Source: Crassaminicella profunda (lineage in GTDB: Bacteria; Bacillota; Clostridia; Peptostreptococcales; Thermotaleaceae). From it: DNA of 64,000 nucleotides. Of the stretch, positions 1 to 64,000 are shown in pieces. The translations under genes were made by a program, and so were the position numbers. The notes below the pieces were generated by a model. It made no database searches, was not told the origin of the DNA, and worked only from the letters and a program-made list of their open reading frames with translations. How positions within the stretch are numbered: position 1 is the stretch's first letter; every line of letters starts with the position of its first letter. The DNA lies in assembly GCF_019884785.1 (NCBI RefSeq), contig NZ_CP082326.1:799355-863354 (forward strand), written 5' to 3'.

Positions 1-1283
1 AGATTCAAGGTACAAATCATGCACTTGATTTAGGAATCTCTATGATTCATCAAGAGCTAAGTCCTATTCCATATATGACAGTTTCTGAAAATATATTCTT
101 AGGTCGTGAGCCAGTAAATAAGTTTGGTATAGTAAACCAAAAGAAGATGGATCAAGATACAGAGGAATTATTAAAAGGTTTAGGTATTGACATTGACCCT
201 AGAACCCAAATGGTAAATTTAAGTATTGCTAATACACAAATGGTTGAGATTGCAAAGGCTATCTCTTATAATTCAGATTTAATTATCATGGATGAGCCTA
301 CATCAGCAATCACTGAAAAAGAAGTAGATAATTTATTCAAAATTATCAATAAGCTAAAAAGTGAAGGGGTAGCAATTATTTATATTTCACATAAAATGGA
401 TGAGATTTTCAAAATATCTGATGATATCACTATTTTTAGAGATGGAAAATATATTGCTACAGAGCCAGCTGAGAACTTAGACAATGACAAATTAGTTCAA
501 TTAATGGTAGGTAGAGAATTAAAACAAGTTTTCCACAAAGAAGAAGCTGAAATTGGAGATGTAATTCTTGAAGTAAAGAACTTAACAAGAGAAGGATATT
601 TTAAAGATGTAAGCTTTGAGGTAAGAAGAGGTGAAATTTTAGGAATAGCAGGACTTATGGGATCAGGAAGAACAGAGGTAATGGAAAGTGTATTTGGGGT
701 AACCCACAAAGATGCAGGAGAAATATTTATTAATGGTAAGAAAGTAGAAATCAATATACCAGAAGATGCTATTAAGCATAAGATGGCACTCCTTACTGAA
801 GATCGAAAACTCACTGGGCTATATTTAATGCTTTCAGTTCAAGATAATATGATTGTTGCTAATATTGATGCATATAAAAAAGGAATGTTTTTAGATTTTA
901 AGAAAATTGATGAGGCTTGTATAGAAGGAATAGAAAAGCTTTCTGTTAAAACACCAAGCAAAGAACAACTTATTGGGAATTTAAGTGGAGGAAATCAGCA
1001 AAAGGTATTGATTGCAAGATGGCTTTTAACCCAGCCAGATATTTTAATCTTAGATGAGCCTACAAGGGGAATTGATGTAGGAGCAAAGGCTGAAATTCAC
1101 AAATTAATGTCAAAGCTTGCAGGAGAAGGAAAAGCTGTAATTATGATTTCATCAGAGCTTCCAGAAGTATTAGGAATGAGTGATCGAATCATGGTTATGC
1201 ATGAAGGTAGAAAAACAGGAGAATTGATGAGAGGGGATGCAACCCAAGAAAATATTATGTATCTAGCAACAGGGAAAAAATAG
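1..1283 (+). CDS. Sugar ABC transporter ATP-binding protein (RbsA/MglA type), 5' end missing
   Basis: This is the energising subunit of a CUT2-type sugar importer, a cytoplasmic protein with two fused ATPase domains. The reading frame is open from base 3, so the true start and the first Walker A lie left of the window. Visible in the first domain are Walker B ([10 protein letters not shown]) and the H-loop ([10 protein letters not shown]). The second domain has the degenerate P-loop typical of this family (GLMGSGRTE), the signature LSGGNQQKV and Walker [13 protein letters not shown]. The permease follows 42 bp later and the inositol catabolic genes follow that, so inositol or a related polyol is the likely substrate (inference from context). 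The periplasmic-type binding protein is expected upstream of the window. Confidence 0.93.
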
Positions 1284-1325
1284 ACAAAAAAGATGAATAA
1301 GGGAAAATAGAAAGGAGCAAAATAT

Positions 1326-2300
1326 ATGAAGGCAAAAACAGAACAGCTTTTTAAGAAATATGGAATATTCTTTATCTTTATTGGAATGGTAATATTAATG
1401 TCCATCCTTTCTCCAGCATTTTTAAGGGTTGGAAACTTATTAAACGTTATAAGACAGATTTCCGTTATAGGGCTTATTGCATGTGGTGTAACCATGATTA
1501 TCATTACTACAGGAATTGACTTATCTTCAGGATCAGTTCTTGCATTAGCAGCAGTTGTAGCAGCAAGTTTTGCACAAAAGTCTGACTGGGCATCAAGAAT
1601 GTATCCAAATATAGATGTACCTGTAATAGTACCAATACTCTTAGGATTAGGAGTAGGGGCTTTATGTGGATTGATTTGTGGTGTTATTATTGCAAAGACA
1701 AAAATCCCACCATTTATTTCAACATTAGGGATGATGATTGTAGCAAGAGGGGCAGCACTTATTTATAGTAATGGTAGACCAATCAGTAGTTTAAAGGATT
1801 CATACAACTTCATTGGACAAGGAAAGATCTTAGGAGTTCCCCTTCCAATCATTATTTTAGCAGTTGTGGCAATTATTACCCATGTATTATTGACGAATAC
1901 AAAATTTGGTAAATATGTATATGCAATTGGTGGAAATGAAAATGCAGCTGTTGTATCTGGAATCAACGTAGATAAATATAAAGTAATGATCTATACGTAT
2001 GCAGGAATGCTTTCTGGTATGTCAGGAATTGTTTTATCATCAAGAATTAGTTCAGGTCAACCAGGATTAGGGCTAGCATATGAGTTAGATGCCATTGCAT
2101 CAGCAGTTATTGGTGGAACAAGTTTAAATGGTGGAATTGGTAAAATATCAGGAACCATCATCGGAGCTTTGATCATAGGAGTTTTAAATAATGGATTAGA
2201 CTTATTAAATGTATCTGCATACTGGCAACAAATCGTAAAAGGTGTCATTATTGTTGGAGCTGTAATATTAGATGAAAGAAAAAATAGTGGTAAAAAATAA
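1326..2300 (+). CDS. Sugar ABC transporter permease (RbsC family)
   Basis: Membrane channel subunit of the same importer, 324 residues, the usual length for RbsC/MglC-type permeases. It has many hydrophobic segments and the conserved family stretch [14 protein letters not shown] near residues 59-72. It starts at an ATG with the ribosome site aaaggagc. A LacI-type operator and promoter lie immediately after its stop codon, so iolC can be transcribed separately. Inositol as substrate is inferred from the neighbours; the family also carries ribose, xylose and galactose. Confidence 0.93.
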
Positions 2301-2301
2301 T

Positions 2302-2339
2302 AGAAAACGTTTGCGTTAATATGGGTATGCATGTATAAT
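2302..2339 (+). promoter_or_regulatory. iolC promoter with LacI-family operator
   Basis: The sequence AGAAAACGTTTGCG at 2302-2315 matches the palindrome CGCAAACGTTTGCG at 12 of 14 positions. It overlaps a -35 element TTGCGT (2311-2316), which is followed by a 17-bp spacer and a perfect -10 TATAAT (2334-2339). A repressor bound here would block polymerase. The likely repressor is the LacI-family protein at 10852 (inference); CcpA would be the alternative because its cre site is similar. Confidence 0.75.
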
Positions 2340-2373
2340 ATTGTTGAAAGAAATTTGAAAAAGGAGGTCAACA

Positions 2374-3366
2374 ATGAACAATCTGAAATTTAATAGTCAA
2401 AAATCCATGGATTTCATTGCCATTGGAAGACTTTGTATAGACTTAAATGCAAATGAAATCAATAGACCTATGGAAGAAACAATGACGTTTACAAAATACC
2501 TAGGAGGTTCTCCTGCAAATATTGCAGTAGCAACATCAAAGCTTGGGATAAAGACTGGTTTTATTGGACGTGTAGCAGATGATCAGATGGGAAGATATAT
2601 TGTAAATTATCTTAAAACTAGCAATATTGATACATCTAGTGTTGTTACAGATAAACCAGGAAGCGTGACAGGACTTGCTTTCACGGAAATAAAAAGTCCA
2701 ACAGATTGCAGTATTTTAATGTATAGAGATAATGTATCAGATTTAAACTTAGAGCCTAATGATGTAAAAGAAGAATATATTAAAAATGCAAAAGCAATAC
2801 TAATATCAGGAACGGCTTTAGCTAAAAGTCCATCTAGAGAAGCAGTATTTTTAGCACTTGATTATGCAAGAAAGCATGATACGATAGTATTCTTTGATAT
2901 AGATTACAGACCGTATACTTGGACATCTGTTGAAGAAACAAGTGTTTATTATAATCTTGCAGCAGAAAAGTGTGATGTAATCGTAGGAACTAGAGAAGAA
3001 TTTGACATGATGGAAATGCTAACAATGAAAGGCAATAAAGATGACCATGCTACAGCACAAAAATGGTTCGATTTCAATGCCAAGATCGTTGTAATCAAGC
3101 ATGGAAAAGAAGGTTCTATTGCTTATACAAAAGAAGGGGAAGAAATTACAGGGGCAGTATTCCCAGTAACACCACTTAAAACATTTGGAGCAGGAGATTC
3201 CTATGCAGGAGCATTTATCTATGGATTGATGCAAGGATGGGATATTGGAAGAGCTATGGAATTTGGTGCAGGTTCAGCTGCTATAGTAGTTTCAAGCCAT
3301 AGTTGTTCAGATGCAATGCCAAGCACAGACCAAATACAAGATTTTATAGACAACTACGAAAAATAA
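2374..3366 (+). CDS. iolC: 5-dehydro-2-deoxygluconokinase
   Basis: PfkB/ribokinase-family sugar kinase, 330 residues. It phosphorylates 5-dehydro-2-deoxy-D-gluconate in the inositol pathway. The N-terminal family motif GGSPANIAVATSKLG (about residues 49-63) and the C-terminal catalytic motif with the general base Asp (TFGAGDSYAGAF, about residues 270-281) are present. The function within PfkB is set by context: iolJ, iolB, iolD, iolE and iolG follow. The start has a strong ribosome site (aaaggaggtc). Confidence 0.93.
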   Translation: MNNLKFNSQKSMDFIAIGRLCIDLNANEINRPMEETMTFTKYLGGSPANIAVATSKLGIKTGFIGRVADDQMGRYIVNYLKTSNIDTSSVVTDKPGSVTGLAFTEIKSPTDCSILMYRDNVSDLNLEPNDVKEEYIKNAKAILISGTALAKSPSREAVFLALDYARKHDTIVFFDIDYRPYTWTSVEETSVYYNLAAEKCDVIVGTREEFDMMEMLTMKGNKDDHATAQKWFDFNAKIVVIKHGKEGSIAYTKEGEEITGAVFPVTPLKTFGAGDSYAGAFIYGLMQGWDIGRAMEFGAGSAAIVVSSHSCSDAMPSTDQIQDFIDNYEK

Positions 3367-3408
3367 AGAGCGTATAGGAAATGAAAATTGTTATTTTTTT
3401 ACAAAAAC

Positions 3409-3422
3409 AGCAAACGTTTGTG
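3409..3422 (+). promoter_or_regulatory. Upstream LacI-family operator of the aldehyde dehydrogenase/iol operon
   Basis: AGCAAACGTTTGTG contains the perfect 10-bp palindrome CAAACGTTTG (3411-3420). Its centre is 55 bp upstream of the centre of the stronger operator at 3463-3478, about five helical turns, a spacing that would allow looping by a tetrameric or paired repressor. The looping is inference. Confidence 0.65.
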
Positions 3423-3462
3423 TAGATTTTTAAAAATAAATCAAAAAAATTTTGAAAAACTA

Positions 3463-3498
3463 TCGCAAACGTTTGCGAAAAGTGCTATGATATATAGT
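3463..3498 (+). promoter_or_regulatory. Main iol operator (perfect 16-bp palindrome) and promoter
   Basis: TCGCAAACGTTTGCGA (3463-3478) is a perfect 16-bp palindrome of the LacI/CcpA operator type. As in the iolC promoter, its right half supplies a TTGCGA -35-like element; a weak -10 (TAGTAT at 3495 or TATAGT at 3493) follows. This is the likely control point for the operon running from 3525 to 10542. Confidence 0.8.
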
Positions 3499-3524
3499 AT
3501 TAATAGAAAGAGGAGGAAATACGA

Positions 3525-4913
3525 ATGAGTAACGCAAAAGAATATGTAAAAGGTCTTATGGAAAGAGCAAGAAAAGCACAAGCTATTGCAGATACATTTA
3601 CACAAGAGAAGGTAGATGAGCTTTGCACAGCTATCGCTTGGAATATTGTAAAGCCTGAAGTGGCAGAAAAAATCGCAACAATGGCAGTTGAAGAATCTAC
3701 TCTTGGAAACTATGATGGAAAGTATGCAAAATTAATGACAAAAATCCGTGGCGGTCTTCGCGATATGAAAGGCCAAAAATCAGTAGGCGTAATCGAAAGA
3801 GATGATGAAAAACAAATTATCAAGGTTGCAAAGCCAGTTGGAGTAATTGCTGCATTAATACCTTGTACAAATCCAGAAGCAACACCAGTACTTAAAGCAA
3901 TGTTTGCAATTAAAGGAAGAAATGCCATTATACTAGCACCACATCCAAGAACAAAAAATACAAACACTTATATTGTAAATATTGTTCGTGAAACCCTTAA
4001 AAAATATGGAGCACCAGAAGATTTAGTAATCCCTGTTGAGCCAGAGCACGTATCAATGGATGTAAGTGGAGAATTAATGGCACAAGCTGATCTAGTATTA
4101 GCTACTGGTGGTGGCGGATTAGTAAAAGCTGCTTATAGTTCAGGAACACCTGCTTATGGTGTAGGTCAAGGAAATGCTGTTACAGTAGTAGACGAAACAG
4201 TAGACCTAAAAGACGTTGCAAACAAAATTATGAGAAGTAAAACTTTTGACTTTGCAACAAGCTGTTCTACAGAAAATTCATGTGTAGTACAAGAAGGAAT
4301 TTATGATGAATTCATTAAAGCTATGGAAGCTGAAGGTGGATATTTAGTAAAAGGTGACGAAAAAGAAAAGCTTGAGCATGCTATGTGGCATGATGGACAC
4401 TTAAGTCCTGCAATCGTTGCACAATCACCAGAAGCTATTGCGAAAGAAGCTGGAATTGAATTACCAGAAGGAAAAACTTTCTTCATGGTAGAAGAAACTG
4501 GAATCGGAGCAGATTATTTATTCTCAGGAGAAAAATTATCTGTAGTAACTACACTATTTAAATATGGTGAGTTTGGGGAAGCAATCGATAAAGTAAATGC
4601 TATTACTGCTTATCATGGAAGTGGACACTCTTGCGGAATCCACACAAATGATGAAGAAAGAATTTTAGCATTAGCATTAAATACAAAAACAAGTCGTTTG
4701 ATGGTAAGACAACCACAATGTTTAGCAAACAGTGGAGCATGGACAAATGGCATGCCAATGACACTAACACTAGGATGCGGTACTTGGGGTGGAAATATTG
4801 CATCTGAGAACGTAACTTGGAAACACTTAATCAATGTAACTTGGGTATCTTCACCAATCGAATCTACACAGCCAACTGATGAAGAATTATTTGGCGATAT
4901 CATGAACCAATAG
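3525..4913 (+). CDS. CoA-acylating aldehyde dehydrogenase (EutE/SauS-like) in the iolA position
   Basis: 462-residue NAD-dependent aldehyde dehydrogenase of the acylating, EutE/sulfoacetaldehyde-dehydrogenase-like branch. It has an N-terminal helical region, the cofactor motif TNPEATPVLKA (about 115-125), a GATP-like glycine motif (LATGGGGLV, about 192-200) and the catalytic cysteine in FDFATSCSTENS (Cys247). It is not a classical IolA, which is a longer methylmalonate-semialdehyde dehydrogenase. In this operon the aldehyde from the IolJ step is malonate semialdehyde, or acetaldehyde after decarboxylation, so this enzyme probably makes malonyl- or acetyl-CoA (inference). A close paralogue, mostly identical by eye, is at 56984. 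The perfect operator sits just upstream, and iolJ begins 9 bp after the stop. Confidence 0.85.
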   Translation: MSNAKEYVKGLMERARKAQAIADTFTQEKVDELCTAIAWNIVKPEVAEKIATMAVEESTLGNYDGKYAKLMTKIRGGLRDMKGQKSVGVIERDDEKQIIKVAKPVGVIAALIPCTNPEATPVLKAMFAIKGRNAIILAPHPRTKNTNTYIVNIVRETLKKYGAPEDLVIPVEPEHVSMDVSGELMAQADLVLATGGGGLVKAAYSSGTPAYGVGQGNAVTVVDETVDLKDVANKIMRSKTFDFATSCSTENSCVVQEGIYDEFIKAMEAEGGYLVKGDEKEKLEHAMWHDGHLSPAIVAQSPEAIAKEAGIELPEGKTFFMVEETGIGADYLFSGEKLSVVTTLFKYGEFGEAIDKVNAITAYHGSGHSCGIHTNDEERILALALNTKTSRLMVRQPQCLANSGAWTNGMPMTLTLGCGTWGGNIASENVTWKHLINVTWVSSPIESTQPTDEELFGDIMNQ

Positions 4914-4922
4914 GATAAAAAT

Positions 4923-5762
4923 ATGTTAGTAAATTTAAATGAAGTTTTAAAGGGAGTGGCAAAATCTGATTTTGCCATTCCTGGATTTAATGTATTCGGA
5001 TATGAAGATGCTGTAGCGGTGGTGCGTGCAGCAGAAGAATTAAACACCCCAGTTATATTGATGACAAATAAAGTAGCTGTATCACATATGCCTATAGAAA
5101 TTTTAGCAAAAATACTTTGTAGTGTTGCTGAAAGTGCAAAAGTACCAGTATGTGTTCACTTAGACCATGCTACAGAGTTTGATTTGATTGCTCAAGCCAT
5201 TAAAGCTGGATATACTTCAGTAATGTTTGATGGTTCTCAATTACCTTTTGAAGAAAATATTGAAAAAACAAAAGAAGTTGTAAAATTAGCTCATCCTTGT
5301 AATGTAACGGTAGAAGCAGAAATCGGAGCAGTAGGATATAGTGATCCAGCTCTTAATGTAAATGCAAGATATACAGAACCAGAAGAAGCAAAGACATTTG
5401 CTGAAAAGACTGGAGTAGATGCATTAGCAGTTGCTATTGGAACGCTACATAGAATGGAGACTCAAGGAGCAGAAATTCAATACGACCGTTTAGAAGCTAT
5501 TGAAAAGCTTACAGATACACCTTTAGTGATTCATGGTTCTACAGGAATTAAAGATGAAGACTTAAGAAGAATTGCTAAATATTCTGTGGCAAAGGTAAAT
5601 ATTGGAACAGCCCTTCGTATGGTATTTGGAAATACTATGAGAGAAGAGATGAACAACAATCCTGAAGAATTCGATAGAATTAATCTATTCCAAAGGTCTA
5701 TGATAGAAGTACAAAAAGAAGTTAAAAAGAAAATGGAGCTTCTAGGCATTGAAAGAAAGTAA
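4923..5762 (+). CDS. iolJ: Class II aldolase, 6-phospho-5-dehydro-2-deoxygluconate aldolase
   Basis: 279-residue class II fructose-bisphosphate-aldolase-type TIM barrel. It would split 6-phospho-5-dehydro-2-deoxygluconate into dihydroxyacetone phosphate and malonate semialdehyde. Zinc-ligand motifs are visible: CVHLDHA (about 78-84), VEAEIGAVG (about 131-139) and LVIHGSTG near the end. Its place between the aldehyde dehydrogenase and iolB supports IolJ over glycolytic aldolase. The upstream gene ends 9 bp before the start, so translation is probably coupled. Confidence 0.88.
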   Translation: MLVNLNEVLKGVAKSDFAIPGFNVFGYEDAVAVVRAAEELNTPVILMTNKVAVSHMPIEILAKILCSVAESAKVPVCVHLDHATEFDLIAQAIKAGYTSVMFDGSQLPFEENIEKTKEVVKLAHPCNVTVEAEIGAVGYSDPALNVNARYTEPEEAKTFAEKTGVDALAVAIGTLHRMETQGAEIQYDRLEAIEKLTDTPLVIHGSTGIKDEDLRRIAKYSVAKVNIGTALRMVFGNTMREEMNNNPEEFDRINLFQRSMIEVQKEVKKKMELLGIERK

Positions 5763-5776
5763 GAAGGGAGCAAGAC

Positions 5777-6568
5777 ATGAAAATAAGACAATCAGAACCT
5801 TTCAAATATGGATATAATAGTATTACAGAAATGAACGGAAAACATAGTAATATGTTAATGGACTTTGGTATCTTAAAAATGAAAAAAGCAGATACAGAAA
5901 GTTCAAGTGAAGATTTAGAAAGAGCTTACCTATTAATTCATGGAGAAGTTACTCTAGAATGGGAAGATAATAAAGTAACAGCTAAGAGAGAAGACTGTTT
6001 TTCAGAAGATCCTTATTGCTTACATGTACCAGCTAAGGTAGAGGTAAAGATTACAGCTCATAAAGATGATACAGAGCTTGCTGTTCAAAAAACAGACAAT
6101 GAAAAAACGTTTGCCTCAAAGCTTTATACACCAGAAGAATGTAGAAGTGAACAGTTTGGTGCAGGTACATTAAATGAGACTGCTACAAGAACGGTAAGAA
6201 CTATTTTTGATCATGGTAATTCACCAGATGCAAATTTAGTGATCGGAGAAGTTATTAATCATCCTGGAAAATATTCAAGTTATCCACCACATCATCATCC
6301 ACAACCAGAAATATATCATTATCGTTTCTATCCAGAGCAAGGATATGGTCTTTCAACAGTAGGGGATGATGCATTTGTAGTGAAAAATAGAGATACAATT
6401 GCTATTCCAGGAGGACTTGTACATCCTCAAACAGCAGCACCGGGATATGCTATGTATTATGTTTGGATGATTCGTCATTTAGAAAATAAGCCATTTGATG
6501 AGCGTATTTTTGTTGATGAACACAAATGGTTATTAGATAAAGATGCGAAAATATGGCCCAATAAATAA
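5777..6568 (+). CDS. iolB: 5-deoxy-glucuronate isomerase
   Basis: 263-residue bicupin-type isomerase converting 5-deoxy-glucuronate to 5-dehydro-2-deoxygluconate. The family's histidine-rich metal motif is visible (YPPHHHPQPEIYHYRF, about 170-185), as is the C-terminal cupin region with AIPGGLVHPQTAAPGYAMYY. The length matches the family. It starts 14 bp after iolJ with the ribosome site agaaggga. An operator-like half palindrome (AAAACGTTTGC, about 6104-6114) lies inside the gene and may be chance. Confidence 0.95.
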   Translation: MKIRQSEPFKYGYNSITEMNGKHSNMLMDFGILKMKKADTESSSEDLERAYLLIHGEVTLEWEDNKVTAKREDCFSEDPYCLHVPAKVEVKITAHKDDTELAVQKTDNEKTFASKLYTPEECRSEQFGAGTLNETATRTVRTIFDHGNSPDANLVIGEVINHPGKYSSYPPHHHPQPEIYHYRFYPEQGYGLSTVGDDAFVVKNRDTIAIPGGLVHPQTAAPGYAMYYVWMIRHLENKPFDERIFVDEHKWLLDKDAKIWPNK

Positions 6569-6612
6569 TTCTCAAAAGCTTTTTTACAGTATTATACCTA
6601 AGGAGGTAATCA

Positions 6613-8544
6613 ATGAAAACAATTAAGATGACTGTAGCTCAGGCTTTAGTCAAGTTTTTAAATAATCAATATGTTGAATTTGATGGAAAAGAGCAAAAGT
6701 TTGTAAAAGGGATATTCACAATCTTTGGTCATGGTAATGTAGTAGGTCTTGGACAAGCATTAGAAGAAGATCCAGGAGATTTAGTAGTTTATCAAGGTCG
6801 TAATGAGCAAGGAATGGCACATGCTGCTACTGGTTTTGCAAAACAAATGCATAGAAAACAAATTTGTGCAGCTACATCATCAGTAGGCCCAGGTGCTGCA
6901 AATATGGTTACAGCTGCAGCTACAGCTACAGCAAATAATATTCCTGTATTATTACTTCCAGGAGATACTTTTGCTACACGTCAACCAGACCCAGTACTTC
7001 AACAAGTAGAACAATCTCATGATTTAACTCTTAGTACAAATGATGCATTTAGAGCGGTAAGCAAATACTGGGATCGTGTAAGTAGACCCGAGCAATTAAT
7101 GACGGCTATGATCAATGCAATGCGTGTACTTACAGATGCTGCAAATACAGGAGCAGTAACTATTTGTCTTCCTCAAGATGTGCAAGGAGAAAGCTATGAT
7201 TATCCAGAGTATTTCTTCAAAAAGCGTGTACACAGAATCGAGAGAAGACCAGCAAGCTTAGAAGCAATAAAAGATGCTATAGAATTAATTAAATCTAAGA
7301 AAAAGCCTTTACTAATCTGCGGTGGAGGAGTAAGATACTCAGAGGCTGCTGAGAGCTTAAAAGCTTTTGCTGAAAAGTTTAATATTCCTTTTGCAGAAAC
7401 ACAAGCAGGAAAAAGTGCTGTTGAGTGGGATTACCCTCTAAACTTAGGTGGAGTAGGTACAACTGGGAATTTAGCTGCAAACATTATTGCAAAAGAAACT
7501 GATTTAGTAATCGGTGTAGGAACAAGATTTACTGACTTTACAACTGCATCAAAGAGCCAATTTAGTAATCCAGAAGTTGATTTCTTAACTGTGAACATTT
7601 CTGAGTACCATGCAGGAAAGCTAGATGCTACTAAAGTAGTTGCAGATGCAAAGGTAGGGCTTGATGCCATAGCAGTAGAGCTTGAAAAAGAAGGATACAA
7701 GTCAGCATACGTGGATGAAATCAAAGAAGCCAAAGAAAAATGGCTAAAAGAATTAAATAGATTATTTGGTATTGAATATAAAGAAGGATTTATTCCTGAG
7801 ATTGCAGGAGACTTAGATGAAGTATTACCAGAGTTTTATGAGCAAACAGGTTCTTGCTTAACACAAACAAGAGTACTTGGAGAGCTGGATCAATTATTAG
7901 CTGATGATGCAATCGTTGTAGGTGCAGCAGGAAGCCTTCCAGGAGATCTTGAAAGAGTATGGTGCCCTAAAGCACCAAACACTTACCATATGGAATATGG
8001 ATATTCTTGTATGGGTTATGAAGTTGCAGCAGCATTAGGTGCAAAGATTGCAGCACCAAACCAAGAAGTATATACTTTCCTTGGAGATGGAAGTTATTTA
8101 ATGCTACACACAGAACTTGTTACAAGTATTCAAGAAAATAAAAAAATCAATGTAGTATTATTTGATAACATGGCATTTGGATGTATCAATAACCTTCAAA
8201 TGAGCCAAGGAATGGGAAGCTTTGGAACAGAATTTAGATTTAGAAATGAAGAAACAGGAAAAATGGATGGAAAGTTAGTTCCTGTTGATTATGCTATGAG
8301 TGCAGCTGCATATGGTGCAAAAACATATACAGTAAAAACAATAGAGCAGTTAAGAGAGGCTATCGAAGATGCGAAGAAACAAACCGTATCTACTTTAATC
8401 GATATTAAGGTATTACCAAAAACTATGACTGGTGGATATGAAAGCTGGTGGAGAGTAGGAACTGCACAAGTTTCTAAAAAGGCAGCTATTCAAGAAGCAG
8501 GCGAAGCTATGAAGGAAACAGTTAAGAAAATAAGACAATACTAG
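6613..8544 (+). CDS. iolD: 3D-(3,5/4)-trihydroxycyclohexane-1,2-dione acylhydrolase (THcHDO hydrolase)
   Basis: 643-residue thiamine-diphosphate enzyme that opens the trihydroxycyclohexanedione ring to 5-deoxy-glucuronate. The N-terminal Pyr domain has the catalytic glutamate in [15 protein letters not shown] (about 62-76). The central domain carries GGGVRYSEA, and the C-terminal PP domain has the ThDP motif starting GDGSYLML and ending with the FDNMAFG asparagine. The length is typical of IolD. The ribosome site aaggaggt precedes the ATG. Confidence 0.96.
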
Positions 8545-8602
8545 GATGTATTTTGCAAAATTAAAACCTGTAACAATACTTGTAGAATGCGAGGGATAAA
8601 AC

Positions 8603-9502
8603 ATGTTAACCAAAGAAAACGTGAGATTAGGAATTGCACCAATCGCTTGGACGAACGATGATCTTCCAGAACTAGGAGCAGAAAACACTTTTGAGCAGTG
8701 TGTAAGTGAAATGGCACTTGCAGGTTTTACAGGAAGTGAAGTAGGAAACAAATATCCATCAGATACAAAAGAATTAAAAAAAGCATTAGATTTAAGAGGC
8801 GTTCAAATTTGTAACGCATGGTTTAGTTGTTTTTTCACAACAAAGCCAGAAGAAGAAACAATTAAAGCTTTCATCAAGCATAGAGACTTCCTACATGAAA
8901 TGGGTGCTAAAGTAATAGGTTGTTCTGAGCAAGGACATAGTATTCAAGGATTAGATAAACCAATCTTTGATGAAAAGCCAGTATTTACAGATGAAGAATG
9001 GGATAGACTTGCAAAGGGTATGAATAAATTAGCAGAGTTAGCTGCTGAAAAAGGAATGAAAGTAAGTTTACATCATCATATGGGAACAGGGATTCAAACT
9101 CCTGCAGAAGTAGATAAATTCATGGAAATGACAAATGATGATGTATATCTTCTATTTGATACAGGTCATATGTACTTCTCAGAAGGAACACAAGAAGCAG
9201 TAGACCAAATCGTTGAAAAATACGCAACTAGACTTGCACATGTACATCTAAAAGATGTTAGAGCAGATGTACTAAAAAACCTAAAGGAAGAAAAATGGTC
9301 TTTCTTAAAAGGTGTTAAAGAAGGGGTATTTACAGTACCTGGAGATGGCATAGTAAACTTTGATCATACATTTAAAGTACTAGAGAAAGTAAACTATGAA
9401 GGCTGGATGGTAGTAGAAGCTGAACAAGATCCAGCAAAAGCAAATCCTCTAGAATATGCAATGAAAGCAAGAAAGTTTATTGCAGAAAAAACTGGGCTAT
9501 AA
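8603..9502 (+). CDS. iolE: 2-keto-myo-inositol dehydratase (inosose dehydratase)
   Basis: 299-residue xylose-isomerase-like TIM barrel that dehydrates scyllo-inosose. Typical features are the opening [19 protein letters not shown], the metal-binding [11 protein letters not shown] (about 153-163), [10 protein letters not shown] (about 182-191) and HVHLKDVR (about 213-220). It lies between iolD and iolG, 58 bp after iolD. Confidence 0.95.
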
Positions 9503-9537
9503 GAAGGGCAAATCCACAAGAGAAGGGGAAATTCAAT

Positions 9538-10542
9538 ATGGGCAAAAAAATGAAAGTGGGCATCATTGGCGCCGGAAGAATTGGTAAGGTTCATTCTCAA
9601 AGTATTATGAATCATATTCCAGAAGTTGAAATCAAGGCAATATCAGATGTATATCTAGAGGGTGCAAAAGAATGGGCAGAAAAAATGGGCATCCCTACAG
9701 CAACACAAGATTACAAAGAGATTTTAAACGACCCTGAAATTGATGCAGTATTGATTTGTTCTTCAACAGACACACATGCACAAATCTCTATTGAAGCAGC
9801 TAGGGCAGGAAAGCATATTTTCTGTGAAAAGCCAGTAGATTTATCTGTAGCAAAAGTAGAAGCCGTACTTGAAGAAGTAAAGAAAGCTGGCGTGAAATTC
9901 CAAGTAGGCTTTAATAGAAGATTTGATCATAACTTTAGCAAAGTAAAAGAATTAATTGATGGAGGAAAAGTAGGAGATCTTCATATTGTAAAAATTACTT
10001 CAAGAGATCCTGCACCACCACCAGCAGAATATGTAAAAGTTTCTGGAGGAATGTTCTTAGACATGACGATTCATGACTTTGACATGGCAAGATTTTTAGT
10101 AGGTAGTGAAGTAGAAGAAGTTTATGTATCTGCAGCCGTAAGAGTAGATCCTGCAATCGGTGAAGCTGGAGATGTGGATACAGCTGTGATCAATCTAAAA
10201 TTTGCTGATGGAACTATTTGTGTCATTGACAACAGTAGAAAAGCAGCATATGGATATGATCAAAGAGTAGAAGTGTTTGGATCAAAAGGAAAAGTAGAGA
10301 TTGCTAATGATACACCATCATCTGCAATTCTTAGTACAGAAGAAGGCGTATTTAGTGAGAAACCTAAATATTTCTTCCTAGAAAGATATATGGATTCTTT
10401 CGTTGATGAAATGAAAGAGTTTATGGATGCAGTACTAAATGAAAAGGAGGTACCTGTTACAGGTATAGATGGATTAAAGCCAGTCCTTATCGGTTTAGCT
10501 GCAAAAGAATCAGTAAAAACAGGAGCACCTGTTAAATTATAA
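9538..10542 (+). CDS. iolG: myo-Inositol 2-dehydrogenase
   Basis: 334-residue Gfo/Idh/MocA oxidoreductase, the first step of the pathway (inositol to scyllo-inosose, NAD-linked). The Rossmann motif GIIGAGRIGKVH (about 8-19), the active-site EKPVD and the family motif DMTIHDFDMARF (about 176-187) are visible. It is the last gene of the operon and is followed by a strong terminator at 10571. Confidence 0.95.
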   Translation: MGKKMKVGIIGAGRIGKVHSQSIMNHIPEVEIKAISDVYLEGAKEWAEKMGIPTATQDYKEILNDPEIDAVLICSSTDTHAQISIEAARAGKHIFCEKPVDLSVAKVEAVLEEVKKAGVKFQVGFNRRFDHNFSKVKELIDGGKVGDLHIVKITSRDPAPPPAEYVKVSGGMFLDMTIHDFDMARFLVGSEVEEVYVSAAVRVDPAIGEAGDVDTAVINLKFADGTICVIDNSRKAAYGYDQRVEVFGSKGKVEIANDTPSSAILSTEEGVFSEKPKYFFLERYMDSFVDEMKEFMDAVLNEKEVPVTGIDGLKPVLIGLAAKESVKTGAPVKL

Positions 10543-10570
10543 GAAAATCTTTTTACCATTGATCCTAAGT

Positions 10571-10620
10571 AGGGTGATGTAGTAGCATATTTTGCTACTA
10601 ACATCACCCTATTATTTTTT
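10571..10620 (+). terminator. Terminator of the iol operon
   Basis: A very stable hairpin: AGGGTGATGT-AGTAGCA pairs with TGCTACT-a-ACATCACCCT around a short AT loop (10571-10610), followed by a T-rich run. Confidence 0.93.
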
Positions 10621-10711
10621 ATAAGATACGCACTCCTATTAAATAATAGTATCCATTACTTTTCAGAAGAAAGGGTTAAATATAAATATTTTATAGCGTA
10701 TAGATTATGAT

Positions 10712-10727
10712 TTCTTTAATTAAAGAA
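10712..10727. repeat. Perfect 16-bp palindrome upstream of the LacI-type regulator
   Basis: TTCTTTAATTAAAGAA is a perfect inverted repeat in the otherwise featureless 10621-10790 stretch. It could be an operator, but AT-rich palindromes arise by chance here. No function can be assigned. Confidence 0.3.
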
Positions 10728-10790
10728 TAAGAAAAAATAGCTACAAGAAAAAATAAAAAAAAGAAACAAAATTTAAAATAAAAGAAAGAT

Positions 10791-10819
10791 TTGTAACGTT
10801 AAAAAACCTTTGATATAAT
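10791..10819 (+). promoter_or_regulatory. Promoter of the LacI-family regulator with a weak operator
   Basis: TTGTAA (-35, 10791-10796), a 17-bp spacer and TATAAT (-10, 10814-10819). The palindrome TAACGTTA (10794-10801) shares the AACGTT core with the iol operators and overlaps the -35. Weak autorepression is plausible (inference). Confidence 0.6.
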
Positions 10820-10851
10820 GGAATCAAACATAGAATGATTGGAGAATCATC

Positions 10852-11850
10852 ATGAGTATAACCATTAAAGATATTGCGAAAAAATTAGGCATTTCATATA
10901 CGACAGTATCTCGTGCTTTAAATAAAAAACCAGAAGTCAATCAAGCCACTAGGGAAAAAATACTTCTAGAAGCAAAAAAAATGGGATACCAACCAAATGC
11001 TATTGCTAGGGGGCTTGTGAAAAAATATACCAAAACCATGGGTCTGATTATTCCCGATATAACAAACCCTTATTTTCCAGAAATAGCAAGAGGCGTTGAA
11101 GACGCTGCTAGAAAAGAAGGATATAATGTATTACTATGTAATACAAATTGGGATAAAGTTCAAGAAGATGCTTATTTACAGATTCTTCAAGAAAAAAGAG
11201 TAGATGGAATTATTATGAAAGCAGTACTCGATAATGATGAAAATTTATTTCATCATATGAATACGCCATTGGTTTTATTAAATAGTCGGTCTCATGAGGG
11301 AAACTATAATTATATTGAGATTGATAATGTAAGAGGAGGATTTTTAGCTGGAAAGCATTTGATTGAATCTGGATATAAGAGAATGGGATTTATTGGAGGA
11401 AAAGATCGTTCATATTCTAATAATCAGAGATTAGAAGGCTATAAATTGGCACTAAAAAAGTATCATTACCCAATAGATGAATCCATTATTGTGAATGGTG
11501 ATTTTAACACAAAGAGTGGTTATGATATAATGTCTAGACTCTTAAAGTTAAAAAATCCACCGGATGCTATATTTGCAGGGAATGATGTGATTGCTCTTGG
11601 GGCTTTATATAGTGCACAAGAATTTGGATTAAATATACCTACGGATTTTGGAATTGTAGGGTTTGATAATATTGATTTTGCTAAACTTCCCCAAATCCAA
11701 TTAACTACTGTGGAGCAACCTAAGTATTATATGGGTAAAACAGCGTTAGATATGTTAATAGAAGAAATAAAAGATAAAGATAAAAAATGGGTAAAAAAAA
11801 TAGTTGTAGAACCAGAATTAATTATAAGGAAGACTACAAGGAAAAGGTAA
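10852..11850 (+). CDS. LacI-family transcriptional regulator, probable inositol repressor
   Basis: 332 residues. The N-terminal LacI helix-turn-helix is textbook (TIKDIAKKLGISYTTVSRAL, residues 3-22, then the hinge region), followed by a periplasmic-binding-protein-like effector domain (LIIPDITNPYFPEIARGVED, GFIGG, VGFDN). It follows the iol operon directly, and the operators there are of the LacI CG-centred type, so it probably represses the locus with an inositol-pathway compound as inducer (inference). The classical Bacillus IolR is a DeoR-family protein, so this would be a different regulator doing the same job. Confidence 0.85.
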   Translation: MSITIKDIAKKLGISYTTVSRALNKKPEVNQATREKILLEAKKMGYQPNAIARGLVKKYTKTMGLIIPDITNPYFPEIARGVEDAARKEGYNVLLCNTNWDKVQEDAYLQILQEKRVDGIIMKAVLDNDENLFHHMNTPLVLLNSRSHEGNYNYIEIDNVRGGFLAGKHLIESGYKRMGFIGGKDRSYSNNQRLEGYKLALKKYHYPIDESIIVNGDFNTKSGYDIMSRLLKLKNPPDAIFAGNDVIALGALYSAQEFGLNIPTDFGIVGFDNIDFAKLPQIQLTTVEQPKYYMGKTALDMLIEEIKDKDKKWVKKIVVEPELIIRKTTRKR

Positions 11851-12010
11851 GAAGAAACATAAGAAGACATATGATTTAAATGTTTTTTCCAAGATTTATA
11901 ATAAAGAGATATTTTCAATAAGTATATTTTAATGGTATAAAATTTCAAATTATGTATTATAATCTATAGTAAGGCTTTGAAAGCATAGGGATTAACTGAT
12001 TCTATTGTTT

Positions 12011-12039
12011 ATGGCACCTAAAGGGTGTCATCTTTTTTT
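12011..12039 (+). terminator. Terminator of the LacI-family regulator gene
   Basis: The hairpin ATGGCACC-taaa-GGGTGTCAT is followed by a run of T. Confidence 0.8.
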
Positions 12040-12040
12040 G

Positions 12041-12082
12041 TAAAAAAAAAAGAGTAAGGACTATGATGACATACCTTACTCT
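12041..12082 (-). terminator. Terminator of the GerM-type gene
   Basis: Read on the minus strand: AGAGTAAGG, a 14-nt loop, CCTTACTCT, then an uninterrupted U run (A run at 12042-12050 on the plus strand). Confidence 0.88.
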
Positions 12083-12108
12083 AATATATTATGCACATTT
12101 ATATTTTT

Positions 12109-13413
12109 TTACTCTTTTTCAGGATTGATAAATTTTGGTTTGCTGATAGGCTGTGATAGATTTATTTCACCAAAAGTATTTACAGCTTGACCATCCACAA
12201 GAATTTGTACTTTTTCAATACCTGTAACACTTGTGAAGCTATACAAAATAGCATCAAGCATCATTTTTTGTAAATCTATTCGACTTTGATAAGCATATAA
12301 AAATTCTTTGTTAAAGTTTAAAGTAAGAATATTATTATTTTGTGTATAATCTATAAGTTCTATGTTTTTAGGAATAGGAGAAACTAGATTGTTGCATGTA
12401 TTTTCATTGATTTTACAAGTTTTTAATCCATGCAGAATCCTTTCAACGAGAGGTTTTTCAGAAGAATTCTCTACCTTTATGGGAACAAGTAAAATTCTTG
12501 TCTGATTTGTGTCCATTCCTAAATAAACTTTTGGCTGTGTATTTTTATAATAGATATCTTTTGTACGATAACTATAAAATAGGTTGTCCGATTCTTTTCC
12601 GTTCACGAAAAATTTAACTTGATCAATACCTTTAATAGAGGTAAAAGAATTTACAAAACTTTCAAGGGCAAAGGTACCTATTCTTGGGTCTGTATTATAT
12701 TTTCCTAGGTCTTTTGGTAAAAATACTAGGACCCTATTTTTTTGAACACGTAGTTTTATTCTATCTGGAATAGGGGAAACAGAACCTAAAATATTCGAAC
12801 CACTATGGAGATTATTAACGATTGTACCTAAAGGGGTACGATTTTGTTTTACAAATTTTGTGATGGGTACAAGATATTCATTCTTTGTATCAGGATAATA
12901 TAAGGTTAAATTCATCATGCCAAGGGGGAACGTATCCGTTGCTGGAATATATTTTGATAAAGTCGTGTATTGTACTTCTATCTTTAAGGGTTCTATATCT
13001 TTTAATACTTCTGCTGTAGAATAAAGCTTTAATAAATAATTGTCATCAGAAAGATTTAAATTTTCTTTTGATAAATTTAAAGTATAGCGAATGCTATCTT
13101 TTTCGGTAGAAGAAGGCGTTATTATTTTTGATGCATCTACTGTGGAGATTATTTCAGTTTCTTTTATGATCTCTAAAATAAAAGAAGAAGCTAATGCATC
13201 AATAGATAGTTTTTCAGGATTTTTTGTTTCAATCTGAAAATCTATGAGGGTAGGATTATTCAAAGGAGAATCTATAAAAGATTTATAAGAGAGCTGGTCA
13301 TTTTGAGTAGATAGATCAAATGATAAAGCGGGTAACTCTAGATTTAAGGGCATACCTAAAGCTGTAATGCAAATAATAAGTACGATAAAAAGATTAAAAA
13401 TTGCTTTTCGCAT
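12109..13413 (-). CDS. GerMN-domain germination/sporulation protein
   Basis: 434 residues with an N-terminal membrane anchor or signal (about residues 5-24) and an extracytoplasmic body. Two GerMN-type domains can be seen: about residues 165-280 (LTLYYPDTKNEYLVPITKFV) and about 305-425 (RILLVPIKVENSSEKPLVERIL), each ending in a SFTSIKGIDQVKF-like segment. GerM-type proteins act in sporulation or germination in Bacillus. The N-terminal ~150 residues resemble an Ig-like stalk. It is a single-gene unit with its own terminator. Confidence 0.8.
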   Translation of the reverse strand: MRKAIFNLFIVLIICITALGMPLNLELPALSFDLSTQNDQLSYKSFIDSPLNNPTLIDFQIETKNPEKLSIDALASSFILEIIKETEIISTVDASKIITPSSTEKDSIRYTLNLSKENLNLSDDNYLLKLYSTAEVLKDIEPLKIEVQYTTLSKYIPATDTFPLGMMNLTLYYPDTKNEYLVPITKFVKQNRTPLGTIVNNLHSGSNILGSVSPIPDRIKLRVQKNRVLVFLPKDLGKYNTDPRIGTFALESFVNSFTSIKGIDQVKFFVNGKESDNLFYSYRTKDIYYKNTQPKVYLGMDTNQTRILLVPIKVENSSEKPLVERILHGLKTCKINENTCNNLVSPIPKNIELIDYTQNNNILTLNFNKEFLYAYQSRIDLQKMMLDAILYSFTSVTGIEKVQILVDGQAVNTFGEINLSQPISKPKFINPEKE

Positions 13414-13557
13414 GGAATCACTCCTTTGTATGTTGAAACTTGTCTAATAAATAGCTTATAATACCATTATAAGTGATTTATGCAAAAGGTAAAAGGAATA
13501 GAATGCGACAAATTATGAAAAATTTTGATAAAAATAATAAAATAAGGAGTAACGTAG

Positions 13558-14922
13558 ATGATAAGTGGAGTAAAAAAAGATGAAATTTATTTAGTGAAGA
13601 TAGAGGATTTAGGACATAATGGAGAAGGCATTGGGAAAATAGATGGCTTTACGGTGTTTGTTGATGGGGCTGTGCCAGGAGATGAAGTGAAGGTAAAAAT
13701 TACCCTTGTAAAAAAGAATTATGCTATAGGAAAAATTATAAAACTTGAAAAGCCATCCATAGACCGAATCAAACCTATTTGTGAAGTATCAAATGTCTGT
13801 GGAGGTTGTCAAACTCAACATATTGATTATGAAGCACAGCTAAAATTAAAAACTAGTAGAGTAAGAGCAAATATTGAGAGAATAGGAAAACTCCAAAATG
13901 TTATGATTCATGATACTTTAGGGATGGAAGATCCTTATCATTACAGAAACAAAGCGCAATTTCCTATTGGGACAGAAAATAATGAAGCCGTTATCGGATT
14001 TTATAAAAGAAAGAGCCATCATATTGTAGATATAAAAAGATGTTATATACAGCATGAAATTAATGATCAGATTACAAAGATTGTAAGGGAATATATAGAT
14101 ACTTATAAAGTATCCACTTATGATGAAAAAACGGGAAAAGGTCTCTTTAGACATGTATTAACAAAGGTAGGTTTTCATACAGGAGAAATCATGGTGGTAC
14201 TTATTACAAATGGACAAGAAATCCCCCATAAAGAAGAATTAATCAAAAATCTTTTAAAGGAAATCCCAGAAATTAAAAGCATTGTACAAAACATCAATAA
14301 GAAAAAGACAAATGTCCTATTAGGAAGAGAATGTATTACCCTTTATGGAGAAGAAAAAATCGTAGATTATATTGGGAATTTGAAATTTAATATTTCCCCA
14401 TTGTCCTTTTTCCAAGTAAACCCTACCCAAACAAAGGTTTTATATGAAAAAGCACTAGAATATGCAGAGCTAACAGGAGAAGAAACGGTTTATGATATTT
14501 ACTGTGGCATTGGTACCATTTCTCTATTTTTAGCTCAGAATGCAAAAAAGGTATATGGTATTGAAATCGTAGAAGCGGCCATAAAGGATGCCAAGGAAAA
14601 TGCAAGAATCAATGATATTAACAATGCAGAATTTTTCGTAGGAGCAGCAGAAGAGGTAGCGCCAAAGCTTTATAAAAAAGGCATCCAAGCAGATGTAGTC
14701 GTAGTAGATCCCCCAAGAAAAGGGTGTGATGAATTAGTACTCGATACCATTGTGAAGATGAATCCAAAGAGAGTAGTATATGTTTCTTGTAATCCATCAA
14801 CATTAGCAAGAGATTTAAAATATCTTGATGAATTTGGGTACAAAACCGTAGAAGTACAGCCAGTGGATATGTTTCCTCATACGGGGCATGTGGAGTGCTG
14901 TGTATCGCTAAAGAAAAAATAA
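13558..14922 (+). CDS. 23S rRNA (uracil-5-)-methyltransferase, RumA/RlmD type
   Basis: 454-residue RNA m5U methyltransferase. It has an N-terminal TRAM RNA-binding domain (residues 1-65), iron-sulfur cysteines C75, C81 and C84 plus one near KRCYIQ, the SAM-binding motif VYDIYCGIGTISLFLA, and the catalytic cysteine in VYVSCNPSTLARDL near the C-terminus. The Bacillus homologue (RlmCD) modifies two uridines of 23S rRNA; which site is used here cannot be read. A decayed C-terminal fragment of a related gene lies at 20068. Confidence 0.92.
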   Translation: MISGVKKDEIYLVKIEDLGHNGEGIGKIDGFTVFVDGAVPGDEVKVKITLVKKNYAIGKIIKLEKPSIDRIKPICEVSNVCGGCQTQHIDYEAQLKLKTSRVRANIERIGKLQNVMIHDTLGMEDPYHYRNKAQFPIGTENNEAVIGFYKRKSHHIVDIKRCYIQHEINDQITKIVREYIDTYKVSTYDEKTGKGLFRHVLTKVGFHTGEIMVVLITNGQEIPHKEELIKNLLKEIPEIKSIVQNINKKKTNVLLGRECITLYGEEKIVDYIGNLKFNISPLSFFQVNPTQTKVLYEKALEYAELTGEETVYDIYCGIGTISLFLAQNAKKVYGIEIVEAAIKDAKENARINDINNAEFFVGAAEEVAPKLYKKGIQADVVVVDPPRKGCDELVLDTIVKMNPKRVVYVSCNPSTLARDLKYLDEFGYKTVEVQPVDMFPHTGHVECCVSLKKK

Positions 14923-14996
14923 ATGTAACTAAACAATAAACCTATGCTTTTTATAAAAAACATTTGATTGAATTAAAATAAAGATTTGATTTAAGA

Positions 14997-15030
14997 GCTC
15001 ACAGGCTGTGACTGTGGGCTTTTTGCATAT
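14997..15030 (+). terminator. Terminator of the rRNA methyltransferase gene
   Basis: AGCTCACAG-gctgtga-CTGTGGGCT hairpin (one G-U pair), then TTTTT. Confidence 0.8.
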
Positions 15031-15167
15031 TCAAAAATTCAGGTAGCATTAGATTATATTGGTTTCCTAAATCCATATGTTCGCCGCTTGCGGTGGGGTA
15101 ATCTCCACAACATAATTATTATTCAAATCACGTAAAATAATAATAAATTTATTTGGAGATGGTAAGT

Positions 15168-16634
15168 ATGAAAAAATATTTATTAATTTGTACTTTATTT
15201 TGTTTTATAGGTATTGGAATATTAACAATACAAGGAATAGAAGAAAATAATAATTTTTTAAATGCACAAATTGTTGAGAAGAAAAAGGAAATGGTATCAT
15301 TTAAAGACCCCGCATTAGAAAAACTCATTAGAGAAAAAATCAATAAACCACAAGGAAATATTTATAAAAGTGATGTAGAGAAAATAACTTCTCTAAAAGC
15401 AAAGAGAACAGATATATCAAGTCTAGAAGGAATACAATTTTTAACCAAATTAACTGAATTAGAATTAACTTTTAGTAATATTGGGGATATCAGACCATTA
15501 AAAGATATGAATAAACTGACTAAGCTAGATTTAGGATGGAATGATATTAAAGATTTGACTCCTTTAAAGAATTTAACGAACTTAATTCATTTAGAATTAC
15601 AATCGAATGATATAACTAATATTGAAGCATTAAGCAATTTAACTAACTTGCAAAAGCTTGATTTAGATTTCAATAAAATAAGCAATATTGTTCCGTTGAG
15701 TAAGTTAACGAAATTGAAAGAATTAGATTTATATACAAATAAAATTGAAGATATTGTACCTTTAAGTAACTTAATTAATTTGACTGAACTATCTTTAGGA
15801 TTTAATAAAATTTCTAATATTAATTCTCTAAGGAATTTAACCAAGCTGAAGATATTAGAAGCACGACAAAATGAAATCATAGACATTAAACCATTGAATA
15901 ATCTTACGAATCTAGTACAGTTGTATTTAGATACTAACAAGATAAAAGATATTTCTCCCCTTAGTAATTTAAAAAAAATAGACTTTTTATCTCTAGAATA
16001 CAATCAAATAAGCAGTCTTATTGGTTTAAGTTCATTATCAAATTTAACACATTTGAGATTGGATAGGAATAGAATAAATGATTTAAAAGGTCTAGAGAAT
16101 TTAACAAATTTAGAAAGATTAAGATTACCTGAGAATCAAATTAGTAATGTTAATGAGTTGAGTTCGTTGACAAAACTAATTCAGCTAGTCTTAAATGATA
16201 ATAATATAACCCATGTATCACCATTAAGTAATCTTGTTAACTTAAGAACATTAGATATATCGAACAACAAAATAAGTGATATTAGTTCCCTATGGGAATT
16301 ACCAAATTTAACATCATTGAATTTTGTTGGAAATCCTTTACCACAATATGTTTATAAGCAAGTTTTATATGAAGATTTTATATTATCATCTCTATTCCCG
16401 TATATTAATAAAGCAATTGATGAATATTACATTAAGCATTATGGTGGATCAAGACAGTTTATGGATGCAGGAATATTAGATATAAAAAAAGAGAACGGAT
16501 ATTATGAACTAAAGGTAAGAGTGACAACATTTGTGGGAGCTCATAATCCACCGTATGGTTTAGATACAATGACAATAGTAAAAGATGGTTCAGAAATATA
16601 TGTGAAAGATTTTATTCATGAGGATATTGAATAG
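15168..16634 (+). CDS. Secreted leucine-rich-repeat (internalin-like) protein with C-terminal DUF3888-like domain
   Basis: 488 residues from the ATG at 15168, chosen over the TTG at 15153 because GGAG lies 9 bp upstream and a clean signal peptide follows (MKKYLLICTLFCFIGIGIL). There are thirteen consecutive 22-residue leucine-rich repeats of the internalin type (pattern TNLxxLxLxxNxIxDIxPLSN, about residues 80-370), capped on both sides. The last ~90 residues (TTFVGAHNPPYGLDTMTI, then a VKDFIHEDIE-like ending) resemble the DUF3888 tail. No LPXTG anchor or transmembrane end was found, so it is probably secreted. The partner is unknown. The frame continues after two stop codons into a cysteine-rich tail (next entry). 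Confidence 0.8.
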   Translation: MKKYLLICTLFCFIGIGILTIQGIEENNNFLNAQIVEKKKEMVSFKDPALEKLIREKINKPQGNIYKSDVEKITSLKAKRTDISSLEGIQFLTKLTELELTFSNIGDIRPLKDMNKLTKLDLGWNDIKDLTPLKNLTNLIHLELQSNDITNIEALSNLTNLQKLDLDFNKISNIVPLSKLTKLKELDLYTNKIEDIVPLSNLINLTELSLGFNKISNINSLRNLTKLKILEARQNEIIDIKPLNNLTNLVQLYLDTNKIKDISPLSNLKKIDFLSLEYNQISSLIGLSSLSNLTHLRLDRNRINDLKGLENLTNLERLRLPENQISNVNELSSLTKLIQLVLNDNNITHVSPLSNLVNLRTLDISNNKISDISSLWELPNLTSLNFVGNPLPQYVYKQVLYEDFILSSLFPYINKAIDEYYIKHYGGSRQFMDAGILDIKKENGYYELKVRVTTFVGAHNPPYGLDTMTIVKDGSEIYVKDFIHEDIE

Positions 16635-16643
16635 ATTTATTGA

Positions 16644-16736
16644 GTCCATGGTGTTATATTTGAAGTAGACAAGTATGGAAATATTATAACTTACTATTCA
16701 AAAGGAAAATGTGACGATTGCGATGGAAAGTGCTAA
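16644..16736 (+). pseudogene. In-frame post-stop tail of the LRR gene, cysteine-rich
   Basis: After the LRR stop (16632) and a second in-frame TGA (16641), the same frame stays open for 30 codons: VHGVIFEVDKYGNII, then a segment ending CDDCDGKC and a stop. It has no start or ribosome site of its own. It looks like a former C-terminal extension now separated by stop codons, but chance cannot be excluded. Confidence 0.4.
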
Positions 16737-16740
16737 GATG

Positions 16741-16770
16741 AAACCCCTAATTTTTAATTGGGGGTTTTAC
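16741..16770 (+). terminator. Terminator after the LRR gene
   Basis: AAACCCC-taatttttaatt-GGGGGTTTT hairpin with a T-rich end. Confidence 0.75.
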
Positions 16771-16799
16771 TAGTACTATAATGTTGATTAAATTTTGTG

Positions 16800-16928
16800 T
16801 TAGCCGCAACAAGAGGAGCCTGAACAACCACAGGATGAATCACTAGTTGATAGATTTTGCGGGTTGGTACCGCCACATTTATTACTATTTGTATCACCAG
16901 ATTTGATGGCTTGAGCATATTTTTCGTG
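16800..16928 (-). pseudogene. Cysteine-rich gene fragment, possibly the N-terminus of an arsenite methyltransferase
   Basis: On the minus strand 42 codons read HEKYAQAIKSGD, then CGGTNPQNL, then SSCGCSGSSCCG and a stop. There is no start codon, and an in-frame TAA precedes it. A VREKYG..IA...CC pattern is what I recall from the N-termini of ArsM-type arsenite methyltransferases, so this may be a decayed piece of one. No body of such a gene is nearby. The identification is tentative. Confidence 0.35.
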
Positions 16929-17020
16929 TTATTTTTTGATGCTACACTTTATAGACGACCGAAAAACAAAATGGTTACAAAAAGAATCATCTTCTATTAG
17001 AAATGATAAAATTTTTTCTC

Positions 17021-17049
17021 TTGACCTGACTATAGGTTTATACTTTAAC
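17021..17049 (+). promoter_or_regulatory. Candidate promoter with an ACCT-N6-AGGT dyad (MerR-like)
   Basis: TTGACC (17021-17026), a 17-bp spacer and TTTAAC (17044-17049), just upstream of the gene at 17081. The spacer contains ACCTGACTATAGGT, a dyad of the kind bound by MerR-family regulators. Classical MerR promoters have a 19-bp spacer, which is not the case here, so this is a weak call. No merR gene is nearby. Confidence 0.35.
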
Positions 17050-17080
17050 ATGGAATTAAGAAGAAAGGAGGAGTATCATA

Positions 17081-17551
17081 ATGAATAAACAAATAAGAAT
17101 AAAAAGGAGTTATAAGCAAATCCTTTATGGGAAAAAAGAAGAGATATTTAAACTATTATGTCCTGTACGCGAAAAAGAGTGGTTACAAGGATGGGATTAT
17201 AAAATGATTTACTCAGAAAGTGGTTTTGCCGAAAAAGGATGCATATTTGAAACGAATAATGATTTCGGGAGTTACCAATGGGTAATGACTAAATATGACA
17301 ATAGCGATTATTGCATTCAGTTTGTGAAATTTATCCAAGGAAAGATGATTGTAATTATAGATATAGAATTGAAGGATGGTGATCAAGATATTGTTTATTG
17401 TGACATCCACTATACATTTACAGCGATTGATGATTCTATAATTGATGAGATGCATACTGAGAATAGTCAAGAGGTATTTAATAGGCATATGAAGCTTTGG
17501 GAAGGTTCGATAAACTATTTTATAAAAACAGGTGAAATGATGATACAATAA
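17081..17551 (+). CDS. SRPBCC (START-like) domain protein
   Basis: 156 residues, probably cytoplasmic. The pattern of a beta strand with FKLLCPVREKEWLQGWDY, then GCIFETNN and YQWVMTKYD, fits a Bet v1-like/SRPBCC fold used for binding small hydrophobic ligands. The exact ligand is unknown. It has a strong ribosome site (aaaggagga) and stands alone; base composition is like its neighbours. Confidence 0.6.
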   Translation: MNKQIRIKRSYKQILYGKKEEIFKLLCPVREKEWLQGWDYKMIYSESGFAEKGCIFETNNDFGSYQWVMTKYDNSDYCIQFVKFIQGKMIVIIDIELKDGDQDIVYCDIHYTFTAIDDSIIDEMHTENSQEVFNRHMKLWEGSINYFIKTGEMMIQ

Positions 17552-17889
17552 TATTGTATTGTTAAATCTCATATTTTTAGATGTTGTAGTGAATAGATCT
17601 TTTTACTTGGTATTGTTGCATTTGAAGTGTTACTAGTGGGTTTGCATATATGGAGAAGGCAGTAAAGCTACATAAAAAGCAAAAACTTTCATAGAGAGAT
17701 TTTTAAAATTCATATGTATAGTGTAAAAATAGTATATAAAGGTAGAGAACGGATGGTAGGTGATGTGTTGGGACATACAGGTTCAGGGAGTACTGGACTG
17801 TTCTTGTCTACTTAGACACAAAGGATGGTATAAGTTAAGTGGTGCCAGGCATCCGCATCCACGCACCTTAAAGTGGAGGTAGAATAGGA
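17552..17889. other. Intergenic stretch without a convincing gene
   Basis: 338 bp between the SRPBCC gene and the EamA gene. On the plus strand a 33-codon frame begins at the ATG near 17717 and contains RERMVGDVLGHTGSGSTG. It has no ribosome site and may be a fragment of a lost gene. A somewhat GC-richer segment (about 17845-17880) precedes the EamA ribosome site. No repeat or RNA motif was recognised. Confidence 0.4.
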
Positions 17890-18831
17890 ATGAAAGATGT
17901 AAGCTTTGATAACAAATTAGCTGTTTGTGAAAAAAAAGATCAAAACCTAAAAAGAATGGCATGCTCTTTTGTAATTGTAGCAGCAATGTTATGGGGGACT
18001 ATTGGAATTTTTGGTAAAAAGTTAACTCAATTTGGTTTTAGTACTGAACAAATAGTATTTATAAGAGCTATCGGAGCATGTATAACCCTTATCTTGTTTA
18101 CATTAACCAAAAATATAAGCCTTTTAAAAATTAAACCTCGTGACTTTATATACTTTGTTGGAACAGGAATATTTAGTTTTGTTTTTTTTAATTGGTGTTA
18201 TTTTATAGCAATAAATAAGACTTCTTTATCTGTTGCAGCCATACTGCTATATACTGCACCAGCTATAGTAATGGTATTATCTGCAATACTATTTAAGGAA
18301 AAGATGACAAAGAAAAAGATTATTTCCCTTCTATTAACTTTTGCTGGATGTATTTTTGTTACAGCCTTTGTACAGGATACAGGACAGAATATTACAATTA
18401 GTGGTATATTGGCAGGATTAGGATCAGGATTAGGATATGCACTTTATAGTATATTCGGAAGATATGCACTAAAAAAATATAATTCAATAACTGTTACTCT
18501 GTACACTTTTATATTTGCAAGTGTTGGCTTAATTCCGTTTGCTGATATTAAGAAAATGATAAGCTTGTTTTCGAATATAAATGCTTTATATTATGCAGCT
18601 GCATTAGGTATAATTGCTACTGTACTGCCTTTCTTATTGTATACTAAAGGTTTATCATATCTCGAAACAAGTGAGGCTTCTATAATTGCCACGTTAGAGC
18701 CGATAGTTGCAACAATTATAGGGGTTCTTTTATACGGTGAGCCACTTACATTGTTTAAAATATTAGGTATCTCACTTGTTATATATGCTGTATCCTTTGT
18801 TAGGGAAAAAGGGGAAGGGACACAAAATTAA
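17890..18831 (+). CDS. EamA/DMT-family transporter
   Basis: 313-residue integral membrane protein with about ten hydrophobic segments arranged as two EamA halves (first from AAMLWGTIGIFGKKL, second from ILAGLGSGLGYALYSIFGRYA). The family exports amino acids and other metabolites; the substrate cannot be read. The typical last-helix motif LEPIVATIIGVLLYGE is present. It appears to be a single-gene unit. Confidence 0.85.
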   Translation: MKDVSFDNKLAVCEKKDQNLKRMACSFVIVAAMLWGTIGIFGKKLTQFGFSTEQIVFIRAIGACITLILFTLTKNISLLKIKPRDFIYFVGTGIFSFVFFNWCYFIAINKTSLSVAAILLYTAPAIVMVLSAILFKEKMTKKKIISLLLTFAGCIFVTAFVQDTGQNITISGILAGLGSGLGYALYSIFGRYALKKYNSITVTLYTFIFASVGLIPFADIKKMISLFSNINALYYAAALGIIATVLPFLLYTKGLSYLETSEASIIATLEPIVATIIGVLLYGEPLTLFKILGISLVIYAVSFVREKGEGTQN

Positions 18832-19050
18832 TTGTAAGATCAAATTTTATATATTCTTTTTAACAATATTATTCCTTTATATATAAATTTAGATTTAAAA
18901 ACGTATAATATTTAAAGGAGTGTGTTACTGTAGCTAATTTTGAAGATTTTATGAAACTAGTATAAAGAAATCAAGTGCGCAAGTTACCAAATGCTATAAA
19001 AAAGAAGAAATGGTTATGCCTTTAGCGGAGCGAGGGGAGTGGGATAAATT

Positions 19051-19884
19051 ATGTATAAAAATGATACGGTTTATTATCCACAGGATGAAATGACTACTTT
19101 TTTACTACCGGTAACATCAGGATGTTCATACAACAAATGTGCATTTTGTTCTATGTATAAAGATGATAAATACTGTGAAGTTTCATTTTCGGATATAAAA
19201 ATGCAATTGCTAAATGGATATATCTATACTGAAAAAGTATTTTTGATAGGTGCAGACCCTATTTCAATAGGATTTGATAAAATGAAGCGATTACTAGATA
19301 TGATCCATGAGTATTTGCCTTATTGTGCGTGTGTGGCTTCATATGCATCCATCAAGAATATTTCAAAATATTCAGTTGAGGAACTATCTATTCTTCATGA
19401 TGCGGGACTTAGATTGCTCTATATTGGTTTTGAAACAGGTAGAGAGGATATATTAAAATTGATGAATAAAAGCCATACGGTAAATGAAGCGATTAAACAA
19501 GCAAAGAAACTTAATGAATCAAAAATACCATTTAATTCTATTATTATGTATGGCATAGCTGGTGAAGGAGAATCTATAGATAATGCAGTTGCAACTGCTA
19601 AAATGATTAATCAATTTATAACAAATAAACTGATTACCATGAATCTAACAGTATTTAACGGAACGAAGTTAGAAAATATGGTAAAAAAAGGTGAATTTGT
19701 TCCATCAGACCGAAATGAACGATTTATAGAAATAAGAACACTTTTAGAAAATCTAGAACCTAAGCAACCCATGATATTTGACACAACACATCCGACAAAC
19801 ATAATTAAGAAAAAAGGCATATTGCCGAAAGATAAAGAAAGATTGATAGATGAATTAACAAACTATATAAGAGTTTTGAAATAA
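19051..19884 (+). CDS. Radical SAM protein
   Basis: 277 residues. The iron-sulfur/SAM motif CxxxCxxC is visible near residue 25 (SGCSYNKCAFCSMY), followed by radical SAM core motifs (YIGFETGREDILKLMNK, IMYGIAGEGES). It is short and has no extra cofactor domain. The substrate is unknown. The region just upstream (18900-19040) contains open but broken frames that may be gene debris. Confidence 0.85.
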   Translation: MYKNDTVYYPQDEMTTFLLPVTSGCSYNKCAFCSMYKDDKYCEVSFSDIKMQLLNGYIYTEKVFLIGADPISIGFDKMKRLLDMIHEYLPYCACVASYASIKNISKYSVEELSILHDAGLRLLYIGFETGREDILKLMNKSHTVNEAIKQAKKLNESKIPFNSIIMYGIAGEGESIDNAVATAKMINQFITNKLITMNLTVFNGTKLENMVKKGEFVPSDRNERFIEIRTLLENLEPKQPMIFDTTHPTNIIKKKGILPKDKERLIDELTNYIRVLK

Positions 19885-19964
19885 ATGATAAAAAAGCTTA
19901 GCGTAGATAGGTATGATGAAACAAGAGTACACTATGAAAAATATTAATACGATGATGGTAAATA

Positions 19965-20066
19965 ATAAAAGTTGTTGTAAAAAATTTTATTCAAGAGAAC
20001 AAAAGGGATGAAGTTATAGAATTATTTAGAAAAATGATTGAGGTTACAAGAATTGAGGAAAATTGA
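19965..20066 (+). pseudogene. Fragment of an antibiotic-biosynthesis-monooxygenase (YgiN-like) gene
   Basis: 33 codons reading IKVVVKNFIQENKRDEVIELF, then RKMIEVTRIEEN and a stop. This matches the start of small ABM-domain proteins in pattern (basic strand, then an acidic helix, then TRxEEG). It has no start codon and ends where the family's glycine is expected. It abuts the fragment at 20068. Confidence 0.5.
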
Positions 20067-20067
20067 A

Positions 20068-20130
20068 GATATGTTTTCTCGTACAGGGCATGTGGAGACT
20101 GTAATACGACTATGTCGTCAAAATTATTGA
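20068..20130 (+). pseudogene. C-terminal remnant of an RlmD/TrmA-type RNA methyltransferase
   Basis: Twenty codons, DMFSRTGHVETVIRLCRQNY, then a stop. The same element ends the intact gene at 13558 (DMFPHTGHVECCVSLKKK). Nothing of the rest of the gene is present upstream. It is a decayed second copy or a recombination scar. Confidence 0.6.
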
Positions 20131-20187
20131 TTCTACTAGTGTTTAAGCAGTTTTGTGAGTTCTATTCTTTTAGTGAAAATAGCTAGT

Positions 20188-20230
20188 AAAAAATCTTGAA
20201 TTTCTGGTTGATGAAATTCGGGATTTTTTT
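20188..20230 (+). terminator. Terminator within the gene-debris region
   Basis: AAAAATC-tt-GAATTTC pairs with GAAATTC-gg-GATTTTTT around an 8-nt loop, ending in a T run. It probably belongs to the lost gene whose end is at 20130. Confidence 0.7.
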
Positions 20231-20274
20231 GTATCTAATTTATTGGTTTAAAATAGGATGAAGCACTATTTTTA

Positions 20275-20430
20275 ATGGAAGTATGCTATGGTAAGCAAGT
20301 AACAAAGAAAGCTCAGGAAATTGTCTTAGGTATGGCAAAACAATTACTAACTACTGGTGAAATTAAGGTAAAAGGTTTGTATTCTGGAAATAAAATATTT
20401 GACTACTCAAATAAATTGCGATATACTTGA
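20275..20430 (+). CDS. Short open frame of unknown function, possible remnant
   Basis: 51 codons starting MEVCYGKQVTKKAQEIVLGM and ending FDYSNKLRYT. The amino-acid pattern looks protein-like (amphipathic helix) and the frame stays open a few codons upstream (DEALFL). No ribosome site is seen, and its 3' end overlaps the promoter and operator at 20397-20440. It is most likely the tail of a lost gene. Confidence 0.3.
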   Translation: MEVCYGKQVTKKAQEIVLGMAKQLLTTGEIKVKGLYSGNKIFDYSNKLRYT

Positions 20431-20440
20431 GTAGTCAAAT
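20397..20440 (+). promoter_or_regulatory. Promoter bracketed by a perfect 14-bp inverted repeat (MarR-type operator)
   Basis: ATTTGACTACTCAA (20397-20410) and TTGAGTAGTCAAAT (20427-20440) are perfect inverted copies 16 bp apart. Between and across them lies the promoter: TTGACT (20399-20404), a 17-bp spacer, TATACT (20422-20427). Each arm is itself a TTGA-N4-TCAA dyad, the usual MarR-family half-site form. The MarR gene at 20983 is the second gene of the transcript, so autoregulation is likely (inference). Confidence 0.8.
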
Positions 20441-20456
20441 ATATAAGGAGGTCTTT

Positions 20457-20993
20457 ATGGAATTTTTTGAAGTAATTAATAAACGACACATGTATAGAGG
20501 TAATTTCGAATCTACAAAAGTAGAAAAGAAAGATATTGAGCTTATGTTAGGTGCTGCACTTAAATCACCCCAGGCCGTTAACGAACCTACAACTTCATAT
20601 GTAGTTGTAACGGACAAAACTTTAATAAACAAAATCGGAGCTTTACTTCCTATGAATGGCACATCCACAGCTCCTTTAATCATCGTAGTGTTAAGTGAAG
20701 AAGTCATAACTGAAAAGGGAGGGAGCTATGAAATTGAAAATTATATTGCCGCTACTGAAAATTTAATGTTGGCAATTACTGCTTTAGGATATTCTACAGT
20801 GTGGACAGATGGAATAACACGAATACCAGCTATAAACAATGGAGTTCGTGAAATACTAAATGTACCAAAAAAATTCAAAATTAGAGCAATATTACCTGTG
20901 GGCAGAGAACTTGAGAAAACTTTTCAAAAACCAAAACCTTTTTACGAACAAAGGGTAATTTCTAATAAATTTGAGGTGAAAAATGGAAGATAA
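20457..20993 (+). CDS. Nitroreductase family protein
   Basis: 178 residues from the ATG at 20457, preceded by aaggaggt; an upstream TTG would run into the operator. It is an FMN-dependent nitroreductase-fold protein (FFEVINKRHMYRGNFES at the start, ALKSPQAVNEPTTSYVVV, then YIAATENLMLAITALGYSTVWTDG). It probably reduces nitroaromatic or quinone-like compounds using NAD(P)H. It is the first gene of a five-gene operon with marR, a VOC protein, an MFS exporter and a GlcG-like protein. Its last 11 bp overlap marR. Confidence 0.85.
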   Translation: MEFFEVINKRHMYRGNFESTKVEKKDIELMLGAALKSPQAVNEPTTSYVVVTDKTLINKIGALLPMNGTSTAPLIIVVLSEEVITEKGGSYEIENYIAATENLMLAITALGYSTVWTDGITRIPAINNGVREILNVPKKFKIRAILPVGRELEKTFQKPKPFYEQRVISNKFEVKNGR

Positions 20994-21426
20994 GAGCATT
21001 GGAAAATATATATCAATAATATCTAGACAGACTCAAGCTTATATTTCTCGTGAAATGCAAAAACTAGGGATAACAGGTTCTGAATATATATTTCTAGTAA
21101 ATACTCCAGATGAAGGCGTTATAACTCAACAAGAAATATGCAATAACTTTGAATTAGATCCTGCATTTGCAACTAGAGGAGTTAAAAGCTTAGTTGATAA
21201 AGGGTATTTAACAAGAACAAAAAGCAAAACAGATAAGCGTTCTTATGAGATTTCTATAACAGAAAAAGGTAAGAGGCTAAAACCATTTATTCAAGAAAGA
21301 CTTGATCACTGGACAGCTGTTTTGGCTGGTGATATGACTAAAGAAGAAATAACAGAAGTTATTAATAAGCTCAAAGAGCTTAAAAACAGAGCAAAAAAAG
21401 AAATGGAAAAAAAGGAGGAAAAATAA
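20983..21426 (+). CDS. MarR-family transcriptional regulator
   Basis: 147-residue winged helix-turn-helix protein. Recognition region: QQEICNNFELDPAFATRGVKSLVDKGYLTRTKSKTDKRSYEI (about residues 44-85). It is probably the repressor of its own operon through the inverted repeat at 20397-20440, released by a phenolic or oxidising ligand (inference). The C-terminus is lysine- and glutamate-rich. Confidence 0.9.
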   Translation: MEDKSIGKYISIISRQTQAYISREMQKLGITGSEYIFLVNTPDEGVITQQEICNNFELDPAFATRGVKSLVDKGYLTRTKSKTDKRSYEISITEKGKRLKPFIQERLDHWTAVLAGDMTKEEITEVINKLKELKNRAKKEMEKKEEK

Positions 21427-21816
21427 ATGAAAGCAAAATTAGACCATATCGCAATTGTAGTTGAGAGTATTGATGAAGCAAAAATTTGGTTTGGCAAATA
21501 CTTTGGATTCATTAATGAAATTTTAACTGCACCAATTAAAGCAACTGGCGGACCAGGGATAAGATGTTTAGTTTCTAATGATATTGGAACAGTTTTAGAA
21601 TTATGTGAATACGAAAGTAAAAGAAATATGGACGCTGGAAATATACAACACCTTGGCTTTAGTATTGATTCAGCTAGAGAATACTATGATGTATTACAGG
21701 AAGATGGAATACTCACTGATGATATCCATATTCAAGATATGGGTCCAGTGAATATTCTATTCTTTAAAGGAATTTATGGAATTGAATTTGAACTGATAGA
21801 AAGGAAACGCAATTAA
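21427..21816 (+). CDS. VOC (glyoxalase/methylmalonyl-CoA-epimerase-like) protein
   Basis: 129 residues, a single vicinal-oxygen-chelate domain. Expected metal ligands are visible: His7 (KLDHIAIVV), the Glu in TVLELCEYE, His in IQHLGFSI and the terminal Glu in IEFELIE. The overall look is closest to methylmalonyl-CoA epimerase-type VOC proteins. In this operon a role in detoxification or modification of a small molecule is as likely as epimerisation. It is directly abutted by marR upstream, and its stop overlaps the start of the MFS gene (TAATG). Confidence 0.75.
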   Translation: MKAKLDHIAIVVESIDEAKIWFGKYFGFINEILTAPIKATGGPGIRCLVSNDIGTVLELCEYESKRNMDAGNIQHLGFSIDSAREYYDVLQEDGILTDDIHIQDMGPVNILFFKGIYGIEFELIERKRN

Positions 21817-22976
21817 TGGGAAATAAAAATAAGCTAAAAATTACTATATTATCATTATCTTTAATAACAGTTATGGCAGGAGCAGCAGTATCTCCAGCTT
21901 TAGGGAGTATTAGTGCATTTTTTTCAGATGTAAATCCAATGCTAATAAAAATGATTTTAACAGTACCAGGATTATTTATTTTGGCTTTGAACTTATGTTT
22001 TCCAATAATTTCCCGAAGGTTAAATACAAGAGCCATTGCCATAATAGGGTTGTTATTATATACAATAGGTGGTACTTCAGGGGCTTTTGCAACTAACATT
22101 TATACATTATTGGTTTCAAGAGCTTTGGTAGGTATGGGAGTAGGTCTGATAATGCCTTTGTCCACAGGTTTGCTTGCGTACTATTTTCAGCCACAAGAAC
22201 AGAAGAAACTTATGGGATATTCTGTTGCTATGAATAATTTAGGTGGTATTATTGCTATGGCTCTTTCGGGAGTGCTAGCATCAATAAGTTGGAATTATAG
22301 TTTTTATGTATACTTAACTGGAGTTTTGGTATTTATACTTGTTTTAGCATTCTTACCAAAAGCCAGTATCGGTAGAGAAGGGACTAAACTAGAAGGATCA
22401 CATATTAAAGATAAATTTATTTATATAGCAATAATGTTTTTGTTAAATATATCTTTTTACTTATATATTGTTAATTTTTCAATCGTCACATGTACTGAAG
22501 AAATTGCAACGGCAGAAAACGTAGGGATACTTATGTCAGCTCAGTCAGTAGGTGCTTTAATTATGGCATTATTTTTTGGAAAATTTTCAAAGATTTTTGG
22601 GGAAAATATAAAAATTTTCGGGATCAGTTTGTTCTTAATTGCGTATATGATGTTATATTCATTACATAATTATTCTTTATACGCCTTTGCTTTAGTGTTA
22701 TGTGGAATGGGATTTGGAACATTAATGGCATGGGTTAACTCTAAAGCTGTAGAAGGGTTAAAAAGAGAACACGCACCTAGCATTATGGCATTTGTAAGCA
22801 TGGGTATGTATCTGGGACAGTTTTTAGCACCAATACTTTCAAATTTATTATCAAATAAACTTGGTATTACGTCCTTAAGATTCCCATATATATTAGCAAT
22901 TATAGTAATCATTATAACCTTTATTATGGTTTGTTTAGAAGGGAGAAGACAAAATGAAGTGTATCAAGAAGCTTAA
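21816..22976 (+). CDS. MFS transporter
   Basis: 386 residues with about 12 membrane segments. The MFS motif after segment 2 is loosely kept (NLCFPIISRRLNTRAI), and the segment 4 region reads LVSRALVGMGVGLIMPLSTGLLAYYF. It is probably an exporter co-regulated with the nitroreductase and MarR genes. The start overlaps the stop of the VOC gene by one base, which implies coupling. Confidence 0.88.
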   Translation: MGNKNKLKITILSLSLITVMAGAAVSPALGSISAFFSDVNPMLIKMILTVPGLFILALNLCFPIISRRLNTRAIAIIGLLLYTIGGTSGAFATNIYTLLVSRALVGMGVGLIMPLSTGLLAYYFQPQEQKKLMGYSVAMNNLGGIIAMALSGVLASISWNYSFYVYLTGVLVFILVLAFLPKASIGREGTKLEGSHIKDKFIYIAIMFLLNISFYLYIVNFSIVTCTEEIATAENVGILMSAQSVGALIMALFFGKFSKIFGENIKIFGISLFLIAYMMLYSLHNYSLYAFALVLCGMGFGTLMAWVNSKAVEGLKREHAPSIMAFVSMGMYLGQFLAPILSNLLSNKLGITSLRFPYILAIIVIIITFIMVCLEGRRQNEVYQEA

Positions 22977-23376
22977 TATTTCTTTAGAAGATAGCATTAT
23001 ACTAGCTAAGGAAGCTATTAAAATAGCAACTGAGAAGGGTTTTAAAATTTGTGCAACAGTTGTAGATTCTTCTGGGGTTCAAATTGTTTCTCTAAGAGAT
23101 GATTTAGCAAATCAAATCACTCCTGAAAGTTCTTTTAAGAAAGCATATACAGCAGTGGCAATAAAAAATCCTACGCTAATGATGGTTAATGGAATGGAAA
23201 AGAATCCTACATTAGCACAATTTAGTGAGATAAATAATAATACGATTGTTTATGGTGGTGGAGTTCCAATAATATCTGAGAATGAAGTAGTAGGTGCAAT
23301 AGGAATAGCTGGTGCTCCAGGAGGAGATAAAGATAACAATATTGCAGAAGAAGCTATTGCAAAAATATTATATTAG
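22954..23376 (+). CDS. GlcG/HbpS-like (DUF336) protein
   Basis: 140 residues of the heme-binding/GlcG family: LAKEAIKIATEKGFKICATVVDSSGVQIVSLRDD, then the glycine-rich end YGGGVPIISENEVVGAIGIAGAPGGDKDN. Family members bind heme, corrinoid or other small ligands or occur beside oxidoreductases; the role here is unknown. It overlaps the end of the MFS gene by 23 bp and is the last gene of the MarR operon. Confidence 0.82.
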   Translation: MKCIKKLNISLEDSIILAKEAIKIATEKGFKICATVVDSSGVQIVSLRDDLANQITPESSFKKAYTAVAIKNPTLMMVNGMEKNPTLAQFSEINNNTIVYGGGVPIISENEVVGAIGIAGAPGGDKDNNIAEEAIAKILY

Positions 23377-23459
23377 AGGTAATTGCCAATAAATTAAGTG
23401 GAGACGATAAATCTACCAGACAAAGGCATTTTTCTTTGTCTAATGGTTGATTCTTAAAT

Positions 23460-23512
23460 AGGTGGTTATGATTTTTGCCTTGTGTAGAGGCTATCATAGC
23501 CACTTGTTTTTT
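23460..23512 (+). terminator. Terminator of the MarR-nitroreductase operon
   Basis: GGTGGTTATGAT pairs with ATCATAGCCACT around a 20-nt loop, followed by TTGTTTTTT. Confidence 0.75.
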
Positions 23513-23655
23513 GATTTATCAACTTGTGATATTAAAATTAGAAGTTGATAAAATGGGAAGAAGAAAAGAATCTCCATAAAAGAACTTGCGAAATTGTTGA
23601 CAAAGAAACAAAAACACAATATAATGTTTCTGTGGAAACAATAAAGGGGTGGCAT

Positions 23656-24153
23656 ATGGAGATGGATATAGAAATAGAATTATTAAATTTATTTGCGAGA
23701 TTTATGGAAAAGCAAGAAGTGTTTTCAAAATTAAATGAAAATGGAACATTACATGGATTTGGACATTCTGAAGTGCATACAATTTCTGCAATAAAAACTT
23801 TAGAAAAACCTAATGTAACAAAAATATCTCGGAAAATGAATATGACAAGAGGAGCAATTAGTAAAATAACTAGACGATTAATTGCAAAAGAATTAATTGA
23901 AACATATAAGCTAGATAACAATAAAAAAGAAAAATATTACAAATTAACTGAAAAAGGTGAATCTATATATAGACAGCATGAGAAAGCTCATAATTTATGG
24001 ATAGAAAGAGATAAGCAATTTATGAATTCATTTTCTAAAAATGAAATAGAATTTATAAAGGATTTTATGATAAAATACAACCTTTACTTAGATGAAAGAA
24101 TGAGGGTATTTGAATTAACTGAAAAGAAGGCAAAATATAATGAAAAGAAATAA
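23656..24153 (+). CDS. MarR-family transcriptional regulator
   Basis: 165 residues from the ATG at 23656, which has aaagggg upstream. An in-frame ATG at 23545 exists, but the extra 37 residues do not look like MarR and have no ribosome site. The winged helix is visible: PNVTKISRKMNMTRGAISKITRRLIAKELIETYKLDNNKKEKYY. It overlaps the following MATE gene by 14 bp and therefore probably controls it. Confidence 0.85.
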   Translation: MEMDIEIELLNLFARFMEKQEVFSKLNENGTLHGFGHSEVHTISAIKTLEKPNVTKISRKMNMTRGAISKITRRLIAKELIETYKLDNNKKEKYYKLTEKGESIYRQHEKAHNLWIERDKQFMNSFSKNEIEFIKDFMIKYNLYLDERMRVFELTEKKAKYNEKK

Positions 24154-25516
24154 TGAAGATGTAATGGAATTAGAACCAGTAAAAATATTAGTCCCAAAGC
24201 TAGCAATACCAGTAACTATGTCATTGCTTGTTTCAGCATTATACAATATCATTGATAGCATATTTATAGCTAGAATAAGTGAAAATGCATTAACTGCATT
24301 ATCCCTTTCATATCCTATACAACTATTAATGATATCTATTTCTGTAGGAACTGGTGTAGGTGTTAATGCTATTTTATCAAAGCATTTGGGAATGAAAGAT
24401 AGTAAAGGTGTAACTACAATAGCTCAAAATGCGCTATTACTAGCGTTTATATCTTATTTGATTTTTTTGATATTTGGTCTATTTGGAGCAAAAATGTTTT
24501 TTGCAAAGCAAACTGATAATTACGAAATATTTACTTACGGAGTAGAATATATTAGTATATGCACAATATTTTCTTTTGGAATATTTTTTCAGATAATTAT
24601 TGAAAAATTTCTTCAATCAGTAGGTAAAGCTAAATTATTTATGATTTCTAAATTAATAGGAGCTATTCTAAATATAATTTTAGATCCAATACTAATATTT
24701 GGTTTTGGAAATATACCTGCTTTTGGCATTAGAGGTGCAGCTTATGCAACTGTAATTGGACAGATAGCTGCTATGATAGTAATAATTATTTTTAATTATA
24801 AATTTAATCCTAGAGTTAAAATTACTGCACATAAATTTATTATTGACTTAAAATTTATTTATGAAATATATAAGGTAGGTTTACCTGCAATGATTATGCG
24901 TTCTTTAGATTCAGTTATTGTATTAGGTGTAAATTTAATTTTAGGTAAAATTTCATTGTCCGCTATTAGTACGTATAGCATTTGTTTTAAAGTTCAAAAT
25001 TTCGTTTTTATGATTGTATATGGAATTAATAATGCTTTAATTCCTATAGTTGCCTACAACTATGGAGCAAAAAATAAGGAACGTATAAATCAGACTGTAA
25101 AATATAGTTTAATTTACGGAGAAATATCTATGGTAGTTAGTATCCTGTTGCTACAGATTTTAGCTCCACAAATTATGCAAGCATTTAATTCGTCAGAAGA
25201 ACTTTTGACTGTTAGAATTATAGCTTTAAGAATAATTAGTTTGAGCTACGTATTTGCAGGATTTAATATTTTGATACAAAGCTTTTTTCAAGCACTGGGA
25301 AACGGAATATATAGCTTAATTATAAGTTTGCTTAGAGTTATTGTAATACTTTTACCTATATTGTATCTGCTTTCTCAAATGTTTAATCTTAATATTACGT
25401 GGCTTGGTTTTATAATTTCTGAGGTTATAACAGCTGTAATAAGTATATTTTTAGCACGTAAGGTATATGCGGAGTGTGTAGTAAAGGTATGTAGAAAGCA
25501 AATAGGTGATATTTGA
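24140..25516 (+). CDS. MATE-family efflux transporter
   Basis: 458-residue integral membrane protein of the NorM/DinF-MATE type with about 12 helices in two homologous halves (LVSALYNIIDSIFIARIS in the first, MIMRSLDSVIVLGVNLILG in the second). It exports drugs or metabolites using Na+ or H+. It is co-transcribed with the MarR gene upstream, and its stop overlaps the start of the small membrane protein. Confidence 0.9.
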   Translation: MKRNNEDVMELEPVKILVPKLAIPVTMSLLVSALYNIIDSIFIARISENALTALSLSYPIQLLMISISVGTGVGVNAILSKHLGMKDSKGVTTIAQNALLLAFISYLIFLIFGLFGAKMFFAKQTDNYEIFTYGVEYISICTIFSFGIFFQIIIEKFLQSVGKAKLFMISKLIGAILNIILDPILIFGFGNIPAFGIRGAAYATVIGQIAAMIVIIIFNYKFNPRVKITAHKFIIDLKFIYEIYKVGLPAMIMRSLDSVIVLGVNLILGKISLSAISTYSICFKVQNFVFMIVYGINNALIPIVAYNYGAKNKERINQTVKYSLIYGEISMVVSILLLQILAPQIMQAFNSSEELLTVRIIALRIISLSYVFAGFNILIQSFFQALGNGIYSLIISLLRVIVILLPILYLLSQMFNLNITWLGFIISEVITAVISIFLARKVYAECVVKVCRKQIGDI

Positions 25517-25719
25517 TGAAAAAAGCAATATGGTTTGTAATCTTTTTTATACTATGGGGTATTTTCTTTCGATTGATAAAACTAGCCGTAACAGCTGGAA
25601 AAGTTATGATGATAGAACTACTTGGAAAAAGAGGGGAAATATTAATCAATGCAGTGGGGATTGCTGTGCAGGATATTGGTTGTATAGAAAATTTAAAAAG
25701 AAAATGCATATTTAGATAG
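25516..25719 (+). CDS. Small membrane protein of unknown function
   Basis: 67 residues starting at the ATG that overlaps the MATE stop by one base (TGATG). Residues 4-22 are one hydrophobic helix (IWFVIFFILWGIFFRLI), followed by an amphipathic region. I do not recognise a family. Translational coupling suggests an accessory to the MATE transporter. Confidence 0.55.
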   Translation: MKKAIWFVIFFILWGIFFRLIKLAVTAGKVMMIELLGKRGEILINAVGIAVQDIGCIENLKRKCIFR

Positions 25720-25790
25720 GATAAAGAGTATTCAATCCATCTATAAAATATGATATAAATTTTTTATAGAAGTATAGGGTGGTGAAATTT

Positions 25791-26070
25791 ATGGAAAAAG
25801 AAATTTTAGAGATTTTAAAATCAATGCAAAGTGATATGAAATCCATGCAGAATGATATAAAAAATATTAAAACAACACAGGATGAGCATACTCAAATTTT
25901 AAGAGCTTTAGAACATAAGACCAATATTATATGCTGAACAAGAAAATCTAAAGCATGAGGTTGCAGAAATTAACGGAGAAGTGAAGAATATAAGAAAAGA
26001 TTTAAGTAATGTTGAAGTGATTACTGCAAGTAATTGGTCGGATATTGCTAAATTAAAAGCTATAAAATAG
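25791..26070 (+). pseudogene. Coiled-coil protein gene broken by a frameshift
   Basis: It starts well (ggtgg ribosome site, ATG 25791) with heptad-like MEKEILEILKSMQSDMKSMQ and continues to HKTNIIC then a stop near 25938. In another frame the protein resumes as YAEQENLKHEVAEINGEVKNI and ends IAKLKAIK at 26070. Joined, it would be a ~90-residue coiled coil of a type common in Clostridia. Either a real frameshift near 25925-25940 or a sequencing error. Confidence 0.7.
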
Positions 26071-26091
26071 AATATTTAGGTAGGACAAAGG

Positions 26092-26124
26092 GCATTCAAT
26101 CTTGTAGGGGTTGGGTGTTTTTTA
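26092..26124 (+). terminator. Terminator after the broken coiled-coil gene
   Basis: GCATTCAATC pairs fully with GGTTGGGTGT when G-U pairs are counted, followed by a T run. Confidence 0.6.
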
Positions 26125-26252
26125 ATTTTTGAATAATTTATTATTGTAATAATAAGTAATTGAAAGTATAATAGCGTATTTTAATGATAAAGAAGGGATA
26201 TTTTGTAATAATATAGAAATACATAAGGGGTGGATTGTGAGGAGGAATGATC

Positions 26253-26762
26253 TTGGAAAATGAAAAAGTGTATTATTCGGATAAGCAGGAAGCACGGATT
26301 AGTATTGTAGAAGCAGTATTCATAACAATGATCATTTGTTTATTAAGTTTTGCTATGTCTAACAAAAGAGATATAGGAGATTTAGATATAAGTACGTATG
26401 TATTTTTATGTATAGGAACAATTATTGTATTTTTTGTTATATTATCCAGTAGAACAAATTTAATTAACTATAAAATAATGATTCATAAACAATATATAAA
26501 GAGTGTAAATATAATAAGCGTATTTGATAAAGTTGTAGAATGGAAGAATGTAGATATTGTGATATTAGGAGAAGTAGAAAATAAAGATTCAAGGTTTAAT
26601 AGTTATTTTTATGGAGTAGAATTTAGATATAAAAATGAATATGGAAGTAAAGAATCCAAATCTTTTAAATTAAGCCATATGGTTAATCATGAAGGGTTGA
26701 TGGAAGATATTATTAAAATTTGTAAAAGTTATGAAATAGATTTTAAAGATTTAAGAGAGTAA
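26253..26762 (+). CDS. Hypothetical membrane protein
   Basis: 169 residues if translation starts at the TTG at 26253, which sits 6 bp after GGAGGA. The in-frame ATG at 26247 directly touches that ribosome site and is less likely. Two hydrophobic helices (VEAVFITMIICLLSFAM, then YVFLCIGTIIVFFVIL) are followed by a soluble beta-rich part (about residues 85-169), like bacterial PH-type membrane proteins. Function unknown. Confidence 0.6.
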   Translation: MENEKVYYSDKQEARISIVEAVFITMIICLLSFAMSNKRDIGDLDISTYVFLCIGTIIVFFVILSSRTNLINYKIMIHKQYIKSVNIISVFDKVVEWKNVDIVILGEVENKDSRFNSYFYGVEFRYKNEYGSKESKSFKLSHMVNHEGLMEDIIKICKSYEIDFKDLRE

Positions 26763-26875
26763 GGGCGATTTTTTTGAGGGTTAAGATAAAAACACCAGCA
26801 CATAGAATGATCATTAAAGCTTAATTTGAAAAAGATTGAAGAATTGATGATGGAAATTAATAGGAGTGTTATGAA

Positions 26876-28210
26876 ATGAAAATACAAATTCCTAAAAAAG
26901 TACATAGTATATTAGATGTCCTAAATGATTATGGATATGAAGGATACATTGTAGGTGGTTGTGTAAGAGATAGTATTTTAGGAAGAATTCCTAATGATTG
27001 GGATATATGTACTAGCTGTGTTCCAGAAAAAATGCTAGAAATATTTAGTTTCTTTAAAGTTATTCCTACAGGATTAAAGCATGGGACAGTAACTGTTGTC
27101 ATAGAGAATGAACCTTTTGAGGTCACTACCTATAGAATAGAGAAAGATTATATGGATGGAAGACATCCTGAAAAGATAGAATTTACAAATGATTTAAGTG
27201 AAGATTTAAAAAGAAGAGATTTTACTATCAACGCAATGGCTTATGGTAGAAAAGAAGGATTAATTGATTATTATGGTGGAATGGTAGATCTAAGAAATAA
27301 AAAAATTAGATGTGTAGGAGAGCCCGTAGAAAGATTTAGTGAAGATTATTTGAGAATGCTAAGAGGGGTAAGGTTTTCAGCACAGCTTGGATATACTCTT
27401 GAACTAGAGACTTTTCAAGGAATAAGGAAATTATCTAAAAATATCGTAAATATTAGCAAAGAAAGAATAAGAGAAGAACTTAATAAAATATTATTGGCAG
27501 ATGAGCCCTCTAAAGGATTTAGAGGGTTATATGAAAGTGAATTGTTACAATATATAATACCAGAGTTACAAGAATGCATAAAGTTCGAACAAAGAAATCC
27601 TTACCATGATCAAGATGTATTTGATCATATTATGAGTGTAGTGGATCATACAGAAAAGGATTTGATATTAAGATTAGCAGCTATGTTACACGATATTGGA
27701 AAACCTGCATGCTTTTCATTAGGCGAAAATCAAGTTGGACATTTTTATGACCATCATATGAAAGGAATGGATATGGCTTATGACATACTAAAAAGACTTA
27801 AATATGATAATAAAACCATTGAACTTGTGAAAATTTTAGTAAAAGAGCATATGTGTAGATATGATAAGGTAACCCCTAGAACGGTAAAAAGATTAATTAA
27901 TAGAGTGGGAGTAGACAACATAGAAAGATTATTTAAATTGCAAATAGCTGATGTATTGGCAAGTAAAGGGCCACATAGGTTTGATAGTATTGAAAAGGTA
28001 AGAAACTTATATAAGGAGATTATGGAGAAAGAGCAGCCATTCAATGTGAAAGATTTGGCCATTAATGGACGAGATTTGATGAATCTGGGTATAGAACCGG
28101 GAAAGAAAATTGGTGAGGTATTGAATACCTTATTAGATAAAGTTTTAGATCATCCAGAATTGAATACAAAAGAATTACTGATTGAGGAAGTAAAATTGAA
28201 TTTTTTATAA
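26876..28210 (+). CDS. CCA-adding tRNA nucleotidyltransferase with HD domain
   Basis: 444 residues. The class II nucleotidyltransferase head has GGCVRDSILGR and the catalytic DWDI (about residues 25-43), then a basic RRDFTINAMAY motif, a neck domain (RFSEDYLRMLRGVRFSAQLGY) and an HD domain (RLAAMLHDIGKPACF, about 261-275). It adds or repairs the 3' CCA end of tRNA. It is followed by a very strong terminator. Confidence 0.9.
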   Translation: MKIQIPKKVHSILDVLNDYGYEGYIVGGCVRDSILGRIPNDWDICTSCVPEKMLEIFSFFKVIPTGLKHGTVTVVIENEPFEVTTYRIEKDYMDGRHPEKIEFTNDLSEDLKRRDFTINAMAYGRKEGLIDYYGGMVDLRNKKIRCVGEPVERFSEDYLRMLRGVRFSAQLGYTLELETFQGIRKLSKNIVNISKERIREELNKILLADEPSKGFRGLYESELLQYIIPELQECIKFEQRNPYHDQDVFDHIMSVVDHTEKDLILRLAAMLHDIGKPACFSLGENQVGHFYDHHMKGMDMAYDILKRLKYDNKTIELVKILVKEHMCRYDKVTPRTVKRLINRVGVDNIERLFKLQIADVLASKGPHRFDSIEKVRNLYKEIMEKEQPFNVKDLAINGRDLMNLGIEPGKKIGEVLNTLLDKVLDHPELNTKELLIEEVKLNFL

Positions 28211-28314
28211 TAACTTTAGCTGTGAAATAGTTGAAAGCTTTGCAAGGAAGTAAAATATTGATTATAATGATAGATAAAGAAAGTTTTGTATGAAATAAAG
28301 ATGTATTGTGTATA

Positions 28315-28345
28315 ATATGGAGCAAGTTACTTGCTCCATATTTTT
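28315..28345 (+). terminator. Terminator of the CCA-adding enzyme gene
   Basis: ATATGGAGCAAG-tta-CTTGCTCCATAT is a perfect 12-bp stem followed by a T run. Confidence 0.92.
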
Positions 28346-28380
28346 ACGGATAATAAATGTATTTGAATTGGAGTGTTAAG

Positions 28381-30717
28381 ATGAGTAAATCGCTGTTTAT
28401 AACAGAAAAACCAAGTGTTGCATTAGAATTTGCAAAGGTACTAAATATAAAAGGGACAAAGAGTAATGGGTTTATAGAATCAGAAAAGGCAGTTGTTACT
28501 TGGTGTGTAGGGCATTTGGTGAATATGAGCTATCCTGAAAAGTATGATGAGAAACTCAAAAAGTGGAAATTAGAAGATTTACCTTTTTTACCAAAGGTAT
28601 ATAAATATGAAGTCATAAAAAGTGCAAAAAAACAATTTGATATTGTAAAAAGACAAATGAAACGAAAAGATATAGCTACTATCTACGTATGTACAGACTC
28701 TGGACGAGAGGGGGAGTATATTTATAGATTAGTAGATGAAATGGTTGGCGTGAAGAATAAAGTTAAAAAGCGGGTATGGATTGATTCACAAACGGAAGAA
28801 GAAATCAGAAAAGGTGTAAAAAATGCAAAACCATTATCTGAATACAATAAACTATCAGATGCAGCGTATTTAAGAGCAAAAGAAGATTATCTCATGGGGA
28901 TTAATTTTTCAAGATTATTGACACTTAGTTTCGGTAGAAAGATTAGTAATGACTTAGGGAAAAAATATGTAGTTATTGCAGTAGGAAGAGTTATGACTTG
29001 TGTACTCGGTATGATTGTAAAGAGAGAACGAGAAATTAGAGACTTTGTAAAGACTCCGTATTATAAGATCCTTTCTAAATTTCAGTTTCAGGAGTCTCTT
29101 GAATATGATGGTGAATGGAAAGCTATAGAGGGTTCAAATTACTATTTATCCAATTTATTATTTAAAGATATTGGTTTTAGAGAAAAAGAAAAAGCTGAAA
29201 AATTTATTGAAGAGCTAAAAATAAATAGTGAAATGGTTGCAACCATTGAAGAGGTAAAAAGAAAAAAGGAAAAGAAAAATCCACCCCTACTATACAATTT
29301 AGCTGAACTTCAAAATGAATGTTCTAAAAAGCTGAAATTAAGTCCAGATGAAACCCTAGAGATTGTGCAAGGACTATATGAAAAGAAAATGCTTACTTAT
29401 CCAAGGACAGATGCGAGGGTTTTATCAAAGGCTGTAGCAAAGGAAATTCATAAAAATATAAAAGGGCTTTTAAGTATGAATAAGGCTTGTAATTTAGATG
29501 GTAAAGATCAAGAAATTCATGCTTTTATTAAAAAAATAATAGAAGAAGGGCTTTATAAAAACTTAGAAAAAACAAAATATGTAAATGATAAGGCTATTAC
29601 GGATCACTATGCTATCATTCCTACAGGGCAAGGCCTTGCTAATTTTAATAGATTATCAGATTATGCTAAAGAAATATTTATACTAGTAGTAAGACGTTTT
29701 TTAGCAATCTTTTATCCTCAAGCAGTATTCAGTAAATTATCTATTACTACTAAAGTACAAACAGAACGTTTTTTTACATCCTCAAAGGTTTGTATAGAGG
29801 AAGGGTATTTAGAAATATTAAGTGATGGGAAAAAGGGAAAAGACGAAAAAGGAAGAAATGCAGAAACCCTTAAAAAATTAAAAAAGGGACAAGATGTAAA
29901 AATTCTTGATCTTTTAATAAAAGAAGGGGAAACCAGTCCACCGAAAAGATATAATTCAGGTTCTATGATTTTAGCCATGGAGAATGCAGGGAAGCTCATT
30001 GAAGATGAAGGACTTAGAGAGCAAATTAAGGGTAGTGGTATTGGAACGAGTGCTACAAGGGCTGAAATTCTTAAGAAACTGCAAAAAATTGGATATGTTA
30101 AGTTAAATAAGAAAACACAAATATTGACCCCAGCACAAATGGGAGAAATGATTTATGATGTGGTCAATCAATCTATTCGTTCACTCCTTAATCCAGCCCT
30201 TACGGCAAGCTGGGAAAAAGGATTAATGATGGTTGCCAATGGAGAAATCAATACGGATGAATATATGGAAAAATTAGAAGATTATATAAGAAAAAATACA
30301 CAAAAAGTATTGAGATTAAATAATCATGAAAATAACTCAAATACTTTTGCTACGATTCCAAGCAGCCAAGGAAAGACTGGACACTTTCACAAAAAAGGAA
30401 AATCTAAAATCAAAAAAGCATTAGGTTCTTGTATAGCTTGTGAAGATGGACAAATATTAGAAAATACGAAAGCTTTTTATTGTAGTAATTGGAGAGATGG
30501 ATGTAAGTTTACGGTTTGGAAAAATAGTCTTGAACTATATAGCCAAAAAGTAACACCTAAAATGATCAAAGAGCTTTTAGAAAAAGGAATCATGAAAGAT
30601 GTAGATATAGTTTTACCTCAAACCAATGAAAAATGCAAAGCATCTCTTGAATTTAGAAAAGGTAAAACAGGAACATTAGAATTGAAAAATGTAACCAGGA
30701 TTGAGATGAAGGAATAA
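28381..30717 (+). CDS. topB: DNA topoisomerase III (type IA)
   Basis: 778 residues from the ATG at 28381 (GGAG 7 bp upstream; an ATG at 28357 lacks a site). The TOPRIM domain reads TEKPSVALEFAKVLN with the metal motif TDSGREGEYIYRL. The active-site tyrosine is in MLTYPRTDARVLS, and the hinge motif is GTSATRAEILKKL. The C-terminus has a zinc-ribbon-like stretch (CIACEDGQ ... YCSNWRDGC). It relaxes negatively supercoiled or single-stranded DNA and decatenates. The length is slightly above E. coli TopB. The gene could belong to an integrated element, but flanking genes are chromosomal. Confidence 0.93.
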   Translation: MSKSLFITEKPSVALEFAKVLNIKGTKSNGFIESEKAVVTWCVGHLVNMSYPEKYDEKLKKWKLEDLPFLPKVYKYEVIKSAKKQFDIVKRQMKRKDIATIYVCTDSGREGEYIYRLVDEMVGVKNKVKKRVWIDSQTEEEIRKGVKNAKPLSEYNKLSDAAYLRAKEDYLMGINFSRLLTLSFGRKISNDLGKKYVVIAVGRVMTCVLGMIVKREREIRDFVKTPYYKILSKFQFQESLEYDGEWKAIEGSNYYLSNLLFKDIGFREKEKAEKFIEELKINSEMVATIEEVKRKKEKKNPPLLYNLAELQNECSKKLKLSPDETLEIVQGLYEKKMLTYPRTDARVLSKAVAKEIHKNIKGLLSMNKACNLDGKDQEIHAFIKKIIEEGLYKNLEKTKYVNDKAITDHYAIIPTGQGLANFNRLSDYAKEIFILVVRRFLAIFYPQAVFSKLSITTKVQTERFFTSSKVCIEEGYLEILSDGKKGKDEKGRNAETLKKLKKGQDVKILDLLIKEGETSPPKRYNSGSMILAMENAGKLIEDEGLREQIKGSGIGTSATRAEILKKLQKIGYVKLNKKTQILTPAQMGEMIYDVVNQSIRSLLNPALTASWEKGLMMVANGEINTDEYMEKLEDYIRKNTQKVLRLNNHENNSNTFATIPSSQGKTGHFHKKGKSKIKKALGSCIACEDGQILENTKAFYCSNWRDGCKFTVWKNSLELYSQKVTPKMIKELLEKGIMKDVDIVLPQTNEKCKASLEFRKGKTGTLELKNVTRIEMKE

Positions 30718-30744
30718 AAGCTGAAGGTAGAAAAAGAATATTTT

Positions 30745-30784
30745 AAAGAGTAGAAATGAATAAGTCATTTTGCTCTTTTTTTAT
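30745..30784 (+). terminator. Terminator of topB
   Basis: AAAGAG-tag-AAATGA, loop, TCATTTtgCTCTTT, then a T run. Confidence 0.7.
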
Positions 30785-31201
30785 TTGCTGTTTTAGTTAT
30801 GCAATATCTTATTAGGGTTGTAAGAATAAATGATTTTATTTACTTGCTATAGTAAGAATTTTCTTACAAAGGGTTAAAATGTTGTTTTTGAAGGTACAAC
30901 CTTGAAAAATGAAGAAAAATAGTTATAAAATGGGATTTGTGTGCATATATTCTTATAAAGGAGGGTGGCTATAGGGGATTTAGGTAGAGAATCAATAAAT
31001 TACTTCTGGATTAAAATGAAAAAATATGATATAATAAATGAAATTTATGCAATATTCTAATTTTTTTAAAAAAGTCCATTATATCACTTGAAATATTGGA
31101 AGGGTGTATTTTGTGATATAGTTGGCGAGCAAGGCATGCATAAAAGTAGCTTACTTTCAAATCAAAAAAGATGGAAGTAATATTAAGAGGGGAGGAAAAG
31201 T
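30785..31201. other. Long leader region of the NSS transporter, no gene seen
   Basis: 417 bp without a convincing coding frame. A short hairpin GTAAGAATTTTCTTAC lies near 30854-30870, a TATAAT box with a poor -35 near 31030, and a short hairpin AAGTAGCTTACTT near 31145. A 31-codon GTG frame at 30965 touches its own ribosome site and was not called. Confidence 0.5.
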
Positions 31202-32611
31202 ATGCAAAAAAGAGAAAACTGGGGCTCAAAGATTGGTTTCATAATGGCTGCAGCTGGTTCTGCAGTAGGGTTGGGGAATATATGGAAATTCCCATTTACC
31301 GCAGGTCAAAACGGTGGTGGTGCATTTGTTTTAGTTTATTTAATTTTTGTTGCACTCATAGGTTTCAGTGTTATGCTTACAGAATTTGCAGTAGGTAGAA
31401 GAAGACAATTAGCTGCTGTTGGAGCGTTCAAATCAGAGGATAAGCGTTGGACGTTTGCAGGAGTTTTAGGTGTTTTAAGTGGTTTTTTAATTATGGGATT
31501 TTATCCTGTTGTTGGAGGATGGGCTCTTGCGTATGTATTTAAAGTAATGGGAGGATTATTAAATAATCCTGCTGCTATTGGGGCTTCATTTGATGCATTT
31601 ATTACCAATGCTACCTCACCCCTTATGTGGATGGTATTATATCTTATTTTAAATGTAATCATCGTTGTAAAAGGTGTGTCTTCTGGAATTGAAAAAGCTG
31701 GAAAAATATTAATGCCATTATTATTTGGTATTTTAATTGTTATTGCAATTAAAGGATTAACATTACCTGGCGCAATGGCTGGTATGGAGTTTTTGTTTAA
31801 ACCTGATTTTAGTAAGGTTGATGGAAGTGTCATACTTGCAGCTTTAGGTCAGGCGTTTTTCTCATTATCATTAGGTATGGGATGTATGATTACTTATGGT
31901 TCATACCTCTCTAAGAAAGAAAATCTTGTACAAAATGCAGCTATCGTTACTTCAATGGATACAGCTGTAGCATTATTAGCAGGGATTGCAATGTTTCCAG
32001 CTATGTTTGCCTTTGGTATAGAGCCAGCTGCAGGACCTGGATTAGTTTTTGTTGTTGTACCTACTTTATTTGCAGAGATGGGAGCTATGGGACCCATGTT
32101 TGCAGTTCTATTCTTTATCGCTCTTACAGTAGCTGCGTTAACATCTTCTGTTTCATTATTAGAAGTTGTTGTTGCATTCTTAATTGATGAAAAGAAATTT
32201 ACTAGAAAGAAAGCAGTACTTTCTTCAGCAACAGTGATGGCATTACTTTGTATCTTAGCTTCTTTATCATTAGGAGGCGTAGGACCTACATTGTTTGGAA
32301 AAGGTGCATTTGATGTATTTGATTTATTAACAGATAAAATTTTCTTGGCAATCGGTGGAATGCTATTATGTATTTTCGCAGGTTGGAGATTAAAAAAAGA
32401 AGATTTATATGGTGAAATTACAAACAATGGTACAATGGATTTCCCATTGTTTGGAATGTGGTATCCATTGGTTAAATATGTTATTCCCATTACAATTTTT
32501 TTGGTAGCAGCAAATGGGATTCGTCAAGGATTTGAAAGTGGTTCTGGTCCGATTATGCTAGTTGGAATAGGAATTATTGCAATCTTTGCGGCTATATCTA
32601 AAAAGCTTTAA
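31202..32611 (+). CDS. Sodium-dependent NSS-family transporter
   Basis: 469 residues, sodium:neurotransmitter symporter fold. The first helix carries the family signature GSAVGLGNIWKFPFTAGQNGGG (residues about 19-40), which holds the Na+ and substrate sites; about 12 helices follow. Bacterial members import amino acids such as tryptophan, tyrosine or branched-chain amino acids; the substrate here is not known. It is a single-gene unit with its own terminator. Confidence 0.92.
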   Translation: MQKRENWGSKIGFIMAAAGSAVGLGNIWKFPFTAGQNGGGAFVLVYLIFVALIGFSVMLTEFAVGRRRQLAAVGAFKSEDKRWTFAGVLGVLSGFLIMGFYPVVGGWALAYVFKVMGGLLNNPAAIGASFDAFITNATSPLMWMVLYLILNVIIVVKGVSSGIEKAGKILMPLLFGILIVIAIKGLTLPGAMAGMEFLFKPDFSKVDGSVILAALGQAFFSLSLGMGCMITYGSYLSKKENLVQNAAIVTSMDTAVALLAGIAMFPAMFAFGIEPAAGPGLVFVVVPTLFAEMGAMGPMFAVLFFIALTVAALTSSVSLLEVVVAFLIDEKKFTRKKAVLSSATVMALLCILASLSLGGVGPTLFGKGAFDVFDLLTDKIFLAIGGMLLCIFAGWRLKKEDLYGEITNNGTMDFPLFGMWYPLVKYVIPITIFLVAANGIRQGFESGSGPIMLVGIGIIAIFAAISKKL

Positions 32612-32626
32612 AATAGGTAATAATAT

Positions 32627-32664
32627 AAAAACAGCTTAAGACAATCATGTTTTAAGCTGTTTTG
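32627..32664 (+). terminator. Terminator of the NSS transporter gene
   Basis: AAAACAGCTTAA, 11-nt loop, TTAAGCTGTTTT, then TGTATATTTT. Confidence 0.85.
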
Positions 32665-32761
32665 TATATTTTAGTACATACTTTATGTTAGTAGACAAGA
32701 GAAAAAGTAAATTTTAGAATATCCTATCGATCTATAAAGTTTTCAAAAATAAATATTGATA

Positions 32762-32790
32762 TTGACATTTTAATATAAAAATGTTAAAAT
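32762..32790 (+). promoter_or_regulatory. Promoter of the orphan cobalamin riboswitch
   Basis: Consensus TTGACA (32762-32767), a 17-bp spacer and TAAAAT (32785-32790). Transcription would begin near 32797, just before the aptamer. Confidence 0.8.
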
Positions 32791-32804
32791 TTTATCATAA
32801 GTTA

Positions 32805-33020
32805 ATAAGCACAAAGCTTTAGGTACCATTTTGGTATAATAGGGAAGTACGGTGAGAACCCGTCACAGCCCCCGCTACTGTAAGTGATGACGAAACCTCA
32901 TAATTGCCACTGTGAGAATGGGAAGGCAGAGGGAGTAGGTTGATTCATAAGTCAGGAGACCTGCCTATAGTGTAAGTTATTACCTTCGGTGGGAAGGAGA
33001 GGCGTTTGTTTATATTAAGC
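32805..33020 (+). promoter_or_regulatory. Cobalamin (B12) riboswitch without a downstream gene
   Basis: Class hallmarks in order: TAATAGGGAA (about 32838), GGTGAGAACCCGTCACAGCCCCCGC around 32852-32876, CTACTGTAA and the B12 box AAGTCAGGAGACCTGCC (32949-32965). The expression-platform region TACCTTCGGTGGGAAGG follows. The aptamer looks intact. It is followed by an intrinsic terminator at 33023 and by a gene on the opposite strand. The next plus-strand gene is 1.5 kb away and has its own promoter. Confidence 0.93.
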
Positions 33021-33022
33021 TA

Positions 33023-33056
33023 ATAAACCCTGTCTTCTGACAGGGTTTTATTATAT
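33023..33056 (+). terminator. Terminator of the cobalamin riboswitch
   Basis: AAACCCTGTC-ttct-GACAGGGTTTT, flanked by pairing TAAT/ATTA and followed by TATATTTCTT. It is the natural off-state terminator of the riboswitch. Confidence 0.88.
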
Positions 33057-33133
33057 TTCTTAAAGAAAATCTATCTGCTATCTTTTTAAAAAGGTCTAGT
33101 TAGATTTTTCAAAAATTTTTCCTCTAATTTTAA

Positions 33134-33163
33134 GATCTCTCAATAATGGGAGATTATTTTTTT
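33134..33163 (+). terminator. Second plus-strand terminator after the riboswitch
   Basis: ATCTCTC-aataat-GGGAGAT followed by TATTTTTTT on the plus strand. It would stop any read-through of the riboswitch before it runs antisense into the CAP gene. Confidence 0.6.
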
Positions 33164-33977
33164 ATCTACCTACAAACATTTGTGTATACATCTTTCCATA
33201 TTTACCTCCATCTTTGATACCGATGCCAATATGGGTGAAGTCAGGGTTTAAAATATTTTTTCGATGTCCTTCTGAATTCATAAGAGAAGTATGTGCATTT
33301 TGAACAGAAGGATTTCCCGCTATATTCTCACCTGCAGTAAGGTACTTAATCCCAAATTGTTTTAACATATCAAAGGGACTGCCATAAGTAGGAGAATTGT
33401 GACTAAAATAATTGTTATCAATCATATCTTGAGATTTTAATCTAGCTACATTCACGATTGATATATCAATTGTTAATGGTTTTAAACCGTTTTTAGTTCG
33501 CTCTCCGTTTAGAAGCTTAAGCATTTCTTGTTCATCAGCAGTAAGTCTTGACGTATTTTCTTCTTGTTTATCTTGTGCAGTTTGGTTAGGTTGATCTGAT
33601 GGAGTAGTTGTTTTAGGACCTTCTACTTGTGGTTTGCAATCAGAAGGATTTACGCAACCAACTTTTCCATCTTCTGTTTGTACTACGTACTGATCTCCCA
33701 GTTGCCCAACAACGTCATAAACATTCCCTTTAGGGAGCTTTTGAATTTCAGGAGAATTTGCACTTTGTCCTGAACGACAGGAAGTATTGTCTTTTGTAAT
33801 TTGAATCTTTTCTACATCACCTTTTTCAAAAATAGATGAAGTCATAGGTTTATTGTTTTCGGGCATTTCGTTTTGATACATTTCATTTTCAGGTAGTGGG
33901 GTTGGTTTTTGTTGTGGAGCGGTACAGCCAGAGAATAATAAAACACATAAAGTTAGTATAGATAATATTTTTTTCAT
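33162..33977 (-). CDS. CAP/SCP-domain lipoprotein
   Basis: 271 residues from the ATG at 33977, which has GAGGTG 6 bp upstream. It has a lipoprotein signal with lipobox LFSGC (Cys about 17). A variable linker rich in P, N and Q is followed by an SH3-like segment (about 50-110, GQSANSPEIQKLPKGNVYDV). The C-terminal ~130 residues are a CAP domain (MLKLLNGERTKNGLKPL, NYFSHNSPTYGSPFDML, GENIAGN, HRKNILNPDFTHIGIG), as in YkwD and spore-coat-associated proteins. It is probably surface or spore associated. Confidence 0.87.
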   Translation of the reverse strand: MKKILSILTLCVLLFSGCTAPQQKPTPLPENEMYQNEMPENNKPMTSSIFEKGDVEKIQITKDNTSCRSGQSANSPEIQKLPKGNVYDVVGQLGDQYVVQTEDGKVGCVNPSDCKPQVEGPKTTTPSDQPNQTAQDKQEENTSRLTADEQEMLKLLNGERTKNGLKPLTIDISIVNVARLKSQDMIDNNYFSHNSPTYGSPFDMLKQFGIKYLTAGENIAGNPSVQNAHTSLMNSEGHRKNILNPDFTHIGIGIKDGGKYGKMYTQMFVGR

Positions 33978-34147
33978 ATTCATCACCTCAATAATATTAT
34001 TACCTATATTGCCAAAATCATTTATGTTATAAAATGCCATAAGATATAATTATTGAGAAAAAAGATAAAGATTATAAAAAATAATCTTATAGCCATGTAT
34101 AAATATCATGAATTTGGAAAAAATGTAAATGGAAACAAATCCATTTC

Positions 34148-34240
34148 ATTTAAAAGTCTATTGACTTTTAAATACACCTTATTCCCACCCACAACTCATT
34201 ATAAGAAAAGAGTAAGTTTTTGCTTACTCTTTTCTTGTTT
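34148..34240. terminator. Two strong hairpins in the CAP-azgA intergenic region
   Basis: ATTTAAAAGTC-tatt-GACTTTTAAAT (34148-34173) and AAGAAAAGAGTAAG-tttttg-CTTACTCTTTTCTT (34203-34236), both perfect and the second with flanking A and T runs on both sides. They look like intrinsic terminators, but no gene ends here on either strand. A 76-codon frame over this stretch was judged non-coding. Confidence 0.6.
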
Positions 34241-34337
34241 GTATTCAATTTTACCAATAAAAAGGGATGTCAATTATTATTAAGAATCCTTAGTAAAATA
34301 ATAAGTAATTAAAATGAATGGGTATATGTTTTGATAG

Positions 34338-34459
34338 AAAAGTAGGTTTTGGATAAAGTTCGTGTTTACATCTGAGAACCTACTTTTTCCATATGAAAAA
34401 GATGCAAATTACTATACCTTATAAATAAAACACGAACATTTAAAAAGATTCCGAAATTA
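34338..34459 (+). promoter_or_regulatory. Inverted-repeat element upstream of the purine permease (possible PurR boxes)
   Basis: GTTCGTGTTT (34358-34367) and AAACACGAAC (34428-34437) are perfect inverted copies. Both resemble the Bacillus PurR box (AWWWCCGAACWWT), and a third partial copy, ATTCCGAAATT, is at 34448-34458. The first copy lies in the loop of a perfect hairpin, AAAAGTAGGTT (34338-34348) with AACCTACTTTT (34377-34387), so an RNA pseudoknot is also possible. Purine-responsive control fits the genes that follow. Confidence 0.5.
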
Positions 34460-34462
34460 ATG

Positions 34463-34491
34463 TTGACATTTATTTTATATAGTACTAAAAT
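34463..34491 (+). promoter_or_regulatory. Promoter of the purine permease-adenine deaminase operon
   Basis: TTGACA (34463-34468), a 17-bp spacer and TAAAAT (34486-34491), 41 bp before the ATG at 34533. Confidence 0.8.
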
Positions 34492-34532
34492 ATGAAATAT
34501 ATTCGATTTTTTTACAACTAGGAGGAGAAAAA

Positions 34533-35858
34533 ATGGCAGAAATAGTAGAACAAGAATTGAAACAGGGTAAATTAGAGCGAATATTTAAATTGAAAGAACG
34601 GCATACAGATATACGAACGGAAGTAACAGCTGGATTAACAACTTTTATGACAATGGCATATATCTTAATTGTTCAGCCAAGTTTTATGAAAGCTGCGGGT
34701 ATGGATGTTGGAGCAGTTACAGTTGTAACAGCTTTATTATCAGGTATATTTACATTGTTTATGGCCTTTTATACAAACTTACCTTTTGCCTTAGCACCTG
34801 CAATGGGAAGTAATGCATTTTTTGCTTTCACATTAGTAGCTGGTGGATTAGTTACTTGGCAGCAAGGTTTAGGAATGGTATTTATTTCAGGTATTATATT
34901 TTTATTACTTACTTTTTTAGGGTTACGTGAAGTGATTGTTAAATTGATTCCTAAAAACATAAAGCTTGCTATTGGTGCGGCTGTTGGTTTTTTTGTTGTA
35001 CTGATTGGTTTTAAAAGTGCAAAATTTATGCTAATTACGGATGGATCTATAAAAATGGGTAATTTAGCTGATCCCACTACAAAACTTGCTTTAATAGGTT
35101 TAGCCATAGCCGTTACCCTTATGGCCAATAAAGTAAAAGGAGCACTATTATGGGCAATGATAGGAACAACCATTATTGGTATTCCTATGGGAATTACAAA
35201 GGTTCCTAGCAGCTTAATGTCTTTACCACCTTCTATTGCACCTATTGCTTTTAAGCTTGATGTTTTAGGTGCACTGAAGTGGAGTTTCTTTCCTTTAATG
35301 TTTACATTCTTTGTAGGTGATTTTTTTTCTACCTTAGGAACGCTTTTAGGAGTATCTGCAAAAGCAGGATTATTAGATGAAGAAGGAAATCTTCCAAATA
35401 TAGATAAACCTTTTTTAGTAGACGCAATCGCTACAGTAGTAGGGGCATTATTTGGATCAACAGTTGTTACAACCTATATTGAATCAGCTGCAGGTGCAGA
35501 AGAAGGAGGACGTACAGGTTTAACAGGGGTAGCCACTGGGATATGTTTTTTATTAACTTTATTTTTTACACCTATTGCAGGAATGATTCCAGGAGCAGCT
35601 ACAGCACCAGCATTGATTCTTATTGGATTATTAATGTTATCTGGTATGAAGGACATTGATTTTTCTGAGTTCACTGAAGCTTTTCCAGCTTTTGCAACAG
35701 TTATTTTTACAGCTTATACATCAAGTATTTCAAATGGTATTAGTATAGGAATCATTTCTTATGCATTTGTTAAACTTGTTTCAGGAAAAGCAAAAGAATT
35801 ACATGTGGGAATCTATATACTATGTATTCCATTAATTTTTTACTTCATGATTATGTAA
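34533..35858 (+). CDS. NCS2 purine permease (AzgA/PbuG type)
   Basis: 441-residue membrane protein of the adenine/guanine/hypoxanthine permease branch: FKLKERHTDIRTEVTAGLTTFMTMAYIL near the N-terminus, PFALAPAMGSNAFFAFT, then TTYIESAAGAEEGGRTGLTGV, which carries the substrate-site glutamate. About 13-14 hydrophobic segments. It stands 53 bp before adenine deaminase, so adenine or hypoxanthine is the probable substrate. Confidence 0.92.
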   Translation: MAEIVEQELKQGKLERIFKLKERHTDIRTEVTAGLTTFMTMAYILIVQPSFMKAAGMDVGAVTVVTALLSGIFTLFMAFYTNLPFALAPAMGSNAFFAFTLVAGGLVTWQQGLGMVFISGIIFLLLTFLGLREVIVKLIPKNIKLAIGAAVGFFVVLIGFKSAKFMLITDGSIKMGNLADPTTKLALIGLAIAVTLMANKVKGALLWAMIGTTIIGIPMGITKVPSSLMSLPPSIAPIAFKLDVLGALKWSFFPLMFTFFVGDFFSTLGTLLGVSAKAGLLDEEGNLPNIDKPFLVDAIATVVGALFGSTVVTTYIESAAGAEEGGRTGLTGVATGICFLLTLFFTPIAGMIPGAATAPALILIGLLMLSGMKDIDFSEFTEAFPAFATVIFTAYTSSISNGISIGIISYAFVKLVSGKAKELHVGIYILCIPLIFYFMIM

Positions 35859-35910
35859 TATTCATAAGGCTGAAAGGAATTAATTTTATAGATAAGGGAG
35901 CGAAAAGACG

Positions 35911-37701
35911 ATGCAACTTTTACCGAAAGACAAAAAAGGTTTAATTGAATCAGCTGTTGGGAAAAGAGTATGTGATTTGGTTATTGAGAATGCTCAAATT
36001 GTAAATGTATTTACAGGAGAAATATATAAAGGGAATGTGGGTATATACGATGGATTTATTGCTCACATACAGAGTGATCCTGATCATTTAAACCGGGAAG
36101 AGGCAGCATTAGTGGGTAAAAAATATTATGATGCCAAAGGAGAATATCTAATCCCTGGTTTTGTAGATGCACATATACATATTGAAAGTACCATGATGAC
36201 ACCAAGAAATTTTGCTAAGGCTGTCATCCCTCACGGTACGACAACGGTTGTAACAGATCCTCATGAAATTGCAAATGTATGTGGTATAGAGGCTGTAGAA
36301 TATATGCATGAATCAAGCAAAGATATTCCAATGCGTCAATATATATTAGCCCCTTCATGTGTTCCTGCAGTTCCAGGTAAAGAAAATGCTGGAGCAGTTT
36401 TTATGGATAAAGAGATAAAAGAATTATTAGAAATGGATAGAGTGATCGGATTAGCAGAAGTAATGGATTATCTAGGGGTAATCAATAATGATAAAAGAAT
36501 GGTAGATATACTAGATTGCGTAGAGCAAAAAAATTTATTTATGCAAGGACATGCTCCTTTTGTAAGTGGTAGAGAGTTATCAGCTTATCTTTGTGCAGGT
36601 CCTAATAGTGATCATGAGAGTAGAATAGGTCAAGAAGCAAGGGATAAAATGCGTGCAGGAATGTATGTGGATGCAAGAGAAAGCTCTATTTCAAAAAATG
36701 TAGAGGAGATTATAAAAAATATTAAAGACTTTAGATACTTAAACTATTTAACCTTTTGTACAGATGATAGAGAACCAGAAGATATTTTAGAGAGTGGACA
36801 TATGAATGATGTGGTTAGAAAAGCTATAGGGTGTGGAATGCATCCAATAGATGCAATTAGAAGCGCAACATTAAATGTGGCTAAGGAAATAGGTGTGAAA
36901 AATTTAGGTGCAATTGCTCCAGGGTATGTGGCTGATTTGGTGATCATAAATTCTTTAGAAGATTTAATTCCTACAGCCGTATTTTTTGAAGGGACTTTGG
37001 TAGCTGAAAAGGGAGAATTAAAAGTTGAAGTAGAAGATAAGGATTTTAATATTGAAGATAAAAATACAGTATTTATAGACAACTTAAAAGTAGAAGATTT
37101 TAGAATGAAAGCACCCATAGAGAATGGAAAAATAAAGACAAACATCATTAAGTATCAAGAACTTAATTTTTCTACAACAGATTTTGTGGTTGAAGAATTA
37201 CCAGTAAAGAATGGCTATATTGATTTATCTCATGATCCAGATTTGAAATTTGTAATAGTAATTAATAGGCATAAAGGGCATAATACGAAGGGATATGGTA
37301 TTGTACGCAATTTTGGTACACAGGTTGGAACTGTGGGTAGTACAGTTTCACATGATTGTCATAATTTAACGATTGTTTATGATACGCCAGAGAATGGATA
37401 TATAGTTGCTAAGGATTTAATTGAAATAGGTGGAGGACTGAGTTGTGCAAAGAATGATGAAAGGATAGAACATTTAGCATTACCAATAGGAGGATTAATT
37501 TCTAAGAAACCATGTAAGGTATTAGCCAAAGAGTCTACTAAAATGAAAGATGCTTTAAGAGGTTTAGGACTAACAGAAATAGAAAATCCTCTTCTTCGTA
37601 TCGCAACTCTTGCATTGCCTGTAATTCCTAATGCTAAAATGTCAGACTTAGGTATGATCGATGTACTAACGCAAGAGGTTGTAGACTTATTTAATGAGTA
37701 A
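35911..37701 (+). CDS. ade: Adenine deaminase
   Basis: 596-residue amidohydrolase that converts adenine to hypoxanthine and ammonia. Metal-site motifs: GFVDAHIHIESTMMTP (about 78-93), TDPHEIANVCG (about 117-127), then the HAPFVSGREL region. The C-terminal adenine-deaminase-specific domain is present (VGSTVSHDCHNLTIVY, IGGGLSCAKN). The length equals the Bacillus Ade family. It forms an operon with the permease upstream; Fhs follows after 53 bp. Confidence 0.95.
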   Translation: MQLLPKDKKGLIESAVGKRVCDLVIENAQIVNVFTGEIYKGNVGIYDGFIAHIQSDPDHLNREEAALVGKKYYDAKGEYLIPGFVDAHIHIESTMMTPRNFAKAVIPHGTTTVVTDPHEIANVCGIEAVEYMHESSKDIPMRQYILAPSCVPAVPGKENAGAVFMDKEIKELLEMDRVIGLAEVMDYLGVINNDKRMVDILDCVEQKNLFMQGHAPFVSGRELSAYLCAGPNSDHESRIGQEARDKMRAGMYVDARESSISKNVEEIIKNIKDFRYLNYLTFCTDDREPEDILESGHMNDVVRKAIGCGMHPIDAIRSATLNVAKEIGVKNLGAIAPGYVADLVIINSLEDLIPTAVFFEGTLVAEKGELKVEVEDKDFNIEDKNTVFIDNLKVEDFRMKAPIENGKIKTNIIKYQELNFSTTDFVVEELPVKNGYIDLSHDPDLKFVIVINRHKGHNTKGYGIVRNFGTQVGTVGSTVSHDCHNLTIVYDTPENGYIVAKDLIEIGGGLSCAKNDERIEHLALPIGGLISKKPCKVLAKESTKMKDALRGLGLTEIENPLLRIATLALPVIPNAKMSDLGMIDVLTQEVVDLFNE

Positions 37702-37754
37702 ATGTAATTAAAATATGATACAATTTAATAAGTATATTTTATGGAGGTGCCTAT

Positions 37755-39425
37755 ATGAAAACGGATATACAAATCGCTCAAGAAGCAAAAATGCTTCCTA
37801 TTTTAGAAATAGGAAAGCAAATAGGTCTTAAGGAAGATGATTTAGAGTTATATGGGAAATACAAAGCAAAAATTTCTTTAGATGTGTATAAGAGATTAGA
37901 AGACAAACCAGATGGAAAGTTAGTATTAGTAACAGCTATTAACCCGACCTCAGCGGGGGAAGGAAAAACTACGACAAATGTAGGACTTAGTATGGGACTA
38001 AATAAGATTGGTAAAAAAACTATTACAGCTCTTAGAGAACCATCATTAGGACCTTCTTTTGGAGTAAAGGGAGGAGCAGCAGGGGGTGGATATGCACAGG
38101 TAGTGCCTATGGATGATATTAATCTTCATTTTACAGGAGATATCCATGCCATTACAACTGCAAACAATTTACTTGCAGCCCTTTTAGACAATCATCTACA
38201 ACAAGGAAATTTATTAAATATTGATCCTAGAAGAGTTACATGGAAAAGATGTTTAGATATGAATGATAGAGCATTAAGAAATATTGTAGTGGGTCTTGGT
38301 GGAAGAACCAATGGAGTTCCAAGAGAAGACGGGTTTGATATTTCTGTTGCATCAGAGGTTATGGCAATACTTTGCCTAGCTAATGATTTAGATGATTTGA
38401 AGAAAAGATTAGCTAGAATGATTGTAGGATATACATATGATAACGAACCTGTAACAGCAGATGATTTAAAGGCAACAGGGGCTTTAACTTTATTATTAAA
38501 GGATGCTATTAAGCCAAATTTAGTACAAACTTTAGAGAACACACCAGCAATTATTCATGGAGGTCCTTTTGCAAATATTGCCCATGGATGTAATAGTGTT
38601 ATGGCTACAAAGATAGGGCTTAAGCTTTCTGATTATGTAGTAACAGAAGCTGGATTTGGTGCAGATTTAGGAGCAGAAAAATTCTTTAATATTAAATGTA
38701 GATTTGCAGGACTTAAGCCTGATGCAACAGTAATTGTTGCAACTGCTAGGGCACTTAAAAATCATGGAGGTGTTCCTAAGACACAGTTAAATCATGAAAA
38801 CTTAGAAGCTTTAGAAAAAGGTTTTGGAAATCTTGAAAAACAAATTGAAAATATAAGAAAATTTGGTGTTCCTGTAGTGGTGGCTATTAATAAATTTCCT
38901 ACAGATACACAAGATGAATTAAATCTTATTGAAGAAAAATGTGCAAAATTAGGAGTAAATGTGGTTTTATCAGATGTTTGGGCAAAGGGTGGAGAAGGTG
39001 GAATAGAACTTGCTAAGAAAGTTGTAGCCTTATGTGAATCAGGAGAGGCAGATTTTAAACCTCTTTATGATGTGAACCTTTCTATTAAAGAAAAGATTGA
39101 AATCATCGCAAAAGAAATATATGGTGCAGAGGGTGTTGATTTTACTTCTAAAGCGGATAAGGAAATTGAAAAGTATGAAAAACTAGGATTAGATAAAATG
39201 CCTATATGTGTAGCAAAAACACAGTATTCCCTATCTGATAATCCAAAACTTTTAGGAAAACCAACAGGGTTTAAAATTACAGTAAAAAATGTTAGAATAT
39301 CAGCTGGAGCAGGATTTTTATTAGCATTAACTGGAGATATTATGACCATGCCAGGGCTACCAAAGGTACCCGCTGCAAATGGTATAGATATATTGAAAAA
39401 CGGTGAAATTATAGGGTTGTTCTAA
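37755..39425 (+). CDS. fhs: Formate-tetrahydrofolate ligase
   Basis: 556 residues, full length. It makes 10-formyl-THF from formate, THF and ATP. The ATP-binding loop [18 protein letters not shown] (about 68-85) and family motifs [20 protein letters not shown] and [18 protein letters not shown] are present. In Clostridia it serves purine synthesis, purine fermentation (running in reverse to make ATP) or the acetogenic methyl branch. Its position after adenine deaminase suits purine use (inference). A terminator follows. Confidence 0.97.
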
Positions 39426-39476
39426 GGATATTTCTTCATGATAAAAAAGGATGAAAAAGTTTAAATATAATAGTAT

Positions 39477-39536
39477 GGATATAGGATAGATAGTTAATAT
39501 GACTATTTATTCTATATCCTTTTTTATAAGTGGAGG
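39477..39536 (+). terminator. Terminator of fhs
   Basis: GGATATAG-gat-AGATAGT pairs with ACTATTT-att-CTATATCC, followed by TTTTTT. Confidence 0.88.
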
Positions 39537-39697
39537 GGGAGAAAATTCATTTCAATCTTTTATGTTTATAATTGGTGAATAAGCAGATGATTAATTGGCA
39601 TAAATAAAAAGATGTAAAACATAGGGGGAAATAGGACTTTATGATATAATTGATAAAAAAGAATTTTGTATAGACTTAAATAAATGGAGGGATTGTC

Positions 39698-40033
39698 ATG
39701 AAAACGCTTGTGTGGAATGTAAATGAAATAAATTGGGTAGAAGTACCACAATTTAAAGGTGTTTACGCTAAGGATCTTGTGAAAAAAGAAGATGGTATGG
39801 ATGTAACAAATAAGTATATAAAAATAGTACCAGGGGGAGAAATACTTGTACATACCCATGATGTAACAGAGGCATTCTATATACTAGAAGGAACTGCATC
39901 TGTTCTAGTAAATGAAGAAAGAATACCATTAAAAGTTGGAACTATGATTTCAGCACCTGCTGGTGTGCCACATGGTATTAAAAATGAAACGGATGAAGAC
40001 GTGATATTACTTGCTAATTTTGGAGTGAAATAA
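39698..40033 (+). CDS. Small cupin-domain protein
   Basis: 111 residues, a single cupin barrel. Motif 1 is visible as GGEILVHTHDVTEAFYILEGTASVLV (about 48-73) with the metal-binding histidines and glutamate. Motif 2 is PAGVPHGIKNETDED (about 87-101). The substrate is unknown; such proteins often act as small dioxygenases, isomerases or binding proteins. ATG with aatggaggga upstream. Confidence 0.85.
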   Translation: MKTLVWNVNEINWVEVPQFKGVYAKDLVKKEDGMDVTNKYIKIVPGGEILVHTHDVTEAFYILEGTASVLVNEERIPLKVGTMISAPAGVPHGIKNETDEDVILLANFGVK

Positions 40034-40062
40034 AAAGGATGAACATAATTGTTCATCCTTTT
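40032..40062. terminator. Shared bidirectional terminator between cupin and SASP genes
   Basis: AAAAGGATGAAC-ataatt-GTTCATCCTTTT is a perfect stem with A and T runs on either side, placed between two converging genes. Confidence 0.88.
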
Positions 40063-40297
40063 AATCTAAATCAGGAGGAAGTAAATCGCTCTTATAGGCC
40101 ATATCTTTTGAAGCATTTTCAACCAATCGCTTAGTCATTTCTCCACCAAGTTGGCCACCTTTTTTACCAGCTTCTCTTGAAGTGATATTACTCGTTAAAT
40201 TGGTATTTTTCATAGGAAGTCCTAATTCATTGGCAATTTCTGCCTTGAATTGATTAAGAGCTTGTCTTGCTTCTCTAACTACAGGTTTTCTTGCCAT
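40061..40297 (-). CDS. Alpha/beta-type small acid-soluble spore protein
   Basis: 78 residues from the ATG at 40297, which has GAGGTG 6 bp upstream. The family pattern is clear: NQFKAEIANELGLP, then SREAGKKGGQLGGEMTKRLVENA. The Gly-Glu pair cut by the germination protease is normally in the ELG region and is seen here in KAEIANELG form. It coats and protects spore DNA, so the host makes endospores. Expression is expected from SigG late in sporulation. Confidence 0.95.
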   Translation of the reverse strand: MARKPVVREARQALNQFKAEIANELGLPMKNTNLTSNITSREAGKKGGQLGGEMTKRLVENASKDMAYKSDLLPPDLD

Positions 40298-40557
40298 GCT
40301 GATCACCTCTTTTTATAGCTTGTTAATAGTATCTACTTTAAAAAGGTACAATATGTCTAGTAGTATTATGCAGAAATGCATAGTATTGTAAGTTTTTCTA
40401 TTGGAAATTTTAGAAAACATACGAATAGATAATTTAAGGATAAAGTATACATTCCTTATTGTATGAAGAAAAGGCTTATGCTAAAATAAAATTGGATAGT
40501 ATCGTAAGAACTATACCTTTTATAAATTATTAAAAATAAAATTTAATAGATCTGCTT
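40298..40557. other. AT-rich intergenic stretch upstream of the panC leader
   Basis: 260 bp between the divergent SASP gene and the structured panC leader. It must hold the promoters of both genes. No strong -35/-10 pair stands out and no coding frame is convincing. Confidence 0.5.
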
Positions 40558-40670
40558 TGAGCCTTTAGGACAGAGACAGTTGAGTATAAAGAAATTTTCA
40601 TGCCTTGCGAGCCTATACTCAGCAAGGTATTTTTGTATAAATTTTATTCTTTAATCTTTCTGTGGGCTCA
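40558..40670 (+). promoter_or_regulatory. Structured leader RNA of panC with a pseudoknot or terminator switch
   Basis: An outer stem TGAGCC (40558-40563) with GGCTCA (40665-40670) is extended by ACAGA (40570-40574) with TCTGT (40659-40663). Inside, TGAGTATA (40581-40588) pairs with TATACTCA (40614-40621), while CCTTGC (40603-40608) pairs with GCAAGG (40622-40627), which is followed by TATTTTTG. The two inner helices cross, giving either an H-type pseudoknot or two exclusive states, one of them terminator-like. The panC ribosome site follows at 40681. Metabolite control of pantothenate synthesis is plausible. It could be a member of the described pan motif, which I cannot check. Confidence 0.6.
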
Positions 40671-40693
40671 TAGAGAACTTAGGAGGGAAACGG

Positions 40694-41542
40694 ATGTTTG
40701 TTGTTGAAGCTGTGAAAAAAATAAGAGAAGTGATTGAAAAAGAAAAAAGAGAAGGAAAAAAAATTGGACTCGTTCCTACTATGGGATACCTTCATGAAGG
40801 ACATTTATCATTGATTCGAAAAGCAAAAGAGGAAAATGATTTTGTAGTAGTGAGTGTATTTGTCAATCCAACCCAGTTTGGAGAGGGAGAAGATTATGAA
40901 AGTTATCCTCGTGAATTAGAAAGAGATAGTAAATTGGCGAAAAGTGCTGGAGCTGATTTAGTATTCCATCCTTCTGTAGCTGAGATGTATCCAAAGGGCT
41001 ATAATACGTATGTAGAAACTTATAAAATAACAGATAAATTATGTGGAGCGTCAAGACCAGGACATTTTAGGGGGGTTACTACAGTAGTTTGTAAATTATT
41101 TAATATAGTAGTACCTCATAGAGCTTATTTTGGACAAAAGGATGCACAACAAGTAGTGGTGATCAAACAAATGGTAAGAGATTTAAATATGGATTTAGAA
41201 ATTATTCCTTGTCCTATTGTAAGAGAAGAAGATGGAATAGCATTAAGTTCAAGAAATACCTATTTGAATGATGAAGAGAGAAAAGCAGGACTCATTTTAT
41301 CAAAATCTCTTTTTAAATCAAAAGAGATGATTGAAAATGGAGAGAGAGATGGGTTAAAAATAAAGGATTTTATTATTAATAATATTCAAACAGAACCCTT
41401 AGCAAAAATTGATTATGTAGAGGTTGTAGATGCTGAAAATTTACAAGATATAGAAAAGTTACAAGGAGAGGTACTGATTGCCCTTGCAGTGAAATTTGGA
41501 AATACCAGATTGATTGATAATATGCGTATAAAAATATCTTAA
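40694..41542 (+). CDS. panC: Pantoate-beta-alanine ligase (pantothenate synthetase)
   Basis: 282 residues. It joins pantoate and beta-alanine with ATP to give pantothenate, the coenzyme A precursor. The nucleotide-site motif PTMGYLHEGHLSLIRKA (HIGH-like HEGH, about 28-44) is present, as are VSVFVNPTQFGEGEDY, FGQKDAQQ and the ALSSRN motif. panB and panD are not adjacent. The leader upstream appears structured. Confidence 0.95.
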   Translation: MFVVEAVKKIREVIEKEKREGKKIGLVPTMGYLHEGHLSLIRKAKEENDFVVVSVFVNPTQFGEGEDYESYPRELERDSKLAKSAGADLVFHPSVAEMYPKGYNTYVETYKITDKLCGASRPGHFRGVTTVVCKLFNIVVPHRAYFGQKDAQQVVVIKQMVRDLNMDLEIIPCPIVREEDGIALSSRNTYLNDEERKAGLILSKSLFKSKEMIENGERDGLKIKDFIINNIQTEPLAKIDYVEVVDAENLQDIEKLQGEVLIALAVKFGNTRLIDNMRIKIS

Positions 41543-41568
41543 GGAGCAGCGTGCTGCTCCTTTTTTAA
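41541..41568. terminator. Shared terminator between panC and metH
   Basis: AAGGAGCAGC-gt-GCTGCTCCTT followed by TTTT, between converging genes; it overlaps the metH stop. Confidence 0.88.
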
Positions 41569-43931
41569 ATATCAAATATTTTTTGTGCAATGGTTACAGA
41601 TTCTCTAGCATCCTTACAATAATAATCTGCACCGATCATGTTGGCATATTCTTTTGTAAGAACAGCACCGCCTACGAAGACTTTACAGTCAATATTGTTT
41701 TTTCTTATGGATTTGATGGTTTCCTCCATATTTTTTACAGTGGTGGTCATAAGAGCGCTAAGACCTATAAGTTTGATATTTTGTTCTTTTGCAGTTTTCA
41801 CTACAGTTTCTATAGGTACATCCTTTCCTAGATCTAATATATGGAAACCATAGTTTTCCAAAAGTACTTTTACAATATTTTTTCCAATATCGTGAATATC
41901 TCCTTTTACTGTAGCAAGGATGATTTTTCCTTTTGTGATATTTGTATTTCCAGTAGTACGCAGGTGTTCTTTAATTACTTCGAAAGAAGATTTTACTGTT
42001 TCTGCAGAACGAATCAATTGAGGAAGAAAGATTATTTCCTTTTCGAATTGATCTCCTACTGTATCAAGAGCTGGAATTAAATAATTATTTACAATGGTTA
42101 TAGGGTCTAAAGTTTTTAAAAGCTCCTTTGTTTTAAGGGCTGCTTCATCTTTTATGCCATCTATGATGATTTCTTTTAAGGTTTTTTCTACTTGATTTAC
42201 GGGTACTTCTTTTTTCACTTCCTTTCTATAGCGATTTGTATATTTTTTTGAGCCTTCATCATGATTAGTAAGAACATGGAAGGTGTCAATGGTTTCTATG
42301 TTTTCTTCTACTAAAGGATCCATAATGGGTGCATCTAGCCCATAGGAAAGACTCATAGCTAAAAAGGTTCTTGTAAGAAGCTTTCTTTGAGGTAAACCAA
42401 AGGATACGTTGCTTACCCCTAGGACTGTTTTTACACCAAATTTTTCTTTTACAAGGCGTATGGCTTTTAAGGTTTCTAGTACTTCCTTTTGTTGGGCAGA
42501 AGCAGTTAAAACTAAGCAATCGATTAGTATATTTTCTTTAGGGATACCGTAAAGTTTTGCTGTATGGAGTATCTTTTCTGTAATTTGTACCCGTTCTTCT
42601 GCTGTATGTGGGATACCTTTTTCATCTAGAGTAAGACCGATGACACAAGCACCATATTTTTTAGCAATGGGAAAAATTGCTTCCATGCTTTCTTTTTTAC
42701 CATTTACAGAATTGATGATAGGTTTTCCATTATAGATTCTTACCCCTGCTTCTATGACTTTCGGATTTGCACTATCAATCTGAAGGGGAAGATCCATAAT
42801 ACTTTGTATTTCTTTTATGATCTTTGTCATAGTTTCTATTTCATTGATTTCAGGAAGACCAATATTTACATCTAGTATATCTGCCCCTGCTTCCTTTTGC
42901 TTGATGGCTTCTGATAATACATAATCTAAAGCATTTTCTTTTAATGCAGCTTTTAGTTTCTTTTTACCAGTAGGATTAATTCTTTCCCCGATGATTTTCA
43001 CACCGTCTCCAATAACAATTGTTTTTGTAGAAGAACATACTGTTGTATTTTTTACAGGATTGGTTTTTACAGGAGATAAATTTTTGAGTGAATCTTTGAC
43101 TGCTTTGATGAATGCTGGATTTGTACCACAGCAGCCTCCGATAATGGATATACCAAGAGCTGATAGTGCTTGAATTTCTTTTGAGAAATTATCAGGGGTC
43201 AGGTCAAAGACTGTTTCTCCATTAATAAGTTTTGGAAGTCCTGCATTTGGTTGAATCATTACAGGAACGTTAGCTACTTTTAATATCCTTTCAACAAGGG
43301 GCATTATTTCTTTAGGACCCAAGGAACAATTAATCCCTAAGGCATCTACCCCTAAACCTTCAAGAACATGAACCATAGTTTCAGGAGTTGTTCCTGTTAA
43401 GGTCCTACCATTTTCTTGAAAAGTCATAGTGCAAAATACTGGAAGAGAACTATTTTCTTTGGCAGCAAGGATAGCAGCTTTTGCTTCATATAAGTCGGAT
43501 AAAGTTTCTAAGAGTAAAATATCTGCACCGCTTTTTTCTCCAATGATGACTTGTTCTTTAAATATCTCATAAGCATCATGAAATGTAAGGGTACCCATAG
43601 GTTCTAAAAGTTGACCGATTGGACCCATATCTAATGCCACTAGCTTAGATTCGGAAGCTTTCTTGGCAATAGATACAGCGCTACTGATGATGGTTTCTAC
43701 ACTATAGGGTGAGTCTTTTAGTTTATAGCTATTGGCACCAAAGGTATTGGTAGTAATAATGTCTGCTCCTGCATCTATATATTTTTTATGAATATCAAAG
43801 ATGATGTTAGGATGAAGAAGATTGTAGCTTTCTGGATTTTCACCTATACCAAGTCCAGCAGCTTGGAGCATAGTACCCATGGCGCCATCAAAAAATACAA
43901 ATTTTTTACTGGTTAATTCTTTTATGTTCAC
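41565..43931 (-). CDS. metH: B12-dependent methionine synthase lacking the reactivation domain
   Basis: 788 residues against about 1200 for E. coli MetH. Order: a homocysteine-binding barrel (about 1-290) with the zinc cysteines in GINCSLG and GGCCGTNP; a methyl-THF-binding barrel (about 310-570; GERINPTGKKKLK, LDVNIGLPEI); a B12-binding cap and Rossmann domain (about 590-788) with the cobalt-ligating DIHDIGKN motif, LSALMTTT and GGAVLT. The missing SAM-dependent reactivation domain is encoded by the gene at 43906, whose end overlaps this start by 26 bp. It is controlled by the SAM riboswitch at 45572. Confidence 0.94.
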   Translation of the reverse strand: MNIKELTSKKFVFFDGAMGTMLQAAGLGIGENPESYNLLHPNIIFDIHKKYIDAGADIITTNTFGANSYKLKDSPYSVETIISSAVSIAKKASESKLVALDMGPIGQLLEPMGTLTFHDAYEIFKEQVIIGEKSGADILLLETLSDLYEAKAAILAAKENSSLPVFCTMTFQENGRTLTGTTPETMVHVLEGLGVDALGINCSLGPKEIMPLVERILKVANVPVMIQPNAGLPKLINGETVFDLTPDNFSKEIQALSALGISIIGGCCGTNPAFIKAVKDSLKNLSPVKTNPVKNTTVCSSTKTIVIGDGVKIIGERINPTGKKKLKAALKENALDYVLSEAIKQKEAGADILDVNIGLPEINEIETMTKIIKEIQSIMDLPLQIDSANPKVIEAGVRIYNGKPIINSVNGKKESMEAIFPIAKKYGACVIGLTLDEKGIPHTAEERVQITEKILHTAKLYGIPKENILIDCLVLTASAQQKEVLETLKAIRLVKEKFGVKTVLGVSNVSFGLPQRKLLTRTFLAMSLSYGLDAPIMDPLVEENIETIDTFHVLTNHDEGSKKYTNRYRKEVKKEVPVNQVEKTLKEIIIDGIKDEAALKTKELLKTLDPITIVNNYLIPALDTVGDQFEKEIIFLPQLIRSAETVKSSFEVIKEHLRTTGNTNITKGKIILATVKGDIHDIGKNIVKVLLENYGFHILDLGKDVPIETVVKTAKEQNIKLIGLSALMTTTVKNMEETIKSIRKNNIDCKVFVGGAVLTKEYANMIGADYYCKDARESVTIAQKIFDI

Positions 43932-44589
43932 AATGGTTCCCCTCTTTCTTATAGGTACAAGTATGATAAAGATTACAGTTTTTACAGCTTCTTAAATATT
44001 TTGAAATTGGATTTTTTTGAAGTCCTATGATTGCTGTGACAGATTTTCTAGGAAGTAAGAGAAAATCTGGAGTGGATATAAGTCCAATTTTTCCATGTGC
44101 ATCTAAAATTTTTAAAATCTCCGGTTGAATAGAAAGGGGAAAATCCCCATAGCCAGGGCTATATCGATAGGTGGTATAAAAATTATTTTCTTTTGCATAG
44201 GCTATAATTTCTTCTTCTATTGAATCTGTGATAGCTTCTATTGCAGTTGTAGCACATGCATCAAAGATTAAGCTTTTACTTAAGCTTACTTTACTATAAT
44301 ATCTTATCTTTTGATCAATAATGTTTCCAAGAGTTACAGCTAAGATGACACATTTTTCGGATTGAAACAAATGCTTATAGATATCCTTTCCTTCAAGAAA
44401 TATATGCGTATTTTTTAAGTGGATTTTCGTATGATTTTTTTCTATATCAAAAATTTTATAGATATAATATTTATGGAGTAATCCTTGTACTTCTTTGATG
44501 GATTCATTAATGAGAATATTTGTTTGTGAATCAATTTTTTGGCTGTTATATCCTAAATAACGTAGGATTTCTTTTTTTTTAAGTTCCAT
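43906..44589 (-). CDS. Methionine synthase activation-domain protein
   Basis: 227 residues resembling the C-terminal SAM-binding reactivation domain of MetH: AVTLGNIIDQKIRYYSKVSL, FDACATTAIEA, and the signature YRYSPGYGDFPLSIQPEILKIL. It would help reduce oxidised cobalamin and remethylate it from SAM. The C-terminus has a cluster of cysteines (CKNCNLYHTC ... CEHKRINQ), unusual compared with E. coli MetH and possibly a metal or iron-sulfur site. It sits between metF (3-bp gap) and metH (26-bp overlap). Confidence 0.88.
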   Translation of the reverse strand: MELKKKEILRYLGYNSQKIDSQTNILINESIKEVQGLLHKYYIYKIFDIEKNHTKIHLKNTHIFLEGKDIYKHLFQSEKCVILAVTLGNIIDQKIRYYSKVSLSKSLIFDACATTAIEAITDSIEEEIIAYAKENNFYTTYRYSPGYGDFPLSIQPEILKILDAHGKIGLISTPDFLLLPRKSVTAIIGLQKNPISKYLRSCKNCNLYHTCTYKKEGNHCEHKRINQ

Positions 44590-44592
44590 TGA

Positions 44593-45480
44593 TTATCCCT
44601 CTATTAATACATTTCGGATAGTAGAGATATTGTCTATAATTTTTCGAGTAGTTTTTGGACGATTCATAGTATAAATATGAATACCATCGATTCCCCAGGA
44701 AAGCAAATCAATAATCTGTTCGATAGCATACGCAGTACCTGCTTCCTTTAAAGCTTCAGGTTTATGCTCGTATTTTTCAATGATTCTAGTGAATTTCTTT
44801 GGCAGATGGCATCCACAGAGGGAAACAATATAATCAATTTGTTTTTTATTAAGAACTGGAAGGATTCCAGCTGAAATAGGGATATTGATATTTAGTTTGT
44901 CCATTTTTTCTTTAAAATCGTAAAATATTTCATTTTCGAAGAAAAGTTGACTGATTAAAAAGTCAGTACCTGTAGCCACTTTTTCTTTTAAATAATGTAG
45001 ATCTTTATCCAAGCTACTACACTCAATATGACCTTCAGGATAACATGCAGCTCCGATGCTAAAAGGGTGACTTTTCTTTATATGAGCGATTAAATCCTTT
45101 GCGTATTGATAGTGAAGGGGATCTGGAAACTCAAAATTTGGATCTTGTGGGAAATCACCTCTTAAAGAAAGAATATTTTCTACATTATTTTCTTGTAAAT
45201 TGTTTAAAATAGCTGTAATTTCATCTTTTGTCGATGTTACACAAGTAAGATGGGCTAATGCTTCAATATGGTATTTATTCTTAATAATAGAAGCAATTTC
45301 AACAGTCTTTTTTGTTGTACTTCCACCAGCACCATAAGTAACACTAATAAAATCAGGCTTTAAATCTTTCAATGCTTCAATAGTCGTATAAATGGTTTCA
45401 ATAGGACCATCTTTTTTAGGTGGAAAAATTTCGAAGGAAATAACTGGTTTTTTGTTTTTGTATAAATCTTTTATCAACAT
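44593..45480 (-). CDS. metF: Methylenetetrahydrofolate reductase
   Basis: 295-residue FAD-linked TIM barrel giving 5-methyl-THF for the methionine synthase beside it. Typical features: VISFEIFPPKKDGPIETIY (the catalytic Glu in FEIFPP), SVTYGAGGSTTKKT, ALAHLTCVTST, and LISQLFFENEIFYDF. It is the first gene of the metF-activator-metH operon behind the SAM riboswitch. The length is standard. Confidence 0.95.
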   Translation of the reverse strand: MLIKDLYKNKKPVISFEIFPPKKDGPIETIYTTIEALKDLKPDFISVTYGAGGSTTKKTVEIASIIKNKYHIEALAHLTCVTSTKDEITAILNNLQENNVENILSLRGDFPQDPNFEFPDPLHYQYAKDLIAHIKKSHPFSIGAACYPEGHIECSSLDKDLHYLKEKVATGTDFLISQLFFENEIFYDFKEKMDKLNINIPISAGILPVLNKKQIDYIVSLCGCHLPKKFTRIIEKYEHKPEALKEAGTAYAIEQIIDLLSWGIDGIHIYTMNRPKTTRKIIDNISTIRNVLIEG

Positions 45481-45571
45481 TTACAACACCTCTTTCGTAT
45501 AAATAATTTTTAAGATCTCAATGCATAGGATTTATGGGATAGCTATAAATTATTATTTTTTCAAAAGATAA

Positions 45572-45720
45572 TAAAAAACTTCTTTCAACAGTGAAAGAAG
45601 TTTATATTCGAATGCTCTCATCTGTCGGTAACATACCGCTGGAATTGGCACCATTGCATGATTTATGCTGGTTGCCGGGTTTCAAAGGGCCAGATCCCTC
45701 CACCTCTCTGGATAAGAATA
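45572..45720 (-). promoter_or_regulatory. SAM-I (S-box) riboswitch with terminator
   Basis: On the minus strand: TTATCCAGAGAGGTGGAGGG, then CTGGCCCTTTGAAACCCGGC and AACCAGC, then GGTGCCAATTCCAGC, AGATGAGAGC. These are the textbook S-box elements in order. The terminator AAACTTCTTTC-actgtt-GAAAGAAGTTT with a T run closes it (45572-45604). When SAM is plentiful, the metF operon is turned off. Confidence 0.97.
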
Positions 45721-45737
45721 ATATTTGATTTTTATTA

Positions 45738-45766
45738 ATTTTATATAAAAATCAATAGTATGTCAA
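45738..45766 (-). promoter_or_regulatory. Promoter of the metF operon
   Basis: On the minus strand TTGACA (45761-45766), a 17-bp spacer and TAAAAT (45738-45743), about 20 bp before the riboswitch. Confidence 0.8.
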
Positions 45767-45964
45767 TAGTTAATTTTGAATTTTTTGTATATTTCGTAAA
45801 AAAGATTAAAATTCAAAGTTGAATATTTATAGTGGAGCTATAGAAATCGTTAAAAATTTAGGTGTTTTGGGAAACTCTTTTTTACAGGAATATAATGAAA
45901 AATATGACTAATTATGATAGACTATGTATGTGGAAATTTGACGGAAAAATAAAGAGGTGAGAAG

Positions 45965-46552
45965 ATGAATGGTAAGAATGTAGTAGTAGGTGTTTTGATA
46001 TTTTGCACCTGTGCTATGTTAGGAGGATTACTTGGAATATTTGTGGGATATTCTATAGCTGATAATGCACAGGCAGATGCTTATATAAAATATCGACAAC
46101 AAGAAATGACGTATGAGGATATGGAAGAACAAGAAACAGAGGAAATAGAAGAAGTAGAAGAAATAGAAGAAATAGAAGAGTTACCCCCTATTAACCTTTC
46201 AAATTTAGGTAATATTCATAATATATTAGATGTATGGAAGGAAATATTGTTACGAACTTCTCAAGGAAATCTTGACAAAAGGGAAGCATCAAAGCTTATT
46301 TATACAATGTCAAGTGAAATCTATAAAAGAAATATACCAGAAGGGTTTAGCGTATACAGATTAAAAAATGTTATTACAGATAATGGGAATGGAAAACTAA
46401 AAGCATTAACTTATTCGGACATTAGGTATGAGGGTGAGAATATTGCTTATGTGGATGTAGAAGAAAACTATGAGAATAAAACTTATGCGTACAAACTAAA
46501 GTTTGTGAAAGAAAATAATAGTTGGTGCTTTGTAGCACAATTAGAAGGTTAG
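45965..46552 (+). CDS. Membrane-anchored protein with a glutamate-rich linker, function unknown
   Basis: 195 residues. A single N-terminal helix (VVVGVLIFCTCAMLGGLLGIFVGYSI) is followed by a very acidic low-complexity stretch (about residues 52-74, repeats of EEIEE/EEVEE) and a C-terminal globular domain rich in beta strands. I do not recognise the domain. It lies 46 bp before another envelope protein gene, but a terminator stands between them. Confidence 0.65.
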   Translation: MNGKNVVVGVLIFCTCAMLGGLLGIFVGYSIADNAQADAYIKYRQQEMTYEDMEEQETEEIEEVEEIEEIEELPPINLSNLGNIHNILDVWKEILLRTSQGNLDKREASKLIYTMSSEIYKRNIPEGFSVYRLKNVITDNGNGKLKALTYSDIRYEGENIAYVDVEENYENKTYAYKLKFVKENNSWCFVAQLEG

Positions 46553-46578
46553 GAGCTCAATTTTAGAGCTCTTTTTTA
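46553..46578 (+). terminator. Terminator after the acidic membrane protein gene
   Basis: GAGCTC-aatttta-GAGCTC then TTTTTT. It is a short stem, so termination may be partial and the next gene co-transcribed. Confidence 0.7.
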
Positions 46579-46598
46579 TAGAGAAAAGAGGATGGATT

Positions 46599-47924
46599 AT
46601 GAAAAAATTATACATATTGCTAAGTCTAGTATATATCTTAAATTTTACAACATATGCTGAGGAAAGTATATTAGGAGGAAAAGGAGATACCATATATCCA
46701 ATTTTAGATACATCTGTTCAAATGATGTCAGAAAAAGTGGAAATAAAGGTTGATAAAGGGATAGCTCATGTTGAAAGTGAATTTGTTTTAAAAAATACAG
46801 GAAAAAAGGAAAAAAATAGAGTTGGAATTCCTGCATGTGGCATAGGGGATAAAATTCAAGAAGTGAATAGTCAATTACATGATTTCAAGGTAGAGATAGA
46901 TGGAAAAAAGGTTTCTAATCCTCTAAAAAAAGGAGTAGAAAAAGAAGGATATGGGCCTAACTGGTATATGTGGGAAATGTCATTTGATGAAGAAGAGATG
47001 AAAAGGATTAAGAATACTTATTGGATGCATTTATCCTCTGATGGAATAGGAGGAGAAGTTATTGAATATGTGTTAAAGAATGGGGGGGGTTGGAATAAAG
47101 CTATTAAATATGGAAAAATTACTATGGAATTTGAATCAGATTTTGATCCAGAGAACTTTGAAATATTAGATTATGAAAAGTATAAAAAGAATAAAAAGGT
47201 AGAGGTAAAAGTCATGCCAGAGGAGAAAAAAGTAATCTGGGAATTTTATAATCTAGAACCAGATTTTAATATAGCCCTTTATAGTAAGGATGTTATTAGA
47301 AATGAAAAAAAGGATTTATTAGAGGTTTCTCTTTCTCCAAGTGATAAAGAACTATGGCAAATACAGAATTTGGGTAAAAAAGCTTATGAGAACTATACGA
47401 AAGGAAATTATGATGATTCGTGGGCAAATATGGACCAAATAGAGAAATATAAAGAGAGCCAAGAGGATCAGATATCTAAATATGCCATAAGAATGATTCA
47501 TTGGTTAGATTATTATAGAGCTATGATTTTATTGGAAAAAGGAGAATATGAAAAGTCGGCTTATTATTTTAAAACCAATGGTGTTTTTGAAGAAAAGAAT
47601 TTATATCAATTATCAATGCTTTACAAAAAAAGCGGAAATATAGATGATTATATACAAATGCTAAAATGTATTGTAAAAGGAAAAAGAGATAGGCAAGTCA
47701 TTAAAGTATGGGCAGAACAAGAATTAAAGCAATTACCTGTTGAAATAAAAGAAAAATATGGAATTATCCATCAAAACAATAAAGAAGAAAAATCAGATGA
47801 AAAAATAGAAAGAGAAGAGAAAGAAAGCAAAAAAGAAAAATTCTCCTATAGAGCTTTTATTCTATTTAATACAGGGATTGTTATTTTATTAGGTGTTGTG
47901 TATTGGAATATAAAAAAGAAATAA
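46599..47924 (+). CDS. Secreted, C-terminally membrane-anchored protein with TPR-like repeats, function unknown
   Basis: 441 residues: a signal peptide (about 1-20, LYILLSLVYILNFTTYAEE), a beta-rich domain (about 40-240), a helical TPR-like region (about 255-385, with YENYTKGNYDDSWANMDQIE and YRAMILLEKGEYEKSAYYF), a charged linker, and one C-terminal membrane helix (about 417-436). The layout resembles surface proteins of the DUF4424 kind, but I cannot confirm the family. A strong bidirectional terminator follows. Confidence 0.6.
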   Translation: MKKLYILLSLVYILNFTTYAEESILGGKGDTIYPILDTSVQMMSEKVEIKVDKGIAHVESEFVLKNTGKKEKNRVGIPACGIGDKIQEVNSQLHDFKVEIDGKKVSNPLKKGVEKEGYGPNWYMWEMSFDEEEMKRIKNTYWMHLSSDGIGGEVIEYVLKNGGGWNKAIKYGKITMEFESDFDPENFEILDYEKYKKNKKVEVKVMPEEKKVIWEFYNLEPDFNIALYSKDVIRNEKKDLLEVSLSPSDKELWQIQNLGKKAYENYTKGNYDDSWANMDQIEKYKESQEDQISKYAIRMIHWLDYYRAMILLEKGEYEKSAYYFKTNGVFEEKNLYQLSMLYKKSGNIDDYIQMLKCIVKGKRDRQVIKVWAEQELKQLPVEIKEKYGIIHQNNKEEKSDEKIEREEKESKKEKFSYRAFILFNTGIVILLGVVYWNIKKK

Positions 47925-47926
47925 TA

Positions 47927-47957
47927 AAAGCATATTACCTTTGGTAATATGCTTTTA
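47927..47957. terminator. Bidirectional terminator before feoB
   Basis: AAAAGCATATTACC-ttt-GGTAATATGCTTTT is a perfect 14-bp stem between converging genes. Confidence 0.9.
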
Positions 47958-47976
47958 TCATCTATAGAAAGATTTT

Positions 47977-49836
47977 TTATAAAACAATTTGAGCAAGGAT
48001 TCCTGCTGTTAAGAAGGATATGATAAAACTACCGATCCATATAAGGGCTGATTCTTGCCAGCTTCTTTCCTTAAAAATAACCATGATGGCTGCAATACAA
48101 GGTACAAATAAGGTGATAGCAACTAATGATACAACTGTTTGTAATGGATTCAAAAGACCTTGCTGAACTAAAGTGCTAAGACCTGCTGCACCAAAATCAC
48201 GTCTTATGATGCCCATAATAAAAGTTTGGGCTGTTTCTTTAGGAAGCTTTAAAAAACCTACAGTAACAGGAGCTAAAGCATCTGAAATCATAGTTAATAC
48301 ACCCGTATGATCCATTATAGTAATAATTATAGCACCTAAAACAAATAATGGACCTGCTTCAAATATAAAAGCTTTTGATTTAAGATATGTTTTTTTAAGT
48401 ACATTTTTCAAAATAGGTACTCGAATAGGTGGAAGATCTATTAATAAATCCGTTGATTCACCAGGCATAATCTTGTTTAAGATTGTTCCTGTTAATACAA
48501 ATACGATAAATATAGTTATAGCATATAATAAAAACATTTTTGCACCTAGGGGAGCGATGAGACCTGCAATAACTCCTAGTTGTGCAGAACATGGAATGGC
48601 CAACCCTAAAAGCATAGTGGCAATAAAACGCTCTCTCTTTGAACCTAATAGACGAGTTGTAATGGTTGCCATAGTAACACAGCCAAAGCCAAGAATAATT
48701 GGAATAATGGCGCGTCCGTTAAGACCAAAGAATGTAAGTAGTCGATCTACTAAAGCAGCTATTCTAGGAAGATATCCAGAATCCTCCATAATCGAAAGAA
48801 TAAAATAAAATCCAGCTACTAAAGGAAGTAATAGACCAAATAAGTAAACCGGAGCCATTGTAAGAATTCCAAATTCTCCAATAAGGAGTTTGCCCACAAA
48901 ACTCGTTTCACTTACAAAATTTGTAAGAATCCCCATGACAAAATCATAATAATATTGTCCCATAATCACTTCTTCTGTGATCCCTACTACTGTTTGTGCA
49001 ACAAATACACCAATTAATTGATAAGTGATAAAAAGAGCTATAAATAAAATAGGGATACCTGTGATGGGACTTAACATCCATCTTCCTAGTTTTGTTTTAA
49101 AAGATGCTCCTTCGTTGGTTTCAGATATGACTTCTTCTACCACCTTGTCTACACGATCTCGTCTCAGCTTATAAATTTGTTCTCTTTTTCCATAATTGTT
49201 CTCAAGATCATGTCTTTTTAATACATTTTCGTCTTCTTCCACTACAAGAAGTGCTTCTGCTTCTACATCTACATAATCAATTACTTGAGTCATTAAATCT
49301 TTTACTTTAGGAATACTATTTCCAGATTTTGCTCTATCTAAAGCAGCTTTTATTTCCTCGAATCCTTCTTTTTTAACAGCTGTTGTAGGAATGACTTCTA
49401 CACCTAACTTTTCAGAAAGCTTTTTGATATCGATTTTAAGTCCATTTCTTTTTACTTCATCCATCATATTTAAAGCGATGACCATAGGAATTCCCATATC
49501 AATAATTTGCTGGGTTAAGAATAAATCTCTCTCTAGATGGACTGCATCTACAACATTTAAGATAACATCTGCAAATAAAATAACATCTCTTGCAACTCTT
49601 TCTTCATCATTAAAAGAGGATACGCCATATACCCCTGGAGTATCCATGACAACTGAATCTTTATATTTTCCCATGCTTATATCAACGGTTGTGCCAGGAA
49701 AATTTGAAACATCAACATATATACCTGTTAAAGCATTGAAGAAAACAGATTTTCCAACATTGGGATTACCCGCTAATACGATTTTTTTTGTATCTTTTGG
49801 TATAGACATATTTTCTATTGGATTATGACAACTCAT
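47977..49836 (-). CDS. feoB: Ferrous iron transporter FeoB
   Basis: 619-residue membrane protein that imports Fe2+. N-terminal GTPase domain: G1 GNPNVGKSVFFN (about 23-34), a G2 threonine in VSNFPGTTVDI, G3 DTPG and G4 NMMD. Then a helical linker and about 8 membrane helices with two Gate motifs (PCSAQLGVIAG and PCIAAIMVIFK with Cys). It is slightly shorter than E. coli FeoB. feoA lies just upstream, 21 bp away, and Fur boxes precede both. Confidence 0.96.
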   Translation of the reverse strand: MSCHNPIENMSIPKDTKKIVLAGNPNVGKSVFFNALTGIYVDVSNFPGTTVDISMGKYKDSVVMDTPGVYGVSSFNDEERVARDVILFADVILNVVDAVHLERDLFLTQQIIDMGIPMVIALNMMDEVKRNGLKIDIKKLSEKLGVEVIPTTAVKKEGFEEIKAALDRAKSGNSIPKVKDLMTQVIDYVDVEAEALLVVEEDENVLKRHDLENNYGKREQIYKLRRDRVDKVVEEVISETNEGASFKTKLGRWMLSPITGIPILFIALFITYQLIGVFVAQTVVGITEEVIMGQYYYDFVMGILTNFVSETSFVGKLLIGEFGILTMAPVYLFGLLLPLVAGFYFILSIMEDSGYLPRIAALVDRLLTFFGLNGRAIIPIILGFGCVTMATITTRLLGSKRERFIATMLLGLAIPCSAQLGVIAGLIAPLGAKMFLLYAITIFIVFVLTGTILNKIMPGESTDLLIDLPPIRVPILKNVLKKTYLKSKAFIFEAGPLFVLGAIIITIMDHTGVLTMISDALAPVTVGFLKLPKETAQTFIMGIIRRDFGAAGLSTLVQQGLLNPLQTVVSLVAITLFVPCIAAIMVIFKERSWQESALIWIGSFIISFLTAGILAQIVL

Positions 49837-49857
49837 TGAAAAACCTCCTTAGGGAAC

Positions 49858-50079
49858 TTAAGCAATAGACTTAATGGCTATTTTTTTTGCTAAATTTCTT
49901 CCAATAGCAATTTCTTGCATTCTATTTTGAAGGATTACAGGACCTGCAGGTAATTTTTCTGAGCATGTTAGTCTTGCGCCTTCGTAAATACCTAAACGTA
50001 TAGCTTGTGCACGAATAGATGAATCTGGAATGTGAACAATTTCTAGTTTTTGACCTTTTCCTATTAAATCAAGTGTCAT
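49858..50079 (-). CDS. feoA: Ferrous iron transport accessory protein FeoA
   Basis: 73 residues, an SH3-like FeoA domain: VHIPDSSIRAQAIRLGIYEGARLTC, then GPVILQNRMQEIAIGRNLAKKI. It modulates FeoB. It is first in the feoAB operon and the start has ggaggag upstream. Confidence 0.93.
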   Translation of the reverse strand: MTLDLIGKGQKLEIVHIPDSSIRAQAIRLGIYEGARLTCSEKLPAGPVILQNRMQEIAIGRNLAKKIAIKSIA

Positions 50080-50131
50080 AGGACAACTCCTCCGTATCTA
50101 TATAGTAATAATAATTAATATAATCATAAAA

Positions 50132-50146
50132 TGAAAATCATTATCA
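50132..50146 (-). promoter_or_regulatory. Fur box proximal to feoA
   Basis: TGAAAATCATTATCA fits the 7-1-7 Fur consensus TGATAAT-N-ATTATCA with one mismatch. It lies between the promoter and feoA. Confidence 0.8.
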
Positions 50147-50186
50147 TGTTAAAACAACAATAATTTTTAATTATTTATGTATTATA

Positions 50187-50215
50187 AGTATATAGAAAGT
50201 GAGAATGATTGTCAA
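50187..50215 (-). promoter_or_regulatory. feoAB promoter overlapped by a Fur box
   Basis: On the minus strand TTGACA (50210-50215), a 17-bp spacer and TATACT (50187-50192). A second 7-1-7 Fur box, TGAGAATGATTGTCA (50200-50214), covers the -35, so iron-loaded Fur would block transcription. Confidence 0.85.
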
Positions 50216-50336
50216 TATATTTAATGATGATTTTATATAATTTATTGTGTTCATTTATTCATACAAAAAAAAGATAAAGTTATGATATAATAGGTGTATT
50301 CATGGGTATTTTTAAAGGGTTGAGGAGGCAAGACCA

Positions 50337-52409
50337 ATGAAAGTAAAGGATTATACCATATATAGTACACTGTCTATTACAAAGGACAGTAAATTAGAAG
50401 ATGCGGTTGCTTTATTAAAAGATCATTTTTTGGAGTTTATTCCTATCGTAGACGAGAGTTATCATGTTAAAAATATTGTTTCAAAAAATAATTTATACAA
50501 TCATATGTTAGATCACGAACTTTCATTTGGTAGCATGGATGAGTTGATAAAGGATAAATTTGTCATGATCAAAGAAGAGGATAAAATAGAAACAGTTTTT
50601 CCAATGATTGATCAGCATTTGGTTGTAGTAGATGAGGAAGAAAGATTTAAAGGATTTATTCAAAAATATAAAATTATAAAAGATTATTTTCATAGTCAAC
50701 AGTATTTAGTGAATGAGTTTAATGCTATCTTAGATTCTACCTATAATGGGATTATTGCAATCAATAAAAATGAAGATATTATTGTGTATAATCATTCTGC
50801 AGAAAGGATATTAGGGGCAAAGGCACAAAATACAGTAGGGAATGCTGTACGTAATATCCTTTCTAATACAAGACTTCCGGAAGTATTAAAAACTGGACAA
50901 ATAGAATTGGGGAAAAAGGAAGTATTTAATAACAGGACATTAGTGATTAATAGAACACCTATTATAAAGGATGCAGAAATAGTAGGAGCAGTAGCTATAT
51001 TTCAAGATATTACAGACCTAAAAAGAGTGACAGAAGCATTAGAAAATGAAAAGAATGCTTCTGAAATCTTAAGGACTATTATAGATAAAGCTTACGAGGG
51101 GATTATTGTTGTTAATGAAAAGGGATATATTACAATGATTAATGAACCCTATGCAAAATTTTTAGGAGGAAATAAAAAAGATATTATAGGAAGACATGCT
51201 ACAGAGATTATAGATACAACAAGACTTCATATTGTTGTAAAGACAGGAAAAGAAGAAATCGGAGAGCTGCAAAAGGTAAGAGGAAAACACATTGTTGTAA
51301 TGAGAACACCTATATACAAAAAAGGTAAAGTTGTTGGAGCTATTGGAAAGATTATGTTTAAAGATATACAAGAAGTAAATGTTTTGGCTTCTAAGATTAA
51401 TCAAATAGAGCATGAACTTGAATATTATAAAGATGCATTAAAGCAAGTAAGTGGAACAAAATATAACTTTGATAATATTATTGGCGTAAGTAATAAATTA
51501 AAAGAGACAAAATATTTAGCTGAAAAGGCTACTCATACCAATTCTAATGTATTGATTCGAGGAGAAAGTGGAACGGGTAAAGAATTGTTTGCTCATGCAA
51601 TTCATGCTGCTAGCAATCGAGCAATGGGACCTTTTATAAAGGTGAACTGTGCAGCAATACCAGCTGAACTTTTAGAATCAGAATTGTTTGGATATGAAGA
51701 AGGTGCTTTTACAGGTGCAAAACGGGGGGGGAAAATAGGAAAATTTGAATTGGCAAATGGAGGAAGTATTTTTCTAGATGAAATTGGAGATATGCCTCAA
51801 AGTATGCAGGCAAAACTCTTAAGAGTGCTACAAGAAAAAGAAGTTGAGCGAGTAGGGGGAACAAAGAATATTCCTTTAGATGTGAGAATTATTGCTGCAA
51901 CCAATAGAAATCTTGAGGAAATGGTAGAAAAAGGGGAATTTCGAGAAGACTTATATTATCGATTAAATGTTATGAGCATTTATATACCATCTCTTCGAGA
52001 GCGTATTGATGATTTAGAACCAATGATTAAATATTTGCTAAAAAAAATATCTGCGCAAGTTGGAAATTATGTAACAAAGATTTCTAAAGAGGCAATAAAC
52101 TATTTGAAAAATTATGATTGGCCAGGGAATGTAAGAGAGTTAGAGAATGTTTTAGAAAGAGCTATAAATTTGGTCGATTATGGAAAAGAAATACAAATGA
52201 ATCACTTGCCTATGCATATAAGAAAAACAGAGGTAAGTATGAAAACAAGAGGAGATAAAGATTTAAAAAGTATATTAGATGAAGTAGAGAAAGAAGCCAT
52301 ATTAGACTGCTTAAAACGCGTAAATGGAAACAGAACAAAAGCTTCGAAAATTCTTAATATTAGCAGATCTAGTCTATACGAGAAGCTGTGGAAATATGGT
52401 ATTGAATAG
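50337..52409 (+). CDS. Sigma-54-dependent transcriptional activator with CBS and PAS sensor domains
   Basis: 690 residues. Order: a CBS-domain pair (about 1-120), PAS 1 (about 135-230), PAS 2 (about 245-350), a coiled coil, an AAA+ domain with Walker A GESGTGKE and the sigma-54 loop [10 protein letters not shown], Walker [11 protein letters not shown], the arginine finger region [11 protein letters not shown], and a Fis-type HTH at the end ([20 protein letters not shown]). CBS pairs often sense adenosine nucleotides. No receiver domain is present, so the signal acts directly on the sensor part. No -24/-12 promoter was found nearby, so its target is unknown. Confidence 0.92.
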
Positions 52410-52499
52410 ATGTTTAAAAATTTACAATATTAAAAAAAGAAGAAGGAAAATTTAAACAATTGTAGAATAAATATAAATAAGAAAAACTCCTTTCTTTCA

Positions 52500-52556
52500 G
52501 ATTCAAAAAATTGCTATGGAAATGGGCACCAGAGGGTGCCCAAATTTTTTTGAATC
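52500..52556. terminator. Terminator after the sigma-54 activator
   Basis: GGGCACC-agag-GGTGCCC with outer pairing ATTCAAAAAATT / AATTTTTTTGAAT. It is symmetrical and serves the converging HAD gene as well. Confidence 0.88.
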
Positions 52557-52562
52557 ATGGAT

Positions 52563-53285
52563 CTAATAAATATCAACAGATGAATCTACTTTGTAGATTA
52601 CATCTTTTCTTTCTACTACAATTTGTATCTTTTTTTGCATTTCTTTATTCATTTTAATATTTTGTAAAAGTTCTTTTGTAGGATTAATGGCAATAGGGCA
52701 ACCTACCATTTCAAACATGGAAAAGTCGCCATTGGTATCTCCATACGCATAACTATGTTCCATATCAATTTTATATTTTTCTTTAAAGGAAAGCATAGCT
52801 TTTTGTTTATTTTCTGAGTCCCACATTTGAATAATCTCACCTGTGAAATTATCATTTTCATCTGTAAGATATTCTGTTCCTTTAAAATCTATGACATTAT
52901 ATTTGTTTGCCATCTTTTCTACTAAATAAGATGGACTGCCAGAAATAAAGATTACTTTATGACCTTGCTCTTTGTGCCAATGGATACGCTGGCGAGTATA
53001 TCGATAGACCCGATCTCCTTTTAGATGAATCACTTGATTTGCAATAAAATCCATTTGTTTTTGATTTAAACCTTTCATGGAATCTATATAAATATGGGCG
53101 ATTTCAAGAAGATAATCATCATAGTTTCCTTGTCTTTTATCCCAATTGTTATAGGTGTTTTTCGCATGGCTATGCCATAAAGATGCATCTAGTACTTCGT
53201 ATTTTACAAGTTTTTTAAAGTGTTCTACCATTAAAGAATTACGGTACAAGGTACCATCAACATCAAAAAATGCAGCAATTGTCAT
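52563..53285 (-). CDS. HAD-IB family hydrolase (SerB-like)
   Basis: 240 residues from the ATG at 53285, which has aaggggg upstream; eleven more residues are possible from an upstream start without a site. HAD motif I is AFFDVDGTLY, motif II VIFISGSPSYLVE, motif III lysine near ENKQKAML, and motif IV YAYGDTNGDFSMFEMVG. It is a phosphoserine-phosphatase-like enzyme; the substrate is not known. A single gene. Confidence 0.85.
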   Translation of the reverse strand: MTIAAFFDVDGTLYRNSLMVEHFKKLVKYEVLDASLWHSHAKNTYNNWDKRQGNYDDYLLEIAHIYIDSMKGLNQKQMDFIANQVIHLKGDRVYRYTRQRIHWHKEQGHKVIFISGSPSYLVEKMANKYNVIDFKGTEYLTDENDNFTGEIIQMWDSENKQKAMLSFKEKYKIDMEHSYAYGDTNGDFSMFEMVGCPIAINPTKELLQNIKMNKEMQKKIQIVVERKDVIYKVDSSVDIY

Positions 53286-53509
53286 TATTATTACCCCCTT
53301 AGATCGATAATAGCACATTTACAAAAATATTTTATAATATAAATATATATGATATAATATTTCAAAATAGTTTTGAGCGTTTTTTAATCTGTTAAAAAAG
53401 ATGAAGAGTTATTTTTAAAAAGATGAAGAATAACTATTTTTATGTATTATATGTTAAAATTCAACGCTAAGCAACTATAATTTTAAATGTAGATAAGGAG
53501 AGATGTAGT

Positions 53510-53839
53510 ATGCTTACGACAGAGCAAAAATTATTGTGTAGTGTAGCTCATTTAGGTTGGTTGGTAGGACTTCCTATTATTGCTCCATTGATTATTATGT
53601 TACTTGCTAGTAATGGATTTGTTAAAAATCAAGCACAAGAAGCATTGGCATTTCAAATAGGAATGGCTATTTTAGGTGCTATTTTTGGTGTTTTAAGTAT
53701 TCTATTAATCGGGCTACCATTTTTAATGATTATTTGGTTTGCAGGGCTAATTCTTCCAGTACTTGCAACCATACGAGTATGTAAAGATATGGATTATTCT
53801 TATCCTATTACAGGAAGCTTTATTAGAAAAAATATTTAA
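53510..53839 (+). CDS. DUF4870-domain membrane protein
   Basis: 109 residues with three or four hydrophobic segments and the family pattern TTEQKLLCSVAHLGWLVG, then FVKNQAQEALAFQIGMAIL. Function unknown; such proteins resemble the Tic20-like fold. ATG with aaggaga upstream. Confidence 0.82.
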   Translation: MLTTEQKLLCSVAHLGWLVGLPIIAPLIIMLLASNGFVKNQAQEALAFQIGMAILGAIFGVLSILLIGLPFLMIIWFAGLILPVLATIRVCKDMDYSYPITGSFIRKNI

Positions 53840-53843
53840 AAGG

Positions 53844-53875
53844 AAATCCACAAACAAATTGTTTGTGGTTTTTTA
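53844..53875. terminator. Terminator between the DUF4870 and FprA genes
   Basis: AAATCCACAAAC-aaatt-GTTTGTGGTTTTTT; serves the plus strand and overlaps the end of the converging gene. Confidence 0.83.
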
Positions 53876-55054
53876 AATATTTTCTGCGAATTTTTTACCG
53901 AAAGCCATACATTGTTTGAAGGTTTCTTCAGAAGGCGTAAATTTTTTTTCTAAAGGGTCTAAAATCATTTTAAAACCCATTTGTTTTAATAAGGTGTTAG
54001 CCATTTTGATTCCTTCTCCACTCCAACCATATGAACCAAAAACTCCTGCGATTTTACCTGTATTTGCCATAGGATCTATGATGGATAAAAGATCCCATAT
54101 GGGTTTTACCATGGTTTTATTGATAGTTGGGGAACCTAAAATAATTCCTTTTGAGGTATTAATAACCTCATGAAGAAAAGAAAGATCCTCGTTTTGCGCA
54201 TCTACAAATATGACTTTTGCATCAGAAGATTCTAAGCCTTCCTTTATTTTTTCTGCCATTAATTCTGTATTTTTATAAGCAGATAAATAAAGAAGAGCTA
54301 CTTGTTTTTGATTGCGTTTTGAGAATTCTTCGTTGGACCATTTTAGATAAAGCTCAATATTCTTCCCTGGATTTTCTGAAAGTATTGGCCCATGAGAGGG
54401 GAGGATTATTTCAATATTCATATTTTTAATTTTTTCATGGGCTTTTAAATAATGCTGTGCAAAAGGCTTCATGATAGCATTATAATAATGTTTACATGCG
54501 TCTATATATTCTTCATTATTTACTGATTTGGGTTCTAGTTTTGAGTAATGAGCCCCATAACAATCACAGCTGAATAAAGTTTTATCATTTTCACTATAAA
54601 CAAACATGGTATCAGACCAATGGAGGAAAGGGGCTGTGATAAATTTGAGCTGACGGCTTCCAATATCTAATATTTCTCCATCAGAAATAACATGGATTTT
54701 AAAATCTTGATTGACTTGTTCTTTCAAAAAGATGCTTGCAGCTTTTGTACAAAAAACCTCTATATTTGGATTTATTTCTAATAGATATTTCAAGCTTCCA
54801 GCATGGTCTGGTTCTGTATGGTTAATAATTACATAGTCAATGCGATTGATATCTATTAAATTCTTTAGTTTATCTAAAAATTCATCTTTGAAATTTGCTT
54901 TTACTGTATCGATTAAAACTTTTTTATGGTCATTAATAAAATAGGAATTATAAGTAGAACCATAAGGGGTTTTCATAATGATATCGAAAACTTCTAAGTC
55001 TGGATCTAAAACACCTGTCCAGTAGATATTGTTTTTAATTTCAAATGGTTGCAT
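53873..55054 (-). CDS. FprA-family A-type flavoprotein (flavodiiron protein)
   Basis: 393 residues. The N-terminal metallo-beta-lactamase-like diiron domain carries the ligand motif HTEPDHAG (about 79-86), APFLHWSDTMF and FSCDCYGAHYS. The C-terminal flavodoxin domain binds FMN (VALLYLSAYKNTELMAEKI, ILGSPTINKTM, GVFGSYGWSGEG). It reduces O2 (and possibly NO) to protect an anaerobe. The ribosome site aaggagg stands before the ATG. No rubredoxin or rubrerythrin is adjacent. Confidence 0.94.
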   Translation of the reverse strand: MQPFEIKNNIYWTGVLDPDLEVFDIIMKTPYGSTYNSYFINDHKKVLIDTVKANFKDEFLDKLKNLIDINRIDYVIINHTEPDHAGSLKYLLEINPNIEVFCTKAASIFLKEQVNQDFKIHVISDGEILDIGSRQLKFITAPFLHWSDTMFVYSENDKTLFSCDCYGAHYSKLEPKSVNNEEYIDACKHYYNAIMKPFAQHYLKAHEKIKNMNIEIILPSHGPILSENPGKNIELYLKWSNEEFSKRNQKQVALLYLSAYKNTELMAEKIKEGLESSDAKVIFVDAQNEDLSFLHEVINTSKGIILGSPTINKTMVKPIWDLLSIIDPMANTGKIAGVFGSYGWSGEGIKMANTLLKQMGFKMILDPLEKKFTPSEETFKQCMAFGKKFAENI

Positions 55055-55280
55055 AGTGTACCTCCTTTAAGACCCTTTTTATACCTTTAGGATTCCAAAT
55101 ATACATAATAATTATGAATAAATTTTTATGTGTTTATACCCGAATAAGGGGAAATTGTTGATTCCTTAGTTAAATACATATAAAATGATATTTGTAATAT
55201 ATACTATAGATGCGTACTTGCAAAAGTAAATTGATAAATAATGAATTGAACAGGTTCACAGATATAAGAAAGGAGTACAT

Positions 55281-55751
55281 ATGTTGAAAATTCATATTCC
55301 TGGAAGGAATCTTATAGAAGTTGAAAATATTGTATTTGATTACAATGGAACCCTTGCTGTAGACGGTAATATGTCAAGGGATACAAAAGATATGTTAGAG
55401 AAAATCAATAAATTTTTAAATGTATACATTGCAACAGCAGATACCTATGGAACGGTAAAGGAATCATGTAAGGATATAGATGTTGTTATAAAAACCTTTC
55501 CCCATGAAAATGCAGGAGCATGTAAAAAGGAGATCGTAGAAAAATTAGATAGAGAAAAAACTATTTGTGTAGGGAATGGATACAATGATATACTAATGTC
55601 TCAAGAATGTATTATTTCTATTGGCGTAATTGGACCTGAAGGGGTTAGTGGAAAATTGTTATTAGTATGTGATATTGTAGTGAATCATATAAAAGATGTA
55701 TTTGACATGCTTTTAAAGCCAGATAGAATAAAAGCAACTTTGAGAAATTAA
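55281..55751 (+). CDS. HAD-family protein resembling the soluble part of P-type ATPases
   Basis: 156 residues. The motif DYNGTLAVDG (about 22-31) replaces the usual DKTGT of P-type ATPases or DxDGT of HADs. Also present are a short VYIATADTYGT motif II, the lysine region KTFPHENAGACK, and motif IV GNGYNDILMSQE. It is a small phosphatase of the type annotated as soluble P-type ATPase; the substrate is unknown. Confidence 0.8.
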   Translation: MLKIHIPGRNLIEVENIVFDYNGTLAVDGNMSRDTKDMLEKINKFLNVYIATADTYGTVKESCKDIDVVIKTFPHENAGACKKEIVEKLDREKTICVGNGYNDILMSQECIISIGVIGPEGVSGKLLLVCDIVVNHIKDVFDMLLKPDRIKATLRN

Positions 55752-55914
55752 TATGAATAAGAAGTTGAAAATAGGGTAGACTGTCATTAAAAAAATAGAG
55801 ATATTCTCCTGTGAAAATAGATGAATACTTTGTATATTCATTAAGAAAATAGTAAATCTAAAAAGGGAATAGCTATAAGGAGAACTTACAAATAAAAGTA
55901 AAGGTGGAAACAAT

Positions 55915-56751
55915 ATGATAAATATCGGTAAATTTCAAGAACTGAAAATTATGAACATAGAAACCATAGGAGCTTACTTAGATGGAGGCACAGATAATAG
56001 AAGTGATAATATTCTTCTTCCAAAGAGACAGGTGCCAGAAGATGCAAAGGAAGGGGATCTTTTAGAAGTATTTATTTATAGAGATTCTGAGGATCGTTTG
56101 ATTGCAACGAGAAAGAAACCACTAGCTGAGGTAGGACAATTGGCTTATCTAAAAGTTGTTCAAACTACAAAAATAGGAGCATTTTTGGATTGGGGATTAG
56201 AAAAGGATTTATTTTTACCTTTTAGCGAGCAAAAATATAAGGTACAAGAAGGTAAAAAGTATTTGGTTTTTGTTTATGTAGATAAAAGTGGAAGACTTAG
56301 TGCTACTACAGATGTTGAAAAACACTTAAAAACCGATGGTGTTTATAATAAAGGGGATCGGGTAAAAGGAATTGTCTATTTGATTAAAAGGGACATGGGT
56401 GCTTTTGTAGCAGTAGAGGGTCAATACATAGGATTAATACCTGAAAATGCATATTTTCAAGAGTTAAGAAATGGCGATGAAATAGATGCAAGGATTACTG
56501 AAGTTAGAGAAGATGGAAAACTTAATTTATCTACAAGAAAGATTGCATACAAGCAGATGAATGTAGATTCAGAAATAATTTTAGAAGAAATGAACAAAAG
56601 AGAAGGATTTCTTCCATTGAATGATAAAAGTAGTCCAGAACAAATAAAATATCATTTAAAAATGAGTAAGTCTGCTTTTAAGAGAGCAGTAGGAAGATTA
56701 TTAAAGGAAAAAAAGATTGAACAAACGGAGGATGGATTAAAGTTAAAATAG
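55915..56751 (+). CDS. CvfB-like S1 RNA-binding protein
   Basis: 278 residues with three S1-type RNA-binding segments (IGAYLDGG..., KIGAFLDWGLEKDLFLPF about 85-102, DMGAFVAVEGQYIGLIPE about 160-177) and a winged-helix C-terminus (SKSAFKRAVGRLLKEKKIEQTEDGL). This is the CvfB layout, a regulator of virulence and metabolism in Staphylococcus. The exact RNA targets are unknown. It is followed by a terminator. Confidence 0.88.
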   Translation: MINIGKFQELKIMNIETIGAYLDGGTDNRSDNILLPKRQVPEDAKEGDLLEVFIYRDSEDRLIATRKKPLAEVGQLAYLKVVQTTKIGAFLDWGLEKDLFLPFSEQKYKVQEGKKYLVFVYVDKSGRLSATTDVEKHLKTDGVYNKGDRVKGIVYLIKRDMGAFVAVEGQYIGLIPENAYFQELRNGDEIDARITEVREDGKLNLSTRKIAYKQMNVDSEIILEEMNKREGFLPLNDKSSPEQIKYHLKMSKSAFKRAVGRLLKEKKIEQTEDGLKLK

Positions 56752-56770
56752 AAGATCATAGGGCAATCAA

Positions 56771-56802
56771 TAAAAACCAATCACAAATTGTGATTGGTTT
56801 TT
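56771..56802 (+). terminator. Terminator of the CvfB-like gene
   Basis: AAAAACCAATCAC-aaatt-GTGATTGGTTTTT is a perfect stem. Confidence 0.88.
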
Positions 56803-56813
56803 ATTGTGGAAAA

Positions 56814-56868
56814 CTTTAGTAAAACTTTAACTTCTCTTGATATAGATTTTAAGAGAAGAATTTATAAT
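56814..56868 (+). promoter_or_regulatory. Promoter with four 11-bp-spaced Pho-box-like repeats (aldehyde dehydrogenase 2)
   Basis: Half-boxes begin at 56814 (CTTTAGTAAAA), 56825 (CTTTAACTTCT), 56836 (CTTGATATAGA) and 56847 (TTTTAAGAGAA), each exactly 11 bp apart. The fourth stands where a -35 would be, 16 bp before a perfect -10 TATAAT (56863-56868). The same design appears at 61854-61908. Direct repeats with 11-bp spacing feeding into a -10 are typical of OmpR/PhoB-family activation. Confidence 0.7.
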
Positions 56869-56983
56869 TATATTTGAGAGAAGGGATTTAAAGTGTGTAA
56901 AGAATAGTTTTTAGTGGGTTATAGATTAAGAGATTTAAGTAGTTTATGATGTAATTTCAATATTATTTAAAGGAGGAATTAAA

Positions 56984-58372
56984 ATGAATCAAAATGTAAA
57001 AGAATATGTGAAAAGTCTGATAGACAGAGCAAAAAAGGCACAAGGGATTGCAGACAAATTCACACAAGAAAAGGTAGATGAGCTTTGTATGGCCATTGCT
57101 TGGAATATTGTAAAACCTGAAACAGCAGATAAAATTGCCACAATGGCAGTAGAAGAATCTAATCTTGGAAACTATGAGGGAAAATATGCAAAGCTTATGA
57201 CAAAAATCCGCGGTGGTCTTCGCGATATGAAAGGTCAAAAATCAGTAGGGGTTATTGAAAGAGATGATGAAAAGAAAATCATGAAAATTGCAAAGCCTGT
57301 TGGGGTAATTGCAGCTCTTTTACCTTGTACAAATCCAGAGGCAACACCCGTCCTAAAAGCAATGTTCGCCATTAAAGGTAGAAATGCAATTATACTAGCA
57401 CCCCATCCAAGAACAAAAAATACGAATACGTATATTGTAAATATTATGCGTGAAACCCTTAAAAAATATGGAGCACCAGAAGATTTAGTTATTCCAGTGG
57501 AACAAGTATCTATGGATATAAGTGGAGAATTAATGGCACAAGCTGATTTAGTACTAGCTACTGGTGGTGGAGGGATGGTAAAAGCTGCTTACAGTTCAGG
57601 AACACCTGCATATGGGGTTGGACAAGGAAATGCAGTGACAGTAATAGATGAAACTATAGACTTAAAAGAAACTGCAAATAAAATTATGAGAAGTAAAACT
57701 TTTGATTTTGCAACAAGTTGTTCTACAGAAAATTCATGTGTCGTGCAAGTTGGGATCTATGATGATTTCATTAAGGCTATGGAAGTTGAAGGTGGATATT
57801 TAGTAAAGGGAGACGAAAAAGAAAAACTTCAAAATGCTATGTGGATTGATGGACACTTAAGTTCAAAAATTGTTGCACAAGCACCAGAAGTAATTGCTGC
57901 TGAGGCGGGCATTGTTCTTCCAGAAGGGAAAAAATTTTTCATGGTTGAAGAAAGCGGTATAGGAGCAGATTATCCATTCTCAGGAGAAAAATTATCTGTT
58001 GTAACAACGCTCTTCAAATATGGTGAATTTCAGGAAGCAATCGATAAAGTAAATGATATTACTTCTTATCATGGAAGAGGTCATTCTTGTGGAATTCATT
58101 CAAATGATGAAGAAAGGATTTTAGCATTAGCATTAAATACAAAAACAAGTCGTGTAATGGTGAGACAACCACAATGCTTAGCAAACAGTGGAGCATGGAC
58201 AAATGGTATGCCTATGACCTTAACTTTAGGGTGTGGGACTTGGGGAGGAAATATTGCATCTGCAAATGTAAACTGGAGACACTTGATTAATGTAACTTGG
58301 GTATCAGCACCCATTAAAGCTACTCAGCCAACGGATGAAGAATTATTTGAAAAATTTATGTTAGAAGAATAG
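56984..58372 (+). CDS. CoA-acylating aldehyde dehydrogenase, second copy
   Basis: 462 residues, a close paralogue of the enzyme at 3525, mostly identical along the whole length by eye. The catalytic cysteine lies in FDFATSCSTENS and the cofactor and glycine motifs (TNPEATPVLKA, LATGGGGMV) are intact. One small difference is a two-residue shorter loop near residue 172 (VEQVSMD instead of VEPEHVSMD). It is EutE/SauS-like and would turn an aldehyde into an acyl-CoA with NAD. It has no inositol genes around it; its promoter matches that of the phosphonatase-like gene at 61993, so acetaldehyde or a related aldehyde released by that enzyme is the suggested substrate (inference). Confidence 0.85.
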   Translation: MNQNVKEYVKSLIDRAKKAQGIADKFTQEKVDELCMAIAWNIVKPETADKIATMAVEESNLGNYEGKYAKLMTKIRGGLRDMKGQKSVGVIERDDEKKIMKIAKPVGVIAALLPCTNPEATPVLKAMFAIKGRNAIILAPHPRTKNTNTYIVNIMRETLKKYGAPEDLVIPVEQVSMDISGELMAQADLVLATGGGGMVKAAYSSGTPAYGVGQGNAVTVIDETIDLKETANKIMRSKTFDFATSCSTENSCVVQVGIYDDFIKAMEVEGGYLVKGDEKEKLQNAMWIDGHLSSKIVAQAPEVIAAEAGIVLPEGKKFFMVEESGIGADYPFSGEKLSVVTTLFKYGEFQEAIDKVNDITSYHGRGHSCGIHSNDEERILALALNTKTSRVMVRQPQCLANSGAWTNGMPMTLTLGCGTWGGNIASANVNWRHLINVTWVSAPIKATQPTDEELFEKFMLEE

Positions 58373-58398
58373 ATCACCATTTTGGTGATCTATTTTTA
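58368..58398 (+). terminator. Terminator of the second aldehyde dehydrogenase gene
   Basis: ATAGATCACCA-ttt-TGGTGATCTAT followed by TTTT. Confidence 0.88.
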
Positions 58399-58416
58399 TA
58401 ACATAAAAGGATAGGC

Positions 58417-60216
58417 TCAAAGGTAAAGGGGTAAGGTGAAAGAAAAAGTACTACCTTGTTGGGTAGGATTATTTTTTGCCCATATACGTCCACCATGATA
58501 GGATACAATTTCTTTAGCAATGGATAACCCTAAACCCCGACCCTTTGAAACTTGAGATTGATTTCCTTTATAGAAGCGATCAAAGAGAAAGGGAAGATCT
58601 TCTGGAAAAATACCTGATCCGTTATCTTGAATACTTATGATGACTTCATGGCTAGGAAGAGGGTGTAGGGAATGATCTTCAAGGCTATATACGTTTTTAA
58701 GATGATCTTTATTTACTAAATTAGATTTAGCATGATAAGGGACAATAGTATAATAAATGACGATGGTCCCACCAGTGGGAGTATGCTTGATCGCATTAAA
58801 AATTAAATTGGAAAATACTTGTTCCATTCGATTCGCATCAATGGTTACAATGAGACGATGATCCTCTTGCAATTCAAAAGGGAGATGCAGTTCAAAGTTT
58901 AGCCCTGCATTTTTTACGTCTAATTCATACTTGTGGTAGAGCTGTTGAATGAATTGATGAATAGGAATTTCATATAATTGAAAGTCTATTTCTTTAGCTT
59001 CTAATTGAGTTAGTTGAAATAAATCATTGATTAAACGACTAAGGCCTAAAACTTTATTGTGAATAAGTTTTAGATATTTTTTAAAATCATTTGAATTAGT
59101 AATGACACCATCTAACATAGCTTCTATATATCCTTGAATTAAAGTGATAGGAGTTCTTAGTTCATGAGATACATTGGTAATTAGCTCATAACGCGATTTT
59201 TCCATTCGAAAAAGATCGTCTTCTACTTTTTTACGGGCTGTAATATCTCGAAGAATTCCTTCTATAGCTATTACATTTCCCGATTTGTCTGAAATAATGG
59301 TATGATGCAACTCACCCCATATGAGAGATCCATTTTTACGAAATAAACGTAGTGTGATAGATGGCGAAGAAGATTTTACCGGGTTCTTGAAAGCTTCGTG
59401 AAGGCTATGAAGATCATCTGGATGTATTTGATGAAAAAATAGCTTAGGATTTTCATATAGTTCTTCTGGAGTATAATCCATCATGGGTATAATTGCTGGG
59501 CTTATATACTCAAATTTTGAAATAGGTTTAGGATAATATAGGTAAATAAGATCTTTAGCATTTTCAGCTAAGAGGCGAAAACGTTTTTCACGCTGAATTA
59601 AATCTATTTTATTTCTTTTAAAATAAATAAGCAGGATTAGGATACTAAGGATATTGATGAATATAGCACCGCCTAAATAACTCCAAGGGGCTAACCAAAA
59701 CTTGGGATGAATAAAGGGATAATATCCTTTATAGATGCCCCAAATGATAAACATAAATCCTGTAACATATTTTTCGTGAAATTTTATTTCAAATGCATAT
59801 AAAATAAACAATAATCCATTGTATACAGAGATAAAACATAAAAAAATTGCAGAGTGTATGATTAGAGGTAGAAATAGAGTTGATGAAAAAGAAGCAATGA
59901 GGATGCATAAACTATTCATAATAGAAAAATATATCCAAAATTTTGGGATAGATTGTTTTAAAAATATATAAGAACCTACAAGAAAGAGCAAGCTAATGAA
60001 TAGATAGACCCCTTGCTTTGAAATAATGTAAATAGAAGTATCTAATCCATCAAATTTGCAAAAATCGAGAATAAAACTTAAAGAATAAACCATCCAACCA
60101 AATCCCCAAAGACCCATATAATATTCACGATTTTGTAAAAAAATATAAAAATATACTAAGCCAAGAACAAAGGTGACACTGCTCATTGCAATGATGGAGT
60201 GAGTAATTAAAAACAT
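58417..60216 (-). CDS. PAS-containing membrane sensor histidine kinase
   Basis: 599 residues. Seven or so membrane helices (1-200) form an integral sensor. They are followed by a PAS domain (about 212-335), HisKA with the phosphorylated His351 (ITNVSHELRTPITL), and HATPase_c with N box MEQVFSNLIFNAIKHT, G1 DNGSGIFPEDLPFLFDRFYKG and G2 GRGLGLSIAKEI. No response regulator gene is next to it. It lies between two genes of the proposed phosphonate module, so it may feed an OmpR-family regulator acting on the 11-bp repeats (inference). Confidence 0.93.
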   Translation of the reverse strand: MFLITHSIIAMSSVTFVLGLVYFYIFLQNREYYMGLWGFGWMVYSLSFILDFCKFDGLDTSIYIISKQGVYLFISLLFLVGSYIFLKQSIPKFWIYFSIMNSLCILIASFSSTLFLPLIIHSAIFLCFISVYNGLLFILYAFEIKFHEKYVTGFMFIIWGIYKGYYPFIHPKFWLAPWSYLGGAIFINILSILILLIYFKRNKIDLIQREKRFRLLAENAKDLIYLYYPKPISKFEYISPAIIPMMDYTPEELYENPKLFFHQIHPDDLHSLHEAFKNPVKSSSPSITLRLFRKNGSLIWGELHHTIISDKSGNVIAIEGILRDITARKKVEDDLFRMEKSRYELITNVSHELRTPITLIQGYIEAMLDGVITNSNDFKKYLKLIHNKVLGLSRLINDLFQLTQLEAKEIDFQLYEIPIHQFIQQLYHKYELDVKNAGLNFELHLPFELQEDHRLIVTIDANRMEQVFSNLIFNAIKHTPTGGTIVIYYTIVPYHAKSNLVNKDHLKNVYSLEDHSLHPLPSHEVIISIQDNGSGIFPEDLPFLFDRFYKGNQSQVSKGRGLGLSIAKEIVSYHGGRIWAKNNPTQQGSTFSFTLPLYL

Positions 60217-60452
60217 AGGATCCCTCCCCAGTATATTCAGTTAATTTAAAGGCTATCTTATAGGAGACTAGAATAGTAGTTTAATAAAGGATTCGATGTA
60301 AAATAGTAATTTCCTTTATCTTACAACTATTTTATTGAAGGAGTCACTTAATATAGAAGATCGTTTAAATAAAAAATAAAAGGAAAAGTCTTTTTATATG
60401 GAGAATAGACCCTTATAGGGAAAGTATAATTTTACCAAATAGGGGGATAGGG

Positions 60453-61769
60453 ATGAAAAATACAAAAGTAGTTCAGGGAGAAAGCTTAAAATTTAAAAGA
60501 TATGCCTGGTTTACTTTAGTAGGATTTTCTTTTATGTATGCTTTTGTATATAATGGAAGGTTTAATATGGAATTAGCATTGCCCCTTATGGATAAAGAGT
60601 TACACATGACAAAGACAGAAATAGAGATTTTGACTGCTATATTGTATTGGACATATGCTTTTGGTAATTTTGTAAATGGACGATTAGGGGAAATATTTGG
60701 TTGCAAAAGATTTATTATGGCAGGTGTAATATTAACTGTCCTGACCAATTGGATTGTCAGCATGTCTACATCTATTAGGATTATTATAATTTTATGGGGA
60801 TTGAATGGATTTTTTCAATCAATGATATGGGCTCCTGGGATCAGTTTAATTGCACAATGGTGGCCTAGTGAAAAAAGAGGCTTTGCTACGGGCTTTGCTC
60901 ATGGATTTTCAGGAATGGCACATATTATTTTATGGTTTAGTACAATGGTTACAATGGGGATTTTTCCCCAATATGGATGGCGAGGCTTTTTTGTCATTCC
61001 TGTAATTTTTTTGTTCATCATGTCTTTTGTATATTGGTTTATGAGTAAAGAAAAACCAAGAGCTATGAACCTTTGTGATGATGAAGGGGAAGATGAGATA
61101 TGCTTAGAAAGAGAAAGAGTATATAAAAAGCTGGATTTAAAAGAGGGAAAAATGTTTCCTTATAAGTGCTTATTTACACAATGGCAATTTTGTGTTTGGT
61201 GTGTTATTTCAGCTTTAGCTAGTATTACTAGATATGGATTATTGACTTGGATTCCTCTGTATTATACAAAAAAAATGCATATGCCAATTAAAACAGGTAT
61301 ATTTAGTACATTGGTACTGCCAATGGGGATGGCTCTAGGAACTTTCATTGTACCATGGGCAACGGATCGAATTTGGGGTAGAAATAGAGCCATAGCAATT
61401 ATTATTTGTGGGGCATTGAGTGCTTTGATGGTTTTTATATTTCCTAGTATGATGACGTCTACCACTGCCATCATTACTATATTTTGGTCTGGATTTTTTT
61501 TATATGGAATTAATGGAGTTATTTGGGCGTATTCTATTGATGTAGGTACGAGAGTATTTGCTGGCACAGCAGCAGGGATTCTTGATTGGGCAGCTTATAT
61601 GGGAGCAGCTGTGCAAGCTATGTTTTTTGGATATATTCTGCAAAGGACAGATAGCTGGGCATATGTTTTTGCTGCTATAGCAATGATGTGTATTTTGATG
61701 GTTATTTTGGGGATTATTACAATAAGACAAAAGGGTTTAGGATGTAAAATAGAAGAAGTAAAAAAGTAA
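60453..61769 (+). CDS. MFS transporter of the organophosphate:phosphate antiporter type (GlpT/UhpT-like)
   Basis: 438 residues, about 12 helices. Both arginines that hold phosphate in GlpT have counterparts: Arg36 in helix 1 (YNGRFNMELALP, aligned with R45 of GlpT) and Arg260 in helix 7 (SITRYGLLTWIP, aligned with R269). The family stretch SLIAQWWPSEKRGFATGFAHGFSG is also clear. Substrate: an organophosphate, phosphonate or similar anion; sulfonate carriers in this superfamily look alike. A paralogue begins at 63057 on the other side of the phosphonatase-like gene. Confidence 0.85.
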   Translation: MKNTKVVQGESLKFKRYAWFTLVGFSFMYAFVYNGRFNMELALPLMDKELHMTKTEIEILTAILYWTYAFGNFVNGRLGEIFGCKRFIMAGVILTVLTNWIVSMSTSIRIIIILWGLNGFFQSMIWAPGISLIAQWWPSEKRGFATGFAHGFSGMAHIILWFSTMVTMGIFPQYGWRGFFVIPVIFLFIMSFVYWFMSKEKPRAMNLCDDEGEDEICLERERVYKKLDLKEGKMFPYKCLFTQWQFCVWCVISALASITRYGLLTWIPLYYTKKMHMPIKTGIFSTLVLPMGMALGTFIVPWATDRIWGRNRAIAIIICGALSALMVFIFPSMMTSTTAIITIFWSGFFLYGINGVIWAYSIDVGTRVFAGTAAGILDWAAYMGAAVQAMFFGYILQRTDSWAYVFAAIAMMCILMVILGIITIRQKGLGCKIEEVKK

Positions 61770-61797
61770 AATAGTATATGGATCAATGGAATGAAAA

Positions 61798-61827
61798 CCA
61801 ATCATTAAAATGGATTGGCTTTTTTTA
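61798..61827 (+). terminator. Terminator after the first antiporter gene
   Basis: CCAATC-attaaaatg-GATTGG then CTTTTTTT. Confidence 0.8.
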
Positions 61828-61853
61828 TGGATAAAATTAAGAGAAGTTAAAAA

Positions 61854-61908
61854 ATTTAGAAAAACTTTAACTTGTCTTAAAAAGAACTTTAAATAAGGTT
61901 GCTATACT
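61854..61908 (+). promoter_or_regulatory. Promoter with four 11-bp-spaced Pho-box-like repeats (phosphonatase-like gene)
   Basis: Half-boxes begin at 61854 (ATTTAGAAAAA), 61865 (CTTTAACTTGT), 61876 (CTTAAAAAGAA) and 61887 (CTTTAAATAAG), each 11 bp apart. The fourth starts 16 bp before the -10 TATACT (61903-61908). Box 2 with its surroundings, AAAACTTTAACTTGTCTT, differs at one base from the matching part of the promoter at 56814. An inverted copy of the core, AAGAGAAGTTAAA, lies just upstream (61839-61851). Confidence 0.7.
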
Positions 61909-61992
61909 TGTACTTGAAAGAAGTAATTGAGAAAAAAAGCAAGCATTTTACTTGATGGAAACAAATTTAAAATTTAAAAAGGGGGATTTTAA

Positions 61993-62823
61993 ATGTATAA
62001 CAGAACGTACACAGGAAAGATTCAATTAGCAGTTTTAGATACTGCTGGAACATTTTGTGATGGACCACAGGACTTAAGAAATCGTTGGCCAGAGGATGAC
62101 TTAAGAGGATGTAAAGCACCTGTAGTACCTTTTTATGAAGTATTAAAGAATCACGGTATTGTTTGTGGTTGGAAAGAAATCAGAAAGCCTATGGGTAATT
62201 ATAAACCAGTTCATTTACGTAAATTATTTGAGTTACCTGAAGTTACTGAACAATTCAGAAAAATATATGGGCGTGAGTGGACACAAGAAGATGTAGATGC
62301 ATATTATGAGGAATTCAAACCTTTAATGAGCAAAGTGATTGTAGATCCAGATTTGGCAAAACCAATTAAAGGTGCTGTTGAATGTATTCAAAAATTAAGA
62401 GATGCAGGTATTTATGTTGGATGTGACACAGGGTATGTAGATAAGGATTCAAAGGCGTTAAATAAAGTATTACAAGATACATATGGAATAAAATTTGATG
62501 TAGCTACGAACTCAGAGATTGTTCAAGGTCGTCCTAGTCCATTTATGGTATATGATTGTATGGCTAAAGTAAATGTACATAATATTCATTCAGTAGTAAA
62601 AATAGATGATACAGCTCCAGGAATGAAATGCGGAAATAATGCAGGATGTTGGACAATAGGTCTTTATGCAACTGGAAGTAATAATTATGATATGTTAGCA
62701 GCTTCAAAACCAGATTTCTTAGTTCCTTCAGTAGAATATGTTCCAGATATTATTTTCTATGAAATTGAACCAAGATTGAGAAGAGGCATAAGACCAGGCC
62801 AAGGGATTATAGAAACCATTTAA
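61993..62823 (+). CDS. Phosphonoacetaldehyde-hydrolase-like HAD enzyme
   Basis: 276 residues, HAD superfamily, phosphonatase (PhnX) branch. Asp16 in LDTAGT is the nucleophile position, with the alanine two residues later that marks phosphonatases. RKPMGNYKPVH places Lys71 where PhnX has its Schiff-base lysine, plus His74. CDTGYV (Thr146, Gly147), GRPSPFMVYDCM (Arg180) and KIDDTAPGM (Asp205/206) complete the site. PhnX splits phosphonoacetaldehyde into acetaldehyde and phosphate. Departures: Trp in the first motif is Thr, and about a dozen extra residues follow it, so the real substrate may differ. It has its own repeat-containing promoter and lies between two GlpT-like antiporters. No phnW (the transaminase) is in the window. 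Confidence 0.75.
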   Translation: MYNRTYTGKIQLAVLDTAGTFCDGPQDLRNRWPEDDLRGCKAPVVPFYEVLKNHGIVCGWKEIRKPMGNYKPVHLRKLFELPEVTEQFRKIYGREWTQEDVDAYYEEFKPLMSKVIVDPDLAKPIKGAVECIQKLRDAGIYVGCDTGYVDKDSKALNKVLQDTYGIKFDVATNSEIVQGRPSPFMVYDCMAKVNVHNIHSVVKIDDTAPGMKCGNNAGCWTIGLYATGSNNYDMLAASKPDFLVPSVEYVPDIIFYEIEPRLRRGIRPGQGIIETI

Positions 62824-62945
62824 GAGCAAGAGACGCATCTATATATTGGAGAAATCAGTTAATAGTGTTTAAAGATTGATAATAGAATCAATTGGTGTTA
62901 GGATCATCTCTTATTTATAATAATGATTTTCATAAAATATGTGAG

Positions 62946-63016
62946 AAAACTCCAGTATCTGTTGTATGAATAACCTAGTGTATAGGTTCATTAAACATAG
63001 TACTGGAGTTTTTTAG
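62946..63016 (+). terminator. Large terminator between the phosphonatase-like gene and the second antiporter
   Basis: AAAACTCCAGTA (62946-62957) pairs with TACTGGAGTTTT (63001-63012), followed by TT. The 43-nt loop holds a second hairpin AACCTA-gtgta-TAGGTT. It is bigger than the other terminators here. Confidence 0.8.
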
Positions 63017-63056
63017 ATATTTTACCCACCATGTTAATGATTAAAGGGGGTATTCT

Positions 63057-64000
63057 ATGTCAAAGGGATTTTTAGGATATACAGAGCAAGAAGCAAAAAA
63101 ATTTAAAAAATATGCTTGGATGGCACTTTTAGGTTTTTCTATTTTATATGCATTTTTGTATAACGGTAGATTGAATATGGGTTTAGCATTACCTATGATG
63201 ATGGAAGAAATGGGATGGACCAAAACACAAGCAGGTTTGCTTTCATCTGTATTATTTTGGACTTATGGATTAGGACATTTGGTGAATGGCCGTTTAGGGG
63301 AGATTTTTGGACCTAAAAAGATTATTTTAGTAGGATTATTATTATCTGCAGGTGCAAATTTAATCATTAGTTTTCAGTCTTCTATTGGTTTGATTGCATT
63401 TTTATGGGCTCTTAATGGATATTTTCAATCTATGCTTTGGTCTCCTGGAATTAGTTTGATTACTAAGTGGTGGCCTAGTCATAAAAGAGGATTTGCTACT
63501 GGATTTGCAAATGGGTTTTCAGGAGTCGCCCAAATTATTGTTTGGTTTAGCGTGCTAGCCTCTATTTCTGCGTTTTCTGATTTAGGTTGGAGAGCGGCTT
63601 TTAGAATCCCTTTGATTAGTATGGTTGCTATGGGGGCTGTATATTGGGTTATGGTTAAAGCAAAACCCAGTGATGTAGGGCTTAAAGATTATGAAGAGGA
63701 AGATGAGGGAACGAAAGAACAAGAAGCAGAGTTACAAAGAATCGTACAAGAACGGGGAAAATTATATCCATATATTCATTTATTTAGTCAATGGAGATTT
63801 ATCATTTGGTGCTTTATCATTGCTATATCCAATATTTCAAGGTATGGGTTACTTACATGGATTCCAACTTATTATGTACAAGAATTAAATATGAATGTAA
63901 AATCAGGAATTTTTAGTTCTGTTGTATTGCCTGTAGGGATGGCCCTAGGAACCTTTATTGTTCCTTGGGCATCAGATAAATTTGGTAAAAATGGACGTTT
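63057..64000 (+). CDS. MFS antiporter of the GlpT/UhpT type, 3' end beyond the window
   Basis: The first 314 codons are visible. It is a paralogue of the protein at 60453 (FKKYAWMALLGFSILYAFLYNGRLNMGLALP, WSPGISLITKWWPSHKRGFATGFANGFSG). Both phosphate-site arginines are again present (YNGRLNM in helix 1, NISRYGLLTWIPTYY in helix 7). The start at 63057 has aaaggggg upstream. It probably transports a related substrate or works on a different stage of the same pathway. Confidence 0.85.
   Translation, partial: MSKGFLGYTEQEAKKFKKYAWMALLGFSILYAFLYNGRLNMGLALPMMMEEMGWTKTQAGLLSSVLFWTYGLGHLVNGRLGEIFGPKKIILVGLLLSAGANLIISFQSSIGLIAFLWALNGYFQSMLWSPGISLITKWWPSHKRGFATGFANGFSGVAQIIVWFSVLASISAFSDLGWRAAFRIPLISMVAMGAVYWVMVKAKPSDVGLKDYEEEDEGTKEQEAELQRIVQERGKLYPYIHLFSQWRFIIWCFIIAISNISRYGLLTWIPTYYVQELNMNVKSGIFSSVVLPVGMALGTFIVPWASDKFGKNGR

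Follow-up and report, generated by a model that had tools for sequence, protein, structure and literature searches.

Which pathway do the genes at the right end of a 64,000 nt stretch of the Crassaminicella profunda genome (the window) serve, and what switches them on? The question is raised by two promoters of the same design, one ahead of a gene for a CoA-acylating aldehyde dehydrogenase (ADH; 56984–58372, + strand, 462 aa), the other ahead of a gene for a phosphonatase-type HAD hydrolase (61993–62823, + strand, 276 aa). The ADH promoter (56814–56868, + strand) carries four 11 bp half-boxes (56814–56857; starts at 56814, 56825, 56836 and 56847) and a −10 element, TATAAT (56863–56868). The HAD promoter (61854–61908, + strand) also has four (61854–61897; starts at 61854, 61865, 61876 and 61887), followed by TATACT (61903–61908). 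The half-box sequence is CTTTAA, and in both promoters the fourth half-box starts 16 bp ahead of the −10. These coordinates confirm the shared design, with its exact 11 bp spacing, that a first-pass annotation had described, and the genes it had named (the ADH, the HAD, two GlpT-like MFS proteins with both phosphate-site arginines and a PAS histidine kinase) are all present. It had proposed uptake of a C–P compound, cleavage to phosphate and an aldehyde, and conversion of the aldehyde to acyl-CoA, with phosphate control via PhoP/PhoB.

Outside the view of that annotation, just past the window end, lies a gene for the 2-aminoethylphosphonate (AEP) transaminase PhnW-AepZ (64429–65556 in continued window coordinates, + strand; TIGR03301, 455.8 bits, cut-off 360.8). 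PhnW-AepZ is above cut-off in all nine HAD genomes tested. PbfA (681 bits, cut-off 525) was seen only in the cluster at locus L016, which also contains a phosphate propanoyltransferase gene. The transaminase next door and in all nine genomes, together with PbfA in one relative's cluster, points to AEP, according to PMC8154272 and PMC10590968 the commonest biogenic phosphonate, and lends support to the proposed C–P module. The window holds most of a gene set by which anaerobes probably take up and degrade this natural C–P compound. AEP synthesis was rejected as the main role: PEP mutase is unmatched in the window genome and above cut-off in one of nine genomes (G029), with weak matches under cut-off in G078, G090 and G298.

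Since the box pattern was derived from the ADH and HAD promoter sites themselves, the fair test lies at other loci. A scan of the whole 4.59 Mb genome returned these two sites at 0 and 1 mismatches, none at 2 and five more at 3, and a reversed control pattern gave eight matches; in this genome no separate box precedes the genes for the two transporters (MFS1 and MFS2), PhnW or the response regulator (7, 8, 12 and 8 mismatches). In other genomes, the box was found ahead of HAD at eight of the ten loci with upstream sequence (1–4 mismatches; p ≤ 0.003 against 1000 shuffles at each of the eight), including loci of GC-rich termite-gut Desulfovibrio, and two relatives have six half-sites rather than four. 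Pattern scoring found the module genes of L016 and L017 to be without a box ahead of HAD, and the box is also absent from the diverged second HAD copies L103 and L104 (56 and 54% identical), which were scored separately. Locus L020 was left out of promoter scoring because its sequence begins inside HAD, and L021 (35% over 51 residues) was excluded as a relative. Both termite-gut Desulfovibrio genomes encode a phosphonatase-type HAD and PhnW-AepZ, and in both the box also stands ahead of an unlinked gdhA-MFS2-phnW operon. Over 815,502 strand-bases, every one of the nine sites with three or fewer mismatches precedes these genes; the sequences scanned were longer than 9,000 bases, some overlapping, and most chosen because they contain the module. 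Conservation of the predicted operator spans two phyla as well as unlinked operons that serve one pathway. The gene set appears to move among distant bacteria carrying its own switch, rather than being under the general phosphate-starvation system.

The alternative that survives best assigns the boxes to the global Pho regulon, with the pst-linked PhoP binding them when phosphate is limiting, while the kinase and regulator next door have some other role. The pstS promoter of the window genome carries four TTTAACA-type repeats (core TTTAAC) spaced 11 bp apart, and its −10, TATACT, follows at almost the distance found in the module promoters; as the spacing is that of the module and the TTTAA core is common to both, cross-talk from PhoP is possible. 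Also consistent with Pho control, the neighbouring regulator is PhoB-like (TIGR02154, 210 bits, cut-off 296) and the kinase PnpS/PhoR-like, both scoring under cut-off. However, the module pattern is missing from the pst promoters of all six genomes scored (7–11 mismatches, p > 0.06 against shuffles), and Pho regulon control was rejected on this ground. Both Desulfovibrio genomes have TGTCA repeats in their pst regions but retain CTTTAA at the module. A PhoP/PhoR-like pair distinct from the module's kinase and regulator accompanies the pst genes. Nor do 11 bp direct repeats alone imply phosphate control, as the operator shows. Such repeats are a family trait of these regulators; M. tuberculosis PhoP is described as binding 7 bp repeats with a 4 bp spacer (PMC4832192). 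The absence of the repeats from pst tells against the phosphate reading of the first-pass annotation and their conservation in relatives tells for it; overall, PhoP as the protein that binds the boxes appears unlikely.

The likeliest controller of the boxes, judged from the predicted proteins, is the neighbouring OmpR-type response regulator (65617–66375, − strand, in coordinates continued past the window end) acting with the nearby kinase. Six module-adjacent regulators have a common recognition-helix sequence and group together (support 94/92, short of the starred level). The regulator at L015 has lost its phospho-acceptor, none was found within the 20 kb examined at L046, and none was seen near L018. 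The proposed sensor of the module is a membrane PAS histidine kinase of 599 aa (58417–60216, − strand; PAS_3, HisKA and HATPase_c), for which a structure model of low confidence (mean pLDDT 60) shows seven helices ahead of the PAS part. The kinase gene also flanks the module in L013, L014, L045 and L046, as it does in L047, where a contig end cuts it. It had earlier been called an orphan, which it probably is not, because a response regulator lies just beyond the window end. The operator provides a sharp handle, predicting regulon members and giving the kinase–regulator pair a likely job, and through it the local control of AEP use by anaerobes could be tested directly.

The ADH probably acts on acetaldehyde to give acetyl-CoA. 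Its best family is SauS (NF047625, 543.7 bits, cut-off 600), an assignment that was rejected, because this score falls short and similar ones were obtained for six homologues drawn from different gene contexts. Two paralogues in the same genome (86 and 85% DNA identity) sit in or beside inositol gene regions, and one homologue lies between genes read from sequence as dihydropyrimidinase-like and class-III aminotransferase-like, contexts that suggest malonate semialdehyde as a substrate. The ADH is a local recruit to the module and close kin of the inositol-region copies. In relatives, ADH is not beside the module, and the box was found at none of 24 relatives' ADH loci, which span distant homologues down to 34% identity. 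A second alternative, less likely again, is that the ADH turns phosphonoacetaldehyde or another beta-anionic aldehyde into phosphonoacetyl-CoA, competing with the HAD. Sulfoacetaldehyde as the SauS substrate and the malonate semialdehyde contexts are compatible with this, but the SauS score carries the limits given above, no gene was seen for phosphonoacetyl-CoA use, and acetaldehyde from the HAD is the simpler substrate. A literature search on phosphonoacetaldehyde, phnX and acylating or acetaldehyde dehydrogenases returned no paper combining most of these terms.

The HAD is proposed to be a phosphonoacetaldehyde hydrolase of a distinct clade. It scores 172.4 bits against the PhnX family TIGR01422 (170.6 in the genome search), under the cut-off of 220, and matches phosphonoacetaldehyde hydrolase structures both by sequence (PDB) and by fold. 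In an alignment with six canonical PhnX proteins it keeps the catalytic positions, and D16, K71, M67, H74, C40 and R180 are invariant in 11 clade members; we take the Asp to be the nucleophile, the Lys to form the Schiff base, and the Met, His, Cys and Arg to be supporting residues of PhnX. Compared with canonical PhnX, it has a 14-residue insert after the nucleophile motif, has lost the C-terminal insert and is altered in motif IV. By these features the predicted clade is distinct, and it is rare. A hydantoinase-like gene adjoins HAD in L046 and L047. The divergent features, the score under the PhnX cut-off and the hydantoinase-like neighbour would fit a different phosphono-aldehyde or related compound, made by PhnW from another amino-phosphonate, but this is the least probable of the alternatives given the retained catalytic positions, the consistent presence of PhnW-AepZ, and PbfA in one cluster, which PMC8154272 describes as working in this route.

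MFS1 (60453–61769, + strand), divergent from the kinase gene, is a GlpT/PgtP-like transporter or transporter-like receptor, and the GlpT/PgtP-like MFS2 (63057–64000, + strand, continuing past the window end to 64367) is the proposed AEP permease. Both have arginines aligned to the two phosphate-site arginines of GlpT (1pw4), R45 and R269; MFS2 was aligned by way of its L013 counterpart, and the MFS2 of the window genome itself shows both motifs. The best named transporter family is the PgtP subfamily TIGR00881 (cut-off 407.75), with MFS1 at 152.7 and the part of MFS2 inside the window at 137.5, and NCBIfam scores do not separate the two into receptor and transporter. The UhpABC/UhpT system combines a response regulator with two antiporter-family paralogues, the gene for one of which adjoins that for a membrane kinase. 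The module resembles it in its two MFS paralogues, the MFS1 gene adjoining the kinase gene, and the response regulator, and differs in that the regulator is OmpR-type, the kinase HisKA-type, and locus L013 is without MFS1. From the adjacency of the kinase and MFS1 genes, MFS1 may perhaps be a Uhp-type receptor.

From the sequences we infer AEP as the substrate, as well as the enzyme activities, the box-binding protein, the kinase–regulator pairing and the signal. It is likely, in our assessment, that the locus is an AEP catabolic regulon under a dedicated OmpR-type regulator and PAS kinase, with the CTTTAA arrays as operator. AEP would enter via the GlpT/AepP-type MFS2, perhaps MFS1 too, possibly in exchange for phosphate, and PhnW would convert it by transamination to phosphonoacetaldehyde. 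The HAD would cleave the C–P bond via a lysine Schiff base, giving phosphate and acetaldehyde, which in Crassaminicella profunda the acylating ADH would convert to acetyl-CoA. The flanking membrane kinase would phosphorylate the regulator, which would bind the four CTTTAA half-sites (six in two relatives), 11 bp apart, and turn on the HAD and ADH genes. Counting against this reading are the HAD score under cut-off, the ADH loci of relatives, the boxless loci L016 and L017, the genes of the window genome that have no box, the gaps among the regulators and in MFS1, and a hairpin between HAD and MFS2. More tentatively, the kinase and a receptor-like MFS1 may sense external AEP, the enzymes, regulator and operator may have moved jointly between Clostridia and Desulfovibrio, and a duplicated ADH may have been captured by operator gain.

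The first-pass annotation had not known the gene set as a described system. PhnWX catabolism and the GlpT-related AEP permease AepP, reported to keep the GlpT phosphate-site arginines, are already described (PMC8316502), and phnWX-pbfA clusters have been noted in the strict anaerobes Sebaldella termitidis and Clostridium butyricum (PMC8154272); what stands of the claim concerns the regulator and the link of ADH to AEP use, of which the literature searches found no description. Like the PhnW-PhnX pathway, the module has PhnW-AepZ above cut-off, a HAD with phosphonatase catalytic positions and a linked transporter. It is unlike that pathway in its rare HAD clade, with an insert and scoring under the PhnX cut-off, in the acylating ADH that Crassaminicella profunda adds behind a promoter of like type, and in its clostridial and Desulfovibrio hosts. 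AepP of Pseudomonas putida is, as PMC8316502 describes it, similarly a GlpT-related MFS protein with phosphate-site residues kept and phnWX-type neighbours, whereas the module has two MFS paralogues, one paired with a kinase gene. Control of AEP use by PhoBR, NtrBC, CbrAB and the LysR-type AepR, as outlined in PMC9311074, likewise involves a pathway-linked regulator near phnWX-type genes; the module differs in its OmpR-type two-component regulator with 11 bp CTTTAA arrays, and no LysR-type gene was noticed beside it. The Sebaldella and C. butyricum clusters are alike in gene content, as far as PMC8154272 describes them, being in strict anaerobes and having transaminase, phosphonatase and PbfA, the last seen only in L016 in the present gene set. 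A 2013 genome paper reported no PhnX homologue in Desulfotignum phosphitoxidans, in agreement with other sulfate-reducer genomes then available (PMC4046663).

A terminator-like hairpin followed by a T-run lies between HAD and MFS2 (62950–63014, + strand; pairing read by eye). A known RNA element in this gap was rejected, as the only Rfam gathering matches in the window, to cobalamin, SAM and pan elements, lie outside it. The stem of the hairpin is conserved in four aligned sequences.

The window (G000:C1:799355-863354 of a single-contig genome of 4.59 Mb) ends within MFS2, the second of two GlpT-like transporter genes. The next gene encodes PhnW-AepZ (455.8 bits against a cut-off of 360.8, with the PRK13479 cut-off also passed), and is followed by an OmpR-type response regulator on the opposite strand. 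The HAD gene (61993..62823, + strand) precedes MFS2, and the order HAD-MFS2-PhnW is conserved at L013, L014, L045, L046 and L016, all loci of other genomes; L017 stops after MFS2, L020 starts within the HAD, and in genome G290 the HAD (L047) and MFS2-PhnW (L124) are on different contigs. In L016, PbfA comes after PhnW, and a gene for phosphate propanoyltransferase is found upstream of the HAD. The two Desulfovibrio genomes have phnW at a separate site, within gdhA-MFS2-phnW. One of these (G298) has a saccharopine-dehydrogenase-family gene after HAD and MFS2 (L018 12323-13489) and another after gdhA-MFS2-phnW (L122 8913-10079), possibly providing an amine or nitrogen step tied to 2-aminoethylphosphonate (AEP). 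In two genomes a hydantoinase/oxoprolinase-like gene separates MFS1 from the HAD (L046 6445-8409; L047 1199-3157).

PhnW-AepZ was above cut-off in all nine HAD-bearing genomes tested (a set that excludes those of L017 and L020), PEP mutase in only one of the nine, with zero matches in the window genome, and PbfA occurs in one cluster; together these point to AEP breakdown as the probable route. The C-P chemistry proposed in the first-pass annotation is largely supported by the adjacent PhnW-AepZ, by PbfA, and by the relatives of the HAD. The closest solved structures to the HAD by sequence are phosphonoacetaldehyde hydrolases (best E 9.8e-32), as are the top eight matches of a fold search, counting one named 'like' them; the model used had a mean pLDDT of 75 and was weak at residues 208-219 and 261-276. 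The HAD scores below the PhnX cut-off (172 vs 220). An alignment with six canonical PhnX sequences, taken from five genomes of the phylum, shows that its clade retains the catalytic positions; it also shows an insert of 14 columns following the nucleophile motif, the absence of a C-terminal stretch found in canonical PhnX, and DD in place of GDxxxD. Within the genomes searched the clade is rare: it occurs in 6 of 297 in the order (window genome included) and in 2 of 348 from the class of one Desulfovibrio genome, neither of the two being new to the set; a scan of genome contigs gave nine loci, one of them too weak to count. Canonical PhnX is above cut-off in 5/398 genomes of the phylum. Both Desulfovibrio genomes carry second, diverged HAD copies (L103 and L104 657-2754; 56 and 54% identical) adjoining an iron-containing alcohol dehydrogenase gene, and that of G297 has one internal stop codon.

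The four-box promoters before the aldehyde dehydrogenase gene ADH (56814-56868) and the HAD (61854-61908), CTTTAA half-sites at 11 bp spacing, had been described correctly to the base. A pattern built solely from these two sites, with each upstream region compared to 1000 shuffles, was found upstream of the HAD with one mismatch in L013 and L014, two in L045, three in L015, L018 and L047, and four in L019 and L046 (p <= 0.003 each). L016 (8 mismatches), L017 (10) and the diverged second copies (12 and 11) were negative. The operator lies 500 bp from the start codon in L018, 647 bp in L019 and 108 to 199 bp at other loci; L046 and L047 have six boxes, and the GC content of L015, L018 and L019 is 57 to 62%. 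Across ten promoters the first base of the half-site is C in 38 of 44, and in eight of the promoters the distance from the start of the last box to the best -10 is 16 bp; it is 17 bp in L015 and L019 (both Desulfovibrio; the -10 of L015 is weak). A promoter of this type also precedes the gdhA operon, unlinked to the HAD, in each Desulfovibrio genome (3 mismatches; p about 0.001). In the 815,502 strand-bases scanned, the pattern occurs nine times with no more than 3 mismatches, each time before an AEP gene, a gdhA operon or the window ADH. Since that set is by design rich in module loci, the whole window genome gives a better base rate: two sites at 0-2 mismatches and five at 3 (control pattern, 8).

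Control by the phosphate regulon, as proposed from the repeats, gains no support. The pstS promoter of the window genome does have TTTAACA-type repeats at 11 bp spacing, and the TTTAA core that these repeats share with the module boxes would allow some cross-talk. The pst cluster there has its own regulator and kinase genes, the module pattern had no match above chance in six pst promoters, and the pst region of the two Desulfovibrio genomes carries TGTCA-n6-TGTCA. The module box does not change from one phylum to the other, and the likely Pho box does; this points to a regulator that would move together with the module genes. Six module-side regulators (window genome, L013, L014, L045, L020 and L015) share VH[IM]SNLRKKI in the stretch taken as the recognition helix, where the pst-linked PhoP has VHIRHLRKKI; they form one side of a 94/92 branch, below the starred level. 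A seventh, in L124, shows 56% identity across 234 residues. The L015 regulator (5495-6217), directly upstream of the HAD, is 56.7% identical in its DNA-binding half, and its receiver is diverged and degenerate (28.6%). The phospho-acceptor is gone, so signalling at L015 must differ.

In the window and at L014, L045, L046 and L047 the kinase gene stands next to MFS1 in divergent orientation; L013 has the kinase and lacks MFS1. No operator was found upstream of the window MFS1, whereas the HAD has one, and this would suit a standing receptor role for MFS1. Among previously described systems, AepP is a GlpT-related permease required for phosphate-insensitive growth on AEP (PMC8316502), AEP genes of P. 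putida BIRD-1 are controlled by PhoBR, NtrBC or CbrAB plus the LysR-type AepR (PMC9311074), and phnWX-pbfA is reported from strict anaerobes (PMC8154272). Among the best 15 of 78 and the 8 of 8 matching papers in one open-access library, titles and opening lines of abstracts revealed no dedicated two-component regulator of AEP genes. The module is a variation on the PhnW/PhnX pathway, most probably with a switch of its own.

The ADH (56984..58372, + strand) shares 86 and 85% DNA identity with two other copies in the genome, one within a run of inositol genes in the window (3525-4913) and the other just past an inositol run (L025 7705-9096; G000:C1:219704-221095), functions being read from sequence. 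An acylating malonate-semialdehyde role would fit these paralogues. As they are close, and none of 24 ADH homologue loci, from eight genomes that are related or carry the module, has a box with <= 4 mismatches, the ADH is a lineage-specific recruit, bound to the module via promoter and position. Its simplest substrate would be acetaldehyde, with phosphonoacetaldehyde a less likely candidate.

A conserved terminator-like hairpin lies between the HAD and MFS2 (62950-63014). Inspection by eye shows a paired change in its L045 version, and attenuation is a possible role. Elsewhere in the window, a cobalamin riboswitch (32804-32982, + strand), a SAM riboswitch (45615-45718, - strand) and a pan motif (40493-40583, + strand) were above the Rfam gathering score.
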